In this document: positions 1 through 64,000 of the stretch, in pieces
Layout: the number at the start of each line of letters is the position of its first letter
Position numbering within the stretch: position 1 is the stretch's first letter
DNA from: Cyanobacteria bacterium FACHB-DQ100
Lineage (GTDB): Bacteria > Cyanobacteriota > Cyanobacteriia > Leptolyngbyales > Leptolyngbyaceae
Direction of reading: 5' to 3'
Assembly: GCA_014695195.1 (NCBI GenBank)
Contig: JACJNW010000041.1
Coordinates: forward strand, 124,001-188,000
Length of the DNA: 64,000 nucleotides
Program-made: the position numbers and the translations under genes
Notes under the pieces: generated by a model
Databases searched by the model: none
What the model was told of the DNA's origin: nothing
What the model saw: the letters and a program-made list of their open reading frames with translations, nothing else

Positions 1-660
1 AACTCGATGAGCAATCACACCCGGATCGGTAGTCTCAAACAACCATTCTGCTTCTTCTTCTGCAAGCTTTAGATAGTCTGCTCGCTTGATTAATTCATGA
101 ATCATTCTAGGTGCGATCGTCTGATCATTCCAGAACACAGGCCGCCAGTTTACATCAAGTACAACTTTGACAAAGAACTGTTCAGATAGTTGAAGTGCGC
201 GTTCGATCGCGGCTCGGCTCTCCGGATAAGCTAGTAGTAAAGTTCCAATCACCAAGTAATCTGCGTGCTGAAATAGCTCCGTTGGAATTTGATTGGCTTG
301 TAGATGAGTGTCTGCAAATTCAGTTGTGTCTCGCTGCTCTCCAAAGGCAACGAAGCTACGATCGCCCGTTTCTGATCTTAAAACTAAAACGGTGCGTGTC
401 GGTGCGGAATGCGTTTGAATTCCGGTGGTATCGACTCCGATCGTATGAAGCAATTCGACCAGCGATCGACCCTGTTCATCCTCGCCCACGCAGCCTACAA
501 AGGCGCTGGATGTGCCCAATTTGGTCAACGCGCAGGCAACATTCGCGGGAGCGCCACCAGGGTAAGAAGTCCAGGAAGTAACCGATTCAAGCGGCAGTCC
601 AGGTTGATTAGAAATGCAGTCGAATAGAATTTCGCCTAAGCAAATCACGCGAGGGTGCAT
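1..660 (-). CDS. PfkB-family carbohydrate kinase (fructokinase-like), C-terminus beyond the window edge
   Basis: The minus strand is open from an ATG at 658-660 to base 1 (220 codons, no stop), so this is the N-terminal two thirds of a gene leaving the left edge. The translation begins MHPRVICLGEILFDCIS and contains YPGGAPANVACALTKLG at about residues 33-49, the substrate and nucleotide motif region typical of PfkB/ribokinase-family kinases, followed by VGEDEQG. Family knowledge: cytosolic ATP-dependent phosphorylation of fructose or a related sugar. The C-terminal catalytic DTxGAGD motif would lie outside the window. It is divergent from the P450 gene, with 72 bases between the two starts. 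Fructokinase is the best guess; other PfkB substrates are possible. Confidence 0.88.
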   Translation of the reverse strand, partial: MHPRVICLGEILFDCISNQPGLPLESVTSWTSYPGGAPANVACALTKLGTSSAFVGCVGEDEQGRSLVELLHTIGVDTTGIQTHSAPTRTVLVLRSETGDRSFVAFGEQRDTTEFADTHLQANQIPTELFQHADYLVIGTLLLAYPESRAAIERALQLSEQFFVKVVLDVNWRPVFWNDQTIAPRMIHELIKRADYLKLAEEEAEWLFETTDPGVIAHRV

Positions 661-732
661 TACAGTTTTACTGGTAGTGTGTCTTCTATTAGTGTATTTG
701 CCCCTGCTGTCTCGAAACCTAAAGAAATCACG

Positions 733-2025
733 ATGTCTTTACCTCCCGGAAATTTTGGATTGCCCGTCATCGGTGAAACGCTGTCGTTCCTCTTTGATCC
801 GCAGTTTGTTGAGAAACGCTACCGCAAGTATGGCGTGGTATTCAAATCGCATATTCTTGGTAAGCCTGCTGTATTTATGATGGGAGCGGAAGCGGTCGAG
901 TTTCTGCTTTCAACGGGATTTGAAAACTTCTCTTGGCGGGATGGCTATCCGGAGACGTTTCATAAATTGCTGGGTCGATCGCTGTTTGCCCAAGAGGGTG
1001 AAGAACATCGGAGAAATCGTCGGTTGATCATGCCTGCGTTTCATGGTGCAGCCCTAGCGCGGTATTTTGAAACAATGGATAAACTGATCTGTAAATACTT
1101 AGTCAAATGGGAGCAAAAACAAGAATTCAAATGGTTTGAGGAATTCAAGCAGTTAACGTTTGAGATTGCAAGTCAAATCTTCTTAGGCATTGATTCGAGC
1201 GATGAAGCAAAACGCTTTAGTGATCTGTTTGCCACACTCACTGATGGCTTTTTCTCCTTTCCAAGCTTGCCAGGAAGCCGATTCCACAAATCAGTGAAAG
1301 CGCGTGATCAAATTTTGGTGCATTTGGATCAGGTGATCGATCGCCGCCGCCAGCACCCAACCGATGATGCTTTAAGCTTGCTGATCCAGGCAGAAGATGA
1401 GAGTGGCGATCGTCTCAGCACCGAAGAAATCCGGGTTCAGGCTTTGCTGCTTTTATTTGCTGGACATGAAACCACAACCGCAATGTTAACTTGGTTAGTT
1501 CTAGAACTTGCGCGACATCCTGAAGTGTTAGAAAAAGCACGATCGGAGCAACAACACTTCGATTCTTCGATCACTTTAGACCAACTCAGCAAAATGCCTT
1601 ACCTAGATCAAGTCCTGAATGAAGTAGAGCGATTACATCCTCCGATCGCGGGTGGCTTTCGTGGTGTAATCAAACCATTTGAATTTGCAGGTTATCAAAT
1701 TCCTCAAGGCTGGATGGCGCAGTATTCGATTTTGTTCACGCATCGATTACCGGAACTGTATCCGAATCCAGAGAAGTTTGATGTCGATCGCTGGAAAGAT
1801 ACGAAGCAAAAGCCTTTTAGTTTAATCGGTTTCGGTGGCGGTTCTCGCATCTGCATCGGCCTTGCCTTTGCCAAACTCGAAATGAAGTTGATCGCGGCTC
1901 ATCTCTTGCGAAGCTACGCTTGGGATCTCTTACCCAATCAAAGCCTTAAGCCTGTGATTATTCCAACTCGCCGCCCCAAAGACGGCTTGAAGGTCAGGTT
2001 TCAATCGATTTCGCGGCTTGACTGA
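733..2025 (+). CDS. Cytochrome P450, CYP120-like
   Basis: A complete 430-residue P450 from the ATG at 733. An in-frame start 26 codons upstream would add a tail unlike the family and is not used. Hallmarks are visible: I-helix AGHETT (residues 243-248), K-helix ExxR (E297, R300) and the haem loop FGGGSRICIG with the thiolate ligand C374. No membrane anchor is seen, as usual for soluble bacterial P450s. Family knowledge: cyanobacterial CYP120A1 hydroxylates retinoic acid, and overall similarity of the PPGNFGLPVIGE N-terminus points to CYP120. Substrate here is inference. An apocarotenoid oxygenase that could supply retinal lies 5.3 kb downstream. The 3' end overlaps the convergent CDF gene by 25 bases. 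Confidence 0.9.
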   Translation: MSLPPGNFGLPVIGETLSFLFDPQFVEKRYRKYGVVFKSHILGKPAVFMMGAEAVEFLLSTGFENFSWRDGYPETFHKLLGRSLFAQEGEEHRRNRRLIMPAFHGAALARYFETMDKLICKYLVKWEQKQEFKWFEEFKQLTFEIASQIFLGIDSSDEAKRFSDLFATLTDGFFSFPSLPGSRFHKSVKARDQILVHLDQVIDRRRQHPTDDALSLLIQAEDESGDRLSTEEIRVQALLLLFAGHETTTAMLTWLVLELARHPEVLEKARSEQQHFDSSITLDQLSKMPYLDQVLNEVERLHPPIAGGFRGVIKPFEFAGYQIPQGWMAQYSILFTHRLPELYPNPEKFDVDRWKDTKQKPFSLIGFGGGSRICIGLAFAKLEMKLIAAHLLRSYAWDLLPNQSLKPVIIPTRRPKDGLKVRFQSISRLD

Positions 2026-2939
2026 TCTGATCGCACCTGCTCAAACGGATGCTGTAATTCGTCCCGCGCTTCCTCGACAAAAATCATCACCTGAACTGCA
2101 CCATAACGATCACGAATCCCCCCTTCAATCTGTTCCGCAATCCAATCCCTTGCACCCAAAAACTCTGGATGCACCATCACCCGCATCTCAACAAACACCT
2201 GCCGCCCCACAATTCCCCGCGATCGCACCCCATAACAGTGCGTCACACCTTGCACCTGGCGCACAATCTGCCCAATCGCTTCAGGCGCAATCGCGACTTG
2301 GCGCATCATTAAGGGTAATTGCCAATTCAGCACCCGCCAGCAGCTTACTCCGGCTGTAATTACCATTGAGATCGTCAACACTGGATCAAGCCACACATAC
2401 CCGCGCCAAATTCCCAACAGTCCCACTAATAGAAGAATAGTTAACCAAGCATCTTGCAGAATGTGACGGGCATTCAACTTCAAAATCGAACTATCAAACG
2501 ATCGCGAAACCTTACGCTCAAACAACGCAAGCCCCACACTGGCTAAAAATACAACCGCCAACAATCCAATCACTGACAATCGCATCTGCACTGGAGGCAA
2601 TGTTCTTAACGCTGAATCCGCCGCGAGTTGGTCGATCGCTACCCCAAACAAGCTTAAGCCTGCAAACCCCAACAATGCGACCAGCAATAACGCTAATCCT
2701 GCCTCTAAGCGCCCATGCCCCCAAACCTCGCGCCCCGATTGCCGGTTTGGAGTCGAAAGCGCAATCAGACCCAAAACCGTACTGAATCCAGCAATTACGG
2801 TGTGAAGCGACTCTGCAACGATCGACAGCGATCGTGTCGCCCACGCCGCTCCCACTTTCACCACCAGCATCAGCAGCGTTAGCCAAAGCGTCACCAGCAA
2901 AATCCGGCGACTAATTCTTTTCTGATTGACTTCAGCCAT
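2001..2939 (-). CDS. Cation diffusion facilitator (CDF) family transporter
   Basis: A 312-residue inner-membrane protein with about six hydrophobic helices and a C-terminal cytoplasmic domain, the CDF layout. ATG at 2937-2939 is preferred; a GTG at 2982-2984 would add 15 residues containing HHPPTSERF. The GHGRLE loop and the TM5 pair H159/D163 match the family's metal site, and TM2 has H46, but the fourth ligand position is A50 instead of Asp. CDF proteins exchange Zn, Co, Mn or Fe for protons; with one ligand replaced, metal specificity or activity may be altered (inference). Divergent from the HAD phosphatase with 58 bases between starts; convergent overlap with the P450 gene. Confidence 0.82.
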   Translation of the reverse strand: MAEVNQKRISRRILLVTLWLTLLMLVVKVGAAWATRSLSIVAESLHTVIAGFSTVLGLIALSTPNRQSGREVWGHGRLEAGLALLLVALLGFAGLSLFGVAIDQLAADSALRTLPPVQMRLSVIGLLAVVFLASVGLALFERKVSRSFDSSILKLNARHILQDAWLTILLLVGLLGIWRGYVWLDPVLTISMVITAGVSCWRVLNWQLPLMMRQVAIAPEAIGQIVRQVQGVTHCYGVRSRGIVGRQVFVEMRVMVHPEFLGARDWIAEQIEGGIRDRYGAVQVMIFVEEARDELQHPFEQVRSDQSSREID

Positions 2940-2997
2940 AAAGCGTTCCGAGGTAGGAGGATGATGGAAGCTGAAATCCTTCACCCTGAATCAAGTT

Positions 2998-3822
2998 ATG
3001 CAGCACTCTGAAATTCGATTACTGGTTTTAGACATCGACGGGACGATCGCAGGCAAATCTAATCATATCCGTGAACCTGTCTTAGAGACGATCGCTGCCG
3101 CACAGAAACGCGGCGTACAAGTGGCGATCGCTACGGGACGGATGTATCGTTCTGCACTCCGATTTCACCAAGCAGTAGGCTCAACCTTACCCCTGATCGC
3201 TTACCAAGGCGCATGGATACAAGATCCCATGACTCAGCAGATTTTACGCCGCTGGTCAGTACCGAGAGCGCAACTGTCAGAACTCCTCGACTATTTTGAG
3301 CAGCCCAAATTGCGTGAACTTTTGTCGATTCACTTTTATATCAATGATGATTTGTACGTCCGCGCGATGACTCCTGAAACGATCGCTTACGTCGAACGCA
3401 GTGGAATCACACCGATCGTCGTGGGCGACTTGCGATCGACGCTCCAGATGGAAACGACAAAAGTGCTGGCGCTGAGTGACGATATTGCGCTAATCGACTC
3501 GCTGCTTGGCTCTTTGCAGAAACAGTACACGCCCGCTGAACTCTATCTTACGAAGTCAGTCGCGACCTTTTTCGAGGCAACCAATCCAGCGGCAAATAAA
3601 GGCGCAGCAGTGAAATACCTGGCTGAAGAGTTGCTGAATCTCAAACCTGAGAACGTCATGGCGATCGGCGATAACTTCAACGACCTCGAAATGATTCAGT
3701 ATGCGGGAATCGGGATCGCGATGGGGAATGCACCAGAAGCAGTGCAGCAGATCGCTCAATGGGTTGCGCCGCCTGTAGAAGTAGATGGGGTTGCGATCGC
3801 ACTCGAAAAATTCTTGCTTTAA
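2998..3822 (+). CDS. Cof-type HAD-family sugar/nucleotide phosphatase
   Basis: A 274-residue protein with the HAD signature near the N-terminus (LDIDGT, nucleophile Asp at about residue 12), motif II in ATGR, and motif III/IV GDNFNDLEMI followed by GIAMGNA, which is characteristic of the Cof (IIB) subfamily. The central cap domain (about residues 85-190) fits type IIB. Family knowledge: Mg-dependent cytosolic phosphatases with broad activity on sugar phosphates, FMN or PLP. The exact substrate cannot be read from sequence. A strong hairpin follows the stop codon. Confidence 0.88.
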   Translation: MQHSEIRLLVLDIDGTIAGKSNHIREPVLETIAAAQKRGVQVAIATGRMYRSALRFHQAVGSTLPLIAYQGAWIQDPMTQQILRRWSVPRAQLSELLDYFEQPKLRELLSIHFYINDDLYVRAMTPETIAYVERSGITPIVVGDLRSTLQMETTKVLALSDDIALIDSLLGSLQKQYTPAELYLTKSVATFFEATNPAANKGAAVKYLAEELLNLKPENVMAIGDNFNDLEMIQYAGIGIAMGNAPEAVQQIAQWVAPPVEVDGVAIALEKFLL

Positions 3823-3829
3823 AATCAGA

Positions 3830-3870
3830 AAGGGCACCGACGACTGGCCGTGTTTCGTCTCGGTGCCCTT
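3830..3870 (+). terminator. Hairpin after the HAD phosphatase gene
   Basis: An 11-base perfect inverted repeat, AAGGGCACCGA (3830-3840) with TCGGTGCCCTT (3860-3870), starts eight bases after the stop codon. There is no long T-run, so it could be a weak terminator or an mRNA 3' stabiliser. A Yfr1-like core lies 10 bases after it (see findings). Confidence 0.55.
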
Positions 3871-4003
3871 AGCTGGTTCGCTCCTCACACTCCAATACTA
3901 TAGGTGGGTTTCATAGGTTTGTCACCCTTTGGCTGATAAAAATTCTTTATGGCGATTTTGTGACATTGGTGTGACATTCGATCTCAACTTGTGCTGCCGA
4001 ATC

Positions 4004-4912
4004 TTAAAGGGTTTCCGGTGCTAACACGCCCAATCCTTGCTCTAAAAGCTGTTTCAAAAGCCAATGGGTAATCATTACTAAAGCTAATCGACATTGCGCG
4101 ATTTCACAGTCAACTGTGCTGTACTTTACAATTTGGCAGTGTTGGTAAAACGCTTGAAAGGCTTGGCTAAGGGCGATCGCAGCCTTCAAAACCGGTGCTT
4201 CCTCCCAGGTGTCCAGCGTTGTGACAATCTGCGCGGTGAGCGATCGCTCCTGTTGCAATAAAAGTTTTCCATCCCTCAACCAAATCGCTTCTTGACTAAT
4301 CAGCACCTGTGAATCGACCAAGCGTAAAAGCGCCGCGCAGCGGGCATAGCTGTACTGACAGAAGAAAATCTCAGGATTTTTTGAAAGCGTTTGATTGGGT
4401 GCCGCATTCGACTGCCACTCAAGACCCTGAGACGAACAATGCTGTAGCACAACTTGCAGCCAAGCCGTGATCGCGATCGCTCCAAATTCAAATTCAAGTT
4501 GCCCTGCTTCAGTTGCCCTCACCGTAAGATCACGGAGAAGCTTCTTTTCAATCTCAGTTTTTGCAGAATCGAACGGCGACGATAGAAAGAAGTCAATAAT
4601 TTGACCTGCAACTTGCTGAGTCGTTTGGATTGATCCTACACCCAATTGAAGCGCGATCGACGAGCGATATAGGGCGATCGCAGTTTGATTCCTAACCTGT
4701 TTCGGCACGCTCAATTGCTGAAAATGCTTGAAATTTGAGAGTTCTATCCCGAATTTCGAGTGCATAATTAGGGCGTTTTCTACTTCAACATCCGTCTTTT
4801 GGCAGATTACCTCGTATATTTTCAGAAGTAACAATGAGCGAAGCGTAGGATAAGTAATCTTTGGTAGGTTACAATTCACAGTAATTACGGTTGAAGCCCT
4901 AAAATGAGACAC
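4004..4912 (-). CDS. Free-standing DALR anticodon-binding domain protein
   Basis: A roughly 300-residue, mostly helical protein whose C-terminal half resembles the DALR anticodon-binding domain of arginyl-tRNA synthetase: the segment FFCQYSYARCAALLRLV (about residues 184-200) mirrors the synthetase's VQYAHARI region. No HIGH or KMSKS catalytic motif is present, so it is not an aminoacyl-tRNA synthetase. Such detached DALR proteins are common in cyanobacteria; their function is not established. The start is uncertain: the longest frame begins with GTG at 4912, and a later ATG would give about 253 residues. A tRNA- or RNA-binding role is inference. Confidence 0.72.
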   Translation of the reverse strand: MSHFRASTVITVNCNLPKITYPTLRSLLLLKIYEVICQKTDVEVENALIMHSKFGIELSNFKHFQQLSVPKQVRNQTAIALYRSSIALQLGVGSIQTTQQVAGQIIDFFLSSPFDSAKTEIEKKLLRDLTVRATEAGQLEFEFGAIAITAWLQVVLQHCSSQGLEWQSNAAPNQTLSKNPEIFFCQYSYARCAALLRLVDSQVLISQEAIWLRDGKLLLQQERSLTAQIVTTLDTWEEAPVLKAAIALSQAFQAFYQHCQIVKYSTVDCEIAQCRLALVMITHWLLKQLLEQGLGVLAPETL

Positions 4913-5142
4913 TTTTGACCAAAAAAGTTCAGCTCTACCAGTAGTTTATGCTTGAATCTGTAAAAATCACCGTGATTCCACTGTAAGTAGCCAATTTCTC
5001 CGTATAATCTCGTAAAGACACCGGATACAGAGAACTGACCACACCCCCTGAGCAAACCTTCCATTGGTTTGAATCTCTTCTGCAACCCCGCTGGACTCAG
5101 CGCTTGTCAAAGTCTCACTGTTCTCCAACAGCCTATTAATAT

Positions 5143-5859
5143 ATGTACTCAGTCACTCCCCAAAATTCTGACGCGGCTCGTCCGTTCCTCACTTGGCAAC
5201 GAATCATTGATTGGGCGCAGGAACATTATCGCGTTCGCAACTTTAGCAAAGATGAACGGGTTCCAACTCGTCCGGGCTTGCTTTACTTGGTACAAAAGGG
5301 CGCGGTTCGCTTGGTTGGTACGGCTCAGGTGAATGCAACGAGTGGGAATGCGGCTCGCTTGGCTCGAATTAGCCCAGAGGAAGCTTTTTTAGGATTTGTG
5401 GGAACGGGTCAACCGTTTGAAATCGTAGCGCAGTCGCCCTTTACGCTCCAGGCTTATGCTCATGTAGATCAAACCTCTGTCGTCTGGATGTACTGGCATG
5501 ACTTGGACAATTGGCCTCACTTCCGCCGCGAAGTCCTGGATGCGTTCCGCTATCAGCATCAGCGCAAATTGCTGTGGCTCAGTACGCTAGGACAACGCCG
5601 GACGATCGACCGACTGCTCGGCTTTTTGACCCTGTTAATCGAGGAATACGGTGAACCCACGGATGAGGGATACTGCTTACCTTTTCCTCTGACTCATGCT
5701 CAAATTGGTAGCGCGATCGGCTCGACTCGTGTGACGGTGACGCGCTTAATGGGTAAGCTGCGGCAAAAGGGAATGATTCGGACTCAGGGCGATAATCTCC
5801 TTTGTCTACCGACGGATTCGGTGATGGCTCGTTCTGAAGGAAAGCTAAACGAAAATTAG
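5143..5859 (+). CDS. Crp/Fnr-family transcriptional regulator
   Basis: A 238-residue regulator with an N-terminal cyclic-nucleotide-binding-like beta-barrel and a C-terminal winged helix-turn-helix: THAQIGSAIGSTRVTVTRL (about residues 184-202) is the Crp/Fnr recognition helix region. The sensor part lacks the usual cAMP phosphate-binding cassette with its conserved Arg-Ser, and there are no Fnr-type N-terminal cysteines, so the effector is unknown. The HTH resembles NtcA, but the sensor domain and N-terminus do not, so it is a paralogue and not NtcA itself. The 230-base upstream region is shared divergently with the DALR gene. Target genes are unknown. Confidence 0.85.
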   Translation: MYSVTPQNSDAARPFLTWQRIIDWAQEHYRVRNFSKDERVPTRPGLLYLVQKGAVRLVGTAQVNATSGNAARLARISPEEAFLGFVGTGQPFEIVAQSPFTLQAYAHVDQTSVVWMYWHDLDNWPHFRREVLDAFRYQHQRKLLWLSTLGQRRTIDRLLGFLTLLIEEYGEPTDEGYCLPFPLTHAQIGSAIGSTRVTVTRLMGKLRQKGMIRTQGDNLLCLPTDSVMARSEGKLNEN

Positions 5860-5935
5860 CACGATCGTGATCACAAGAAGATCCGAGAATGCAGTGATCC
5901 CCGGCTCTTCTTGCTATTTCTAAGTGTTCCCCGTC

Positions 5936-6025
5936 ATGATTTTTGTCACGGGTGCTTCTGGAGGTGTGGGAGCCGCAGTCGTAAAATATTTGCGCGATCT
6001 CAAGGTGTTTAACACATTGTCTTGA
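5936..6025 (+). pseudogene. N-terminal remnant of an NAD(P)-binding Rossmann (SDR/NmrA-like) protein
   Basis: A 29-codon frame beginning MIFVTGASGGVGAAVVKYL and ending in TGA. This is the beta1-GxxGxxG-alphaA dinucleotide-binding start of an atypical SDR/NmrA-type protein, and nothing else of that family follows before the next gene on the opposite strand. It looks like the head of a deleted gene. A short translated peptide is possible but there is no clear Shine-Dalgarno sequence. Confidence 0.6.
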
Positions 6026-6064
6026 TCTCGGTTCCAGGATCATTGTCATTCATGACAGAAACCC

Positions 6065-7300
6065 CTAAAGTGCTAATTCTTCAGCGACGATCGCGACCAG
6101 TTTTTTCGCGGCTCCTGGTTCTCCCCGCACTCGTCTAAGTCGATCGCGCATCTGATCTAGCTTTTCGGGATGCTCAAGATAATCGATCGCCAGGTCTGCG
6201 ACTTCCTGCGGCTTCAGTTTTCCAATTAGTTCTGGCACGATCATTTCTTTTGCCCAAATGTTGGGCCAAGCTAATAAGCCCAATCGCTTCAGCATCATCG
6301 AGTTGATCAGCTTTGCCATACTAGAGCCGACTCCCGGCAGATTAACAAGCAATCCTAAGAGTCCATCCCATGACCGCATCGCATCAAGCTGCTGTGTGGG
6401 TAAGATAACAATCATCGGCACAGCGAGCGATCCAAGCTCTGCGGTATTCGCGCCAACTGTTGTGATACACAATTGACACTGGGACAGCACTTCATAAACT
6501 GGAACCCGCTCCTCATTTCGAGATTGCCAAAGCTCGATCGCGACTCCATTCTGAGTTTTTAATATCAGTCGATCGCCTTGAATCAATTCGCCGGAAACGT
6601 TGCCCATGAGCGGCACGATCGGATTCTGTTCTGGATCAGCATACTTCGCTAAAGTGGGTAGATCTAACGTTGGAGCAACGGGGATCACAAATTGCGCTTG
6701 AGGACGATCGCGCTGAATTTCTTCAGCTATCGCCATCATGATCGGCACACCTTGCATCAGCTTTGAAGGCTTTGATCCCGGCAGCAGTCCGATGTATTCT
6801 TGTGAGGAAGGGCTTGTCTGTTGAGTCTGCACTTCTGCCATGAGATCCCCAACCACGCTGATTTTGTCTCTAAATTGAGCGGGGGCGCGATCGAGAATTT
6901 CCGATCGCATCACACCAAAGCGATCAATCCAGCGATGCCATCGGGCCTCCCATTCGGCATAAATCACGGTGCGATATCCCAACCGCTTGCCAATCACCAC
7001 CGGGAAAAACTGATCGCCACCCAGAAAAATCACCACGCCGCGATCGTGCCAGTCCCAGTTGTCCGCTGTTTTTCCTCCTAGCAGAAACGGGAAAAAATGC
7101 TCTGCGGATTGAACGCGATCTACTTCGGGATAACTCCGGGCGATTTCCGCCTCTTGTCCACTAGCGTTCGGACAGGGAGACAGCACGATCGAAATTCGCG
7201 GCTCTGAACCGAGTTGCGCTCTGAGTTCCCGAACCGTGGGCTTTACCCAGGTTGCAAGTTCACCCGGAGCATTTGACAGAATCAGAATATCAACAGCCAT
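6065..7300 (-). CDS. LpxB-like (lipid-A-disaccharide synthase related) GT-B glycosyltransferase
   Basis: A 411-residue protein starting MAVDILILSNAPGELATW, the N-terminal signature of the cyanobacterial lipid-A-disaccharide-synthase-related family. A second Rossmann half carries GLLPGSKPSKL (about residues 173-183) and the C-terminal donor-site region TTVGANTAELGSL, typical of GT-B enzymes. Homology to LpxB suggests glycosyl transfer from a nucleotide sugar to a lipid-linked acceptor at the inner membrane, but cyanobacteria generally lack canonical lipid A, so the real substrate is unclear. Leftmost of three same-strand genes ending at the BT1 carrier; a 60-base gap separates it from the carotenoid oxygenase. 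Confidence 0.78.
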   Translation of the reverse strand: MAVDILILSNAPGELATWVKPTVRELRAQLGSEPRISIVLSPCPNASGQEAEIARSYPEVDRVQSAEHFFPFLLGGKTADNWDWHDRGVVIFLGGDQFFPVVIGKRLGYRTVIYAEWEARWHRWIDRFGVMRSEILDRAPAQFRDKISVVGDLMAEVQTQQTSPSSQEYIGLLPGSKPSKLMQGVPIMMAIAEEIQRDRPQAQFVIPVAPTLDLPTLAKYADPEQNPIVPLMGNVSGELIQGDRLILKTQNGVAIELWQSRNEERVPVYEVLSQCQLCITTVGANTAELGSLAVPMIVILPTQQLDAMRSWDGLLGLLVNLPGVGSSMAKLINSMMLKRLGLLAWPNIWAKEMIVPELIGKLKPQEVADLAIDYLEHPEKLDQMRDRLRRVRGEPGAAKKLVAIVAEELAL

Positions 7301-7360
7301 AACAACAATCAGAATGGTACTTCTGATTATCGATGACGCAGTTCACACAAAAAAGAGCAA

Positions 7361-8884
7361 TTACGACTCAAAGTAATGCGGCGTGAAGGTTCCGTGCAAT
7401 CCATAGGGAATGTGATGCTTCAGATGCAGCGTTGTAACAATGCTGAGATCTTTGGCATCGACAATGACCACGTCGGTTCGATCGCGCTCTGTGTTAAACA
7501 CCGTTGCAATCAACCATCCGTCATCTTCTTCGCCCTGCAATTCTGTGTAAAGTCCTGCTTCTGTTGCCTTTCCACGCGGAACAAACACAGGTTCACTCAC
7601 ATATCCCGTGGGCGCAAAGCTGCAAAGCTGCCGCGCTCCAGTCTCGACATCGACCTTGACGATCGCTTGATGCGGTGCATTCCCTGTTTCCGCATGAGCC
7701 GCCGCCATGTAGATATAGCGATGTGGTCGTCCAGCTTTTGCCGGATGAATAAACGGAAATTCACAGCAGCGGGGTTCGAGTAGAGTGCGATCGACCTGAC
7801 CCGTTTCTAAGTTCATGCGAAAACGCCACAGTTGACCGGGTGAAAGTGCATCAAACTCAGTTTCTCGGTAATCTGCACCAGGTTCAACAGCGGGCAAACT
7901 GGTGTAACAAACTGAATCAATCACAATCTCGCCCTCCTGCTCAAATGCGTTTGCATGATGAAACACAAAGCCGGATGGAGTTTCGAGAGTTTGAGGTTTT
8001 GCTTTAATCGCCGAATCGCGTGGAATGATCAGAACCTTTGTCGGCTGATCCGGCTGAAATTGAATGCATTCTCCTGCCGATCGCGTTCCTGCTAAAAACG
8101 GCAGCGGGTTAAACTTCACTGGATTCTGGAAGAAAATACAGTAGTTCGGCGTAATGGCAAAGTCGTGAATAAAGGCAAATCCAGGCACCGGATAATCGTG
8201 CTGGCGAACAATATTGCCATCAACATCGAGTTCGTAGATTGCGATCGTAAACGATAGCCCTGCCTTGATCGAGAAATTCACCAAGCAAGGCTTGCCACCG
8301 TCAAATTTGCTCGACGGATCAATCCAGGGATGTGCCGCAAACGGTGCGCCTTTTCCTAGCTTGCCGTCGAAATACTCTAAACCCAGCGTTTCTAGAGTTT
8401 TTGGATCAAGTCGATGGGGTTCAGCCGCTTCCCACAATGCCAGCAGCTTACCGCCCCAGTAAATCACCTGCGTATTGGCGATATTTTTAATCCGGACATC
8501 AAAGGCATTCGCCAACCAACCGCCAGATTTCTGCGTCCCGAACACGCCGCGATAGAGAATTTTTCCAGCTTTCTGCTCCGCCAAATAGCCCTCAGTTCTG
8601 ACAAACCGATTGCGGAAGTGAGCGCGTCCATCGTGAAAAGCGATCGCGCTAATCATGCCATCTCCATCAAACGGATGCTGAAATCTTTCGCCGTTGACCT
8701 CAAACAATCCAGGCCCATTTCTAAACAGCGTTCCGTTTAACTCGGCTGGCAGTTCGCCTTCAATTTCATCGATCCAGTAGTCATATTCTTGCGTGAGCGA
8801 TCGATAGCCCCGCTGCCATTCTTTCGTGTTGTAAGCCTTGGTCGGAACCGTAGCCGCATGTTCAAAAAGCTGAAACCCTTGCAT
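7361..8884 (-). CDS. Apocarotenoid oxygenase (carotenoid cleavage dioxygenase/RPE65 family)
   Basis: A 507-residue seven-bladed-propeller enzyme. The four iron-binding histidines are visible in their usual contexts: H185 in HPWID, H240 in FIHDFAITPNY, the FHHANAFE histidine (309/310) and H497 in LHGTF. Family knowledge: the cyanobacterial homologue (Synechocystis Diox1/ACO) cleaves apocarotenals at the 15,15' bond to give retinal, using Fe(II) and O2, and associates with membranes through a hydrophobic patch. Length matches the ACO group. The neighbouring P450 could act on the retinoid product (inference). Confidence 0.92.
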   Translation of the reverse strand: MQGFQLFEHAATVPTKAYNTKEWQRGYRSLTQEYDYWIDEIEGELPAELNGTLFRNGPGLFEVNGERFQHPFDGDGMISAIAFHDGRAHFRNRFVRTEGYLAEQKAGKILYRGVFGTQKSGGWLANAFDVRIKNIANTQVIYWGGKLLALWEAAEPHRLDPKTLETLGLEYFDGKLGKGAPFAAHPWIDPSSKFDGGKPCLVNFSIKAGLSFTIAIYELDVDGNIVRQHDYPVPGFAFIHDFAITPNYCIFFQNPVKFNPLPFLAGTRSAGECIQFQPDQPTKVLIIPRDSAIKAKPQTLETPSGFVFHHANAFEQEGEIVIDSVCYTSLPAVEPGADYRETEFDALSPGQLWRFRMNLETGQVDRTLLEPRCCEFPFIHPAKAGRPHRYIYMAAAHAETGNAPHQAIVKVDVETGARQLCSFAPTGYVSEPVFVPRGKATEAGLYTELQGEEDDGWLIATVFNTERDRTDVVIVDAKDLSIVTTLHLKHHIPYGLHGTFTPHYFES

Positions 8885-8932
8885 TGTTCGTTCGTACCTT
8901 TACCTTGATTTTTACTTGGCTTTTAAATGAGA

Positions 8933-8966
8933 AGAACCCCGAATGTTTTCACAAATTCGGAGTTCT
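8933..8966 (-). terminator. Terminator hairpin downstream of the BT1 carrier
   Basis: AGAACCCCGAAT (8933-8944) pairs with ATTCGGAGTTCT (8955-8966), with one mismatch and a 10-base loop. On the minus strand it lies 18 bases after the carrier's stop and is followed by a moderately T-rich stretch. Confidence 0.6.
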
Positions 8967-8983
8967 GATCCGCGGTGATTTAG

Positions 8984-10447
8984 CTACTCGATCGAAGTCT
9001 CCACCGTTTCACCTGCCACCGAAACTAAGTTCGGCATAAATGCCTGTCCGATCGGTTTTGCCGGATCAGCTTCCAACGCAGGAGGATATTGAACGGTGGA
9101 CGTTGTTGTATCTGCCCCAGGCAACCAGCCCAACAGCGGTAACGGCAACAACGTACTCAAGTTCGTAATTAGCACCAAAATCCAGAGGTTATCGAAATTC
9201 GTATCAGTCACGCCCAACCAGTGAGTTAACAGCGCACCGAACTCATACGACACCAGCCCCGATAAATTCACTACCGACATTAACAAAGCAAATAGCGTGG
9301 CTTCTACCCCCGGTGGGCAGAGTCTTGCTGCCAGCACCAACACAGGCATAAACGCGATCTGTCCCATCACTGTCAGAATTAGGCTGTCTCCCAAGCTAAA
9401 CCAGCGATCGTCGATCCCCAACGCTCGATTGGTATGCGTTACAAGCAGCAGCATCGTCAGACCTAATACTGCTGAAATTACCGTAGACCAGCCGAAAATG
9501 GCGCGAAACGGCACAGCTTTGAGAAATCGCTGAAAAACCCAAATTCCAACCACCGAAGCGATGCTCGTCACTAATCGCACTCGCCCTAAAAACTCCGGCT
9601 CAAACCCTAATTCATTGGTTGAAAAGTAGAAAAACGAGGATTCAGCCGTGGGTGTCGCCTGCCATAAAAATAGAAACAGGGTCGGCAACCAAATCGATTT
9701 CTGCGACACTGCTTGCTTAAGCTGCTTTAACTGATCGCCTACGATCGACCAATTCGCTTTCTCGGTGACGGGCGATTCTGCGATCAACCACGCCACACAA
9801 GACACAATCAGCGGAAACGTCGCCGTAATCCAAAAAATCGTCCGCGTGTCAAAATGCTGAAGCAGCGCACCGCTAAAATACGCCGTAATCAAGCCTCCCA
9901 CGGCAGACGCGCCCCAACTGAGTGACTGGAGCGATCCCGCACCGCTCACTGATTCTCCTCGCGCCCGCTCGACCACTAGCGAATCCACAATCACATCGGC
10001 GATCGCGGTCGAGAGCGATCCGAGCGAAATCGCCAAAGTTGCTGCCCAGGCAGAATGCACAACGGTTGCAAGTAAAACCCAAGCGATCGCGCCTAGTATT
10101 CCTGACAAAACGAGATAAGGACGACGACGATATCCAAAGATCGGCAAGCCGTCCGAGATAAATCCAAACAGGGGTTTAATCATCCACGGCAGCGCGACAA
10201 TTCCCAACAGCGCCGATACTTCCGCCGGGTTCAGGTGTAACTCGTCTTTGAGAAAGAAACTCACTGCCAAGCGAGCCAGCCCCAGAATTCCCTGAACAAA
10301 GTAGACCAGAAGAATCGCGATTAGCTCAGCAGAAGGCTCATGACCGAAAAACAGCTTTTCAGTAATCGAGTCTTTGAGTTTGTGATAGCGAGCGTCAGAG
10401 ACAATCATTATTGATGATTCTTTACAATTATCAATCGCCTTGATCAT
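8984..10447 (-). CDS. BT1-family folate/biopterin transporter (MFS)
   Basis: A 487-residue polytopic protein with about 12 hydrophobic helices and the BT1 signature region LNPAEVSALLGIVALPWMIKP near residues 76-96, followed by FGFISDGLPIFGYRRRPYL. Family knowledge: BT1 carriers move folates or pteridines across the inner membrane; a Synechocystis homologue and its plant plastid relative transport folate. The start is either the ATG at 10447 or an internal ATG at 10408 (MIVSDARYHKLKDS); neither has a convincing ribosome-binding site. Confidence 0.88.
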   Translation of the reverse strand: MIKAIDNCKESSIMIVSDARYHKLKDSITEKLFFGHEPSAELIAILLVYFVQGILGLARLAVSFFLKDELHLNPAEVSALLGIVALPWMIKPLFGFISDGLPIFGYRRRPYLVLSGILGAIAWVLLATVVHSAWAATLAISLGSLSTAIADVIVDSLVVERARGESVSGAGSLQSLSWGASAVGGLITAYFSGALLQHFDTRTIFWITATFPLIVSCVAWLIAESPVTEKANWSIVGDQLKQLKQAVSQKSIWLPTLFLFLWQATPTAESSFFYFSTNELGFEPEFLGRVRLVTSIASVVGIWVFQRFLKAVPFRAIFGWSTVISAVLGLTMLLLVTHTNRALGIDDRWFSLGDSLILTVMGQIAFMPVLVLAARLCPPGVEATLFALLMSVVNLSGLVSYEFGALLTHWLGVTDTNFDNLWILVLITNLSTLLPLPLLGWLPGADTTTSTVQYPPALEADPAKPIGQAFMPNLVSVAGETVETSIE

Positions 10448-10581
10448 ATCGCTATATTCAAAACTAGCGCGAGTTTCAGCGATTAAAGTTAAGCGAGCGC
10501 TGATTTTTGCTGAGAATTTTCGGCTTGCAGTCGCTGCATGAATAAGATTTACGGATTAAATCCTCTGGCTTACGTAATACT

Positions 10582-10610
10582 TTGACACTTTTCGTTACAT
10601 TAGTTAATAT
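10582..10610 (+). promoter_or_regulatory. Sigma70-type promoter of the Hlip gene
   Basis: TTGACA (10582-10587), a 17-base spacer, then TAATAT (10605-10610), close to the bacterial consensus. It predicts a start near 10617 and a leader of about 26 bases before the ATG at 10643. GTTACATT at 10594-10601 resembles one half of the RpaB-binding HLR1 element, but the second half-site is not a clean match. Confidence 0.7.
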
Positions 10611-10642
10611 ATTTCCAGCTAATGCGTTTCAGAGTAATAACC

Positions 10643-10822
10643 ATGCAAGATACACAAAAGATGGCGGCAACGGCTACGGAAGACCGCAATGCTTGGAGAT
10701 TTGGTTTCACCCCGCAAGCCGAACTGTGGAATGGTCGGTTTGCAATGCTCGGTTTTGTCGCTGCTTTAGCTACGGAATACTTGACGGGTGGTGGAACGCT
10801 TCACTTCCTGGGTCTGATGTAA
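10643..10822 (+). CDS. High-light-inducible protein (Hlip, one-helix CAB-like)
   Basis: A 59-residue protein starting MQDTQKMAATATEDRN. It carries the chlorophyll-binding motif ELWNGRFAMLGF (ExxxGRxAMxGF) followed by one hydrophobic helix, the defining structure of Hlips. Family knowledge: Hlips sit in the thylakoid membrane, bind chlorophyll and beta-carotene, and protect photosystem II assembly and chlorophyll synthesis under excess light. The ATG at 10643 gives a family-typical length; an ATG 21 bases upstream lies close to the predicted transcription start and is less likely. It is a single-gene unit with its own strong promoter and terminator. Confidence 0.92.
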   Translation: MQDTQKMAATATEDRNAWRFGFTPQAELWNGRFAMLGFVAALATEYLTGGGTLHFLGLM

Positions 10823-10863
10823 TTTTTCCTCTAAATTCTGGTCAACCTTGAAAGCTAGTCTTG

Positions 10864-10897
10864 CGGGTATCTCTTTTGGGGGATGCCCGATTTTTTT
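10864..10897 (+). terminator. Rho-independent terminator of the Hlip gene
   Basis: CGGGTATC (10864-10871) pairs with GATGCCCG (10882-10889), with one G-T pair, followed by A and seven Ts (10891-10897). It lies 41 bases past the stop and ends four bases before the 3' end of the convergent DUF2079 gene. Confidence 0.85.
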
Positions 10898-10900
10898 GGC

Positions 10901-12298
10901 TCAAGCCACCGATCGCTTCACAAATAAATAGACGCTGCTTCTTTGATACCGAAGCTCGAAGTCTGGGTTGGCTTGAACTTGACTCAAAATCTGTTGAGCG
11001 AACTGTGAACTGCTTGCCCATCCCGGAAATGCTGGATTGAGTAGAACGTACTTAAAATCGTTTAGGTTCGTCGCGGGTTCGCTGAGCTTGAGGTAGTCGA
11101 TCGCCGTTCGATGCGCGAGGTGCGGCACAAGATAACTCGTCGTCAACACAGGCTCTTTAGTCGTAATTTGCGCGATCGCAGCATAAGTTTCCGATAGGAT
11201 CGAAACGCGATCAAGGTAACGCGACCCAAAATAACCGAATTTCGCCAATGCTAAAAAACCAATCAGCGACCAGACCAGGATCAGGCGCGATCGTCGTCTT
11301 TGGGTTGCAACGGTTGAGATCGCCATCACCATCAAAAACGGCAGAATGGGCAGCGCATATTGATTCACTAAATCTCGCTGATTTGCAAACTCCGAGAGTA
11401 AATTCATTGCAAACACTGGAATGGTTGCTACAAGCGGCGCAAAATGACGCAGCGAAACACCCCAGCCGATCGGTGCCAAAACTAGCACAAGATAAAGTAG
11501 GTTCTCGATCGAGAAAAGCCGTCTGACCCAAAGCCAAGGCTTTAAGCCCAGATTTTGTACAATCTCACCGATCGAAGCGCCCAAATAGCTGTAGCGCATG
11601 ACAAAATCCGCTCCTGCGGGACGAAAGTGAGGAATAATCACCCCCGTTGCAATCGCAAACCAACTCACACCCAGAATGAGCGCGATCGCCCCAGATTTTT
11701 TACGCCCTTCAAACCCAATCAGCCAAACTCCCATTGCCGAGATCGACAGCGCCAAAGATGCCCGACACCCCAAAATCAGCACCATACACAGCGTAAACCA
11801 ACCAATTCGATTTGATCTCGCCGCCCAAATTGCCGCAAAAAACAGTGGCAGAGCAATCACTTCAGGATGAAAATCAAACAGACTGAGATTAAAAACAAGC
11901 GGATAAAGTAAATAGGCAACGGCGATCGCATTCGATTTCTGGCGATCGAGTCCTGCCTGATGCGCCAAGTACCAAACGGGGATCGTCGCGATTGCAAACA
12001 TGCCACTCTGGATTGCAAACAACCCATAAACGCTGGGAAAAATCTGATAAACGCCTGCGATCAGATACAAAATCCAAGCCGCATGATCGCCGAGAACGTG
12101 ATAGGGGCGGAAAGACACGATCGGCGTTTTTCCCTGACTAATTAGATAAACTGCCTGATCGAAATAGCCTAAATCAAGCGCATTTGACTGCAACAGTAGA
12201 TGTCGGATCACGCTAACAGCGAAAAACACCACAAAACTGGAGATCACAAGCGATCGCAAAAAATTTTCTGATTTCCAGAATCGGGGAATCCACTGCAT
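10901..12298 (-). CDS. DUF2079 multi-spanning membrane protein
   Basis: A 465-residue protein with about ten hydrophobic helices. The N-terminal motifs NALDLGYFDQAVYLIS (about residues 38-53) and YHVLGDHAA fit DUF2079, a GT-C-like membrane fold family. The Asp-rich first periplasmic loop (DLGYFDQ) is where GT-C enzymes keep catalytic acids, so a lipid-linked glycosyltransferase role is possible, but no member of this subgroup that I know of has an assigned reaction. The ATG at 12296-12298 gives a positively charged cytoplasmic start (WIPRFWKSE). Convergent with the Hlip gene. Confidence 0.8.
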   Translation of the reverse strand: MQWIPRFWKSENFLRSLVISSFVVFFAVSVIRHLLLQSNALDLGYFDQAVYLISQGKTPIVSFRPYHVLGDHAAWILYLIAGVYQIFPSVYGLFAIQSGMFAIATIPVWYLAHQAGLDRQKSNAIAVAYLLYPLVFNLSLFDFHPEVIALPLFFAAIWAARSNRIGWFTLCMVLILGCRASLALSISAMGVWLIGFEGRKKSGAIALILGVSWFAIATGVIIPHFRPAGADFVMRYSYLGASIGEIVQNLGLKPWLWVRRLFSIENLLYLVLVLAPIGWGVSLRHFAPLVATIPVFAMNLLSEFANQRDLVNQYALPILPFLMVMAISTVATQRRRSRLILVWSLIGFLALAKFGYFGSRYLDRVSILSETYAAIAQITTKEPVLTTSYLVPHLAHRTAIDYLKLSEPATNLNDFKYVLLNPAFPGWASSSQFAQQILSQVQANPDFELRYQRSSVYLFVKRSVA

Positions 12299-12457
12299 AA
12301 ATCCGGCATATCACAGGACGCAGATAGCCTAACCTGTTCCTTCACACTTCTCAAGATGTCCCCCTTGTGAGGCAGAATAAAGCAATTCGGATAGACAAGG
12401 GTGAGGGCATCATCCGCTTCTGATAAAATTTGGAAGGTTTTTAAGAACTTAGAGCCA

Positions 12458-13489
12458 ATGGGATCAACGCGGGTACGAATTGCAATCGATGCAATGGGTG
12501 GAGATAACGCCCCCGACGAAATCGTCGCGGGAGCGGTGCGGGCACAGGCAGAACTCGATGTCGATGTCGTCTTGGTGGGTGATCCGCAACAGGTGGAAGC
12601 TGCTCTGAAGCATCATACGCAGTCTTCGGCAATTGAAATTGTGTCCTCGGAAGGCACGATCGCAATGGAAGAAGAGCCGCTGACGGCACTGCGTCGTAAG
12701 CCAAAAGCCTCAATCAATGTGGCAATGGATTTGGTGAAGCAAAAACAAGCGGATGCAGTGGTTTCGGCAGGGCATTCCGGTGCGGCAATGGCAGCAGCAT
12801 TGCTGAGATTAGGACGCTTGAAAGGCATTGATCGCCCTGCGATCGGCGCTGTTTTGCCCACGCTAATCGCTGGCAAGCCTGTGCTAATTCTCGATGTCGG
12901 TGCCAACGTCGATTGTCGTCCCAAATTCCTAGAGCAGTTCGCCTTGATGGGCACGATCTATTCGCAATATGTCTTGGGCAATTCTGAGCCAAAAGTCGGC
13001 TTACTTAACATTGGCGAAGAACCAAATAAAGGCAACGAACTCGCGATTCAGACCCATCAATTATTAACAGATAATCCGCTGATTCCGTTTATTGGCAATG
13101 CAGAAGGGCGCGATGTGCTGTCTGGGCACTTTGATGTGATTGTTTGTGATGGCTTTGCCGGGAATGTGTTGCTGAAATTTGCTGAAGCGGTCGGTGAGGT
13201 AGCGCTACAGATTCTGCGCGAAGAGTTACCCCGTGGGCTACATGGCAAAGCGGGTGTCACCTTATTACGCCCGAACCTGAAGCGAATCAAGCAGCGGATG
13301 GATCATGCAGAGCACGGGGGCGGATTGCTGCTCGGTGTCGATGGGGTCTGCATTATCAGTCACGGCAGTTCGCAGGCTCCGACGATTTTCAATGCTGCAC
13401 GATTGGCGAAAGACGCGATCGACAACAATGTTTTAGACCGAATTCGCTCAAGCTACGATCCAACGGTTGCTGCGCGTTCTGACAGCTAA
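12458..13489 (+). CDS. plsX: Phosphate acyltransferase PlsX
   Basis: A 343-residue protein from the ATG at 12458 (MGSTRVRIAIDAMGGDNAPDEI), carrying the PlsX signature AIDAMGGDNAP. A GTG 57 bases upstream would add 19 unrelated residues. Family knowledge: converts acyl-ACP and phosphate to acyl-phosphate, the first step of phosphatidic acid synthesis in bacteria using PlsY; peripheral on the inner membrane. It opens a same-strand block with fabH (23 bases after its stop), fabD and plsC, linking acyl-chain synthesis and glycerolipid assembly. The gene order is conserved in many cyanobacteria. Confidence 0.95.
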   Translation: MGSTRVRIAIDAMGGDNAPDEIVAGAVRAQAELDVDVVLVGDPQQVEAALKHHTQSSAIEIVSSEGTIAMEEEPLTALRRKPKASINVAMDLVKQKQADAVVSAGHSGAAMAAALLRLGRLKGIDRPAIGAVLPTLIAGKPVLILDVGANVDCRPKFLEQFALMGTIYSQYVLGNSEPKVGLLNIGEEPNKGNELAIQTHQLLTDNPLIPFIGNAEGRDVLSGHFDVIVCDGFAGNVLLKFAEAVGEVALQILREELPRGLHGKAGVTLLRPNLKRIKQRMDHAEHGGGLLLGVDGVCIISHGSSQAPTIFNAARLAKDAIDNNVLDRIRSSYDPTVAARSDS

Positions 13490-13512
13490 CCTACGCACTG
13501 GAGTTAAAGATT

Positions 13513-14514
13513 TTGGTGGACTACTCAGGGGTCGGAATTGCCATTACGGGATGCGGATCAGCCGCACCGGAGACTGCGATCGACAACGATCGTTTAAGTG
13601 AAATCATGGACACTTCCGACGAATGGATTGCCTCACGCACCGGGATTCGGCAGCGACGGCTCAGCGATGCGTCTGGATCGCTCGTGCAGCTTGCGACCGA
13701 GGCGGCGAGGGGCGCGATCGAGATGGCGGGCATTGAGCCGATCGATCTAGATTTGATTTTGCTCGCGACTTCAACTCCAGACGATATGTTCGGCAGTGCG
13801 TGCCAGGTTCAAGCAGCCTTGGGAGCCTCGCAAGCGGTGGCATTTGATTTAACAGCGGCTTGTTCGGGGTTTGTGTTTGGGCTGGTGACTGCGGCGCAAT
13901 ATATTCGCACCGGAACTTACCGTAATGTGCTGCTGATCGGGGCGGATGTTCTATCGCGCTGGGTGGATTGGAGCGATCGCCGGACTTGCGTATTATTTGG
14001 CGACGGTGCGGGCGCGGTAGTCATGCAAGCGAATACGGTCGATCGCTTACTGGGATTTGAGCTGAGAAGCGATGGCAGTCAGCATCACTGCTTAAATCTG
14101 GCGTATTCAGGAGAGCCAAAAGCGTTACTGAACGACTGTGAAATCACCCAAGGGCAGTTTCGATCGTTAACGATGAACGGGCAGGAAGTGTATCGCTTTG
14201 CGGTCAAACGAGTGCCGGAAGTGATTGAAAAAGCGCTGTTTCGGGCAAATATCACTGTGGAGGCGATCGACTGGCTGCTACTGCATCAAGCGAATCAGCG
14301 AATTTTGGATGCAGTCGCCCATCGTTTAGGAATTCCCTCGGAAAAAGTAATCAGCAATCTGGCAAAATACGGCAATACTTCAGCCGCATCAATTCCCCTC
14401 GCGCTCGATGAAGCTGTGCGGGGAGGAGCGGTAAAACTAGGGGAGACGATCGCGGTATCCGGCTTCGGCGCGGGCTTGACTTGGGGAGCCGCAGTTTTTC
14501 AATGGGGACGCTAA
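13513..14514 (+). CDS. fabH: 3-oxoacyl-ACP synthase III (FabH)
   Basis: A 333-residue condensing enzyme with the catalytic triad C117 (TAACSGFVFG), H258 (LLHQANQRIL) and N288 (KYGNTSAAS). It starts fatty acid elongation by condensing acetyl-CoA with malonyl-ACP. The start is non-ATG: TTG at 13513 has a GGAG nine bases upstream, and the next codon GTG at 13516 is an equally plausible start. Second gene of the plsX-fabH-fabD-plsC block. Confidence 0.95.
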   Translation: MVDYSGVGIAITGCGSAAPETAIDNDRLSEIMDTSDEWIASRTGIRQRRLSDASGSLVQLATEAARGAIEMAGIEPIDLDLILLATSTPDDMFGSACQVQAALGASQAVAFDLTAACSGFVFGLVTAAQYIRTGTYRNVLLIGADVLSRWVDWSDRRTCVLFGDGAGAVVMQANTVDRLLGFELRSDGSQHHCLNLAYSGEPKALLNDCEITQGQFRSLTMNGQEVYRFAVKRVPEVIEKALFRANITVEAIDWLLLHQANQRILDAVAHRLGIPSEKVISNLAKYGNTSAASIPLALDEAVRGGAVKLGETIAVSGFGAGLTWGAAVFQWGR

Positions 14515-14541
14515 CTCGATTCATGACAAATAATTAGGACA

Positions 14542-15423
14542 ATGGTAAAAACGGCATGGGTGTTTCCTGGGCAGGGGTCTCAGGCGATCGGAATGGGACT
14601 CGATTTATTAGAGGTTCCCGCAGCAAAAGCGAAGTTTGCTCAGGCAGAAAAAATTCTCGGCTGGTCGGTGGTCGAGATTTGCCAAAGCACGGAAGATAAA
14701 GTGTCGCAAACGCTTTATACGCAGCCTTGTCTGTATGTGGTAGAGACGATTTTGGCGGATTTGCTGAAGGAGAAAGGTCGGTATCCTGACTACGTTGCAG
14801 GGCATAGTTTAGGCGAATATTCGGCGCTGTATGCAGCGGAAGTGTTTGATTTTGAAGCGGGACTGCGATTGATGCAGCGTCGGGCTGAGCTGATGGATAG
14901 CGCGTCGGATGGCATGATGGCAGCGCTGTTGGGGTTCGATCGCGATCAGCTTGAGGCAGTGCTGGCACAAACACCGGATGCGGTTCTGGCGAATGACAAC
15001 AATTCAGGTCAGGTGGTCATTTCTGGAGTGCCTGCGGCGGTTGAAGCAGTGATGTCACAAGTGAAATCGAAAAGAGCGGTCAAATTGAATGTAAGCGGGG
15101 CGTTTCACTCGCCTCTGATGGCAGATGCGGCGGCGCAGTTCCAAACGGTGCTGGATTCAGTGAATTTCAAAGCAGCTCAAGTGCCAGTTTTGTCAAACGT
15201 TGATCCAATTCCAAGCCGGAATGCGGGTGAATTAAAAAGTCGGTTAAGTCGGCAGATGACGGGTTCGGTGCGGTGGCGCGAAATTTCGCTCAAATTTCTG
15301 GAAGAACAGGTCGATCGAGTCGTCGAAGTCGGTCCTGGAAAAGTTTTGACGGGAATTATTAAGCGCACTTGTCCCGATCTCGTGTTAGAAAATGTGAGCA
15401 GTCTTGCTGACATCCCCGTATGA
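14542..15423 (+). CDS. fabD: Malonyl-CoA:ACP transacylase (FabD)
   Basis: A 293-residue protein with the N-terminal FPGQGSQ motif, the nucleophile elbow GHSLGEY (S89) and the AFHSPLM segment carrying the conserved active-site histidine. It transfers malonyl from CoA to acyl carrier protein, supplying FabH and the elongating synthases. AGGA precedes the ATG. The last four bases (ATGA) overlap the start of plsC, which implies translational coupling. Confidence 0.96.
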   Translation: MVKTAWVFPGQGSQAIGMGLDLLEVPAAKAKFAQAEKILGWSVVEICQSTEDKVSQTLYTQPCLYVVETILADLLKEKGRYPDYVAGHSLGEYSALYAAEVFDFEAGLRLMQRRAELMDSASDGMMAALLGFDRDQLEAVLAQTPDAVLANDNNSGQVVISGVPAAVEAVMSQVKSKRAVKLNVSGAFHSPLMADAAAQFQTVLDSVNFKAAQVPVLSNVDPIPSRNAGELKSRLSRQMTGSVRWREISLKFLEEQVDRVVEVGPGKVLTGIIKRTCPDLVLENVSSLADIPV

Positions 15424-16094
15424 GAGAAACGCCCACCCGCCCTGTGAACGCTGAAATTTCACCCGATCGCGAACCTTTGATCAGTTTGATTCTGTATCAC
15501 CTGTTCAAATGGTCGATCGTGTCTCCGGTGCTGCACACCTATTTTCGCGGTCGCATCTACGGAGCGGAGAATGTGCCGAAACAGGGGCGGCTCCTAGTCG
15601 TGAGCAATCATGCCAGCGATTTCGATCCGCCGTTGTTGTCTTGTGCGATCGGTCGTCCGGTCGCTTATATGGCGAAAGAAGAACTGTTCAACGTTCCTGT
15701 TCTGAAGCAGGCGATTAAGGCATACGGGGCATATCCGGTCAAGCGAGGAACTGCCGATCGCTCAGCGATGAAAGCGGCGATGGCTTCGATCGAGTCCGGT
15801 TGGGCGACGGGTGTGTTTCTCGATGGCACTCGCACTACTGACGGTCGAATTGCTGATCCGAAATTAGGAGCCGCTTGGATTGCGGCAAAAACGAATTCGC
15901 CTTTAATTCCAGTGAGCTTGTGGGGAACGCATCAGATATTCAAGCCTGGAAGCGCGATTCCGCGCCCTGTGCCGATTACGATTCGGATCGGGGAAGTCAT
16001 TGACGCGCCGCAGAGTAGCGATCGATCTGAGCTTGAGGAAATCACTCAGCGATGCGCTGCTGCAATTCATGCGTTACATGATTTAGGACGGTGA
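15420..16094 (+). CDS. plsC: 1-acyl-sn-glycerol-3-phosphate acyltransferase
   Basis: A 224-residue PlsC-family acyltransferase with the catalytic HX4D motif NHASDFD (H64, D69) and the block-III-like FLDGTRT. Acylates lysophosphatidic acid to phosphatidic acid at the inner membrane. The start overlaps the fabD stop (ATGA). It has no clear N-terminal membrane helix beyond residues 19-37, as in several short cyanobacterial PlsC proteins. The subfamily assignment (PlsC or another glycerolipid acyltransferase) is likely but not certain. Confidence 0.9.
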   Translation: MRETPTRPVNAEISPDREPLISLILYHLFKWSIVSPVLHTYFRGRIYGAENVPKQGRLLVVSNHASDFDPPLLSCAIGRPVAYMAKEELFNVPVLKQAIKAYGAYPVKRGTADRSAMKAAMASIESGWATGVFLDGTRTTDGRIADPKLGAAWIAAKTNSPLIPVSLWGTHQIFKPGSAIPRPVPITIRIGEVIDAPQSSDRSELEEITQRCAAAIHALHDLGR

Positions 16095-16152
16095 CGAATT
16101 GAGCCGAGACAACTGCTACACTCGATCGGGCGAAGGATTAGAAGGATAGCGA

Positions 16153-16854
16153 ATGCCGATCGAGACTTGGTTTCCTCTAGCGATTTATTATGAGGACTTG
16201 CCAGATGCCGCGAAACATCAACAAAGTTTGATCAAGGCGGTACTACAGCTAGAGAAAGAAGCAATCGAACCCCGGAACTATCCGGAGATGGCTTGGACAG
16301 GAGACATTCACGGCGTTAATCAGATTCATACTCATCCCGCTTTTGAATGGATTGTGAAACAAGTCGAGCAGCACGTCGCCGCTTATCTACAAGACATCGG
16401 CGTGGATTTGAGCAAAGTGGATCTGTACATCCAAAGAGCGTGGCCCATTGTCTCGCGCAGTGAACAAGAAATCGGCGCTCATTCCCACAATACGGCTCAT
16501 ATTAGTGCGGTTTACTATATTCAGGTGCCGACTGACGAAATGGGCGATCCAGGAAGTTTAGTCTTCTTCAATGATGCGCGAGTGAATGAAGTTTGTCCGG
16601 GACTGGGAAGCGAGAATACGGATATTGTCGATTCAGATAACTATCTGAATCAGCTTTATGCCGCTTATCCACCCGTAGAGGGACGGCTACTGATCTTTCC
16701 AGCGAAACAGCGTCATGCAGTGACAATGAATGAGACAGAGGAATTGCGGATGTCTTTGTCCTTTGACATTGTGGTGACAGCAACAGGAACCGCGGCAGGC
16801 GTATATGAGTTTCTAACGCCGCCGCCGCCGCAATGGAAGAAATTTTCTGGTTAG
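16153..16854 (+). CDS. 2OG-Fe(II) oxygenase family protein (TIGR02466-like)
   Basis: A 233-residue protein with a double-stranded beta-helix pattern. The probable iron and 2-oxoglutarate ligands are in HSHNTAHISAVYYIQ (about residues 115-129) and FPAKQRHAV with ELRMSLSFD (about residues 180-201), where a His and a downstream Arg hold metal and 2-oxoglutarate. The family is putative prolyl-hydroxylase-like; its substrate is not known. It starts 58 bases after plsC on the same strand but is not obviously functionally linked. Convergent with the carboxylase gene, with 10 bases between stops. Confidence 0.75.
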   Translation: MPIETWFPLAIYYEDLPDAAKHQQSLIKAVLQLEKEAIEPRNYPEMAWTGDIHGVNQIHTHPAFEWIVKQVEQHVAAYLQDIGVDLSKVDLYIQRAWPIVSRSEQEIGAHSHNTAHISAVYYIQVPTDEMGDPGSLVFFNDARVNEVCPGLGSENTDIVDSDNYLNQLYAAYPPVEGRLLIFPAKQRHAVTMNETEELRMSLSFDIVVTATGTAAGVYEFLTPPPPQWKKFSG

Positions 16855-16864
16855 CAAAGGTTCC

Positions 16865-19800
16865 TCATGACCGGATAGCGAGTAGAACCTGACCTGCGGA
16901 AACCGTCTGCCCCTGAACGCAGTAAAGTTCTGTAATGGTTCCTGCTTCGTCTGCGGTCACTGCAATTTCCATTTTCATTGCTTCTAAAATTACTAAGCGA
17001 TCGCCTTCTGCAACTACATCTCCTGGCTTGACCAAGACTTGCCAGACATTTGCAGAAACATGAGCAACGACGGCTTCACTATCTGGAGGCAGAACAATCT
17101 CAGGTGTTTCTTCCTGATCAGCTTGTGCTTCTTCGAGGGTTTCTTGGCGGGTAAATTCTCCGGCCGCTTCCCAGCGATCGCGCTCTGCTTGGAATGCGGC
17201 ACGTTGTTTCCCTCTAAATGCAGCAATCTCATCCGCATTCGATTTGAGAAACTCATTGTATTTTCTCAAACTAAAGGTTTCTTCTTCGATTCTGAGCTTC
17301 AGTTTGCCTTGAATTAAAGCTTCTCGATCGCGTAGCAATTGTTCTGCTGAAACCGGATAGTATCGAATCTGATCAAAGAACCGCAATAACCAAGGCTGTG
17401 TAAAGTCCTCTGTTTGCTTGTAACGGTTCCAAATTGGTACGGTGCGTCCTACAAATTGATAGCCACCCGGACCTTCCATGCCATAGATGCACATATAAGC
17501 CCCACCAATCCCGACTGCATTTTCTGGTGTCCAAGTGCGAGCAGGATTGTACTTCGTGGTGACGAGACGATGCCGTGGATCAAGCGGTGTAGCAACAGGT
17601 GCACCGAGATACACATCTCCTAATCCTAAAACTAGATAGCTTGCATTAAACACAATGTCTTTGACTTGCTCGATGCTATCTAAGCCATTAATGCGGCGAA
17701 TGAATTCGATGTTACTTGGACACCAAGGCGCATCGGGTCGCACCGACTGCATATATTTCTGAATGGCTAACTGGGTCGATTCATCATTCCAAGAAAGTGG
17801 TAGATAAACAATGCGAGTCGGGACTTCGATCGTATCAATGTTCGGAAGTTCTGATTCAGCTTTAGTCAGAATTGCAATCAGTTCTTGAACGGGAAGAGTG
17901 CGACTATCGTAGTGAATTTGAAGCGATCGAATTCCCGGTGTGAGATCAATAATGCCCGGAATATGGTTCTCTTGCAGCCATTGAACTAAGGCATGAACAC
18001 AGAATCGTAAGTTCAGATCCAGTACCAGATCGCCATATTCAACGAGAAGATACTTATCTCCAGCTTGACGATAGGTTACGGGAATTTGATCCGCATCAAA
18101 AATCCGATCCAGAATCGGGGAATGTTCTGTAACTTGCAGCGGTGCAGATTTAGGTAACGGAGTGAGTGTTGCGATCGCGCTATCCTGAGCAAGTTCCCGA
18201 TCGCGGGCTTCCGTCGCGCTTAACCGATAAAACCGAACGCTATCCCCTGGTTTTAACTGTCCAATTTTCCAGAGTTCAGACTGTACGATCGTTGCTGGAC
18301 AAACGAATCCTCCTAAACTGGGTCCATCATGGGCAAGGATGATCGGCATATCACCTGTAAAGTCAACGGTGCCGATCGCATAAGCATTATCGTGAATGTT
18401 CGACGGATGTAATCCTGCTTCACCGCCATCGGTTCGCGCCCATTTCGGTTTCGGTCCGATGAGACGAATTCCTGTTCGAGCGGAGTTGTGGTGGATTGTC
18501 CAATCGGTTGAGAAGAACATATCAATGTCTTCGGGTGTGAAGAAGTCCGGCGCACCATGCGGACCATACATCACTCCGATATTCCATTGAGTCGAGCATT
18601 GTTCTTTGTACTGTTGAACTAACTCAGATGAACAGTGTTGGGCTGAAAGTTCGCTTGTGGGTTTCTCAATGCGTAGAACGTCCCCGGTTCTGAGAGTTCG
18701 TCCTGCATGTCCGCCAAATTTCCCCAGCGTAAAGGTCGATCGACTGCCCAGATACTCTGGCACATCCAAACCATTCTGAACAGCGATGTAAGTTCGATAT
18801 CCATCGCCTTGAATTGCTTTAAGCTTCAGGGTGCTCCCTGCTTTGACTTCAATGGCTGTCCAAAATTCAACAGGTTGCCCGTTCAGAGTTGCCTTCATGG
18901 TTGCGCCTGTAAGCGCGATCGTTGTATCACAGTTAAATCGCAGCGTTGGACCTGTTGCCGTACATTCCAAACCTGCCGCAGATTCAGGGTTCCCCACAAT
19001 TCGGTTTGCCACTCTGAAGGCAAAATGATCCATTGGCCCCGACGGTGGCACACCAATATCCCAATATCCCAACCGTCCTGGATAGTCTTGAACTGTGGTG
19101 TAAGTTCCAGGCTCTAGAATGTCGATCGTTCTTGGCTTGTACTCGAATGAGTTGAGAAACCTTGTGCTGATCGTTCCAGCTTGGAACGTGGGAGCAGCAA
19201 CCACCTGCTTCAGATAGTCTAAGTTCGTTTCGATGCCTGCGATCGTTGATTGCTCTAAGGCAGATTGAAGGGCTGCGATCGCGGAGGTGCGATCGTCACT
19301 ACGAACAATCACTTTTGCCAGAAGCGGATCATAAAACGGTGTTACCTCAGTCCCCGCTTCAATCCAAGCATCAATGCGAACCGAATCCGGAAACTCGACA
19401 GCATTTAACAATCCAGAACTCGGCTGAAAGTTCTTGTTCGCATCTTCTGCATACACTCGCACCTGAATCGAATGACCTTGCGGACGATGCTGATAAGCTT
19501 TGATAAACTCGGTCTCACCTGCTGCCACTTGGATCATCCATTCAACGAGATCAACGTCGCTAACTTCTTCCGTGACACCATGTTCAACCTGCAAGCGAGT
19601 GTTGACTTCTAGAAAATAGAACTGTTGTGCTTCGACATCAAACACATATTCGACAGTTCCCGCCGATCGATAGTTCACTGCTTTCCCAAGTCGAATCGCC
19701 GCGTCAATCAATCCCTGTCTCAACTCATCAGAAACTCCTGGTGCGGGCGTTTCTTCAATCACTTTCTGATTGCGTCGCTGCGTGGAACAGTCCCGCTCAC

Positions 19801-20470
19801 CTAGCGCAATTACATTCCCGGTGCCATCCCCAAAGATCTGAACTTCAATATGTCTTGCAGTTTGAATGTATTTTTCTAGGAAAATTCCGCTTTGCTTGAA
19901 GTTAGATTGACTCAAGCGCTGAACTTTCTCATACGCATCGGATAGTTCTGCTTCACTCATGCACACCTGCATCCCGATGCCACCGCCCCCTGCGGTACTC
20001 TTGAGCATCACCGGATAACCGATCGTACTCGCCACTTCTCGTGCCTGCTCTAAACTCTCAAGCAAAGAACTCCCCGACAGCATCGGCACTTGATTCTGTT
20101 GAGCAATTTCCCGCGCCGTATGCTTCAACCCGAACTGCCGCAACTGCTCTGGAGTCGGACCAATAAACGCAATTCCTGCGGTTTCACAAGCTTCGGCAAA
20201 CTCAGCATTCTCGCTCAAGAAGCCATAACCCGGATGAATCGCATCTGCACCCGTTTGTTTCGCGACTTCGAGAATGCGATCGTACTTCAGATAGCTCTCT
20301 GCCACCGGAGCCGCGCCAATATGAACGGCTTCCGTCGCCATTGAGGCGTGCTGAGCATGAGCATCTGCATCCGAGTAGACTGCAACCGAAGGAATATTTA
20401 AGCGATCGAGCGTCCGAATCACTCGACAAGCAATTTCGCCTCGATTAGCAATCAGAACTTTGTTGAACAT
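16865..20470 (-). CDS. Biotin-dependent urea/guanidine carboxylase
   Basis: A 1201-residue multidomain enzyme. An N-terminal biotin carboxylase (about 1-445, ATP-grasp loop [10 protein letters not shown]) is followed by two carboxyltransferase regions (AHS2 about 455-760; AHS1 about 790-1010) and a C-terminal biotinyl domain with EAMKM (K1166 is the biotin site). This is the bacterial urea carboxylase architecture, without a fused allophanate hydrolase. Family knowledge: carboxylases in guanidine-I riboswitch operons prefer guanidine over urea and work with carboxyguanidine deiminase. The riboswitch upstream of this leftward cluster makes guanidine the likely substrate (inference). I did not align the Asn/Asp position proposed to separate urea from guanidine enzymes. 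It starts seven bases after the small membrane gene. Confidence 0.92.
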
Positions 20471-20477
20471 AGAAAGA

Positions 20478-20660
20478 CTACCGATGTTTGATCACGAGCT
20501 TTAGCACTAGAAAACTAAACAGTCCCAAGACAAAAGACCATAAAGCGCTGAGTGCTGGATTGTTAGGATAGAGATAAGCATCTGCGAGTACCCAAATCCC
20601 GCGCCAGGTAATTGCGGTTGCAAAGAGTGCAACACAGGCAGAAAGCAATGGAATTTTCAT
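20478..20660 (-). CDS. Small two-helix membrane protein inside the guanidine operon
   Basis: A 60-residue protein, not assigned to a family I recognise. Two hydrophobic segments (about residues 3-25 and 36-55) flank a short loop [12 protein letters not shown], and it ends with the basic tail KLVIKHR, predicting both ends in the cytoplasm. Conspicuous residues are [10 protein letters not shown] at the end of helix 1. It lies between the UAAP2 and carboxylase genes, seven bases before the latter, so it is almost certainly co-transcribed. Function is unknown; a membrane tether or accessory transport role for guanidine use is speculation. Confidence 0.7.
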
Positions 20661-20674
20661 AAGTTCTTTGCCAT

Positions 20675-20710
20675 AAAGGGCGATTTGTGCAGTGATGCAA
20701 ATCGCCCTTT
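20675..20710 (-). other. Intra-operon hairpin between UAAP2 and the small membrane gene
   Basis: A perfect 13-base inverted repeat, AAAGGGCGATTTG (20675-20687) with CAAATCGCCCTTT (20698-20710), begins just after the UAAP2 stop. The loop is 10 bases. On the minus strand it is followed by ATGG and not a T-run, so it may cause partial termination or RNA processing and 3'-end protection, giving unequal expression of upstream and downstream genes (inference). Confidence 0.6.
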
Positions 20711-20714
20711 CTCC

Positions 20715-21356
20715 TTAAGCAGCGTCCCAAATAATTAGCCGAATCGGAGTTGGATTGTAAGCATTACAAGGATTGTTGACTTGGGGACAGTTAGAAATCA
20801 AAACCATCAAATCCATTTCTGCTCGCAGTTCAACAATTTTGCCAGCTTCAGAAATGCCGTCAACAATTTCCAAACGTCCATCTTCACTGACTGGAACATT
20901 CATGTAGAAATTGACGTTGCTGACTAAATCACGCTTGTTCATTTCATACTTGCTGAGTTCCAGCAAATAGTTCTCAACACAGGCATGAAGATGTTTCTTG
21001 TGCAGCCCATAGCGCACTGAGTTGCTTTCCATGCTGCAAGCACCGCCGATCGTGTCATGCTTGCCACACTCATCATCGGTAATCGTCGCCATCACATTTC
21101 CTTCGTTGGAGATCAACTGAGTCCCCGTAGTGATGAAGATGTTGCCCTGACGAACCACTGTATCCGGAGCGCTGTAGCGTTCAGAAACATCGTGAGCATT
21201 GTAAAACAAAGTATCAACTGCCTGGTTGCCCATCAAGTCAACAATTCGCAGCGTTTGACCTTTCTTCAAGATTCGTGACCAAGGCTGACGCGCAGGAACA
21301 GTCTCATCGTAGATCGCAGTTGCTGGATCAAGTTTCGTTTGCAGAGTAGAAACCAT
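20715..21356 (-). CDS. DUF1989 protein UAAP2, probable carboxyguanidine deiminase subunit
   Basis: A 213-residue protein of the urea-carboxylase-associated family (DUF1989), starting MVSTLQTKLDPAT at 21356, with GGAG eight bases upstream. A longer open frame exists upstream but overlaps the preceding gene. The family pattern GKHDTIGGACS (about residues 112-122) and the C-terminal NCPQVNNPCNAYNPTP are present, with likely metal-binding Cys and His. Family knowledge: UAAP1/UAAP2 proteins form the two-subunit carboxyguanidine deiminase that converts carboxyguanidine to allophanate and ammonia. It lies 35 bases after UAAP1. Confidence 0.88.
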   Translation of the reverse strand: MVSTLQTKLDPATAIYDETVPARQPWSRILKKGQTLRIVDLMGNQAVDTLFYNAHDVSERYSAPDTVVRQGNIFITTGTQLISNEGNVMATITDDECGKHDTIGGACSMESNSVRYGLHKKHLHACVENYLLELSKYEMNKRDLVSNVNFYMNVPVSEDGRLEIVDGISEAGKIVELRAEMDLMVLISNCPQVNNPCNAYNPTPIRLIIWDAA

Positions 21357-21391
21357 TGTGAGTTCTCCAAAATATCTATGTTCTGAGCAAT

Positions 21392-22120
21392 CTAAGCTTG
21401 AGCAAACAAAGCATCGGTGTTCTGGAAGGCACGCACCGCTTCCGGGCAAGAAGTCCGACACAAATCATCTGCCGCTGGAGCCGCGGATTTCCAAATTGTG
21501 AGTTGAATGGGTTTCGGCTTGTATTCAGTGCTTGGGTGCATCACATGAGGACAGTTCGACACCACGACCAATACATTCATCTCCGCCCGCAAATCAACGA
21601 AGCTTCCTGGCTTTTCAATGCCCTCGACATAGTTCAAATCACCATTGGGAGCGACTGCAACGCGACTAAAGAGATTCACGTTCGGCATCAAGTCCTTCCG
21701 AGTCAGACCCCACTTGCCGAGCGCTTTGAGGAAGTTGTTGCGCGAGTTGTTGTAATCTCCTTCGCCGTATTTTGCCAAGTTGCTAGCAGCATTGCTACAT
21801 CCGCAGATCAAGTCATGATAGCCGGCTGTATCTTCGGTCATCGAGAACAGCACTCGACCCATATCAGAATAGAGTAGCTTGCCTTTTTGCAGAAACGCAT
21901 TGAACTGGATTTTCGAAGTGTCGGCAACATTCAAGCGTTCGATCGGGCTATCCGCGTTGTAGCAAATCAGCGAAACTCCCTGAGAACCTTCCAAATCGGT
22001 GATGCGGAGCGTATTTCCACGCTTAATTACAAAATGCCAGTACGCGCCACCGGGGAGCTTTTCATCGAGCAAAATCAGGCTGGGATCGATTTGTGAAGTC
22101 TTAGCAATGGTCTGCACCAT
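21392..22120 (-). CDS. DUF1989 protein UAAP1, probable carboxyguanidine deiminase subunit
   Basis: A 242-residue paralogue of the following gene; both share the GYHDLICGCSN/GKHDTIGGACS block and the C-terminal NCPHVMHPSTEYKPKP region. The ATG at 22118-22120 has GGAG eight bases upstream. It is the first gene of the leftward guanidine transcript, directly downstream of a guanidine-I riboswitch and its terminator. Which of the two proteins corresponds to CgdA or CgdB in the characterised Pseudomonas enzyme I cannot say. The older annotation, urea amidolyase-associated protein, comes from operon context with urea carboxylase. Confidence 0.9.
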   Translation of the reverse strand: MVQTIAKTSQIDPSLILLDEKLPGGAYWHFVIKRGNTLRITDLEGSQGVSLICYNADSPIERLNVADTSKIQFNAFLQKGKLLYSDMGRVLFSMTEDTAGYHDLICGCSNAASNLAKYGEGDYNNSRNNFLKALGKWGLTRKDLMPNVNLFSRVAVAPNGDLNYVEGIEKPGSFVDLRAEMNVLVVVSNCPHVMHPSTEYKPKPIQLTIWKSAAPAADDLCRTSCPEAVRAFQNTDALFAQA

Positions 22121-22169
22121 AAAAATTCTCCAGAAAATGAACGGTTAAGTGCGATCGACCCAAAACGGC

Positions 22170-22220
22170 AAAGCCCAGGAGATACCAAGACAGGAATCTG
22201 TATGGTTCTCCCGGGCTTTT
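22170..22220 (-). terminator. Riboswitch-linked terminator of the leftward guanidine operon
   Basis: On the minus strand AAAAGCCCGGGAGAACC, the 3' part of the aptamer, can pair with GGTATCTCCTGGGCTTT downstream, so ligand-stabilised aptamer and terminator are mutually exclusive. The downstream run is T-rich but interrupted (CTTTGCCGTTTT). This fits an ON-switch in which guanidine prevents termination. Confidence 0.75.
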
Positions 22221-22297
22221 GTCCCGCCGTGTGACCGAATGATCGTTTCGGCTGCTTCTCTTGGACCAGGCATTCAGTGAACCGGAACCCTAGAAGC
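22204..22297 (-). promoter_or_regulatory. Guanidine-I (ykkC class) riboswitch, leftward
   Basis: Read on the minus strand the segment contains, in order, the conserved ykkC blocks CTAGGGTTCCG (complement of 22283-22293), CTGGTCCAAGAG, ACACGGCGGG (complement of 22223-22232) and AAAAGCCCGGGAG. Order and spacing fit the guanidine-I aptamer, which binds free guanidinium. It controls UAAP1, UAAP2, the small membrane protein and the carboxylase. Confidence 0.93.
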
Positions 22298-22355
22298 TTA
22301 CTCCTATTCAATTTGCGTTTGAGTTCTGAATCGTTAAGTTGCTTAACTCTCCGTT

Positions 22356-22383
22356 AGTCTATCACTTCATATTAAGAAGTCAA
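22356..22383 (-). promoter_or_regulatory. Candidate sigma70 promoter for the leftward guanidine operon
   Basis: On the minus strand TTGACT (complement of 22378-22383), a 16-base spacer and TAGACT (complement of 22356-22361) predict a start near 22349, about 50 bases before the riboswitch. The -35 is a 5/6 match and the -10 a 4/6 match. Confidence 0.5.
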
Positions 22384-22470
22384 GCGATCGCACTCAATTT
22401 TTTGATTTATGAATTCTCGTTCTTTGGAAAGTTGTGAAAGCTTAAAAAGTTTCTGTCTAAATCATAAATA

Positions 22471-22512
22471 GTAATGATTGATACAAACTGCTTGTAAATC
22501 AGTTGTTACTGT
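22471..22512 (+). promoter_or_regulatory. NtcA-activated promoter of the guanidine transport operon
   Basis: GTA (22471-22473), eight bases, TAC (22482-22484), then 22 bases and TACTGT (22507-22512), a TAN3T -10 box. This is the textbook class-II NtcA promoter, with the box centred about 41.5 bases upstream of a predicted start at 22519. It implies activation under nitrogen limitation. The GTAN8TAC box is palindromic, but I see no correctly spaced -10 for the opposite direction. Confidence 0.75.
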
Positions 22513-22570
22513 AAAGTCGAACCAATCTACTCACAGTAGTGTGCGATTGCAGTTCTAGTATTTAATTTGC

Positions 22571-22664
22571 TTCTAGGGTTCCGATTCCTTGAATGTCTGG
22601 TCCGAGAGAAGCAGGCTAACCAAAAAATGTTGGCTACACGGCGGGAGAAAAGCCCGGGAGGAAC
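22571..22664 (+). promoter_or_regulatory. Guanidine-I (ykkC class) riboswitch, rightward
   Basis: CTAGGGTTCCG (22573-22583), GTCTGGTCCGAGAG (22595-22608), ACACGGCGGG (22636-22645) and AAAAGCCCGGGAG (22648-22660) are the conserved guanidine-I blocks in the right order. It precedes the ABC transporter genes and is a near copy of the leftward switch in the same intergenic region. Confidence 0.95.
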
Positions 22665-22709
22665 TTTCAGTCGATGCAAAAGACTGTGAGGTTTCTTCTG
22701 GGCTTTTCT
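22651..22709 (+). terminator. Riboswitch-linked terminator of the guanidine transport operon
   Basis: AGCCCGGGAGGAAC (22651-22664), the 3' side of the aptamer, can pair with GTTTCTTCTGGGCT (22691-22704), which is followed by TTTTCT. Aptamer and terminator compete for the same bases, as expected for transcriptional control in which guanidine turns the genes on. Confidence 0.85.
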
Positions 22710-22780
22710 ATTAGAAACTCGATCGTTTGTCGCTAACCTTGACCGCTCTATTTCCCAGAACCTTGACCCAGGATTTGCTT

Positions 22781-23842
22781 ATGAAAGCGAAAACGATCGT
22801 GACTTCCTGTCTGCTGTTTTTAATGGCTGTATTTCTAGCAGTTGGTTGCACAAATCCTGCCACTTATATTCGGACGACGACAGAAACAGAAGCAGTTGCA
22901 GCCACGACAACCGCTAACACGATTCGACTCGGCTTTAGCGCTTGGCCCGGTTGGTTTCCCTGGGAAGTTGCACAGCAACAAGGCATCTTTAAAACTAAAT
23001 CTGCTAATGCTGATCTCAAGTGGTTTGATGGCTATTTGGAATCGATTAGCACGCTCACAGCAGGACAAATTGATGCCAATAGTCAAACGCTCGGAGATAC
23101 GGTGAATTCGATCGCGGGTGGTGCAGATCAAGTCATTGTGTTGGTGAACGATAATTCAACCGGAAACGACAAAGTTATTGTTCGAGAAGGCATCAACACG
23201 GTTGCAGATCTCAAAGGAAAAAGAGTTGCAGCCGAAGAAGGAACGGTCGATCATTTCTTGTTGTTATTGGGCTTGAGAAAAGCGGGACTTTCGCCTCAAG
23301 ATATTCAATTCGTGCCACTTGAAACTGGGAAAGCTGCCGCCGCATTTGTTGGCGGACAAGTCGATGCCTGTGCCGTTTTCGCACCCTTTACGACTCAAGC
23401 ATTGAAGCGCTCAAACAGCAAAGAACTCTTCAGCTCCAAAGATTTTCCGGGCGCAATTTCGGATCACTTAGTTGTCAATCGCAAGTTTCTGTATGAGCAT
23501 CCGGATCAAGTGCAAGCTTTAGTGGATACTTGGTTTTCAACGCTCGACTACATCAAAAATAATCAAGCGAAAGCTTATGAAATTATGGCGAAACGGGCGG
23601 GAGTGTCGATCGACGAATACAAAGAATACGCCGATGGCACTCGTTTATTTACGCTCGAAGAGAACCTGAAAGCCTTTCAGCCTGGAAACGACATGACTTC
23701 GCTGCTTCATGCAGCCAATGAAATGAGCAAATTCCTAATGGATGTTGGACTGGCGAAAAATAAACCAAACACGATGCTATTGTTTGACGATCGCTTTGTT
23801 AAAGCCCACGCTCAGAACCAAAAAGTAGCCAAAGCAGCTTAA
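22781..23842 (+). CDS. ABC transporter substrate-binding lipoprotein (probable guanidine uptake)
   Basis: A 353-residue lipoprotein starting MKAKTIVTSCLLFLMAVFL, with the lipobox LAVGC at about residues 19-23. AGGA precedes the ATG with normal spacing. The mature part resembles the SsuA/TauA/NMT1 binding-protein group (GFSAWPGWFPWEVAQQQGIF, then DLKGKRVAAEEGT), historically called nitrate/sulfonate/taurine-binding. Downstream of a guanidine-I riboswitch this family is associated with guanidine import; ligand is inference from that context. Followed four bases after its stop by the permease gene. Confidence 0.88.
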   Translation: MKAKTIVTSCLLFLMAVFLAVGCTNPATYIRTTTETEAVAATTTANTIRLGFSAWPGWFPWEVAQQQGIFKTKSANADLKWFDGYLESISTLTAGQIDANSQTLGDTVNSIAGGADQVIVLVNDNSTGNDKVIVREGINTVADLKGKRVAAEEGTVDHFLLLLGLRKAGLSPQDIQFVPLETGKAAAAFVGGQVDACAVFAPFTTQALKRSNSKELFSSKDFPGAISDHLVVNRKFLYEHPDQVQALVDTWFSTLDYIKNNQAKAYEIMAKRAGVSIDEYKEYADGTRLFTLEENLKAFQPGNDMTSLLHAANEMSKFLMDVGLAKNKPNTMLLFDDRFVKAHAQNQKVAKAA

Positions 23843-23845
23843 GTT

Positions 23846-24694
23846 ATGCAAAACTCGACTCCCCGATCGATTCAGTCTCTGATGAAGCCTAAACCGATGA
23901 AGCCGACGGTGTTTTGGCGTTTAGCAGAAGACATTCCGAAACCTTTGTATACGACTTTAACCGTTCTGTCGATCGCGCTTCCGCTCTTGCTCTGGTGGGC
24001 AGTCACAACTTTCGGCAACATTGATTCAAAGTTTCTCCCTTCACCTGCAAAAGTGCTAGAGGCATTCGGGCGACTGTGGAGCACTCGTGAACTGCTGAAA
24101 GATACCGTTGCAAGCTTGTGGCGGGTCGGAGTAGGGTTTCTATTTGCGGCATTGTTATCTATCCCGGTTGGCATACTGATGGGTAGCTTTCCAAGCATTC
24201 GAGCTTTGTTGGAACCCTTGTTCGGATTAGTGCGCTACATGCCAGCACCCGCATTTATCCCACTGTTGATTCTCTATCAGGGAGTGGATGAAGAGCCAAA
24301 GATTACACTAATTTTCCTTGGAACGTTCTTCTTTAACTCCCTAATGGTGATGGACACCGTGAAGTTTGTGCCGAAGGATTTGATCGAAGCAACCTATATG
24401 CTCGGTGGCAATCGTCGAGCCGCATTAACTCAAGTCATTTTGCCGCACGTCCTTCCGGGAATTTTGGATGCTTGTCGGATTAACTTAGCAGCAGCTTGGC
24501 AGCTTGTCATTGTGTCTGAATTGATTGCAGCGACAGAAGGTTTAGGACGGCGAATTAGTGTAGCAGGACGCTTTCTCAGAACCGATGAAATTTTTGCTGG
24601 ACTAATTGTGATTGGAGTCATTGGTCTAACATTTGACTTACTGTTTCAGTATCTGTTGCGTGTCACTTGCAAATGGGCAAGCCAAAAACGATAA
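23846..24694 (+). CDS. ABC transporter permease (probable guanidine uptake)
   Basis: A 282-residue inner-membrane protein with about six helices and the BPD_transp_1 EAA-like loop LIEATYMLGGNRRAALTQV (about residues 179-197). It resembles the SsuC/TauC permease group and would pair with the neighbouring binding protein and ATPase. It starts three bases after the binding-protein stop, in the same riboswitch-controlled transcript. Confidence 0.92.
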   Translation: MQNSTPRSIQSLMKPKPMKPTVFWRLAEDIPKPLYTTLTVLSIALPLLLWWAVTTFGNIDSKFLPSPAKVLEAFGRLWSTRELLKDTVASLWRVGVGFLFAALLSIPVGILMGSFPSIRALLEPLFGLVRYMPAPAFIPLLILYQGVDEEPKITLIFLGTFFFNSLMVMDTVKFVPKDLIEATYMLGGNRRAALTQVILPHVLPGILDACRINLAAAWQLVIVSELIAATEGLGRRISVAGRFLRTDEIFAGLIVIGVIGLTFDLLFQYLLRVTCKWASQKR

Positions 24695-24717
24695 CCTTCA
24701 CTCTGGAGACCTCACCA

Positions 24718-25488
24718 ATGTTTTTGCAAATTAACAATCTCAGCAAGCATTTTTCCACCAGCAATGGAACGCTCGTTGTTCTGAAAGATATTGATATCGA
24801 GATCGAGCAAGGCGAATTTGTTTGCGCGGTCGGTGCATCGGGGTCAGGTAAATCAACACTGCTGCGTCAGATTGCAGGATTGGATACACCGACGATCGGC
24901 GAAGTGCGGATCGAAGGCAAAAGAGTTACAGGGCCAGGACCCGATCGCGGCATGGTTTTCCAGCATTACACGCTGTATCCGTGGATGACGGTGCAAGAAA
25001 ATGCAGAGTTTGGTTTAAAGCTGCAAGGCGTGCCGAAAAAAGATCGTCGAGAGCAAGCTGGCTACTATCTGAATGTTGTGGGCCTATCACAGTTTGGTAA
25101 GGCGTTGCCGAAAGAGCTATCCGGTGGGATGAAGCAGCGAGTTGCGATCGCTCGTGCTCTTGCTTCGGAACCGAAAATTCTGCTGATGGATGAACCGTTT
25201 GGAGCTTTGGACATCCATACCAAAGAGTCGATGCACGACTTTATGATTGATCTATGGCAGCGCACAGGGATTACAATCTTTATGATTACTCACGATGTCG
25301 AAGAAGCAGTGTTTCTCTCGAACCGAATTTTTGCTCTGAGTGCGCGTCCGGGAACGGTTCGCAAGGTGATGAACATTAATTTACCAGAACGAGCAGCTTC
25401 GGTGAAGCGACATTCTACGTTTCACGACTATCGAGATGAACTTATGGATTTGTTACGCAAGCATGGACAAGAAGCGATCGCAGCCTGA
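24718..25488 (+). CDS. ABC transporter ATP-binding protein (probable guanidine uptake)
   Basis: A 256-residue ATPase from the ATG at 24718, which has GGAG upstream; an earlier in-frame ATG lies inside the permease gene and is not used. Walker A is GASGSGKST, the signature [15 protein letters not shown], and Walker B LLMDEPFGALD. It belongs to the SsuB/TauB group and energises the transporter. The last 26 bases overlap the start of the biotin ligase gene in another frame. Confidence 0.93.
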   Translation: MFLQINNLSKHFSTSNGTLVVLKDIDIEIEQGEFVCAVGASGSGKSTLLRQIAGLDTPTIGEVRIEGKRVTGPGPDRGMVFQHYTLYPWMTVQENAEFGLKLQGVPKKDRREQAGYYLNVVGLSQFGKALPKELSGGMKQRVAIARALASEPKILLMDEPFGALDIHTKESMHDFMIDLWQRTGITIFMITHDVEEAVFLSNRIFALSARPGTVRKVMNINLPERAASVKRHSTFHDYRDELMDLLRKHGQEAIAA

Positions 25489-26185
25489 CAAACAATGGTT
25501 GATTGAGCTAGAAAGCTGCGAAAGTACCAATTCGTGGACACTAGATCAGCTTTCTCAATTGCAGCACGGAGATGTGGTGTTTACCCGCAATCAGACCGCA
25601 GGACGGGGACAGTTTGATCGTGCTTGGGTGTCTTCGTCGGGTGCATTAACTGCGAGTTTTGTGCTGAATTTGCCGATCGCGCAACTCGCGGGGTTGAGTT
25701 TGATTGCGGGACTTGCGACAATTGATGCGATCGAAACTTTGTTGCCGAATTTGCACGGTACGCTGGGTTTGAAGTGGACAAATGACGTATTTGCAGAAGA
25801 TCGAAAGCTTGCGGGTGTGCTGTGTGAATCGCGGATTCAAGCAGAGCAAGCTCAGGTTGTTGTAGGAATTGGAATTAATTGTGAGGCTGTGCCTGTGGAT
25901 GGGGCAATTAGCTTACAAGAAATTTCAGCGTATGTGCCAGATTTGCAAGCACTGTTAGAGCAATTACGATATTGTTTGCTGCAACTATGCAATCGCTCTC
26001 TTGTGGAATTACTGCCGGAGATTCAAGCGCGAGACATTCTACAGAGAAAAACGATCGTGTTCGATGCTGTAAATGAGCAATTGACTGGAGTAGGTGCTGG
26101 GATTGATGAGCAAGGGCGATTGTTAATTCAACTTGCTGAGGGGATTAGGGCTTATCGATCGGGGCGGGTTTTGTCGATCGATTAA
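25463..26185 (+). CDS. birA: Biotin-[acetyl-CoA-carboxylase] ligase (BirA catalytic type)
   Basis: A 240-residue ligase without the N-terminal DNA-binding domain of E. coli BirA. The biotin-adenylate loop GRGQFDRAW (about residues 48-56) and LKWTNDVFAEDRKLAGVL (Lys in the KWxND motif) are present. It activates biotin with ATP and attaches it to the target lysine of carboxyl carrier domains. The ATG at 25463 lies inside the ATPase gene, so translation is probably coupled. Its place in the guanidine operon suggests it keeps the biotin-dependent carboxylase modified when the pathway is induced, while also serving acetyl-CoA carboxylase (inference). Confidence 0.9.
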   Translation: MDKKRSQPDKQWLIELESCESTNSWTLDQLSQLQHGDVVFTRNQTAGRGQFDRAWVSSSGALTASFVLNLPIAQLAGLSLIAGLATIDAIETLLPNLHGTLGLKWTNDVFAEDRKLAGVLCESRIQAEQAQVVVGIGINCEAVPVDGAISLQEISAYVPDLQALLEQLRYCLLQLCNRSLVELLPEIQARDILQRKTIVFDAVNEQLTGVGAGIDEQGRLLIQLAEGIRAYRSGRVLSID

Positions 26186-26835
26186 TCAATTCTCTGTTCG
26201 CACCAATCTAAAACAGGGCACTGGGAACAATGAGGACGCTTCCCGGTGCAAATGTGTTTCCCAAACGGGACTAATACTTGATTAATTTCGATCCAGTAGC
26301 GTTGCGGAAGTTTTGCTGAAAGTGCGATCGTGGTTTTCTCTGGTGTTTTCGCTTCGACGTATCCCCAACGATTTGTAATCCGATGCACATGAGTATCGAC
26401 GCTGATGTATGGCTGCTTGCAGGCGATTCCCAAGGCTAGGTGAGCGCATTTCACTCCAATTCCCTTAAAGCTTAATAGCACCTCTAAATCGGCTGGAAGT
26501 TCACCTGCATAATCGTTGACGATTTGATTCGCGATCGCATGAATTTGCCGTGCTTTTTGCTCTGGATAGGTACACTCTCGAATCAGCGTTTCAATTTCTT
26601 CTGGGGTGAGTTGTGCAATCTGATTCGGTGTCCGAGCGCGTTCAAACAATCGACGTGAAACAGGTAAGCTCACTTCATCGTAGGTGCGAACCGAAATTAA
26701 GCAGCTAATTAATTGCTCAAACAAAGAAGTGTAACCCGCTTCGTAGAGTTCAAACATTGCAGCTTTGGGAAGTGTCTCAACAGCTTCGCGGGCTCTATCC
26801 AGCACGATATCAATATCAAATGGAAGTTTCGCCAT
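26182..26835 (-). CDS. nth: Endonuclease III (base-excision repair glycosylase/AP lyase)
   Basis: A 217-residue HhH-GPD protein. The helix-hairpin-helix FKGIGVKCAHLAL carries the catalytic Lys, and VDTHVHR the catalytic Asp. The C-terminal CTGKRPHCSQCPVLDWC is the C-x6-C-x2-C-x5-C [4Fe-4S] cluster. It removes oxidised pyrimidines and cleaves the abasic site. The 3' end overlaps birA by four bases (convergent); a 50-base gap separates its start from divergent ruvC, both DNA-repair genes. Confidence 0.93.
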   Translation of the reverse strand: MAKLPFDIDIVLDRAREAVETLPKAAMFELYEAGYTSLFEQLISCLISVRTYDEVSLPVSRRLFERARTPNQIAQLTPEEIETLIRECTYPEQKARQIHAIANQIVNDYAGELPADLEVLLSFKGIGVKCAHLALGIACKQPYISVDTHVHRITNRWGYVEAKTPEKTTIALSAKLPQRYWIEINQVLVPFGKHICTGKRPHCSQCPVLDWCEQRID

Positions 26836-26885
26836 ATTCGATAGTTCGAGTGTATTATGAAAGTCTAAAGATAGCGCTAATACAA

Positions 26886-27374
26886 ATGCTAACGTTACAG
26901 GGAAAAATTATTTTAGGCATCGATCCGGCGATCGCAACGATCGGATATGGAGCCATCCAGGACGACACGGTTTTAGATTATGGTGTGATTGTGACTCCTG
27001 CAAAGTCTTCAATCTACGATCGCTTGAAGCAGATTCACGATGATGTTTGTGAGCTTTGCCAAATTCTAAAGCCTGATGTTGTTGCCTTAGAAATGCCTTT
27101 CTTTAGCCGCGAAATGACAAGCGCGAATAAAGTTCTGCGGGCATTAGGTGTAATCGAATTAGCGCTGGGTGAATGTGGGTTATCTGAGCCGATCTTTTTG
27201 CACCAATCACAGGTAAAAGCTTCTGTTGCAAAATATGGGGCGCAAAAATCAGAGATTCAGCAAGCCGTGATGATGATCTTTGGACTGTCAGAGCCACCAA
27301 AACCTGATGATGCAGCCGATGGATTAGCGATCGCCTATGCCGCGCAATCCGGCGCACGCGCAAACGTGAAGTAG
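26886..27374 (+). CDS. ruvC: Holliday junction resolvase RuvC
   Basis: A 162-residue nuclease from the ATG at 26886 (MLTLQGKIILGIDPAIATIG), the family-standard length. The acidic catalytic residues are visible: Asp in GIDPA, Glu in ALEMPFF, and the C-terminal pair in DDAADGLAIA. It resolves four-way junctions with RuvAB. A longer frame reaches back into nth and is not supported. Confidence 0.93.
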   Translation: MLTLQGKIILGIDPAIATIGYGAIQDDTVLDYGVIVTPAKSSIYDRLKQIHDDVCELCQILKPDVVALEMPFFSREMTSANKVLRALGVIELALGECGLSEPIFLHQSQVKASVAKYGAQKSEIQQAVMMIFGLSEPPKPDDAADGLAIAYAAQSGARANVK

Positions 27375-27398
27375 AAAGCAATGGCGATCGCTCCGGTT

Positions 27399-28829
27399 CT
27401 AACTCAAAATTGCCTTACCCCGTTGATACAGTTCACGAGCGTAGTCTGTCCAAGTGCCTTGACCCCAGTATCGAAAACAACTGGTCTGCAGCAGTAAGTT
27501 GTACAACAATGCTTCTTGATAGTCCGCTCGTGCGGCTACGGTTGGATCTTCCGAATCAAACTTTTGGTGAAACAATGCACTCAGTTCAATCATTGGCTCT
27601 AAAACATTCTCGTATCCTTTGACCCAACTGAGATCGTTCGTCCAGGATGCACCATCAATGTGAAAGCGATCGTCCGATTGCTTTAAATGTGCGATTGCTT
27701 GCTCAACCGCTTCAGGAGTGACCTGATCAACGCTTTGCCAAATTTTATGCTGTTGAATCGCTTGAACTTTCGGATAGTCATCCTCCCGAACTCCAGCCGC
27801 TTCAATCAGTTCTAGATACTCTGTTCCATTGATCGCCACTACTCCCGAAGTGTTGTTTCCTGCATTCCGGATGTCGTGATAGATCCTGAACAAGTCGCGA
27901 GGATACTCATTCATCATCACTCCGCCATTTTCCCCGTCTGCGATCTGAGACACGATCGAGGGAATCACAGTATTGCTGATCGATTGTTTCGATCGTGTTT
28001 TCGCCTCAAAATAAGGCTGCATTTGTGCCACTAACTTTGTATCCGAGCCTTGAGTTTTAATCAATGCCGTGATTGAAATGGTTTCACCGTTAGAATTACG
28101 TGCTACTAATTGATTTGGAATGTACTTTTGATCCTGAGTTAAGCCTGAACCATCTAGCTGCTCTACGGAATGTTCCTGCACCAAAAGCCAGCGATAACCG
28201 CACTCTTTCAGCGCTTTAATGTACTCAAACAGCGTATCCGGATGATTCGGCAAGTGCATTTCTGGCGGCGAAAATCCTCGAACTCGTTGCAGCGCATCAA
28301 CTCCGAAAATCGAAGCAAAATAATGCCGCCATGCTTGTATATGCAGCTTCAAATCAGGAATCGGTGTAGATGGAACAACCGCATGGCTCCACATTGTACC
28401 GAGCCATTCCACATAAGGCTGGAACTGTCGATCGCACGTAATCCGCTTCAGGTTATTGAGAATATCCTCGCGTCCCATCTGCTGAAGTCCCCAGAGCAAA
28501 TTCCCAGAATAATCGAGCATAATTCGAGGATTGCAGCCTTGAGCCACCAACTCCGGGATAAATTCACCCATGCGACCGTAGCACCAGGCAAACACACTAG
28601 CATTGTGATTATCTCCCTCGTTCGGATGCTCGAACATCTGTTGTAGATTGCTGATCAATGCCCCGTTGTGACCTGCGGGGATTGTCGGTTGGTGCATATG
28701 CAGGGCACAGGCAAACGCAGCCCTGATCGCGTCTAATCTTAAATTCGTAGTGGCAAGAAAGACGGGATCAGCCGAGGGAGCCGGCAGAGTGCCAGAAATG
28801 TGAGGCAGTGAAGCGAGAGTTACAGTCAT
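27399..28829 (-). CDS. Glycoside hydrolase family 57 protein
   Basis: A 476-residue GH57-like protein. The N-terminal ACALHMHQPTIPAGH, the GFSPPEMHLP segment (about residues 186-195, probable nucleophile Glu) and the ADGENGGVM region fit the family's (beta/alpha)7 fold. GH57 members act on alpha-glucans (amylases, 4-alpha-glucanotransferases, branching enzymes); which activity this one has is uncertain. Divergent from glgA with 152 bases between starts, so a glycogen-related role is plausible. Distinct from the GH57 branching-type enzyme at 41957-43546. Confidence 0.83.
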   Translation of the reverse strand: MTVTLASLPHISGTLPAPSADPVFLATTNLRLDAIRAAFACALHMHQPTIPAGHNGALISNLQQMFEHPNEGDNHNASVFAWCYGRMGEFIPELVAQGCNPRIMLDYSGNLLWGLQQMGREDILNNLKRITCDRQFQPYVEWLGTMWSHAVVPSTPIPDLKLHIQAWRHYFASIFGVDALQRVRGFSPPEMHLPNHPDTLFEYIKALKECGYRWLLVQEHSVEQLDGSGLTQDQKYIPNQLVARNSNGETISITALIKTQGSDTKLVAQMQPYFEAKTRSKQSISNTVIPSIVSQIADGENGGVMMNEYPRDLFRIYHDIRNAGNNTSGVVAINGTEYLELIEAAGVREDDYPKVQAIQQHKIWQSVDQVTPEAVEQAIAHLKQSDDRFHIDGASWTNDLSWVKGYENVLEPMIELSALFHQKFDSEDPTVAARADYQEALLYNLLLQTSCFRYWGQGTWTDYARELYQRGKAILS

Positions 28830-28981
28830 GAGAATTGCCAGAGTCTTTGCGTCAAATCATAGATCGGACATTCTAAGAATGCGCTTAAGTTTTGAGACCA
28901 GATCGCCCCTTGCAAAAATCCGAGCTTGCGTATTGAATAAAGACATCAAAAAATGAACATATGTAAAGCAAGAGGATACCG

Positions 28982-30457
28982 ATGTACATTGTGCAAATTG
29001 CCTCCGAATGCGCTCCAGTGATTAAAGCTGGAGGACTGGGAGATGTAGTCTATGGGCTGAGTCGCGAATTGGAGAGTCAAGGGCACTGCGTCGAATTGAT
29101 TCTGCCAAAGTATGACTGTATGCGGTATGACCACATTTGGGGCTTGCATGATGCGTATCGGGATTTGTATGTACCCTGGTTTGATAGCTGGGTACATTGT
29201 TCGGTGTACTGTGGTTGGGTACATGGGCAAGTATGCTTTTTTATTGAGCCGCACTCTGAGGATTTTTACTTCGATCGTGGCTGTTATTATGGCTGCAATG
29301 ATGACAATATGCGGTTCGCGTTCTTCAGCAAAGCTGCACTAGAATTTCTGCTGCAAAGCAATAAGCGACCAGATGTGATTCATTGTCATGATTGGCAGAC
29401 CGGATTGGTTCCAGTAATGCTGTTTGAGATTTACAAGTATCACGGCATGGCAAACCAGCGAGTCTGTTACACCATTCATAACTTCAAGCATCAAGGCTTT
29501 GGTGGCACAGATATTTTAGAAGCAACTCAGCTCAGAAGACCCGAATACTACTTTAGCTATGACAAGCTAAGAGACAATTTCAATCCGTTCTCGATCAACT
29601 TCATGAAAGGTGGAATTGTTTACTCAAACGCAGTAAATACCGTTTCGCCACATCATGCTTGGGAAGCTCGGCATACGACCATCAGCTATGGATTAGGGCA
29701 CACTTTAGAGCTTTATCAAGACAAGTTTACGGGCATCCTCAACGGGATCGACTATGGTTTCTGGAACCCGGAGAACGATCGCTATCTTCCGTATCATTAT
29801 TCTGCCGATAGCTTCGAGCAAAAGCATTACAACACGAAAGCACTCCGAGAGCGATTGTTACTTCGAGAGGAAAACAAACCCATTGTATGTTTCATCGGTC
29901 GCTTAGATGATCAAAAAGGTGTGCATCTAGTTCATCACGCGATGTACTATGCGCTAGAGCGAGGCGCACAGTTTGTGCTACTGGGGTCAGCAACGGAAGC
30001 CGCGATCGATCAATGGTTCAGACACGAAAAAGAGTTTCTGAACAATAATCCAGATTGTCATATTGAACTTGGATTTAACGAGGAGCTATCGCATTTGATT
30101 TATGCCGGCTCAGATATGATTGTGGTTCCGAGTAACTTTGAGCCTTGTGGACTAACACAGGTGATTGCTTTGAAATATGGAACTGTGCCGATCGTTCGGG
30201 GTGTGGGTGGATTGGTCAACACGGTGTTTGATTACGACTATGATCAAGCACATCCACCAGAAGAGCGGAACGGCTTTGTCTTCTACGAGTCGGACAATAC
30301 TGCGCTGGAATCGGGCTTAGGACGCGCTTTTGATCTTTGGGGACAAAACCGTAAGATTTTTGAGCAGTTGGCGATTCAAGGCATGAAGTACGATTACTCT
30401 TGGAAGAATCCCGCGCAGGAATATCTTGCAATGTACGATCGCATTCGTCATCAATAA
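28982..30457 (+). CDS. glgA: Glycogen synthase (ADP-glucose type)
   Basis: A 491-residue GT5 enzyme. The N-terminal KAGGLGDV (K15-V22) binds ADP-glucose and the C-terminal domain carries IGRLDDQKGVHL and SNFEPCGLTQ, which is the retaining GT-B active site. A GAGG lies upstream of the ATG. It elongates alpha-1,4-glucan from ADP-glucose in the cytosol. The sequence is cysteine- and tyrosine-rich in the first 120 residues (HCSVYCGWVHGQVCFF), as in the cyanobacterial GlgA2-like isoform; the isoform assignment is tentative. Confidence 0.93.
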   Translation: MYIVQIASECAPVIKAGGLGDVVYGLSRELESQGHCVELILPKYDCMRYDHIWGLHDAYRDLYVPWFDSWVHCSVYCGWVHGQVCFFIEPHSEDFYFDRGCYYGCNDDNMRFAFFSKAALEFLLQSNKRPDVIHCHDWQTGLVPVMLFEIYKYHGMANQRVCYTIHNFKHQGFGGTDILEATQLRRPEYYFSYDKLRDNFNPFSINFMKGGIVYSNAVNTVSPHHAWEARHTTISYGLGHTLELYQDKFTGILNGIDYGFWNPENDRYLPYHYSADSFEQKHYNTKALRERLLLREENKPIVCFIGRLDDQKGVHLVHHAMYYALERGAQFVLLGSATEAAIDQWFRHEKEFLNNNPDCHIELGFNEELSHLIYAGSDMIVVPSNFEPCGLTQVIALKYGTVPIVRGVGGLVNTVFDYDYDQAHPPEERNGFVFYESDNTALESGLGRAFDLWGQNRKIFEQLAIQGMKYDYSWKNPAQEYLAMYDRIRHQ

Positions 30458-30512
30458 CGCCAGCGTGATGGAGCGTTTGCCCCCTTGCAAAGCGTGGCGG
30501 AACGCCTGCCCC

Positions 30513-30539
30513 CGCCCTTCTCCCCAAGGGAGAAGGGCG
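30513..30539. repeat. Strong 12-base hairpin between glgA and pyk
   Basis: CGCCCTTCTCCC (30513-30524), loop CAA, GGGAGAAGGGCG (30528-30539), perfectly paired. It sits between convergent glgA and pyk and could act as a bidirectional terminator. The core matches a short hairpin that I recall as interspersed in many cyanobacterial genomes (from memory; not counted here). Confidence 0.65.
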
Positions 30540-30564
30540 CTAGAATCCTGTTTCCTACGCCTGC

Positions 30565-32346
30565 TTAAAGCGACAATGCTGCATCCGTCTGATCGGCTCC
30601 ACTGCTACCGGAATAAACCAAACCGCGCTGCATATCAAGCGTCACAATCTCACCATCGCGGATTACACCCGTTGCATTCTTCACGCCGACCAAAACCGGA
30701 ATTCCTAAGCGCAATCCAATCACAGCCGCATGACTGGTCAAACTGCTGTCCTCAGTTACAATTCCCGCCGCCTTGCGGATGGCATCAATATGCTCAGCCG
30801 TCGTACTCGGTGCAACTAAGATTTCACCCGAATGGAATTGGCGACTCTCCTTCAGCGTCGAAGCTAACCGCGCTCGACCACTAACCGACCCTTGTCCAAT
30901 CCCAACCCCTTTACCGCGTACCGCCGTGACCACTTCAACCTTGATCAAGTCCGTTGAACCCGCCACCCCTTGCAGCGTTCCTGCGGTCAGCACCACCAGA
31001 TCACCTTCTGAAACTAAACCTTTTTCTTGAGCAACATTGAGCGCTGCTTGGAAGGTTTGCCCCGTCGAAGGGAGATCTAGCACCAGTAGCGGTTTAACTC
31101 CCCAAACGAGCTGCAGTTGACGCGCCACATCCACATGAGGCGTGATTGCGAGGATCGGCGTTCTGGGGCGGAATTTGGACACGTTACGAGCAGTGGCACC
31201 CGTTTTAGTCAGCGACATAATTGCAGAAGCATCGAGCTGCACGGCAATATTCCCAACCGCTTCACTGATTGCATTGGGAATCGATCGACCATTACTGTCT
31301 AAAAGCTGCTTGTTGCTTTCCTGCTCGATCCGTACCGCGATCGAAGCCATCTGCGAAACGGCTTCGATCGGATATTTTCCAACTGCGGTTTCATTCGACA
31401 GCATCACGGCATCGGTTCCATCCAAAATCGCGTTGGCGACATCGGAAATTTCAGCACGAGTCGGACGCGGACTATGCACCATGCTATCCAGCATCTGCGT
31501 GGCGGTGATCACCGGAATTCCGAGACGATTTGCCGTTTTGATCAAGCGCTTTTGCAGAATCGGCACATCTTCAGCAGGCAATTCAACTCCGAGATCGCCC
31601 CGCGCTACCATCGCGCCATCGGAGATCGAAAGAATCGCTTCCATTTGTTCGATCGCTTCGTGCTTTTCGATCTTGACGATCACCGGGGTCGATTTTCCAG
31701 CACTCGAAATCAGTTCTTTGATTTCTAAAACATCTTGCGGATTGCGCACAAAGCTGAGCGCGACCCAATCGACTCCTTGATCCAGTCCAAACACCAGGTC
31801 TTTGCGATCTTTGTCGGTCAGCGCCTTGATCGACAGATACACGCCGGGGAAGTTCACGCCTTTGTTGTTCGAGAGCGGGCCACCCACAATCACGCGACAA
31901 TGTAGCGATTGAGTTGCTTGGTCAACTTCTTCGACCTTCATTTCCACTCTGCCATCGTCGAGCAGAATTGTTGCGCCGACTGGGACTTCTTCAGACAGCA
32001 AATCGTAAGTCACCGAGCTAGCGTCCTGGGTTCCGGGAATCATGCGGCTGGTTAATGTGAAGCGATCGCCCTTATTGAGAATGATCGAGCCGTTCTCAAA
32101 CCGTCCCAAGCGAATCTTCGGACCCTGCAAATCCTGCAAAATTCCAACAGGCTGATTCAACTCAAACGAAATCTGGCGAATCAGGCGAATGCTGCGGAGA
32201 TGATCATCGTGGGTGCCGTGAGAAAAATTCAGGCGCAGCGTGGTTGCCCCTGCCTGAATGAGATTGCGGAGGACATCAGGGCTGCTCGTGGCAGGGCCGA
32301 TCGTGGCAACAATTTTCGTGCGACGGTGAGAGGATGGCAATGGCAT
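30565..32346 (-). CDS. pyk: Pyruvate kinase with C-terminal PEP-utiliser domain
   Basis: A 593-residue enzyme from the ATG at 32344-32346; a TTG four codons earlier is possible. The N-terminal RRTKIVATIGPATSS, the active-site stretch VIVKIEKHEA and ITATQMLDSMVHSPRPTRAE are pyruvate kinase hallmarks. An extra C-terminal domain (about 490-590) with SSLTSHAAVIGLRLGIPVLVG resembles the swivelling His domain of PEP-utilising enzymes, as in long cyanobacterial and some Gram-positive pyruvate kinases. It makes pyruvate and ATP from PEP. Convergent with glgA. Confidence 0.94.
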   Translation of the reverse strand: MPLPSSHRRTKIVATIGPATSSPDVLRNLIQAGATTLRLNFSHGTHDDHLRSIRLIRQISFELNQPVGILQDLQGPKIRLGRFENGSIILNKGDRFTLTSRMIPGTQDASSVTYDLLSEEVPVGATILLDDGRVEMKVEEVDQATQSLHCRVIVGGPLSNNKGVNFPGVYLSIKALTDKDRKDLVFGLDQGVDWVALSFVRNPQDVLEIKELISSAGKSTPVIVKIEKHEAIEQMEAILSISDGAMVARGDLGVELPAEDVPILQKRLIKTANRLGIPVITATQMLDSMVHSPRPTRAEISDVANAILDGTDAVMLSNETAVGKYPIEAVSQMASIAVRIEQESNKQLLDSNGRSIPNAISEAVGNIAVQLDASAIMSLTKTGATARNVSKFRPRTPILAITPHVDVARQLQLVWGVKPLLVLDLPSTGQTFQAALNVAQEKGLVSEGDLVVLTAGTLQGVAGSTDLIKVEVVTAVRGKGVGIGQGSVSGRARLASTLKESRQFHSGEILVAPSTTAEHIDAIRKAAGIVTEDSSLTSHAAVIGLRLGIPVLVGVKNATGVIRDGEIVTLDMQRGLVYSGSSGADQTDAALSL

Positions 32347-32747
32347 TACAGTGGACAACCTAGAGAATCAAATTAATCGAATCGGATGATCGCTGGCCCG
32401 GCAAAGCCTTTCACCAAAAAGCAGCGAAGCCGCTCATCAGCAATGTGCTGCTAGGGCATTTGGGATACTACCACGTTTGGGCACAAGACAGAATCGCTTC
32501 TGGATAGAGATTATCGCAGCTTTGGACGCAGAACGAGATGCCAATTGAATTGAGAGGTTGGGGATCAATCTGTAATCCAGGTTTACTCGTTCAAGTTAAT
32601 TAAAACCATCAAGTAAAACGAAACCGATCGCAATCAAAAGTAATGAATTAGCAAAGTTTGAAACTGGAAAATCCGGATCGCATCATCGTCGTTAAAATGG
32701 TTACGATTTGTTCCCTAAACCCTGCATACCAGTCCTCCACAGAACTC
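32347..32747. other. 401-base intergenic region between divergent pyk and the glucosidase
   Basis: This gap must hold the promoters of both flanking genes. I see no clear -35/-10 pair, riboswitch, tRNA or conserved small frame. Earlier in-frame starts of the glucosidase gene exist at 32658 and 32697 but add residues atypical of the family. Confidence 0.4.
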
Positions 32748-35009
32748 ATGACCGTAGAAATTATCGAACTTGATGGTAGAAAATTTGCCCCCGCCGATCA
32801 CCATCCAATTCCGGAGTGGATATCCGTTTTAAGTGAGCGTCCGCAACCGATTTTGACGCTTAAAGATGATGATTTGTTTTTGCTCACGGATACGTTTGGC
32901 AATATTGGTGGCTCATCGGATGAAGGGCGCAGTAGCGGTCTCGGATTGTTTTGCAACGATACGCGGTTTCTCAATCGGCTAGAGTTGCAGTTAGATGGAC
33001 GACCCCCAATTTTACTCAGCAGCACTGCCGAAAAAGGCTTCGTGATGTCGGTGCTGTGTACCAATCCGCGCCTTGACGATCGCATCCCGGCAGAAACGAT
33101 CGGGATTAAACGCGAATTAGTGCTGAACGGTGGATTATTTGAAGAAATCGAGATTGCCAACTACAGCACCGAACCGGTTGAATTTGAATTGAGTCTGAGC
33201 TTTGGAGCAGATTTTATCGATTTGTTTGAGGTGCGAGGCTTTTCGCGAAACCAGCGTGGCACCTTATTAAGACGGCTGCCCTCAGAACCGCACGAAATTG
33301 AGGATATGGAATCCTTTGTGGCAGTCGATGAAGCGGAACATTCGCCGATCGAGCTAACGCTAGCGTATCAGGGCTTAGACGGCACGATTTTAGAGTCCCG
33401 AATCGATTTTGTTCACCATCAACCCGACATCCTCAAAGGCTATACCGCTCTTTGGCAATTGAGATTACAGCCGCATGAGAAACAGAAACTCGGTTATCGC
33501 TTGCAGCCGTTGAGCAATGGTCGTCCTGTTTCTAAAGTCAGCGCACCGATTACCTTATCGCAAGCGAAAGCCGCCGAATTTGCCGAAGAACAGCACTGGC
33601 AGCAGCAAGTGACGCAGATTCGATCGGACAAAAACACCTTTAACCGCGTGGTCGAACGGGCTGAGCAAGATGTTTATCTCCTCAGACAAACCTTTGGAAA
33701 AAATAAAGCGCTTTCTGCTGGAGTTCCGTGGTTCTCGACTCTATTCGGACGCGACTCGATTATTGCTGCTTCGCAAACGCTGCTGCTTGATCCACAAATC
33801 GCACGTGAAACGCTAACGATTTTGGCGCACTATCAAGGCAAAGTAGACGACGAATGGCGAGAAGAACAGCCCGGAAAGATCCTGCACGAAATCCGTTTCG
33901 GTGAGATGGCACGCTGTCTGGAAATTCCACACACTCCCTATTACGGAACGGTAGATGCAACTCCACTTTGGTTGATGCTGTATGCCGAGTATTTCTCCTG
34001 GACAGCCGATTATGAAACGCTCGATCGACTCTGGAACAATGCGCTTGCTGCAATGGAATGGGTCGATCGCAACCTGAAAGAAACGGGCTATCTCAGCTAT
34101 CAGCGCAAATCCAAACGCGGCTTAGATAACCAAGGCTGGAAAGATTCAGGGAACTGTATTGTCGATCGCAAAGGCAAACTGGCTCAAGGAGCGATTACGC
34201 TCTGTGAAGTACAAGGCTATGTGTATTCGGCAAAAGTGCGATTGAGTCAGATTGCCCGAATGAAAAAGCGGATTGATCTTGCCGATCGTTGGGAAGAAGA
34301 AGCCCGCGATCTCAAAGTTCGGTTTAATCGAGATTTCTGGATGGAAGATCAAGACTTCTGTGCTTTAGCGCTCGATGGCGATGGCAACCCAGTGGATAGT
34401 ATTACCTCGAATCCGGGACATTGTTTACAGTTAGGCATCTTTACGCCAGAGAAAGCTTACAGTGTCGCAGAACGACTCCGCGCACCGGATATGTTCAACG
34501 GTTGGGGTATTCGCACCTTGAGCAGTCTATCGCCTGCTTACAATCCGATGGGATATCACGTTGGTTCGGTGTGGCCGCATGACAATGCACTGATTGCGAT
34601 CGGACTGCGTTCTCTTGGTTTGATCGATCAAGCTTTGGAACTGTGTAAAGGCTTGCTCGACATGACGCGCCATCAACCTTATCAACGTCCGCCGGAATTG
34701 TTCTGTGGCTACGATCGCACTGAAGATAATGAACCTGTGCAATATCCGGTGGCTTGTACTCCGCAAGCTTGGGCAACAGGCAGCATTTTCCAACTGGTTC
34801 ACATGATTGTGAATTTAGTGCCGGATGCGCCCGGAAACTGTTTGCGCGTGATTGATCCAGCTTTACCAGAATCAATCAACTATCTCGCGCTGAAGAATCT
34901 GCGAGTGGGGCCTACTTTGCTAGATTTGGAATTTGAGCGATCGGGGTCTTCCACGTCCTGCCGCGTTTCGAGAAAGCGGGGAAATTTACGCGTTGTCATT
35001 GAAGCGTAG
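32748..35009 (+). CDS. Amylo-alpha-1,6-glucosidase (glycogen-debranching-like) protein
   Basis: A 753-residue protein with an N-terminal beta-rich domain (about 30-330; TDTFGNIGGSSDEGRSSGL and FCNDTRFLNRLEL) and a C-terminal (alpha/alpha)6 barrel (about 340-740; PWFSTLFGRDSIIAASQTL, then YHVGSVWPHDNALIAIG). This is the bacterial amylo-alpha-1,6-glucosidase/GDE_C arrangement. Family knowledge: hydrolysis of alpha-glucosidic linkages in glucans or oligosaccharides; exact substrate not proven for the cyanobacterial form. The start at 32748 (MTVEIIELDGRKF) is chosen over upstream candidates for its match to the family's N-terminus. Confidence 0.83.
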   Translation: MTVEIIELDGRKFAPADHHPIPEWISVLSERPQPILTLKDDDLFLLTDTFGNIGGSSDEGRSSGLGLFCNDTRFLNRLELQLDGRPPILLSSTAEKGFVMSVLCTNPRLDDRIPAETIGIKRELVLNGGLFEEIEIANYSTEPVEFELSLSFGADFIDLFEVRGFSRNQRGTLLRRLPSEPHEIEDMESFVAVDEAEHSPIELTLAYQGLDGTILESRIDFVHHQPDILKGYTALWQLRLQPHEKQKLGYRLQPLSNGRPVSKVSAPITLSQAKAAEFAEEQHWQQQVTQIRSDKNTFNRVVERAEQDVYLLRQTFGKNKALSAGVPWFSTLFGRDSIIAASQTLLLDPQIARETLTILAHYQGKVDDEWREEQPGKILHEIRFGEMARCLEIPHTPYYGTVDATPLWLMLYAEYFSWTADYETLDRLWNNALAAMEWVDRNLKETGYLSYQRKSKRGLDNQGWKDSGNCIVDRKGKLAQGAITLCEVQGYVYSAKVRLSQIARMKKRIDLADRWEEEARDLKVRFNRDFWMEDQDFCALALDGDGNPVDSITSNPGHCLQLGIFTPEKAYSVAERLRAPDMFNGWGIRTLSSLSPAYNPMGYHVGSVWPHDNALIAIGLRSLGLIDQALELCKGLLDMTRHQPYQRPPELFCGYDRTEDNEPVQYPVACTPQAWATGSIFQLVHMIVNLVPDAPGNCLRVIDPALPESINYLALKNLRVGPTLLDLEFERSGSSTSCRVSRKRGNLRVVIEA

Positions 35010-35013
35010 GGCA

Positions 35014-35057
35014 TAGGGAGTAAGGGATAAAGATGTCTTGCTACTCCCCACTCCCTA
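35014..35057. repeat. Inverted repeat after the glucosidase gene
   Basis: TAGGGAGT (35014-35021) pairs with ACTCCCTA (35050-35057); a second pairing of GGGAGTA with TACTCCC (35042-35048) is also possible. It lies just after the stop and could form alternative 3' hairpins. The GGGAGT/ACTCCC motif resembles common short cyanobacterial interspersed repeats. Confidence 0.45.
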
Positions 35058-35156
35058 CCCAAATCTTGGAAGCGTTACGTTAAAGACAGTTTCAACTGAG
35101 CGATCGATGATATCAAAGGGTAATATCTCTATACATTTTTTAGTGATTAGAACTCT

Positions 35157-35966
35157 ATGACATTCTCGATCGTGGCATGGGATTTTGAGACACAGATGAC
35201 CGGGATTGCTGTCGCGACGAAACATCTAGCCGTTGGCTCACTGGTGCCGCACGTTAAAGCCTCTGTTGGCGCGATCGCCACCCAAGCACAAACCAATCCT
35301 TTACTCGGAATTCACGGGATTCAGCTTCTAGAGCAACGCATCGCCAGTGAAGGCACAGCCGATGAAATCTCGGTTGAAGACATTATTGACTTACTTCTAG
35401 AAAACGATCCAGAAGCAGACGATCGCCAACTGCATCTTGTGGATCACACCGGACAAACCGCCGCTTGGACAGGATCTCGCTGTGTTGATTGGGCAGGGCA
35501 TTTGACTTTTCCGGGCTTTTCTGTGGCTGGAAATATGCTCGTCGGTGAACAAGTTCTAACCGCAATGGCAGAAGCCTATCAAGCGAAAGCAGGCATGGAA
35601 TTTTCAGAACGATTGCTGCAAGCCCTAGAGGCGGGAGAAAGAGCAGGCGGCGATAAGCGCGGGCGACAATCGGCCGCGATTTATGTGATGAAACAGGATG
35701 TTTATCCGCATTTAGATTTGCGCGTGGATCATCATCATGATCCGATCGCGCAACTCAGATTCCTCTTTGAAGAATCCCGCAAAGACTACTATCAATCTTT
35801 CCGTCAAACGATGCCCTCGCAGTGTCTCCGGACTCATTCGGTCAGAGCGAACCAATTAGCGAAACAAATTCAGGAGGTGATTCTGAAAAAAGCGGCATCG
35901 TCAAAGTTTAAGCCGGACGATCGAGCTTCAGAAGCCACAGGAATCAGCGTTGCGGAATCTCGATAA
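35157..35966 (+). CDS. DUF1028 family protein (Ntn-hydrolase-like)
   Basis: A 269-residue protein beginning MTFSIVAWDFETQMTGIAV, the DUF1028 start, followed by VGAIATQAQTNPLLGIHG, where the family's N-terminal-nucleophile-like fold binds its ligand, and AGERAGGDKRGRQSAAI. Some DUF1028 proteins carry peptidoglycan-binding domains; this one does not. The reaction is unknown in this group. The last 60 residues diverge from the core domain. A strong bidirectional terminator follows. Confidence 0.85.
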   Translation: MTFSIVAWDFETQMTGIAVATKHLAVGSLVPHVKASVGAIATQAQTNPLLGIHGIQLLEQRIASEGTADEISVEDIIDLLLENDPEADDRQLHLVDHTGQTAAWTGSRCVDWAGHLTFPGFSVAGNMLVGEQVLTAMAEAYQAKAGMEFSERLLQALEAGERAGGDKRGRQSAAIYVMKQDVYPHLDLRVDHHHDPIAQLRFLFEESRKDYYQSFRQTMPSQCLRTHSVRANQLAKQIQEVILKKAASSKFKPDDRASEATGISVAESR

Positions 35967-35973
35967 ACACTAA

Positions 35974-36007
35974 AAAACCTCCGAGCTTATTACAACTCGG
36001 AGGTTTT
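35974..36007. terminator. Bidirectional rho-independent terminator
   Basis: AAAACCTCCGAG (35974-35985) pairs perfectly with CTCGGAGGTTTT (35996-36007) around a 10-base loop. A-rich and T-rich flanks on both sides make it usable for the DUF1028 gene on the plus strand and the PRC-barrel gene on the minus strand. Confidence 0.88.
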
Positions 36008-36032
36008 CGTTTAGTCTATCTCAAGCGAGACA

Positions 36033-37013
36033 CTACACCTTGCGGGTCGAAGAATCATCGATCACCGGGCGACCGTCAGTGTTGAGATCCAACTCTTCAC
36101 GGCGGATTTGCTCTTCGCTGTTGACGACATCTTGGTCAACCACTTTCTTCACGCGCACTTCTTCACGTACAAACGCTTCTTTGCGGATGTCCGGCGTTTC
36201 TTCGTAGACTTCCATCCGAGCAACTTCGCCTTCGTGGAACGCAGCTTCACCCACAGGAACTGCAGTCGTATCGGTCGAAGCAACCCGCTCTACAACCACG
36301 CGCTCTTTCTCGATCGGCACACTCACACGAGCCGTTTCGGTTTCAACGTGCTTGCCAACTGTGACTTCGCCTGCTTTCATGCGGCGCTTGTTCGCGATCA
36401 GACGCTCTTCATACAAGCGAATGCGATCGTCATGATGATCCATCTTGTAGAGGTCGCGATCCAGGTCATAGTTGTAGGTGTCTTGGTCGTAGGTCGGGGT
36501 GAAACCTGCGCCCATCGATGAACCCGTGTACGCCATGCCTGCTGCATCTGAATCTAGCGCGGCAGATCCCTCGATCGGGGTGTTCATTGCAGATGTGTCA
36601 ATTGTAGATGCACCCATTGCAGCACTCGTACCCGTAGCACCCGTTGCAGTAGTGCTTGCAGCATCAGAGCGGTAGACGTTACGTACTTGTTCTTCACCGT
36701 GGTAGTCCATTTTCAGGTCATCGGTGAATTCAGGAAGCTGTTCGACTTGTTCTTTCGTTAAACCATTTGCGTAAGCACGATGAGCGCTGTAATCAATTTG
36801 AGCGCGTCCGATCGGCAATAAAACTTTCTTACCAAAGATCCATGCGCCAGTGCTGATGACGAGATAGCGAAAACGTCCATCTTCATCGACTAGAACATCA
36901 TTCACTGAACCAATTTTTTCGTCGCCGTTGTAGAGATCTAAATCCTTGACATCACCACCATCAAAATGGTCCCGATAGTTGGGATCGAATTCCTTGATTT
37001 TGTATAAAGCCAT
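36033..37013 (-). CDS. PRC-barrel plus DUF2382 stress-response protein
   Basis: A 326-residue soluble protein. An N-terminal PRC-barrel (about 1-95, KIGSVNDVLVDEDGRFRYLVI) is followed by a Thr/Ala/Ser-rich linker (about 115-185, with a run of ATGATGTSAAMGAS) and a C-terminal DUF2382/YsnF-like domain (about 198-310, RIRLYEERLIANKRRMKAGEV, then alternating RVSVPIEKERVVVERV). Family knowledge: proteins of this type are induced by osmotic or general stress, with no known catalytic role. Divergent from eda; the 145-base gap is AT-rich (TTATTTTATATGAG before eda). Confidence 0.87.
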   Translation of the reverse strand: MALYKIKEFDPNYRDHFDGGDVKDLDLYNGDEKIGSVNDVLVDEDGRFRYLVISTGAWIFGKKVLLPIGRAQIDYSAHRAYANGLTKEQVEQLPEFTDDLKMDYHGEEQVRNVYRSDAASTTATGATGTSAAMGASTIDTSAMNTPIEGSAALDSDAAGMAYTGSSMGAGFTPTYDQDTYNYDLDRDLYKMDHHDDRIRLYEERLIANKRRMKAGEVTVGKHVETETARVSVPIEKERVVVERVASTDTTAVPVGEAAFHEGEVARMEVYEETPDIRKEAFVREEVRVKKVVDQDVVNSEEQIRREELDLNTDGRPVIDDSSTRKV

Positions 37014-37158
37014 CTTTTTAACTCCAGGATTGGTTACACACTTAGCTTAGGAAGTGGGATATTCTTTTCCCTCTTTCCAACGACCGAATCGACTCAATCT
37101 AATGAGAGAAATCCACTAAAATAATTTCCTTGGAACTAGAAAAAATAGATTATTTTAT

Positions 37159-37815
37159 ATGAGAGATAAAGCTTGGTTAAGTTTGATTAAACAGCAGAGA
37201 GCGATCGCAATTATCCGCGCTCCGAGTTTAAGAATGGGTATGCAAATGGTAAAGACTGCGATCGCAGGCGGCATGACCTTGATCGAGATTTCTTGGAACA
37301 GTGATTGCGCTGCGGAATTAGTCACACATCTGCGATCGAGCTTTCCAAACTGTGTGATCGGAGTCGGTACAATTCTTACAGTAAAAGATTTAAAGAATGC
37401 AATTGCAGCAGGCGCACAATTTGCGTTCACACCCCATATTAATTTTGATTTAATTGCGATCGCAAAGCGTCATGAAATTCCAATCATTCCCGGCGCTTTA
37501 ACTCCGACCGAGATTATGACCGCATGGAATGCGAAAGCCAGTTGTGTCAAGGTTTTTCCAATTCAAGCGGTCGGAAATGCGAATTATCTTGAAGCATTAC
37601 GCGCACCACTCGGACATATTCCGATGATTCCAACTGGAGGGGTAACGATCGAGAATGCTAGCTCAATGATTCAAGCAGGCGCGATCGCGGTTGGAATTGG
37701 TGGAAACTTATTTCCGAAACAAGTTGTTGAATCAGAAAATTGGACGCTGATCGAACAGCAGATCAAAACACTAATGCACAGCTTACAATCTGTAAATAAC
37801 TCAAGTGAGACATAA
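37159..37815 (+). CDS. eda: KDPG/KHG aldolase
   Basis: A 218-residue (beta/alpha)8 aldolase with the catalytic Glu (E43, GMTLIEISWN) and the Schiff-base Lys (K131, ASCVKVFPIQAVGN), plus the PTGGVT phosphate loop. Family knowledge: cleaves 2-keto-3-deoxy-6-phosphogluconate to pyruvate and glyceraldehyde 3-phosphate, or 4-hydroxy-2-oxoglutarate. At the position of the E. coli substrate-binding Arg (motif EVTLR) it has Asn47, so its preferred substrate may differ (inference). It lies three bases before the LprI-like gene. Confidence 0.87.
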   Translation: MRDKAWLSLIKQQRAIAIIRAPSLRMGMQMVKTAIAGGMTLIEISWNSDCAAELVTHLRSSFPNCVIGVGTILTVKDLKNAIAAGAQFAFTPHINFDLIAIAKRHEIPIIPGALTPTEIMTAWNAKASCVKVFPIQAVGNANYLEALRAPLGHIPMIPTGGVTIENASSMIQAGAIAVGIGGNLFPKQVVESENWTLIEQQIKTLMHSLQSVNNSSET

Positions 37816-37818
37816 CTT

Positions 37819-38256
37819 ATGCAATGGGATCAATCTATTTTAGGAATTACAGCTTTGCTGATTGGCAGCGCGATGTATTTAAATGTGCCGACTCAAGCAC
37901 AAAGCAATCGTCCACCAATCGACAATCAACCAAGCAATATCAAAATAGATTGCCAAAATCCTAGAAGTCAGTTTGACCTCAACTTCTGTGCGGCTGAACG
38001 GGTAAAAACCGCCGAGCAGCAACTCAATCAAGCGTATCAGCGAGCGATCGCAAAATTCAAGGGCACTCCCCAAGAAGCCCAACTCATCGCAGCTCAATCC
38101 GCTTGGACTAAATTTCGCGATGCTGACTGTGCCTTCGTGCGCGATCGCTTCAAAGGCGGCTCAATGGCTCCAATGGTCTACTCTAGCTGCATCGCTCGAT
38201 TGAGCCAGCAACGCAGACAAGAGCTTCTGTCTTATCTCACAGAAACGGGACTTTAA
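37819..38256 (+). CDS. LprI/DUF1311-family secreted protein
   Basis: A 145-residue protein with an N-terminal signal-like hydrophobic segment (ILGITALLIGSAMYLNV, about 7-23) ending near AQAQS. The mature part has the LprI-type pattern: DCQNPRSQFDLNFCAAER, a KTAEQQLNQAYQRA helix, AWTKFRDADCAFVRD, and a final Cys in SSCIARL; four Cys suggest two disulfides. Family knowledge: LprI-like domains occur in periplasmic proteins and some inhibit lysozyme. Periplasmic location is likely; function here unknown. It starts three bases after eda. Confidence 0.78.
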   Translation: MQWDQSILGITALLIGSAMYLNVPTQAQSNRPPIDNQPSNIKIDCQNPRSQFDLNFCAAERVKTAEQQLNQAYQRAIAKFKGTPQEAQLIAAQSAWTKFRDADCAFVRDRFKGGSMAPMVYSSCIARLSQQRRQELLSYLTETGL

Positions 38257-38318
38257 CCCCCTCGATCGCGCCACAATCCGTCAAAATGGCAATAGGGAAC
38301 TCACAGGAAGATTTAGGC

Positions 38319-39293
38319 ATGGATATCAAACACGGATTTGTAGGCGCGATCGGCAATACTCCACTGATTCGCCTCAACAGTTTTAGCGATGAAACCGGGT
38401 GCGAAATTCTTGGCAAAGCGGAATTTCTCAATCCCGGTGGCTCCGTCAAAGATCGCGCTGCGCTCTACATCATCGAAGATGCCGAGCGACAAGGCTTACT
38501 CAAACCCGGCGGAACCGTGGTCGAAGGCACAGCAGGCAACACTGGAATCGGACTCGCGCACATCTGCAACGCCAAAGGTTACAAATGCCTGATCATCATT
38601 CCTGAAACCCAGTCTCAAGAAAAGATTGATTTGCTCCGCACTTTAGGCGCAGAAGTTCGCACCGTTCCGGCGGTTCCCTACAAAGATCCGAATAACTATG
38701 TTCGACTGTCGGGCAGAATCGCTTCAGAACTGGAAAACGCGATTTGGGCGAATCAGTTCGATAACTTAGCGAATCGCCGTGCTCACTACGAGACTACTGC
38801 CCCTGAGATGTGGACTCAGACCAACGGCAAAATTGATGCTTGGGTGACAGCCACCGGAACAGGTGGAACTTATGCCGGAGTTGCGCTGTATCTCAAAGAG
38901 CAGAACCCTAATATCAAGTGCGTCCTGGCTGATCCGATGGGTAGCGCTCTCTATAGCTATGTCAAAACCGGAGAGACGAAATCCGAAGGCAATTCAGTCA
39001 CAGAAGGAATCGGCAACAGTCGCGTCACTGCCAACATGGAAGGCGCACCCGCAGATGATGCCATTCGGGTAGACGATCGAGATGCCATCCGCGTCCTGTA
39101 CCAACTGCTCGAAAAAGACGGTCTATTTATGGGCGGTTCTGTCGGAATCAACGTTGCAGCGGCAGTTGCCCTAGCAAAACAAATGGGAGCAGGACATACG
39201 ATCGTCACCATTCTCTGTGATGGCGGCAGTCGTTATCAATCGAAGTTATTCAATCGAGACTGGTTAGCGGCAAAAGGACTGCTACCAGATTAA
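38319..39293 (+). CDS. cysK: Cysteine synthase A (O-acetylserine sulfhydrylase)
   Basis: A 324-residue PLP enzyme from the ATG at 38319 (MDIKHGFVGAIGNTPLIRL), preferred to one 33 bases upstream because it matches the family start and has AGGAAG upstream. The PLP Lys lies in NPGGSVKDRAA and the substrate loop in EGTAGNTGIG. It makes cysteine from O-acetylserine and sulfide. A small ferredoxin-like gene starts four bases after its stop. Confidence 0.93.
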   Translation: MDIKHGFVGAIGNTPLIRLNSFSDETGCEILGKAEFLNPGGSVKDRAALYIIEDAERQGLLKPGGTVVEGTAGNTGIGLAHICNAKGYKCLIIIPETQSQEKIDLLRTLGAEVRTVPAVPYKDPNNYVRLSGRIASELENAIWANQFDNLANRRAHYETTAPEMWTQTNGKIDAWVTATGTGGTYAGVALYLKEQNPNIKCVLADPMGSALYSYVKTGETKSEGNSVTEGIGNSRVTANMEGAPADDAIRVDDRDAIRVLYQLLEKDGLFMGGSVGINVAAAVALAKQMGAGHTIVTILCDGGSRYQSKLFNRDWLAAKGLLPD

Positions 39294-39297
39294 TCGA

Positions 39298-39573
39298 ATG
39301 ATCACGGTCAGAGTTTGCCAGAACAAGGCTTGTCGCAAACAGGGCGCAGCAAAGGTACTCAAAGCCTTTCAAACGCTTGCGCCTGATGATGCCGCGATCG
39401 AGCCTTCCCAATGTTTGGGTCAATGTGGCAATGGCGCAATGGTACTCGTTTTACCGGACGAGATCTGGTACTGTCGCGTTCTGCCCGAAGAAGTGGATGC
39501 GATCGTCGATCGGCACTTGATTCAAGGACAGCCGATCAAAGCCATGCTTTACCGCAAATTCCATCCGAACTAA
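39298..39573 (+). CDS. Small thioredoxin-like [2Fe-2S] ferredoxin domain protein
   Basis: A 91-residue protein with the thioredoxin-like ferredoxin pattern: CQNKAC near the N-terminus (residues 7 and 12) and CLGQC (about residues 39-43). Four Cys can hold a [2Fe-2S] cluster. Family knowledge: short electron carriers often next to redox or sulfur-assimilation genes. Its position four bases after cysK suggests co-transcription; the redox partner is unknown. The stop overlaps the convergent Uma2 gene by four bases. Confidence 0.85.
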   Translation: MITVRVCQNKACRKQGAAKVLKAFQTLAPDDAAIEPSQCLGQCGNGAMVLVLPDEIWYCRVLPEEVDAIVDRHLIQGQPIKAMLYRKFHPN

Positions 39574-40292
39574 ATCTCATCCGGGTTAATTCCTAATTCT
39601 CGTAATCGCGCTGCTAGACGATCGGCTTTCTGGCGTTCCGCTTCGGCTCTTTGGAATTCTAGAACCTTACCTTCGGCTCCGGTTGGGATGACTTGCTGAT
39701 CACGATCGCACCATCGCAACCAAATTCCACTCACCGCTTCAAACTCTCCTTGCCAAACGGTTAATCCCAAACCTACAGTAGGCAGCCAAAACGGTTGTGA
39801 CAGCTCAACATACTGCCCAAATGATAGACCCCAGACTCGAAGCAGTTGCCCATTCATCTCGTCTGGTCGCTGAAGTTGCTTGAGCGGATCAAAGACGGCA
39901 TAGTAAGGGACACCAATCCGCGCATACAGATCTTTCTTTTTGCCTAATTCGTTTCCTTCGCGGTTGGAAACAATCTCAATACAAACATCTGGGAATTTGC
40001 CAAACTCCCAGACAAAATAAGAGCGATTCTGCTTTTTGCTCCAGTCGGTCGGCATTTCGACCCCTAAGCTGAGGAAGGCATCCGGGACGATCGGATCTTG
40101 CTTCGTAGTGTAAAATAACCCAACATTTGCATCTGCAACGAACGGCAGGTTCTCCAACCAAGATGTGTAGAGTGGTTCAACGAGTAGCCTTTGTTGTTTC
40201 GCACTTTGAAAATTGTCCACAGGCGTATCGTTCTCGGTGACAATGTGGCTAATGTCGGGCGCAACGAATTCCCCGATATATTGCTGAGTCAT
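39570..40292 (-). CDS. Uma2-family (DUF820) putative restriction-like endonuclease
   Basis: A 240-residue protein of the Uma2 group, heavily expanded in cyanobacteria. The PD-(D/E)XK-type core is visible as VPDAFLSLG (about 73-81), PDVCIEIVSNREGNELGKK (about 101-119) and YAVFDPLKQ. A C-terminal charged coiled coil (AEAERQKADRLAARLREL) ends GINPDEI, the usual Uma2 tail. Predicted DNA endonuclease; biological role not established. It has a likely degenerate relative at 56435-56683. Confidence 0.87.
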   Translation of the reverse strand: MTQQYIGEFVAPDISHIVTENDTPVDNFQSAKQQRLLVEPLYTSWLENLPFVADANVGLFYTTKQDPIVPDAFLSLGVEMPTDWSKKQNRSYFVWEFGKFPDVCIEIVSNREGNELGKKKDLYARIGVPYYAVFDPLKQLQRPDEMNGQLLRVWGLSFGQYVELSQPFWLPTVGLGLTVWQGEFEAVSGIWLRWCDRDQQVIPTGAEGKVLEFQRAEAERQKADRLAARLRELGINPDEI

Positions 40293-40322
40293 AGTCCGAA
40301 GTCCAAACCCTACACTTTATTA

Positions 40323-40646
40323 TCACAGTATTCCTGTATTCAGGTTCGCGCTGCAAATCATGTCGATCGCTTGATCGGCCGTGATCAGACGCTTCAATAC
40401 CACCTGTCTGATCGCGCCCGATTCGACTGCGGGAGTTGGCTTCACTTCCACCATCAGCACCGCATCTTCGACCCGATAGAGTCGCAGCTTCTCGCCGTTT
40501 TCCCAAATGTACAATTCCAACTGCTCGATCTGGGGCTTCCGTCTCCAAGCGACCTCATTCCACAAGCCGCCCAACTCCCAGACTCGACCGACACTCCAGC
40601 CTTCAGACAGAAAGAAATACTTCACTACCTTCACCAGTTCAGCCAT
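40323..40646 (-). CDS. Conserved cyanobacterial hypothetical protein
   Basis: A 107-residue soluble protein I do not recognise. It is rich in aromatic residues (VGRVWELGGLWNEVAWRRKP) with an alternating beta pattern through LRLYRVEDAVLMVEVKP, and an even mix of charge. No signal peptide, Cys motif or membrane helix. It lies 30 bases upstream of the Uma2 gene on the same strand and could share its transcript. Support comes from regular codon use and the defined start and stop. Confidence 0.55.
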   Translation of the reverse strand: MAELVKVVKYFFLSEGWSVGRVWELGGLWNEVAWRRKPQIEQLELYIWENGEKLRLYRVEDAVLMVEVKPTPAVESGAIRQVVLKRLITADQAIDMICSANLNTGIL

Positions 40647-40757
40647 GCTGCTAACCCTAGCGCGAAAGTAGCTCGATCGCGTTCAATTTAACCAAGTTTT
40701 CCAGCCTCGTTCGGGTGCTGATTTAAATCCTTGCTCAACACCCGAAGTTCGATCGAT

Positions 40758-41297
40758 TCATTTCCAAGCCCGTTGCTGATAGTTTTGCTTACAAACATTC
40801 AAAATTCGCTGATCGTTTTCGCTGACCTTGGAAATGCGATGGTAGCCTTCCAGACCGACCGGCGCGATCGTGGGATTTCCACGGGATGCAACAGAATCAT
40901 TGCGCTCGGTTGCAATGACGTAGGGATTTTCGTCACGATCGTAGCTGTTGATCACGGTGAGCGAAACTTTATCGGGTTCAACGCTACCATAGGTGCAATC
41001 GAACGACGATCGCGGCATATACAGCGCACCGACTAACTTACCTTGTCGTGCTTCAAATACAAAATAGCCCTGCCCGATCTGATCGGGTTCTGCGGATTGC
41101 CCGTAAAGGTAGACTCCATCCGGCAATGTGGTTTTCTGTGTGGTTGCTTGAGCAACTGCGTTTTTCGCCAGAGTGCGGGGAGCTGCTTGAGCAGGAGCAT
41201 TCGTCGCCACCAAGCTAGTGAGCGCAAGCGAAAAACCTGCGATCATCGGGGCTGCCTGTTTAACAGGGGCGAGGAGGTAAGTCTTCAATGCTTTCAT
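40758..41297 (-). CDS. Secreted protein of unknown function
   Basis: A 179-residue protein starting MKALKTYLLAPVKQAAPM, with a typical signal peptide (hydrophobic IAGFSLALTSLVATNA, cleavage near AQAAP). GAGG lies eight bases before the ATG, favouring this start over one five codons upstream. The mature domain begins TLPDGVYLYGQSAEPDQIG, carries a Cys pair (SFDCTYG and LNVCKQN), and ends QNYQQRAWK. The pattern is seen in cyanobacterial periplasmic or extracellular proteins without known activity. Confidence 0.72.
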   Translation of the reverse strand: MKALKTYLLAPVKQAAPMIAGFSLALTSLVATNAPAQAAPRTLAKNAVAQATTQKTTLPDGVYLYGQSAEPDQIGQGYFVFEARQGKLVGALYMPRSSFDCTYGSVEPDKVSLTVINSYDRDENPYVIATERNDSVASRGNPTIAPVGLEGYHRISKVSENDQRILNVCKQNYQQRAWK

Positions 41298-41956
41298 GGA
41301 ATGCCCTCTCATAAATAAAGTCTTTAGCGGGGGTTGAATAAAAAGTGTTGTAATACCCTGATTTCACCAGGGGGCTAGTGAACAGTATCCAACACCGTCT
41401 TTGTACTGCTACTCTCTCTGAGGATGTGATTTCGGAAAACGAAATGCAGAGATTTTGAAAAATGCCTCAGCCAAGTACGTAGTAGGGATGCGAGCAAGAA
41501 AGAGCCATTGAAAAAGCAGTGCAACTCTGTTGTGAAGAATCTTCAACAAGCGTTACACCTTGCCTTGCTTAACTATCAAATCATCTGTTGAGAGCCGTCG
41601 GATTTGATAGAGTGACAGTCTAAAATTTGGCAGTTGAGGTAGGTCGATCGCAACCTGTTTGAAGGGCTGAAATGCCTTACTTGCCCCAATTCACCGCGCT
41701 TTAGAGCAGCATCATGCTTAACTTACCATGCCTGATCCAAGCAATTTGCGTTTGCAACAATGATTAATCTCAGATTTGCTTGCCTAGAAAGCAACATCAA
41801 ATGAATGTTGTCCCACCGTGAAATCTTACCCATTGGCGATGTAGGCACTTCGCTACATCAGACGGATTCACGCCTCTACATTTTCTAAATGCAAGAAAGC
41901 CTGATCGATAGGATAACCTTGCTCGATCAGGCTTTCGTTGACTTGTCATTATGAAT
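41298..41956. other. 659-base intergenic region
   Basis: Both neighbours are on the minus strand, so this region holds the promoter of the secreted-protein gene (to the left) and the 3' end of the GH57 gene (to the right). The only clear structures are a small CCCTG/CAGGG hairpin (41356-41372) and the 14-base GH57 terminator at 41895-41936. No small frame with a convincing ribosome-binding site is seen. The middle (41400-41860) shows nothing I can name. Confidence 0.4.
41895..41936 (-). terminator. Terminator hairpin of the GH57 branching-type gene
   Basis: GAAAGCCTGATCGA (41895-41908) pairs perfectly with TCGATCAGGCTTTC (41923-41936) around a 14-base loop. It lies 20 bases past the stop of the GH57 gene; the minus-strand flank after it is only moderately T-rich. 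Confidence 0.75.
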
Positions 41957-43546
41957 TTAAAGTGGACGATAAACGCGGTAGTTGATGTCCGGGAAAATGT
42001 TGTCGATCGCTTCCACCTTCTCAATCCAACCAGAATCTACTTTGCCGTGATTCAGGTCTTCATAGAGTTTGTTGAAGCGCATCAGGTGCGATCGAGTTCT
42101 TCTAATCGCATACGGAACCATTGTTCCGGTTCGCATGATAAATGCCCAGTCGGAAGATTGCGCTAACAAGAGTTCTCGCGCCGCTTGGTTGAGTGCTCGC
42201 CACTCCAACTCGTCTGCGGGTTCCCGTTTTGCAAGGTCAATCATGCGTTCTGCGGCTTTGTGCAGATGCGGATAAATCCACGCATTCGTTTCATTCAGCC
42301 AATACTCGTGGAAGCCCTTGTAGCCCCAGCTCGATTGCGACGGGCGACACACTTGCTGAGTCGGGTGCTTTCTCAGATAGTCCGCTAAGTGCGTCATTTC
42401 AAAGGTGTCTTGATCAAACCAGGCTTTGCGGAATAGGTAATCGATAAACCAGGGGCCTTCGTACCACCAGTGACCAAAGAGTTCGGCATCATAAGGGGAA
42501 ACGACGATCGGCGGGCGGTGCATAATGCCAAACAAATGCTCAACCTGGCGTTCCCGGTTGTAGACAAAGTTGGCGGCATGTTCAGTTGTCTTTTCCCGCG
42601 CCCAGTACGGATCATAAAGCTGCTTATCACCCAGCCCTAACCCTTTACCCGTAATTTTGTGATACTTGATGCCCACATTCTTGCGCTGACCATTGGGCAT
42701 GACATACGGCTTGATGTATTCGTAGTCTGCATCCCAGCCTAAATCGCGATAGAACTCGCGGTATTCAACCGCTCCTGGATACCCAACTTCTGATGACCAA
42801 ACCTGCTGAGACGATTCATGATCGCGCCCGAATGCAGCCACACCAGGTTCTGTGAAAATTGGGGCATAACTTCCATACCGGGGGCGAGGACGCGCGTAGA
42901 GAATGCCATGTCCATCGGTGAGGAAGTAGCGCAGTCCCGCATCGGCTAACATCCGTTCAACTCCTTCGTAGTAGGCGCATTCGGGGAGCCAGATTCCTTT
43001 GGCGGGACGACCAAAGGTTTTTTCGTAATGTTCGCAGGCAACTTGGATCTGTGCCCAGACTGCTTGCGGATACATTTTCATCAGGGGCAGATAGCCATGA
43101 GTTGCCCCGCAAGTAATGATTTCGAGGTTGTTCGAGTCGAGAAACTGTTTGAAGGCAGTGATGAGGTTGCGATCGTACTTTTCCCAAGTATTGCGAACCG
43201 CATTGAATTCTTTGGCGTTGTGTTCTGCCAGATACTTCATGTGCCCAGAGTGAGCATGACGCTCAACCTCTAGTTCTGCCAGTTCTTCGAGTTGGGCGAG
43301 ATGCTCATCGTAGCGCTCTTGCAGAAGTGGGTCTGCCAGCATCGAACACAACGGCGGGGTCATGCTCATGGTGATTTTGAAGTCTACCCCGTCGCGCTTT
43401 AACCCTTCAAAGACCTGAATTAGCGGAATGTAGGTTTCGGTAATCGCCTCGTAAAGCCATTCTTCTTCTAAAACGTAATCGCTTTCTGGGTGACGCACAA
43501 ACGGTAAATGAGCGTGAAGTACGAGGGCAACATATCCGATACTCAT
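41957..43546 (-). CDS. Family GH57 1,4-alpha-glucan branching enzyme-like
   Basis: A 529-residue GH57 enzyme starting MSIGYVALVLHAHLPFVRHP. The nucleophile Glu lies in GIWLPECAYYEGVE and the acid/base Asp in SPYDAELFGHWWYEGP, both as in GH57 branching enzymes (TK1436/Thermus type); the N-terminal HAHLPFVRHPE motif is typical as well. It would form alpha-1,6 branches in glycogen. A C-terminal helical region (about 410-529) also matches this subgroup. Cyanobacteria usually have a separate GH13 branching enzyme, so the physiological role may be partial. Confidence 0.87.
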   Translation of the reverse strand: MSIGYVALVLHAHLPFVRHPESDYVLEEEWLYEAITETYIPLIQVFEGLKRDGVDFKITMSMTPPLCSMLADPLLQERYDEHLAQLEELAELEVERHAHSGHMKYLAEHNAKEFNAVRNTWEKYDRNLITAFKQFLDSNNLEIITCGATHGYLPLMKMYPQAVWAQIQVACEHYEKTFGRPAKGIWLPECAYYEGVERMLADAGLRYFLTDGHGILYARPRPRYGSYAPIFTEPGVAAFGRDHESSQQVWSSEVGYPGAVEYREFYRDLGWDADYEYIKPYVMPNGQRKNVGIKYHKITGKGLGLGDKQLYDPYWAREKTTEHAANFVYNRERQVEHLFGIMHRPPIVVSPYDAELFGHWWYEGPWFIDYLFRKAWFDQDTFEMTHLADYLRKHPTQQVCRPSQSSWGYKGFHEYWLNETNAWIYPHLHKAAERMIDLAKREPADELEWRALNQAARELLLAQSSDWAFIMRTGTMVPYAIRRTRSHLMRFNKLYEDLNHGKVDSGWIEKVEAIDNIFPDINYRVYRPL

Positions 43547-43675
43547 AGAACTTTTTATCCGTAAGTGGACTGGGATCAGTTGCCAAAATTGTAAAGCAAA
43601 ATTGTAGCCAATATAGTGAAATTCAAAACGGTAATTTGCTGCCGTTAGTGCTGGAAATTCTGGATGCCAAAAACA

Positions 43676-43707
43676 ATCCTTCCTCCAGCTTTAGCCAAAG
43701 GAAGGAT
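43676..43707 (-). other. Small hairpin downstream of the repeat-protein gene
   Basis: ATCCTTCCT (43676-43684) pairs with AGGAAGGAT (43699-43707). It lies 58 bases past the repeat-protein stop on the minus strand and may be its terminator; there is no marked T-run. Confidence 0.4.
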
Positions 43708-43764
43708 GAGATGATTTTATGCGGCGGTCTTGCGTTGCCCTTGGGCTAAGCGAAGCCTTCGTAA

Positions 43765-44214
43765 TTAGTAGCGATATCCTTCTTCGTCAGCCGGATCGCC
43801 ATAGGGATCTTGACTTGCAGGCGTCACATCGCCATAACCTTGATCAGCCGGATCGCCGTAGGGATCTTGGCTTGCAGGCATCACATCACCATACCCCTGA
43901 CCATATTGATTAGCCGGATCACCGTAGGGATCTTGGCTTGCAGGCATCACATCACCATACCCCTGACCATATTGATTAGCCGGATCACCGTAGGGATCTT
44001 GGCTTGCAGGCATCACATCACCATATCCCTGACCATATTGATTAGCCGGATCGCCATAGGGATCTTGGCTTGCAGGCATCGCATCGCCATAACCTTGATC
44101 AGCCGGATCGCCATAGGGATCTTGGCTTGCAGGACGGGGGCGACGCTCTTCTTCGGATGAATTTTCATCACCTAAAAAAGCACCAGCAACTCTTCTAAAA
44201 ATATCGTCAACCAT
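43765..44214 (-). CDS. Tandem-repeat protein (PASQDPYGDPA units)
   Basis: A 149-residue protein. The N-terminus MVDDIFRRVAGAFLGDENSS resembles a short amphipathic helix; from residue 28 there are six consecutive units beginning PASQDPYGDPA, three of them identical 22-mers ending NQYGQGYGDVM. The sequence is acidic, glycine/tyrosine/proline rich and predicted disordered. I recognise no family. DNA identity across the units points to recent expansion. A scaffold or phase-separation-like role is speculation. A lipoprotein gene lies 31 bases upstream on the same strand. Confidence 0.7.
   Translation of the reverse strand: MVDDIFRRVAGAFLGDENSSEEERRPRPASQDPYGDPADQGYGDAMPASQDPYGDPANQYGQGYGDVMPASQDPYGDPANQYGQGYGDVMPASQDPYGDPANQYGQGYGDVMPASQDPYGDPADQGYGDVTPASQDPYGDPADEEGYRY
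43768..44133. repeat. In-gene tandem repeat, 66- and 57-base units
   Basis: Five full units and one partial unit within the repeat-protein gene: units of 57, 66, 66, 66 and 57 bases and a final 54-base partial unit, nearly identical at the DNA level (for example CTTGGCTTGCAGGCATCACA recurs in register). Length differences are multiples of three, so the frame is kept, as expected for slippage or unequal crossing-over under coding constraint. Confidence 0.85.
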
Positions 44215-44245
44215 GATCTAATCTCCAAATAAGGTTTTACTCAAT

Positions 44246-44734
44246 CTAGAAGCCCGCCGATCGCGCTTCGGGCAAACTAGTTAAATCGCGTCCGCTTGGT
44301 CGGTTGTTGTATCCCTGAAACTGTTCATATTGCCGCGCTTCTGATGCTGGAACCTGAATTCCTTCACGCGGCGGTGTCACCCACTGCACCCGTTTCTGAG
44401 CATCCCGGTAGTAAACCCGACCATTTTTCGACATGTAATACTGCGGTTGTTGACCCTTGGCGGCTTGGGACTTTTTGTGCTGGTTGTAGAGGTAATACAA
44501 CGCTGCTGCACCTGCTAAGGTTACTGCTGCTTTTTGGCCCGTCGATAGTCCTTGTTTTTTAGGTCGCGCTGGCGCATTCGGTGCACCGTTTGGAGCAGAC
44601 GCGATTCGAGCGTCATCGATCCGAGTTTGTTGATTGCTACCACCACCACATGCAGCGACAAATGGCACCATCATTAGACAGGACAGAAACCATGAAGCAA
44701 GTTTTGTTCCTTTCTGAGACTTGAATAAAATCAT
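44246..44734 (-). CDS. Predicted lipoprotein, conserved in cyanobacteria
   Basis: A 162-residue protein with a signal peptide (LASWFLSCLMMVPFVAAC) and a lipobox VAAC followed by GGG, predicting an acylated Cys. A second hydrophobic stretch (AAVTLAGAAALYYLYN, about 69-84) is next to a basic KKSQAAKGQQPQYY segment. The C-terminal YYMSKNGRVYYRDAQKRVQWVTPP recurs in cyanobacterial hypotheticals. No function known. Likely co-transcribed with the repeat protein 31 bases downstream. Confidence 0.7.
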   Translation of the reverse strand: MILFKSQKGTKLASWFLSCLMMVPFVAACGGGSNQQTRIDDARIASAPNGAPNAPARPKKQGLSTGQKAAVTLAGAAALYYLYNQHKKSQAAKGQQPQYYMSKNGRVYYRDAQKRVQWVTPPREGIQVPASEARQYEQFQGYNNRPSGRDLTSLPEARSAGF

Positions 44735-45018
44735 TTCCTACCTCGCCACCTCGTTGTTCTGTATAAAAGTTTTTGTAGGTTGTACGCCTTTAACTGTGAC
44801 CGGAAGTGAATTAGCTTCCCTCGCACTTGTGATAGAGATAGCGAAAGCCTGAGGTATGAGACTGTGGCGAGTCGCACCTGTACCAAGATCTGTAGTGCGG
44901 ATCTAGAGACCTGGTATTACACGGGCTAGACGGAACCTCAGACGAGGGGGATGATGGCTAGGAAATCAAGGAATTTCTTTCGTCAGTCCTGGAAGAGTGA
45001 TCAAAAATCGCAAATAAA
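44735..45018. other. Intergenic region between the lipoprotein and DUF4079 genes
   Basis: Together with the terminator at 45019-45052 this is a 331-base gap holding the promoter of the lipoprotein gene. A 26-codon plus-strand frame (44951-45031, MMARKSRNFFRQ start) has GAGGGGG directly before it, but it ends inside the DUF4079 terminator, so it is probably chance. Nothing else is recognisable. Confidence 0.35.
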
Positions 45019-45052
45019 AATCCGAAGGTAGGATCGCTCCTGCCTTCGGATT
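45019..45052 (-). terminator. Rho-independent terminator of the DUF4079 gene
   Basis: AATCCGAAGGTAGGA (45019-45033) pairs with TCCTGCCTTCGGATT (45038-45052) with one mismatch. On the minus strand it is followed by TTTTTATTTGCGATTTTTGA, a good U-rich tail. Confidence 0.88.
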
Positions 45053-45065
45053 AGATTGAGTTGAA

Positions 45066-45536
45066 TTACATTCGGTTAATGATGTTCTGCACGATCAGCA
45101 TTCCGGTTACAGCTTGCCATCCGAATAATCCAGTAATCACCACATTGATCAAGATATGGCTCATTCGTGCCCATTCCTGACCTTTCTGCATAAACGGGGT
45201 GAGTGAAGCTGAGATTGCAATTAAGCAGGTCATGCCTAGTCCTGCAACTAAATGGGGATTGACAAAAAGCTTGCCGCTATTAATGTAAGTTGCGCCCATT
45301 GCTCCAACTGAACCCACCACCATCAAAGTCAACACGATCGCACCAATTTGATGATGTTTGATGTTGAATTTCTGCTTGATGAGCTGTTTTTTCAGGTCGC
45401 CTTCTGCCGATCGAGTCCGTCGCCATTGGAATCCTGTGTACAGCGCATAGCTTGTCAGCGCTAGCAACACCCACATCAAAACAGGGTGAACAAACTGACT
45501 GTAGACTTTGAGGGTGTGAAGGATGTCAGGCGACAT
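45066..45536 (-). CDS. DUF4079 membrane protein
   Basis: A 156-residue protein with four predicted helices (about 12-34, 63-84, 91-112, 130-150). The HPVLMWVLLALTSYALYTG and KHHQIGAIVLTLMVVGSVGAMG segments match the cyanobacterial/plastid DUF4079 family, whose helices carry conserved His (H17, H61, H62) suggestive of haem binding. Function is not established; a cytochrome-b561-like redox role is speculation. It has its own terminator; purH lies 45 bases upstream on the same strand. Confidence 0.8.
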   Translation of the reverse strand: MSPDILHTLKVYSQFVHPVLMWVLLALTSYALYTGFQWRRTRSAEGDLKKQLIKQKFNIKHHQIGAIVLTLMVVGSVGAMGATYINSGKLFVNPHLVAGLGMTCLIAISASLTPFMQKGQEWARMSHILINVVITGLFGWQAVTGMLIVQNIINRM

Positions 45537-45581
45537 AGGGGATGTGTTTCGTGAGAACTGTAATAAAACTTAGCACAATTT

Positions 45582-47117
45582 CTAATGCAGAAAGTGACGA
45601 ATTCCGGTAAGCACCATCACGATTCCAAGCTCGTTGGCAGCAGCGATCGAGTCGGCGTCTCTCATACTGCCTCCGGGCTGAACGATCGCGCTAATTCCCG
45701 CCGCCGCCGCCGTTCGCACCGAATCATCAAACGGGAAAAAGCCATCGCTAGCTAGCACTGCACCGTTTACTTTGTCTCCTGCTTGTTCGAGTGCGATTTT
45801 GACAGAACCGACGCGATTCATTTGTCCGGCTCCAACTCCTAACGTGGTGCGATCGCGACTGACGACGATTGCGTTTGATTTCACGTGCTTACAAATCTTC
45901 CAGGCAAACAGCAATTCTGCAAGCTGTTCGGGAGTTGGCTTTCTTTCGGTGACAAACTGCCAATTGTTTGGATCGGCAACAATATCATCTGCTGCCTGTA
46001 CTAAAAACCCGCCTGCAATTTGTTTAATGTTCTCTTTTGCACCATTGCTCAAATCTAGGAGAACTAACACTCGTAAATTCTGCTTTGCCTGCAAGATGGT
46101 TTGAGCTTCTGGATCAATTCCAGGCGCAACTACGCATTCTAGGAAGGTTTTGGTTAAGGCGGTCGCGGTTGCAGGGTCGATCGCTCGATTCAATGCCACA
46201 ATGCCACCAAATGCAGAAGTCGAATCTGCGTTAAACGCCTTCTCATACGCTTCGGAAATTGATCCGCCCATGGCTGATCCACAAGGGTTGTTGTGCTTGA
46301 TGATCGTTGCAGCGGGATCATCGTGAATAAATTCAGCAATAATCGATCGTGCTGCTTCCAAATCAACCAGATTGTTGTAGCTCAGTTCTTTTCCCTGAAG
46401 CTTTGTTGCGGCTGCCCAGCCGGTTGCAACGGCTCCGGTTTGATACCATGCTGCGGGTTGATGTGGATTTTCTCCGTAGCGTAAGGCTTGAATTTGCGTT
46501 CCTGTTAGAGTGAACGAGGTTGATGCTGATTGTGTTTGCTTTTCTAGATAAGCTGCGATCGCTTGATCGTAACTTGCAGTATGTTTGAAGGCTTGGAGTG
46601 AGCAGTGTTGGCGGAATGCGATCGAGGCTTCTCCATTCTTCCGAAGCTCCTCAAGGTAAGCATTGTACTGATTGGGATTGCACAACACGGTGAGGTTTGC
46701 AAAGTTCTTAGCCGAAGCGCGAATCATGGCAGGGCCGCCGATATCGATTTGTTCGATCGCGTCTTCGAGCGAGACATCCGGTTTCGCGATCGTCTGCTCA
46801 AACGGGTAAAGATTGACCACGACCAGATCGATCGGGCGAATGTTCTGCGCTTCCAAATCTGCTACATGCTCCGGTAAATCTCGACGCGCCAGAATTCCGC
46901 CATGAATCCGAGGATGCAGCGTTTTGACTCGTCCGCCTAAAATTTCAGGAGATCCGGTGTAGTCTGAAACCTTTGTCACAGGCAATCCGGCTGTTTTCAA
47001 TGCCTGAGCCGTTCCGCCACTGCTAATCAAATCAAAGCCAAATTCTTCGACTAACTGTTTTGCAAGCTCGATTAATCCCGTTTTGTCGGAGACGCTCAAT
47101 AATGCTAAACGTGCCAT
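45582..47117 (-). CDS. purH: Bifunctional AICAR transformylase/IMP cyclohydrolase
   Basis: A 511-residue enzyme from the ATG at 47115-47117 (MARLALLSVSDKTGLIELA). The open frame extends 54 codons upstream but only the internal start has the family N-terminus. The cyclohydrolase domain (about 1-190, SSGGTAQAL and GRVKTLHPRIHGG) precedes the transformylase domain (about 200-511, GENPHQPAAWY, KHNNPCG, FPFDDSV). It performs the last two steps of IMP synthesis. Divergent from the esterase with 72 bases between starts. Confidence 0.95.
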   Translation of the reverse strand: MARLALLSVSDKTGLIELAKQLVEEFGFDLISSGGTAQALKTAGLPVTKVSDYTGSPEILGGRVKTLHPRIHGGILARRDLPEHVADLEAQNIRPIDLVVVNLYPFEQTIAKPDVSLEDAIEQIDIGGPAMIRASAKNFANLTVLCNPNQYNAYLEELRKNGEASIAFRQHCSLQAFKHTASYDQAIAAYLEKQTQSASTSFTLTGTQIQALRYGENPHQPAAWYQTGAVATGWAAATKLQGKELSYNNLVDLEAARSIIAEFIHDDPAATIIKHNNPCGSAMGGSISEAYEKAFNADSTSAFGGIVALNRAIDPATATALTKTFLECVVAPGIDPEAQTILQAKQNLRVLVLLDLSNGAKENIKQIAGGFLVQAADDIVADPNNWQFVTERKPTPEQLAELLFAWKICKHVKSNAIVVSRDRTTLGVGAGQMNRVGSVKIALEQAGDKVNGAVLASDGFFPFDDSVRTAAAAGISAIVQPGGSMRDADSIAAANELGIVMVLTGIRHFLH

Positions 47118-47189
47118 CGATTTAGTTCCCAAGTAAAAAGAGATCTTTAAGCATAGCGTTACAATCAGCAGGATGAGTGATGAAATTCT

Positions 47190-47819
47190 ATGGCACTGAA
47201 CGCGATCGCAATTCCCGCAAAATCTGGCACTCCCAAAGGCTCGATCGTCATCCTGCACGGCTGGGGATCGAATGCTCAAGATGTTGCATTTCTCTGCTCA
47301 CTTTTGGAGTTACCGGATATTCAATTTTTCATTCCTGATGCGCCGTTCCCGCATCCCTACAGCACTCAGGGAAAAATGTGGTATGACCTCTCGTATGCCA
47401 ACTTTCAAGCTGATTTCACGCAACAATCAGACTTACAAACGAGCCGAAAAGCTTTGATCGACTGGCTGAACTCGCTCGAAGCGCAGTCTGGAATTCCTTT
47501 ATCTCGCACGATTCTTGGCGGTTTTTCTCAAGGTGGTGCAATGACTTTAGAGGTGGGATTGTCGTTACCGTTAGCCGGATTAATGGTTCTGAGCGGCTAT
47601 CAACACGGGGCATTGAATCCTAGCAAAGAAATTCCACCGATTCTGATGGTGCATGGACGGCAGGATCAGGTTGTGCCGATCGCTGCCGCCCATCGAGCCA
47701 AGGCGAATTTAGAGCGATTGAAGGCATCGATCGAATATCGTGAGTTCGATATGGGACACGAAATTTCGCCGTTAGTATTAAACGAAGTTTATGCGTTTGT
47801 GCAGAAAGCTTTGCTGTAA
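47190..47819 (+). CDS. Phospholipase/carboxylesterase-type alpha/beta hydrolase
   Basis: A 209-residue cytosolic hydrolase with HGWGSNAQD near the N-terminus (oxyanion region) and the nucleophile elbow GGFSQGGAM (Ser at about residue 113). The likely Asp and His are in HGRQDQVVPI and MGHEISP. It belongs to the carboxylesterase/acyl-protein thioesterase group; substrate unknown. Confidence 0.9.
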   Translation: MALNAIAIPAKSGTPKGSIVILHGWGSNAQDVAFLCSLLELPDIQFFIPDAPFPHPYSTQGKMWYDLSYANFQADFTQQSDLQTSRKALIDWLNSLEAQSGIPLSRTILGGFSQGGAMTLEVGLSLPLAGLMVLSGYQHGALNPSKEIPPILMVHGRQDQVVPIAAAHRAKANLERLKASIEYREFDMGHEISPLVLNEVYAFVQKALL

Positions 47820-47916
47820 ATGGTAAAGGTTTGCCGTAGATGGTACACATCCCCAGAAATAGCGTGATCAGGGATAGGCTGAGAGATAGAGTGGCTGAAA
47901 CGAATTCGTTAAAGAT

Positions 47917-48197
47917 ATGAAAAAGGTTTCATCTACTGACTTACCTCCTGAAGCTCAGGCAACACTCCAGCAAATTCAATCTGGAGGTAATTTTCCTTAC
48001 CCTCAAGATGGTTCTGTCTTCAAGAACTTGGAAAAAAACTTCCGATTAAACCCCAAAATTACTATTTGGAATATACCGCTGAAACTCCTGGAAGTGCTAA
48101 TCGTGGACAGCGACGACTTATAGTTGGTCAAGGCGGCGAGATCTATTACACAGATGACCATTACAATGGCTTTCAGGAGGTTATCATTGCCTCTTAG
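47917..48197 (+). pseudogene. Barnase/RNase Sa-type ribonuclease, frame broken at an A7 run
   Basis: The first frame reads MKKVSSTDLPPEAQATLQQI and NFPYPQDGSVFKNLEKN to 48039; the remainder of the same family continues in the -1 frame as LPIKPQNYYLEYTAETPG, NRGQRRLIVGQG and EIYYTDDHYNGF to a TAG at 48195-48197. Joined, the 93 residues carry the guanyl-specific RNase catalytic set (Glu in LEYT, Arg in RGQRR, His in DDHY). The break lies exactly on A-AAA-AAC (48033-48039), a canonical -1 slippery heptamer. It is therefore either a homopolymer deletion, a sequencing error or a programmed frameshift. The intact barstar gene starts 16 bases later. No signal peptide is seen. Confidence 0.75.
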
Positions 48198-48213
48198 TTA
48201 ACGGAGGAAACCT

Positions 48214-48588
48214 GTGCAGTTACAGCAACGTTCCGCACTTGATCTGCAAGCGGAAGCCGTAAAGAGCGCTTCTCAACCGGAAGTAAAGGTTTTTTATTTA
48301 GATGGCAGAAAGATTGCCAGTAAGGAGGAATTTCTGCGAGAAGTGGCTGAAGCTATGGATTTTCCAACTTACTTTGGTTACAACTGGGATGCGTTTGACG
48401 AGTGTATTCGCGACCTAAATTGGTTGCCTGCTCAAAAATACATCGTCATTTATGATCGTCCCGACATTTTCGCAAGAGCGCAGCCCGAACAGTGGCAAAT
48501 CGCTCAGGAGATTCTTCAATCTGCGGCGCACCACTGGCAGGAATCCGGTCGGTTAATGGAAGTTTGGGTTCTATCACTTCTAAACTAA
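48214..48588 (+). CDS. Barstar-family ribonuclease inhibitor
   Basis: A 124-residue protein with a GTG start at 48214 preceded by a very good GGAGG (six bases away). VFYLDGRKIASKEEFLREVAEAM is the barstar beta1-alpha1, and FGYNWDAFDECIRDL the family's interface helix and Asp region that plugs the RNase active site. It follows a barnase-like RNase, a classic toxin-inhibitor or self-protection pair. The inhibitor is intact although the RNase frame is broken. Confidence 0.88.
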   Translation: MQLQQRSALDLQAEAVKSASQPEVKVFYLDGRKIASKEEFLREVAEAMDFPTYFGYNWDAFDECIRDLNWLPAQKYIVIYDRPDIFARAQPEQWQIAQEILQSAAHHWQESGRLMEVWVLSLLN

Positions 48589-48707
48589 GTCTTTTCCTTT
48601 TTCAAATCTTGAATTAGCTCGATCGTAAACGAACATTTTATTCTGTTAATCGCCTCCGTCTTCTGAAGTAGAATTTGAACTTACGGGGAAACTAGCGGGA
48701 GGTTAGT

Positions 48708-48923
48708 ATGATGACTGCATTTCGTTCGGGACAACTAGATGTGTCCGCATTGACCGAAACAGATATCGCAGAACTGGCGACGCGCTTAGAGCAAGATGAT
48801 TACACCGATGCGTTTGAAGGGCTGAAGGACTGGCATTTACTTAGAGCGATCGCGTTTCAACGTCCAGAATTAGTCGAACCGTATCTTTATCTACTGGATT
48901 TAGAAGCGTTTGATGAGTCGTGA
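48708..48923 (+). CDS. DUF2555 cyanobacterial small protein
   Basis: A 71-residue acidic protein with GGAGG eight bases upstream of the tandem ATGATG start. The sequence LTETDIAELATRLEQDDY, then AFEGLKDWHLLRAIAFQRPELVEPY, is a compact helical domain matching, from memory, DUF2555, confined to cyanobacteria. Function unknown. The stop overlaps the coaBC start (TGATG), so the two are translationally coupled. Confidence 0.72.
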   Translation: MMTAFRSGQLDVSALTETDIAELATRLEQDDYTDAFEGLKDWHLLRAIAFQRPELVEPYLYLLDLEAFDES

Positions 48924-50128
48924 TGCCCAGTCAGCGAGTTTTATTTGGTATCACAGGCGGGATTGCAGCTTATAAAGTGTGCAATGTAGTTTCGGCATTG
49001 GCAAAAGAAGGGATTGAAGTCCGAGTCATTCTCACCGATTCGGCTCAAGCGTTCGTTTCACCATTGACGTTTGCAACACTGAGCCGTCATCCCGCTTATG
49101 TCGATCGCACGTTTTGGGATGCTTCAAACGATCGTCCACTGCATATCGAACTTGGTGAATGGGCTGATCTGTTTGTGATCGCTCCCCTAACGGCGAACAC
49201 CTTAGCAAAATTAACTTACGGACTGTCAGATAATTTATTAACCAACACGGTACTCGCTTCAATTTGCCCGGTATTGTTAGCCCCTGCAATGAATACCGAT
49301 ATGTGGGAGCAACGATCGACCCAACGCAACTGGCGCGAATTGCTAATTGATCCTCGTTACCATTCGGCTGATCCAAGTGCGGGAATTTTAGCGTGCGATC
49401 GCGTCGGGACTGGACGCATGGCAGAACCGGAAGAATTACTTGTACAGATCCGATCGCTATTACACACAAAAGGAAAACGAGACTTAGCCGGAAAGCGCGT
49501 TTTAATCAGCGCAGGTGGAACGCGAGAACATTTTGATCCAGTGCGGTTTATTGGTAATCCCTCAACCGGGAAAATGGGCGTGGCGATCGCGCAAGCGGCT
49601 CTACATCGCGGCGCACAAGTCACCCTGGTTCATGCTCCGATCAACTCGCATCTCCTTGCTCCGCTCCGCAATGTTCGCTTAGTTCCTGTCATGAGTTCCG
49701 CTGAAATGCAGCAGGCAATGAAAGACCATCTTAGTGTTGCGGATTATATTGTCATGTCTGCTGCGGTCGGTGATGTACGTTCTGATCTCTATAGCGATAC
49801 TAAACTTCCGAAAAATCAACTACCAACATCGTTAGATCTAGTTTCAATTCCTGATATCGTTGCTGAATTGTCAACTCTAAAGAAACCCCATCAAACTCTG
49901 GTCGGATTTGCAGCGCAGACTGGAGATTATGTTACGCCTGCGATCGACAAACTCAAGCGCAAAAACCTAGACGCGATCGTCGCCAATCCCGTTGATCAAC
50001 CCAATAGCGGGTTTGGAAGTGATACGAATCAGGCGGTGTTGATTGATCGCTCCGGTCGCCAACTCACCCTTCCAACCTGTAGCAAACTAGAACTGGCGCA
50101 TCAACTTTTTGACTTTCTTCAGGCTTAA
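48923..50128 (+). CDS. coaBC: Bifunctional phosphopantothenoylcysteine decarboxylase/synthetase
   Basis: A 401-residue enzyme from the ATG at 48923 overlapping the previous stop; GTG at 48920 would add one residue. The N-terminal flavodoxin-like CoaC domain (about 1-180, GITGGIAAYK, LAPAMNTDMWE with the catalytic Asn-Met, GILACDRVGTGRMAEP) joins the CoaB domain (about 190-400, ISAGGTREHFDPVRFIGN). It makes 4'-phosphopantetheine from phosphopantothenate and cysteine in CoA synthesis. Confidence 0.95.
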   Translation: MPSQRVLFGITGGIAAYKVCNVVSALAKEGIEVRVILTDSAQAFVSPLTFATLSRHPAYVDRTFWDASNDRPLHIELGEWADLFVIAPLTANTLAKLTYGLSDNLLTNTVLASICPVLLAPAMNTDMWEQRSTQRNWRELLIDPRYHSADPSAGILACDRVGTGRMAEPEELLVQIRSLLHTKGKRDLAGKRVLISAGGTREHFDPVRFIGNPSTGKMGVAIAQAALHRGAQVTLVHAPINSHLLAPLRNVRLVPVMSSAEMQQAMKDHLSVADYIVMSAAVGDVRSDLYSDTKLPKNQLPTSLDLVSIPDIVAELSTLKKPHQTLVGFAAQTGDYVTPAIDKLKRKNLDAIVANPVDQPNSGFGSDTNQAVLIDRSGRQLTLPTCSKLELAHQLFDFLQA

Positions 50129-50406
50129 TCCTTTTTGCCTTGCCAGTCGGGACAATTTGAATCCTCCCAGCCGAACGGATGAAATCCGCAAATCAAAGGG
50201 GTGCGCTTCTCGCGGCTGTACCCGTATGCAATCCCGTGATAATTCGCACAACCGCGACACGATTTGGGACGCGATGACTCTACCTCGCCAAACCCTTGCT
50301 GCGATCGCAAAATTTGCTGATTACTCTGCTGACGATGCCAATTGACATAATCAGCCTTACGCAAAAGATAATCGATTCGTCGAAGCGGGGTTCTAGCTGC
50401 ATCCAT
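50125..50406 (-). CDS. Small Cys-containing cyanobacterial protein
   Basis: A 93-residue protein, not recognised by function. The N-terminal half is basic and helical (RRIDYLLRKADYVNWHRQQ); the C-terminal half has CRGCANYHG, then LICGFHPFG and NCPDWQGK, four Cys plus His that could bind zinc or an Fe-S cluster. The stop overlaps convergent coaBC by four bases. The defined ATG and spacing of the Cys motifs support it as real. Confidence 0.65.
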   Translation of the reverse strand: MDAARTPLRRIDYLLRKADYVNWHRQQSNQQILRSQQGFGEVESSRPKSCRGCANYHGIAYGYSREKRTPLICGFHPFGWEDSNCPDWQGKKD

Positions 50407-50539
50407 TGGTTTAGGTTCCGGAGTAAGGACAACGTAGCGAAAGCCGAAACTTCAGAAGCACTCGCGCCCTGAATATTTTTAGATTATTCGGATTGAATCA
50501 GTTCGCGCCTCACTCCTACGTCTAATTTTTGACGCTGGT

Positions 50540-51928
50540 TTAGCTCGGATAAATCATGTGCTCCGGTCGCACGATTTGATCGAATTCTTCCCCCGTTAAA
50601 AAGCCTAGATCAATGCAAGCCTGCCGTAAGGTTGAATTCTCTTGATAAGCTTTGTATGCAACTTTCGCAGCCCGATCGTATCCAATCTTCGGATTCAGCG
50701 CAGTAACTAGCATCAATGAATTTTCGAGAAATTGGGTAATGCGATCGCGATTCGGTTGAATGCCTGCAACCATATGATCGGTGAATGAAGCACAAGCATC
50801 TGAGAGAATGCGAATCGAATGAATCAAGTTATGAATTAACACAGGCTTGAACACATTCAGTTCAAAGTTCCCTTGACTGGCAGCAATGCCGATCGCGCTA
50901 TCGTTTCCCATCACTTGCACACACACCATTGTCATCGCTTCACACTGAGTTGGATTGACTTTTCCCGGCATGATTGATGATCCCGGTTCATTCGCGGGTA
51001 AGACTAATTCTCCAAGTCCACATCGTGGGCCTGATCCCATCCAGCGCAAATCATTCGCAATCTTCATCAAGGCGCAAGCTAGTGTTTTGATCGCGCCACT
51101 GGTAAAGACGATCGCTTCATGCGCTGCTAATGCCGCAAATTTATTCGGCGCACTGACAAAGGACAATCCGGTTAACTTCGCGATTTCATCGGCTGATCGT
51201 TCTGCAAATTCTGGGTGCGTATTAATTCCAGTTCCGACTGCGGTTCCTCCGATCGCTAACTCATACAATCCCGGCAATGTTGCTTCAATGCGAACGATCG
51301 CTTGATCTAACTGTGCCACATAGCCCGAAAACTCTTGTCCCAGGGTGAGTGGAACTGCATCCATCAAATGAGTCCGCCCAATTTTGATAATGGTTTCAAA
51401 CTCGGCTGATTTTTCCTGCAACGCATCCCGCAGCTTTTTGATCATCGGTAACAATGATTGATGAATCGCTTCTGCTGCTGCAATGTGCATCGCTGTGGGA
51501 AACGTATCATTTGATGATTGCGACATATTAACGTGGTCATTTGGGTGAATTGGAGCTTTACTGCCTAAAATACCGCCAGCGAGATCGATCGCACGATTTG
51601 AAATTACCTCATTTGCGTTCATATTGGTCTGTGTTCCGCTTCCTGTCTGCCATACAGATAACGGAAAATGATCGTTTAGCTTTCCTTCGATCACTTCGTT
51701 CGCAGCTTGAATGATCAATTGGGCTTTTTCGGGTGGGAGCTTTCCTAAATCTTGATTGACGATCGCCGCTGCCTTTTTCAGAATTCCAAATGCCCGAATC
51801 AACTCGGTCGGCATCCTATCTTGTCCGATCGCGAAATACATCAAAGAGCGTTGCGTTTGTGCGCCCCAGTAGCGATCGTTGGGTACAGCGATCGCGCCCA
51901 TGCTGTCTGTTTCAGTTCTAGTGGTCAT
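50540..51928 (-). CDS. fumC: Class II fumarate hydratase
   Basis: A 462-residue protein from the ATG at 51926-51928 ([22 protein letters not shown]); an upstream start nine codons earlier is not favoured. The superfamily signature [16 protein letters not shown] (about residues 318-333) and the [14 protein letters not shown] and [12 protein letters not shown] motifs identify fumarase C. It interconverts fumarate and malate in the cyanobacterial TCA cycle and recycles fumarate from purine and arginine synthesis. Confidence 0.95.
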
Positions 51929-52042
51929 GTGAAGGCTTCCTTGTGCGATCGGCAATCTCTAGACTACGGGATCTGTGGCAAAGGGAAAAGCGAGACCGAA
52001 ACCGTATAATACAATCGCTCTGACAACTCTAAATTCGATCGT

Positions 52043-52873
52043 GTGACTCAAAACCCCTTTGATCAACTCGCTAAACAATATTTAGAGGAATTTCTTGCTC
52101 CGATTGGTACAGTACAACGACAGTATGAAATTCCAGGTGAGTCTAAATTTGTCGATGTTTGGTTTGTTCCCAACCCAGATGCAACTCAAACCGAAGATTT
52201 GGGACTTTTACGACGAATGGTACAACAGCCTTGCCTGTTCGAGCCATATCGCAATGTTCCAACTCGTACTGAGGTGAGAGTATCAGTCATGAAGTTGGTT
52301 TGGATACAAGAAGATGAACGGCGCAAAGCTAAACTCGATGAGCTTCCAGAAGAGGCTTTACCTTGTCTGTGGATTCTGGCAGCGACAACCTCGAAGCCAT
52401 TGTTAGAGGAAGCAGAAGGCAGAGTCAAAGCTGACTGGATGCCCGGAGTATACTTCCTGTCAGGCATCTTTAAGAGCGCTATTGTTGCAATTGATCAACT
52501 TCCTGAAACTGAGGACACTTTATGGCTCAGAGTTTTGGGGCGTGACAGAACTCAGGAAAGAGCAATCCGAGAAGTATTGGCGCTACCGCCTGATCACCAT
52601 CGACGAAATACTATCTTACGATTGCTGACAAACTGGAAGATTAGAATTGATTTAGGTGAACTGGTAAACTTCTGCGATTCGGAGGCGATCATGGCATTTT
52701 CAGAAGCGTTCTTAGAATGGGAGCGACAAACTCAAGAGCGAAGTAAACAAGAAGCGGTGGAAGCGATCGCGTTTAGAATGCTACAAAAAAATCTTCCCCT
52801 AGAGACGATCTCGGAAGTCACGGGACTAACAATGGAGTATCTCCAGCATCTTCAAGCTGAACGCGATCGATGA
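52043..52873 (+). CDS. Rpn-like PD-(D/E)XK nuclease family protein
   Basis: A 276-residue protein with a GTG start. The N-terminal GTVQRQYEIPGESKFVDVWFV contains the D-x-W-F strand of a PD-(D/E)XK-like core, and the C-terminal helix LPLETISEVTGLTMEYLQHLQ is typical of cyanobacterial Rpn/transposase-like proteins. Family knowledge: Rpn proteins are recombination-promoting DNases; many cyanobacterial members are of unknown role. A recombinase or defence function is not shown here. Confidence 0.65.
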   Translation: MTQNPFDQLAKQYLEEFLAPIGTVQRQYEIPGESKFVDVWFVPNPDATQTEDLGLLRRMVQQPCLFEPYRNVPTRTEVRVSVMKLVWIQEDERRKAKLDELPEEALPCLWILAATTSKPLLEEAEGRVKADWMPGVYFLSGIFKSAIVAIDQLPETEDTLWLRVLGRDRTQERAIREVLALPPDHHRRNTILRLLTNWKIRIDLGELVNFCDSEAIMAFSEAFLEWERQTQERSKQEAVEAIAFRMLQKNLPLETISEVTGLTMEYLQHLQAERDR

Positions 52874-52911
52874 GCATTCGATGGTAGAGACAACGACAAA
52901 TTAGAAGAATT

Positions 52912-53586
52912 TTAACGATCGACCACTAATCCATCCTTGACATGAATGACTCGTTGAGTTTGCGCTGCAACATCAGGTTCATGGGTCACAATCACGATCG
53001 TAATTCCTTGCTGATTCAACTCGGTTAATAAACTCATCACCTCGGTTGAAGTTTGTGTATCTAACGCACCTGTCGGCTCATCCGCTAGCACCAGCGCTGG
53101 ACGATTGACCAAAGCACGAGCGATCGCAACTCGCTGCTGTTGTCCCCCTGAAAGCTGGTTCGGGCGATTTCCTAACCGCTCTGCAAGTCCAACGCGAGTC
53201 AGTGCTTCTGCGGCACGTTCTTTTCTTTGCGATCGCGGAACCCCTGCATACACCATTGGTAACATCACATTCTCTAACGCCGTCGATCGATTCAATAGAT
53301 TGAATTGCTGAAATACAAAACCGATGCGTTGATTGCGAATAAAAGCGAGTTCATCATTATCGAGTGTAGTTAAGTTCCGACCTTCCAGTACATAATGACC
53401 CTCCGAAGGACGATCGAGACACCCGATAATGTTCATCAAAGTTGACTTACCCGATCCAGACATTCCCATAATCGCAACATACTCACCTTCCTCAATGGAA
53501 AGATTAATGCCTTTGAGAACAGGAACATCAATATCGCCTAAACGGTAAGTCTTAATGATGTCTTCCATCCAAATCATGGTTGCCAT
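52912..53586 (-). CDS. MacB-type ABC transporter ATP-binding protein
   Basis: A 224-residue ATPase of the LolD/MacB group. Walker A is GMSGSGKST, the signature [15 protein letters not shown], and Walker [14 protein letters not shown]. Together with the FtsX/MacB-like permease and the HlyD-like adaptor directly upstream on the same strand it forms a tripartite efflux system of the MacAB type. Such systems drive efflux of macrolides, peptides or lipids using mechanotransmission; substrate unknown. Confidence 0.92.
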
Positions 53587-53603
53587 TGTTCAGTCACTCC
53601 TGT

Positions 53604-54869
53604 TCAATCACTCCGTAGTGCTGCGATCGGATCAAGTTTGGCTGCATTCCGAGCCGGAATCACGCCTGCAATCAACCCAACAACCAAGGCAAGCGTTAAT
53701 CCTGATGCGATCGCGAATCCCGAAACAATAAACGGAAAGCTAAACAGGCTGGATGCTGCGAATGCTAATCCCAATCCCGCAGCCACCCCGATCGCACCCC
53801 CCAGCATCGAAACTAAAATTGCCTCCGTGAGAAATTGGCTTAACACAGCGCTATTCGTTGCACCGATCGCTTTTCTAATTCCAATCTCGCGAGTGCGTTC
53901 GACCACAGACACTAACATAATGTTCGCAATTCCAATGCCGCCAACCACCAGGGAAATACCTGCGATCGCGCTCACTAATATTGTGAACAGTCCCACAACA
54001 CTACTAAACGTATTGATAATATCTACCTGATTGCTAATACGAAAGTCATCCGGCGTCGGTGGATAGATATTGTGCCGAATTCTGAGTAGATTCGTCACTT
54101 GAAACTGTGCCGCTTCAAGTTGTTCTTGATCTTTCGCTTTCACCCAAAACCCGCTAATCGCACGACCATTTAGCGAGTTATTTCCCACAATTCGCGAAGA
54201 CATGTTTGTCAGGGGAATATACACACGATCGTCTTGATCTTGTCCACCCACTGATCCTTTTGACTCTGCCACACCCACCACGGTATAGCGCCCATTTTGA
54301 ATGCGGATATTTGCACCGATCGCGGCTTCTCCTGGGGAGAATAAACTATCGCGAACTGCGCTTCCCAGCACCACAACAGAATTTTCATTCTGCATATCGT
54401 CCTGAGTAAAAAATCGCCCCTCTTGCGGCTTGATCTCTTTCACATCGGAATAATTGAGATCAATCCCTAAAATTGAAGTCGAATCATTCTGATCGTTGTA
54501 AACAACCTGTCCACCACGCTGTAAAAACGCCGTTACTCCTTCTGCTGCTGGAACCTGACGCCCCGCTGCTTGAGCATCTTCGAGCGTCAGGGTGCTTGCT
54601 GATCCGGCTCCTTGGCTAATTCCACCCGATCGTGCCACGCCTGAAAGCACCAGCATCACATTCGTTCCCAGGGCTTGAATCTGCTGTTCTGTCGCTTTCT
54701 GTACCCCTTGCCCAACTGAAGTGACTGTAATCACCGAAGCGATTCCAATAATCACGCCCAGCATAGTTAAACTGGTGCGTAATCGATTGCTCCAGAGTGC
54801 TTCCACTGCCATCGTAAAGATTTCCAGCAGGGATACGGGATTCGATCGAATCTCTGCAAACTTTCCCAT
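53604..54869 (-). CDS. MacB/FtsX-family ABC permease
   Basis: A 421-residue protein from the ATG at 54867-54869 (MGKFAEIRSNPVSLLEIFT); an earlier in-frame start lies inside the adaptor gene. One N-terminal helix (about 34-55), a large periplasmic domain and three C-terminal helices (about 305-410) give the FtsX/MacB topology. It starts one base after the adaptor stop and ends 17 bases before the ATPase start, so all three are one operon. Confidence 0.9.
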   Translation of the reverse strand: MGKFAEIRSNPVSLLEIFTMAVEALWSNRLRTSLTMLGVIIGIASVITVTSVGQGVQKATEQQIQALGTNVMLVLSGVARSGGISQGAGSASTLTLEDAQAAGRQVPAAEGVTAFLQRGGQVVYNDQNDSTSILGIDLNYSDVKEIKPQEGRFFTQDDMQNENSVVVLGSAVRDSLFSPGEAAIGANIRIQNGRYTVVGVAESKGSVGGQDQDDRVYIPLTNMSSRIVGNNSLNGRAISGFWVKAKDQEQLEAAQFQVTNLLRIRHNIYPPTPDDFRISNQVDIINTFSSVVGLFTILVSAIAGISLVVGGIGIANIMLVSVVERTREIGIRKAIGATNSAVLSQFLTEAILVSMLGGAIGVAAGLGLAFAASSLFSFPFIVSGFAIASGLTLALVVGLIAGVIPARNAAKLDPIAALRSD

Positions 54870-54870
54870 A

Positions 54871-56433
54871 TCATTGACCTCCGCTGCGTCTACCGCCACC
54901 TTGAGCTCCGCCGCCACCGCCTGGCGCACCCGGAAAGACCGAAGGCGTTCTCGATTGCGGTCGCTCACCTTGCGGAAAGCTGATCAATACGCGATCGCCC
55001 TCTTTCAGCCCTGATTCCACAATGGTTTTATCATCCACGGTTGCGCCCGTTGTAATTCGTTGAAATCGGGGTCTTCCTTGCTCTCGACCGGAAAGCAAAA
55101 CGCCCGTTCCTTCGGCTTGTCGCACGATCGCAACCGTTGGAACGACTAAAGCATTCTCAATCTGACCGACATTAAATTTCGCATTCACATTCATTCCAGC
55201 CTGCAAGTTGTTTTGTCGATCGTCGATCGAGGTCTTTACTTCAAAGTTCGTCACATTCTGATCGACCGTGGATTGATTCGCAACTTGCACCACCGTTCCG
55301 GTGAAAGATTTGCCCGGAAAAGCATCGGCATCGATCGTCACTCGCTGCCCCACTTTGATCCGAGAAATGCTCGTTTCTGGCACTTTCGCCACAACTTGAT
55401 TCGTCGCCGCTAACGCCAAAATTGAAGAAGAAGTCGCAGACGAAACCGCACTACTCGAAGTGGTTGGAGTCACAAACGAACCCGGATCAGCAAACTTGCG
55501 CGTAATCACACCGCTAAACGGAGCGCGAATAATCGTGTCATTGATTTGAGTTTGAACGGTTTTGAGTTGTCCTTGAGCACTCAAGACCTGAGCGCGAGCC
55601 GCAGCAATATCCTCCGATCGACTCCCTGCCTGCTGTAAGCTCAAAGCTTGCCTTAACTGTTCAACTTGAGCGCGAGCCGCCGCAATTTCCTCTGGACGAG
55701 TTCCGGTTTGCTGAAGATTGACGGCTTGCTTGGCTTGTTCAACCTGAGCGCGGGCAGTTGCAAGAGCCGTTTGAGACGTATCAAATTCGCGCTGAGACAA
55801 TGCCCCAGAGCTAAACAATCGCTGATTCTGGTTAAAGTTCAACTGAGCTTGCTGTAAGCTTGCTTCAGCCGCCGTGAGCTGCGATCGAGCCTGAGCAATT
55901 TCCTGCGGACGGTTGCCTGCAATCAGCTTATCTAAGTTCGCTTCAGCCGCCGTGAGCTGCGCTTGGGCTTGGGCAATTTCTTGCGGACGATTGCCAGATT
56001 CAAGCTTATTCAAATTTGCTTGAGTATTAGCAATTTGCGCCTGAGCTTGAAGCAATTGTCCTTGTAGGTTCGAGTCATCCATCCGTGCTAGAACCTGACC
56101 TGTGACGACTCGATCGCCCTCTTTCACCAGCAACTGTTTCAGCACCCCAGAGCTTTTTGGACTCACATTTACCGATTGGGCAGGCTGCACGGTTCCATTG
56201 GCCGAAATTGTAATGGCGGTATCAACGCGATCGACCGTCACCGTTTGCACGCGTCGTCTGGCATCCTGCCGCTGCGATGCCGTGTACTGGTTATAGGCAA
56301 AATAGCCTCCGGTTCCCAGGATGCCTGCTGTCAGTAGCCACACCACCCACTTCGGAAGCTTTGGTCTAACTTTCATCCACTGTTTCACAGATGCCATTTC
56401 CCCTGCCTCAGTCCGAAACCAACGTTGAACCAT
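54871..56433 (-). CDS. Periplasmic adaptor (HlyD/MacA type) of the efflux operon
   Basis: A 520-residue membrane-fusion protein. It has a cytoplasmic N-terminus and one helix (about 30-47), a lipoyl/biotinyl-like hairpin split around a long coiled coil (about 120-295) that contains internal repeats of NRPQEIAQAQAQLTAAEANL type, a beta-barrel region and a Gly-rich C-terminus (APGGGGGAQGGGRRSGG). It bridges the inner-membrane pump to an outer-membrane channel. The TolC-type partner is not in the window. Confidence 0.9.
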   Translation of the reverse strand: MVQRWFRTEAGEMASVKQWMKVRPKLPKWVVWLLTAGILGTGGYFAYNQYTASQRQDARRRVQTVTVDRVDTAITISANGTVQPAQSVNVSPKSSGVLKQLLVKEGDRVVTGQVLARMDDSNLQGQLLQAQAQIANTQANLNKLESGNRPQEIAQAQAQLTAAEANLDKLIAGNRPQEIAQARSQLTAAEASLQQAQLNFNQNQRLFSSGALSQREFDTSQTALATARAQVEQAKQAVNLQQTGTRPEEIAAARAQVEQLRQALSLQQAGSRSEDIAAARAQVLSAQGQLKTVQTQINDTIIRAPFSGVITRKFADPGSFVTPTTSSSAVSSATSSSILALAATNQVVAKVPETSISRIKVGQRVTIDADAFPGKSFTGTVVQVANQSTVDQNVTNFEVKTSIDDRQNNLQAGMNVNAKFNVGQIENALVVPTVAIVRQAEGTGVLLSGREQGRPRFQRITTGATVDDKTIVESGLKEGDRVLISFPQGERPQSRTPSVFPGAPGGGGGAQGGGRRSGGQ

Positions 56434-56434
56434 C

Positions 56435-56683
56435 GTGCTTATTAGTGTAGTGAATGCTGTTCCTATTAGACGGCACGATCGCGAAAAGCGTTCAAAGCAA
56501 GAACGCAGACGAGCAGAATTAGAGCGGCAGAGAGCAGAACAAGCAGAGCAGGAATTAGAAGCGGAAAGATCGAGAGCAGAGCAAGAAAGATCAAGAGCGG
56601 AAAGTGCTGAGCGTGACTTAGAACGAGAACGCTGAAAAGCGCAGCAACTTGCAGAAAAATTGAGGGCGTTAGGGCTTACTTAA
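56435..56683 (+). pseudogene. Remnant of an Uma2-family C-terminal coiled coil
   Basis: An 82-codon stretch with one in-frame TGA (56633-56635). From about residue 14 the coding pattern is a run of RAE/ERQRAEQ heptads followed, after the stop, by KAQQLAEKLRALGL. This is the charged tail seen at the end of Uma2 proteins (compare LAARLRELGINPDEI in the intact copy at 39570-40292). The nuclease part is absent. It starts one base from the divergent adaptor gene. Confidence 0.6.
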
Positions 56684-57240
56684 TCCTGATGATTTTTGAG
56701 CGAAGGTTCTAAGACCGGGGCTGTTGATTCGACAGGACTGAGCCAGATAATCCGATCGTCAATCTTCACCATCTTTTCATCACCAGGTACCTGGATGAAA
56801 AACCTCTCTTTGCCAAAGGTGATCTTCTCTACTGGCAGCCACCTCTTGCCCTCATGTATCAGTAAGGGAATTTTTGGCTCTGTGCTGTAGTGAACGCGCC
56901 AAGCTTTCCAGAGTTGGCGAAATTCAGTGCAGTTTGCTTCGTAGCCTACGGGTATCGGGCAGTGCTCGTATTCGATCAGTCCCTGCGGATTGATTCGAGT
57001 TGGGATATATTGCTGAGCTATCAAGATGCGATTGACGAGTTCTTGATAGGCTGTGGATTGCCGTACCAAAACAGCACGAATTTGCCCAACGAGTTTCGCA
57101 GTCGCAACCAGTTCGCCTTTTCTGGCTAAGAGTTGCTCAGTGTTAAATGCAGGCTCAATCCGCAAGTTTTGATTTGCCAAAAATGAAATCTTACCCTCAA
57201 CAAATTTCTTGACTAATTCGGTGTCATCGAGGCTATTCAT
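56680..57240 (-). CDS. Conserved cyanobacterial hypothetical protein
   Basis: A 186-residue soluble protein with no motif I recognise. The N-terminal half is helical (LVKKFVEGKISFLANQ, then LLARKGELVATAKLVG), and the C-terminal part forms beta strands ending IDDRIIWLSPVEST. There is no signal peptide and no Cys pattern. The stop overlaps the end of the Uma2 remnant by four bases (56680-56683). Confidence 0.55.
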   Translation of the reverse strand: MNSLDDTELVKKFVEGKISFLANQNLRIEPAFNTEQLLARKGELVATAKLVGQIRAVLVRQSTAYQELVNRILIAQQYIPTRINPQGLIEYEHCPIPVGYEANCTEFRQLWKAWRVHYSTEPKIPLLIHEGKRWLPVEKITFGKERFFIQVPGDEKMVKIDDRIIWLSPVESTAPVLEPSLKNHQD

Positions 57241-57359
57241 CGTTCTTAGAAATCAGTAAATACTCGGTAGCACTAATCATTCTCTTGCTACAGTATCGCT
57301 GATTCTACTTAGACTTCTTTGTGTTGTTCCAGAAAAGTTACATGAAGAAATCGTAAATT

Positions 57360-58640
57360 CTACAGTGCTGATAAAGTGCGATCGATAACCTCATAAATCG
57401 ATTCGAGTTCATCGGCTGTAATGCAGTAGGGTGGCATGATGTAGAGCGTATCTCCGAGGGGGCGCAACAGAAATCCCGCTTCCAGGAATTTCGATCGCAG
57501 CCGGGGAGCGATCGCATTAAAGTAGCCGGATTCGTCGTCGGTCTTGATCTCCATTGCCGCGATCGTACCGCAGACGCGGAACTGCTTTAAGCGCGAATGA
57601 GCCAGCAGATAGCGATCGAGAAATTTCCAATGCAGGTCTTCTAAGCGTTTATACGCATTCGGATTTTGTGTCAGTAATTCCAGGGAGACAACTCCGGTTG
57701 CACAAGCGAGGGGATTTCCGGTGTAAGAATGTCCGTGATAAAACGCTTGAGTGGGATCATCTTGATAGAAGGCTTGATAAATCGCTTCGTTTGCGATCGT
57801 CACTGAAAGCGGTAGACATCCACCGGACAGACCTTTGGATAAGCAAATAATGTCAGGGGTTGCAGCAGATTTCACACAGGCAAACAGTTCACCCGTCCGC
57901 CCAAACCCCGTCATAACTTCATCATAGATGAGCAACACATTAAACTGATCTGCTAATGTCCTCAGTGCTTGTAAAAATTGAGGGCGACACATTCGCATTC
58001 CACCCGCCCCCTGAATCAGAGGCTCGATGAAAATGCCAATGATGTTTTGTTGTTTGAGTAATTGTTCGATCGTCTCTAAAACTTCTGCTTCTTTGCGCTC
58101 GATCGTTGAATCCCCTCGATAAGTTGCCGGAAACGGAACTAACGCAGTCTCGAACATCAAATCGCGGAATGGCTGCCACCAAGTTGAGCCAGAACCGATC
58201 GACATGGCACCGATCGTGTCCCCGTGGTAGCCCCCCTCAAAGGTAATAAATGTGCTGCGTTGTTCTCCAAGGTTGCGCCAGTATTGATATGCCATTTTCA
58301 GCGCTACTTCTACCGAAGTTGAACCATTATCAGAAAAGAAAACTCGCGTTAGCTCAGACGGTAAGTGAGCTAATAGATTACGCGCCAATCGCTCAGCCGG
58401 ATCATGCGTGAATCCAGCAAAAATCACATGCTCTAGCTGTTGAGCCTGTTGATAAAGCGCTTCAGCCAAAGCAGGATGACTATGACCATGAATAGTTACC
58501 CACCAGCTAGAAATACAATCGAGAATGCGGCGATCGTCTTCAAGTTCTAGCCAAACTCCGTCGCCCCGCTTCACTTTTAACGGTTCAGGGGTGGTTTTCA
58601 TCTGCGTGAAAGGTCGCCAGATCGGAGAGTGTGCGTTCAT
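57360..58640 (-). CDS. bioA: Adenosylmethionine-8-amino-7-oxononanoate aminotransferase
   Basis: A 426-residue class-III aminotransferase starting MNAHSPIWRPFTQMKTT, the BioA N-terminal motif. The PLP Lys lies in IICLSKGLSGGCLPLSVT (about residues 262-279), and SSWWVTIHGHSHP is the family's substrate-binding region. It makes 7,8-diaminopelargonate in biotin synthesis. Divergent from cobK with 77 bases between starts. Biotin made here would supply the carboxylase of the guanidine island as well as acetyl-CoA carboxylase. Confidence 0.93.
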   Translation of the reverse strand: MNAHSPIWRPFTQMKTTPEPLKVKRGDGVWLELEDDRRILDCISSWWVTIHGHSHPALAEALYQQAQQLEHVIFAGFTHDPAERLARNLLAHLPSELTRVFFSDNGSTSVEVALKMAYQYWRNLGEQRSTFITFEGGYHGDTIGAMSIGSGSTWWQPFRDLMFETALVPFPATYRGDSTIERKEAEVLETIEQLLKQQNIIGIFIEPLIQGAGGMRMCRPQFLQALRTLADQFNVLLIYDEVMTGFGRTGELFACVKSAATPDIICLSKGLSGGCLPLSVTIANEAIYQAFYQDDPTQAFYHGHSYTGNPLACATGVVSLELLTQNPNAYKRLEDLHWKFLDRYLLAHSRLKQFRVCGTIAAMEIKTDDESGYFNAIAPRLRSKFLEAGFLLRPLGDTLYIMPPYCITADELESIYEVIDRTLSAL

Positions 58641-58717
58641 AGTCAGTGTTAACTTCAGTGATGTTCATTGTCTCAATGACTGCGCGATAATATCAACAGA
58701 AAACTGGACTTTGATCA

Positions 58718-59455
58718 GTGAAAAAACGATTGCTCATTCTGGGCGGCACAACAGAAGCAACACAATTGGCAGCAAAAGCCTCAGAACTTCCCAATTTAGA
58801 TGTGATTTCTTCACTGGCTGGACGCACTCAACAGCCACATCATCCTTTGGGAGACCTGCGGATTGGGGGGTTCGGGGGCGCAGTAGGACTGTTTCACTAT
58901 CTGCAAGACCAGCAGATTGATTTACTAATTGATGCTACGCATCCGTTTGCGGCTCAGATTTCGTGGAATGCGGCAACCGCCGCCGATCGCGCTTCGATTC
59001 CAAGATTAGCGATCGTCCGTCCTGTCTGGGAAACTGAACCCCATTGGATCGAAGTCGAAAGCAATGAAGCCGCAGCAGGTCTGTTACCGGAGATTGCAAA
59101 GCGAATTTTTTTGACGATCGGGCGACAGGAACTCGCAACATTTGCTCATCTCACACAGCTATGGTTTCTGATGCGAATGATTGATCCTCCCGTTGCAGGA
59201 ACGCCAATTCCACCGGGAGAGGTTTTGTTAGCGCGTCCACCGTTTTCAGTTGCACAAGAGCGATCGTGGATGCAGAGTTATAACATTCAAGCCATTGTCA
59301 GTAAAAATAGCGGCGGTGTTGCAACCGTTGCTAAGCTAGTTGCAGCTCGTGAGTTAGAACTACCTGTTGTGATGGTGCAGCGTCCAACGATGCCAGAGGG
59401 AGCCTCTGTTTCTGATGTTGATGCTGCATTGTTGTGGATCAATCAACAGCTTTGA
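58718..59455 (+). CDS. cobK: Precorrin-6A reductase
   Basis: A 245-residue protein from a GTG at 58718 with the CobK/CbiJ pattern: LILGGTTEATQLAAKA at the N-terminus, LIDATHPFAAQIS (about residues 70-82) and KNSGGVATVAKLVAARELELPVV near the C-terminus. It reduces the corrin ring in adenosylcobalamin synthesis with NADPH. The 3' end overlaps cobL by 17 bases, convergent. Confidence 0.92.
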   Translation: MKKRLLILGGTTEATQLAAKASELPNLDVISSLAGRTQQPHHPLGDLRIGGFGGAVGLFHYLQDQQIDLLIDATHPFAAQISWNAATAADRASIPRLAIVRPVWETEPHWIEVESNEAAAGLLPEIAKRIFLTIGRQELATFAHLTQLWFLMRMIDPPVAGTPIPPGEVLLARPPFSVAQERSWMQSYNIQAIVSKNSGGVATVAKLVAARELELPVVMVQRPTMPEGASVSDVDAALLWINQQL

Positions 59456-60641
59456 TCACAGACCATTGCGTAATCGGTGACATTGCTTTCCAGCCCAAGA
59501 ACTTTCCGATCGGTTCTGCTCTCTGAACAGCAATTCGGCTAAGTTCTCCCCCAATTTGACTTTGCCACTGAAACAATTGTGCTTCGGTTTCAACTGTGAC
59601 AGCATTTGCAACCAGTCGCCCACCCGAACGCAGCGATCGCCAGCAGGTTTCCACGACATCCGGTGTGGTCAATCCGCCACCGATAAAAATGGTGTCCGGT
59701 TGAGGAAGATGCTGAAGCGCGATCGGTGCTTTTCCCGCAACGATTTTGAGATTGGGAACACCGAGCGTATTGGCATTTTGAGCAATTAACTTTAAGCGAT
59801 CGGCGTTCGATTCAATTGCTATTGCTTGACATCGGCGATCGGAGCGCATCCATTCGATCGCAATTGAGCCACAGCCAGCCCCCACATCCCAAAGCAGCTG
59901 TCCGGGTAGCGGTGCAAGCGTCGAAAGGGTAACGGATCGGATTTCGCGTTTAGTTAACTGTCCATCGTGTTGATAAGCAGCATCGGGCAGTCCTGGGACG
60001 CGAGGAGGGACAGGCGCATTTGAGCAAGTGATCGCGATCGTGTTGAGATCTGCAATATCGGTATGATTCCAATCAGCAGCGGTACTTGCAAGAATGCGTT
60101 CTTGGGTTCCACCCAAATGCTCTAGCACGATTATTGAACTTTCCGCTAAGCCACGATCGCGCAGCATTTGAGCCACAATTCCAGGCGTTTGACGATCGGC
60201 GCTTAACACTAAAATTCGCGCCCTCGAATACAGCACCGCATTTAGTAACGCTGGATCGCGACCACAAAGACTCAGGGTTTCGACTTCAGACATCGACCAA
60301 CCCAAGCGAGAACAAGCCAGACTGAATGCCGAAGGCGCAGGAATAATAATCATTTCATCGATCGCAATGCGACGAACCAAAGTTGCACCAATGCCGTAAC
60401 ACATCGGATCGCCGCTAGCTAATACACACACCGATCGCCCCCGATAGCTCAACAGCTTTTGAATTGAATCTTCGATTGGAGAAGTCCAGCGAATTCTAGG
60501 GCGCGAATCAGCAGGCAGCATTGCCAAGTGACGATCGCCGCCGACCAGAATTTCAGCTTGCTCAATCCGCGATCGAGCGATTGAGGCAACCCCGTCTATT
60601 CCATCATCGCCAATTCCAACGATCGACAACCATTTCTCCAT
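59439..60641 (-). CDS. cobL: Bifunctional precorrin-6Y C5,15-methyltransferase/decarboxylase
   Basis: A 400-residue fusion. The N-terminal CbiE-type tetrapyrrole methyltransferase (about 1-205, WLSIVGIGDDGIDGV and GDPMCYGIGATLV) joins a CbiT-type SAM methyltransferase (about 215-400, LLWDVGAGCGSIAIEW). It methylates C5 and C15 and decarboxylates the acetate side chain, the step after cobK. Placement beside cobK supports a small B12 locus. The tRNA-Lys gene starts 49 bases upstream on the opposite strand. Confidence 0.93.
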   Translation of the reverse strand: MEKWLSIVGIGDDGIDGVASIARSRIEQAEILVGGDRHLAMLPADSRPRIRWTSPIEDSIQKLLSYRGRSVCVLASGDPMCYGIGATLVRRIAIDEMIIIPAPSAFSLACSRLGWSMSEVETLSLCGRDPALLNAVLYSRARILVLSADRQTPGIVAQMLRDRGLAESSIIVLEHLGGTQERILASTAADWNHTDIADLNTIAITCSNAPVPPRVPGLPDAAYQHDGQLTKREIRSVTLSTLAPLPGQLLWDVGAGCGSIAIEWMRSDRRCQAIAIESNADRLKLIAQNANTLGVPNLKIVAGKAPIALQHLPQPDTIFIGGGLTTPDVVETCWRSLRSGGRLVANAVTVETEAQLFQWQSQIGGELSRIAVQRAEPIGKFLGWKAMSPITQWSVIKAVD

Positions 60642-60689
60642 ATCCGATCTCGATGTGAGCAGTTCTGATATGATGGTAGAAGATTTGTC

Positions 60690-60761
60690 GGATGACTAGC
60701 TCAATGGTAGAGCATCGGACTCTTAATCCGCTGGTTCTGGGTTCGAGCCCCAGGTCATCCA
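60690..60761 (+). tRNA. tRNA-Lys (CTT)
   Basis: A 72-base cloverleaf: acceptor GGATGAC/GTCATCC, D-stem GCTC/GAGC, anticodon loop CTCTTAA with anticodon CTT (Lys), T-arm CTGGG-TTCGAGC-CCCAG and discriminator A. There is one T-C mismatch at the first pair of the anticodon stem. CCA is not encoded. A TATGAT -10 lies at 60669-60674. Confidence 0.95.
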
Positions 60762-60923
60762 TTGGTTCTAGCCTTCAGATAAAAGCCATGAGCCAAATCT
60801 GATCCTAGAGCCAGTCTACAACTGAATAACGTGGACTGCGGATCAATGTCGTATTCACAACTTTTAACGGGATGAAATGCCCATAAAAAGCTATGAATAC
60901 TAAGACTGATACCGCCATTTTTG

Positions 60924-60983
60924 ATGTGTGTGAGAAGCTGACTTATTTAACTAGAACGCTTATACTCCGGTTCTCACACACAT
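60924..60983. repeat. 13-base perfect inverted repeat with a 34-base spacer
   Basis: ATGTGTGTGAGAA (60924-60936) and TTCTCACACACAT (60971-60983) are perfectly inverted. Outside them TTTTTG and ATTTTG flank the element as a near direct repeat. It is too widely spaced for an efficient terminator; a mini-transposon-like or protein-binding origin is possible. The surrounding 60762-61055 gap otherwise holds no recognisable gene. Confidence 0.6.
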
Positions 60984-61055
60984 TATTTTGAGGATTGAAA
61001 AAGGTGATCGCGCCTAATCCGGGAACGCTAAACCCGTCCCTTATTTCCAGTGGCG

Positions 61056-61363
61056 ATGGAAGAAATCGATTTTTTAATGAATTCTGAACCCGCGATCGTG
61101 CCCATGACGATCGAAGCTTGGGTCATTCTGGCGTTCATGCTTGGGCTAGTGGCTTGGGGCTTATGGGAGCTCCAGCAGAAAAACCTGCTCCAGCAGAACC
61201 CCCTGTCCCTGCCGTAGCCCGTCCCGTGGAACCACCCGCAGCTGAACCATCGCCTGCTGAGGCACCGCCACCAGAACCTGCTCCCGCAGCTGAACCGTTG
61301 CATGCCGAGCCATCTCCGGCAGAGTCACCAGCAGCAGAAACGCCTGCCCCTGATAAACAGTAA
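61056..61363 (+). pseudogene. Small membrane protein with Pro/Ala/Glu-rich tail, split between two frames
   Basis: Frame one (61056-61217) encodes MEEIDFLMNSEPAIVPM and the membrane helix TIEAWVILAFMLGLVAWGLW, ending at a TAG. The -1 frame then reads AEKPAPAEPPVPAVA and continues as (P)AEPSPAE-type repeats to a TAA at 61361-61363; its codon regularity shows it is coding. One missing G in TTATGGGAGC would join them. This looks like a single-helix protein with a proline-rich extension broken by a one-base deletion, or a read error. No family assignment. Confidence 0.5.
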
Positions 61364-61624
61364 TTTGACTGGAGTATGTAAAGGATATTCTTGGTCTCAA
61401 CTCAGGTTCTTCAGACTGACACTTAAGTTCTCTTCCATCGACAGTGCAATCTCGTCAAAAACTTTCGCTCTCTTGGCACATGAACGGATGTACATCGTTC
61501 TCGTCATCTATCCCGTTTTTCGGCAAGTACAGTTCGCGATCTACAAAGGCATGCTCAATCGCTAGATTCAGGTCGTCCTTTTAGAGCGTAAAATTAACCA
61601 GTTAACTTCTGTCGTGTAACCGAA

Positions 61625-61760
61625 TGCATAGGCTCCTATCCCCGTGGGTGAAAAGCAAGGGGCGCTTTCAGGAGGAAGAACCCTGAATCCAGTGAATTAG
61701 ATTTGTTTAAGTCCCTTGAATCCCCAAGGTGTTTAGGAAACCAAATAGCGGTATGTGACA
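61625..61760 (+). promoter_or_regulatory. Candidate structured leader RNA upstream of the APC permease
   Basis: This leader holds several local helices: ATAGG/CCTAT, CCCC/GGGG around GTGGGTGAAAAGCAA, TTCAGG/CCTGAA and CCTTG/CAAGG, with purine-rich unpaired AGGAGGAAGAACC. The GGCTCCTAT block resembles one piece of the M-box and GAGGAA-ACCC one of c-di-AMP leaders, but neither aptamer is complete, so I do not assign a class. The rest of the 427-base gap (61364-61790) shows no gene. Confidence 0.4.
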
Positions 61761-61790
61761 GTGAGATCTTGCTAGGGAGATGGAAGGGGC

Positions 61791-63734
61791 ATGGTTCGCG
61801 CAATTAATTCAAGTCAGTATTACAGGAAAGTAATGCGCTGGCTGCTTGAAGAGGACAAGCAAACCCAGGAAGGACCTTATTCTAAGCAGCACGCCCATCG
61901 AACTCATGCGTGGTGGAAGGTGATGTGCCTCACCGGAGTGGATTATTTCTCGACTTTGGGCTATCAACCTGGAATTGCAGCTTTAGCAGCAGGGAACCTT
62001 TCTCCAGTAGCGACCTTAATTTTGGTGTTACTAACCCTGTTTGGTGCATTACCCATCTATCAACGAGTTGCAGCTAAAAGTCCTCATGGAGAGGGCTCAA
62101 TTGCAATGCTGGAACATCTCTTGCCATGGTGGCAGGGCAAGTTTTTTGTGCTTTGCCTGCTGGGCTTTGTCGCAACTGACTTCATCATTACCATAACGCT
62201 TTCGGCAGCGGATGCGACTGCTCATGTTATTGAGAATCCGTTAGCTCCTCACTTTCTGCATGATCAAGCTGTTGCTATTACGCTTGTCCTCATTACCTTG
62301 CTGGGAGCAGTCTTTCTCAAGGGGTTTCAGGAGGCGATTGGGTTAGCTGTTTTCTTGGTCAGTGTTTATCTACTGTTGAATCTGATTACAATCGGAGTTG
62401 GGATATCCCAAATTGTCCATCAACCAACGGTCATCGTGGATTGGCAACGGGCTCTGTTCGCCAGTCATAACAATCCTGTTGCGATGCTCGGCATGGCAGC
62501 CCTGCTGTTTCCAAAACTAGCACTGGGTCTATCAGGATTTGAAACAGGTGTGGTTGTAATGCCGCTCGTAAAGGGAAGCGACAGCGACACCGAGGAACAT
62601 CCAACCGGGCGTATTCGTAATACGCGCAAGTTGCTGACCGCAGCAGCACTCATTATGAGCCTGTACTTACTAAGCAGTAGCTTGGTGACCACCCTGCTGA
62701 TTCCACCAGCAGAATTCAAAGCAGGAGGAGAAGCCAGTGGACGAGCGCTAGCTTATCTAGCTCATCGTTATCTCGGGGGTGGATTTGGAACTGTCTATGA
62801 TCTCAGCACGATCGCGATTTTATGGTTTGCTGGTGCTTCAGCCATGGCAGGATTACTCAACATTGTGCCGCGCTACTTACCGCGCTATGGTATGGCACCG
62901 AACTGGGCCCGGGTGACACGTCCGCTAGTTCTGGTTTATACCGCTATTGCTTTCACTGTAACCATTTTGTTTAGAGCAAATGTAGAGGCACAAGGGGGAG
63001 CCTATGCCACCGGGGTATTAGTGCTCATGACCTCGGCAGCAGTTGCAGTAACACTCTCGATGCGTCGTCATGGATCAAAACACGCAAGATTTGCATTCGG
63101 GGCAATCACATTGGTGTTTCTGTACACGACCCTTGTGAATATCATTGAGAGACCTGAGGGCATTCGGATTGCTGGCTTTTTCATTGCTGCAATCATCTTG
63201 ACTTCATTAGTTTCGCGAGTCTGGCGATCCACTGAGCTCCGGGTCGAGAAAGTTGAAATGGATGAAACTGCTCATCGGTTCATTACCGAAGCCAGCCAAG
63301 ATACGGTGCGGGTCATTGCGAATCGACTGAATACGGGGGATGTTGAAGAATATTACTGGAAGGAAAAGGAAGTTCGAGAGGATCATCATATTCCAGAATC
63401 CGATGCGGTTCTGTTTTTGGAAGTTCAAATTGCTGATGCATCCGAGTTTGCCAATAGTGTTCGAGTCAAAGGGATTACCGTTGGCGACTATCGGATTTTG
63501 AGGGTTGAGAGCGCTGCTGTCCCCAATGCGATCGCGGCAATTTTGTTATATACCCGCGACCAAACCGGCAAATTGCCGCATGCCTATTTTGGTTGGGTAG
63601 AAGGCAATCCGATCCAATACTTGCTGCGTTTCATTCTGTTTGGCGAGGGTGATATTGCTGTGGTGACGCGCGAAGTACTTCGTAAGGCTGAAAAGAACCC
63701 TCAACTCCGTCCTGCGATTCATGTTGGAGGTTAA
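61791..63734 (+). CDS. APC-superfamily permease, KimA/KUP-like
   Basis: A 647-residue protein with a cytoplasmic N-terminus, about 12 helices and a hydrophilic C-terminal domain (about 490-647, [21 protein letters not shown], then [13 protein letters not shown] and [13 protein letters not shown]). The order [36 protein letters not shown] and [10 protein letters not shown] parallels the KimA potassium importers, so cation or amino-acid transport is plausible. GGAAGGGG lies just before the ATG at 61791. The soluble C-terminal domain is likely regulatory. Substrate is not established. Confidence 0.78.
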
Positions 63735-63798
63735 GTAATCGTCATCCATTCTGTTCGACCTCATGAACGCGCTGGTTGCACTGACCTTTACGGCAAGA

Positions 63799-63835
63799 AC
63801 CCTCAGTAGGCAGAGCAAACCCTCCTGCTGAGGGT
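63799..63835 (+). terminator. Terminator hairpin after the APC permease
   Basis: ACCCTCAGTAGG (63799-63810) pairs with CCTGCTGAGGGT (63824-63835) with one mismatch and a 13-base loop. It lies 65 bases past the stop. The T-run is weak (AATCACAG follows), so it could also serve the opposite strand. Confidence 0.6.
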
Positions 63836-64000
63836 AATCACAGCACCCATCTTTCTGATTTGCCAATACGATTTACGTAGGAAATTTAGCGTGACTAGAG
63901 TGACGAATGGAGTATCTCAATCCTATGCTCAGCCAGACTGTCTTTTCATCGGCATAGTATGCTGAATTTTCCAGCCAGGATCACAATGGGATAGGGAAAG
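63836..64000. other. Right-edge region without an identified gene
   Basis: No complete gene is visible. The minus strand is open from the edge to about 63928 with a translation ending KIQHTMPMKRQSG, which could be the last codons of a gene starting outside the window, but it is too short to identify. Confidence 0.25.

Follow-up and report, generated by a model that had tools for sequence, protein, structure and literature searches.

Canonical NtcA class-II promoters, among them those of glnA, urtA, nirA and ntcB, have a GTAN8TAC box centred near -41.5 and a -10 element of the form TAN3T (PMC3898017). Guanidine-I (ykkC) riboswitches are likewise well described from carboxylase, UAAP and transporter genes, where the RF00442 aptamer is joined to a terminator-type platform. 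The nearest precedent for a combination of NtcA with a nitrogen-metabolite riboswitch on one transcript is gifB of Synechocystis, which joins repression by NtcA to a glutamine riboswitch (PMC6316151), whereas activation by NtcA and guanidine as ligand would be expected at the importer operon described here. A Guanidine-I riboswitch in front of an importer of the same kind is found in the Synechocystis gdmH-ghaAB-importer operon sll1077-1082 (PMC10094980, PMC8390497), and excess ammonium represses this guanidinase/importer operon in a manner found to depend on Slr1821 (PMC10094980). The repression need not be a direct effect of NtcA; it can nevertheless be read as independent support for nitrogen control, a reading that does not require NtcA to act directly. 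In the literature examined, Synechocystis NtcA regulon and GdmH studies aside, no NtcA site is reported for sll1077-1082 and no NtcA boxes are reported before guanidine riboswitches, nor does the literature searched mention a nitrogen-regulated promoter before Guanidine-I riboswitches. NtcA class-II promoters and Guanidine-I riboswitches are thus each known, and their pairing is without report in the literature searched.

Such a pairing is suggested by a locus of Cyanobacteria bacterium FACHB-DQ100, for which we analyzed a window of 64,000 nt (GCA_014695195.1, JACJNW010000041.1, positions 124,001-188,000, forward strand) from a genome of 5.5 Mb that is labelled G000 in comparisons. Whereas Synechocystis sll1077-1082 is a single operon with a guanidinase, this genome has a carboxylase and divergent operons, each with its own Guanidine-I aptamer scoring above the RF00442 gathering score of 63 (Table 1). 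The importer leader resembles the known class-II promoters in its box and -10 element and differs from them in adding a guanidine riboswitch, which would act as a second gate.

Table 1. Features of the divergent importer/carboxylase locus, in window coordinates.
Feature	Position	Strand	Evidence or remark
Urea/guanidine carboxylase	16865..20470	-	TIGR02712, 1922 bits
UAAP2, putative carboxyguanidine deiminase subunit	20715..21356	-	TIGR03424 above cut-off
UAAP1, putative carboxyguanidine deiminase subunit	21392..22120	-	TIGR03425 above cut-off
Terminator-like hairpin, leftward riboswitch	22168..22218 (approximate ends)	-	Predicted folds
Guanidine-I aptamer, divergent carboxylase operon	22206..22304	-	Rfam RF00442, 76.6 bits
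Sigma-70-like promoter TTGACT-N16-TAGACT, leftward operon	22356..22383	-	Promoter scan
NtcA-type box GTAATGATTGATAC, palindromic GTAN8TAC	22471..22484	+	Exact match
-10 element TACTGT (TANNNT), 22 nt 3' of box	22507..22512	+	Exact; invariant in three relatives
Predicted transcription start	22519	+	Box centre 22477.5 + 41.5, class-II arithmetic (PMC3898017)
Guanidine-I aptamer, importer operon	22562..22662	+	Rfam RF00442, 89.5 bits
Terminator-like hairpin, importer riboswitch	22646..22709	+	Fold -40.6 kcal/mol, z -6.8
ABC importer substrate-binding protein	22781..23842	+	TIGR01728 SsuA_fam above cut-off
ABC permease	23846..24694	+	PF00528; TauC/SsuC-like
ABC ATPase (start codon assumed)	24718..25488	+	PF00005; nitrate/taurine-type ATPase

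The rightward operon places genes of an SsuA/Tau-type importer, assigned by family membership, downstream of a Guanidine-I riboswitch, and the riboswitch together with the neighbouring genes makes guanidine the probable transported substrate. In the predicted fold, a 64-nt hairpin sequesters the conserved 3' aptamer strand GCCCGGGAG by pairing it with downstream RNA, and 118 of 121 relatives, 103 of them with a T-rich 3' end, are predicted to have the same alternative between aptamer and terminator pairing. This is the layout expected of a transcription-attenuation ON switch, and the competition of the long hairpin with the aptamer points to guanidine-dependent read-through in agreement with the known ykkC/Guanidine-I mechanism. 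An open reading frame at 25436-26185 (+) that by eye resembles a biotin-protein ligase overlaps the 3' end of the importer ATPase gene, and its product could serve the biotin-dependent carboxylase; homologs occur in just 3 of 80 related loci, which rules it out as a conserved member of the importer operon. Away from the guanidine genes, the allophanate hydrolase of the source genome (G000:C28:248346-250267) appears as a pair of neighbouring, separate reading frames of 461 and 134 aa that score below the family cut-off.

The initial annotation had read the region upstream of the rightward riboswitch as GTA-N8-TAC, 22 bases and TACTGT with class-II NtcA architecture and spacing, and the pattern is indeed exact on the forward strand, with box halves at 22471-22473 and 22482-22484 and a 22-nt interval (22485-22506) up to the -10 element. 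The spacing is also the expected one, as the glnA promoter of the source genome has the same 22 nt. Applying the class-II distance of -41.5 to the box centre predicts a transcription start 43 nt upstream of the Guanidine-I aptamer. At the position 17 nt before the rightward -10, where a -35 hexamer would be expected, the sequence reads CAAACT, so that the promoter lacks a -35 hexamer, and a sigma-70 scan of the forward strand from 22150 to 22800 found no promoter.

The leftward carboxylase operon is organized differently. The hexamers of its sigma-70-like promoter do not vary between G000 and its near relatives G020 and G018, TG precedes its -10, and a search upstream of this operon in the window and in 13 divergent importer/carboxylase loci revealed no class-II NtcA site belonging to it. 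When the class-II arrangement was defined as at most one core mismatch, N22 and TANNNT, it was aimed at the importer in 12 and at the carboxylase in none of these 13 loci, which include Nostoc, Amazonocrinis, Pseudanabaena and Alkalinema and, with close relatives present, amount to about five independent lineages. Because the leftward operon has this different, sigma-70-like promoter, the nitrogen gate would be confined to the rightward import operon; carboxylase transcription is probably NtcA-independent and gated by guanidine alone, which would assign the AND gate to import. The box might instead be a shared operator through which NtcA would coordinate both operons, activating the importer from -41.5 and affecting the leftward carboxylase promoter at a distance of about -128. 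Its palindromic form would allow this, as would the lack of any other box between the divergent operons of G000, G020 and G018. Exact boxes belonging to the carboxylase-side operon itself are present in 10 family members elsewhere (shared boxes excluded), which argues that nitrogen control of the carboxylase operon exists in other genomes. At the present locus, however, we regard a shared operator as unlikely, given the conserved sigma-70-like promoter of the leftward operon, the orientation of the class-II arrangement across the divergent loci, and a distance of -128 that is long for CRP-type activation.

The protein needed for activation of the importer is encoded in the source genome, whose canonical NtcA scores 388.7 bits (above cut-off), aligns end to end with the solved NtcA chains 8h3v, 3la2 and 2xgx, and is identical to solved NtcA in its recognition-helix residues. 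The glnA promoter of this genome reads GTATCTTATGATAC-N22-TACCAT, the same pattern as the importer promoter, and serves with its counterparts as a positive control: 21 of 30 glnA upstream regions in the family have box and -10, and in every case the canonical one has the N22 spacing, so that the importer promoter resembles family glnA promoters in its 22-nt interval. It is conceivable that NtcA is a repressor or a minor modulator here and that the riboswitch carries nearly all control, since NtcA also represses, as at the gifA/gifB sites at -30.5 and -7.5 (PMC6316151). Such repressing sites overlap core promoter elements, whereas the importer site lies at the activating position of -41.5 and lacks a -35, like glnA, and we consider a repressing or minor role improbable.

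Neither the box nor the full pattern is informative by its frequency. GTAN8TAC occurs three times within the window against 3.21 expected from shuffles, and the box alone was dismissed as evidence on this account. The pattern GTAN8TAC-N20-24-TANNNT has 70 matches on both strands of the 5.5-Mb genome. N22 accounts for 18 matches including the importer promoter, and the glnA promoter is among the remaining 17. The genome-wide count was set aside as well because it is not enriched over the reversed control (70 vs 204). Without genome-wide enrichment, the case must rest on context and conservation. With respect to context, the 220 nt preceding each riboswitch of the window (2 x 220 nt for the pair) should by chance contain 0.0007 matches at N22 and 0.0028 at N20-24. 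As for conservation, G020 and G018 retain the box core, GATACAAAC and TACTGTAA while the surrounding sequence differs, and the G018 box departs from that of the source genome solely inside N8. The promoter is retained upstream of the same gene in G020, G018 and G009 and in Nostoc, Amazonocrinis and Aphanocapsa loci, and the importer promoter pattern is missing in several other genera.

Guanidine-I riboswitches are present in 34 of 42 genomes of the family, and the 220 nt upstream of each were surveyed for the box, with shuffles giving 0.2-0.7 per group. An exact box precedes importer riboswitches in 4 of 16 cases, all four with a -10 at N22, the other 12 lacking an exact box; carboxylase-type riboswitches in 13 of 21, three of these boxes being common to a divergent importer; and guanidinase-type riboswitches in 5 of 11. 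No exact box was found for riboswitches of a second transporter type (0/12, with G002b placed in this group without a homology match). Among cobalamin riboswitches of the same genomes, used as a control, 1 of 30 has an exact box and none of the 30 has a box with -10.

Two further arrangements were observed among the relatives. The second transporter behind a Guanidine-I riboswitch (G017:C1:4416096-4417412, G021:C510:3115-4425, G022:C224:10990-12303, G030:C22:50877-52193 and others) is accompanied within a few kb by a glutamine-synthetase-like gene. In Microcoleus and its relatives (L228, L230-L232, L236-L238 and L240), importer and UAAP genes are co-stranded behind one riboswitch, upstream of which stands the one-mismatch box GTAACATTTTACAC, or a sequence similar to it, followed by N22 and TACCGT or TAGGGT.

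The association extends well beyond the family. The riboswitch was found in 192 of 388 genomes of the class, and sixty regions carrying 61 riboswitches were sampled across 27 families besides that of the window. Exact GTAN8TAC lies upstream of 53 of the 118 cyanobacterial Guanidine-I riboswitches examined (shuffles: mean 2.9, maximum 10), and seven control palindromes or spacings were found 2 to 7 times each in the same upstream regions. TANNNT follows at exactly 22 nt in 16 of 55 boxes (~30%), compared with a mean of 1.3 at 29 other spacings (P ~1e-12). An exact box is present in 20 of the 27 sampled families beyond that of the window and is absent (0/8) in family f2, which has small genomes and a guanidinase behind the Guanidine-I riboswitch, so the pairing is widespread and not universal. 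A coincidence of GTAN8TAC and TANNNT, with the operon transcribed from another promoter, would fit a box at chance frequency in the window and 70 genome-wide matches, most of them presumably non-functional, but the expectation of 0.0007 at this location, the conserved core in relatives, the enrichment of the box across the class, the peak at one spacing and the bias in orientation make it highly improbable.

All sequence tests that were run, namely those of the box, the N22 spacing, the -10, the NtcA gene, the enrichment and the orientation, support the class-II NtcA reading proposed in the initial annotation. We assign a probability of about 0.83 to the interpretation that 22471-22512 is a class-II NtcA promoter feeding a guanidine-gated importer operon, such that import would need both nitrogen shortage and guanidine. 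From these sequence features we infer NtcA binding, the start site, the nitrogen and ligand responses, the transported substrate and the AND logic, which would combine as follows. When nitrogen is limiting, NtcA together with 2-oxoglutarate (and PipX) would bind at -41.5 and stand in for the missing -35 contact, transcription would begin near the predicted start, and the nascent RNA would reach the Guanidine-I aptamer. In the absence of guanidine, the 3' aptamer strand would pair downstream to form the terminator; in its presence, the aptamer would retain this strand and the polymerase would proceed into the importer genes, import thereby requiring the two signals together. Transcription of the divergent carboxylase operon would start from its sigma-70-like promoter, with the guanidine riboswitch of that operon as the main gate.

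In physiological terms, guanidine may be a nutrient or a toxin. A nitrogen-starvation promoter before guanidine importers and guanidinases in 20 of 27 sampled families argues that guanidine is treated as a nitrogen source by many cyanobacteria. We consider it an even bet that cyanobacteria as a group possess a two-layer guanidine regulon, in which NtcA would start transcription under nitrogen shortage and the riboswitch would release it in the presence of guanidine, and that at divergent loci only import would be nitrogen-gated while degradation would stay NtcA-independent for constant detoxification. The control of the importer would also represent a compact natural two-input gate, and the juxtaposition of a nitrogen-gated importer with a carboxylase under a housekeeping promoter would offer a direct test of the nutrient and detoxification roles of guanidine.
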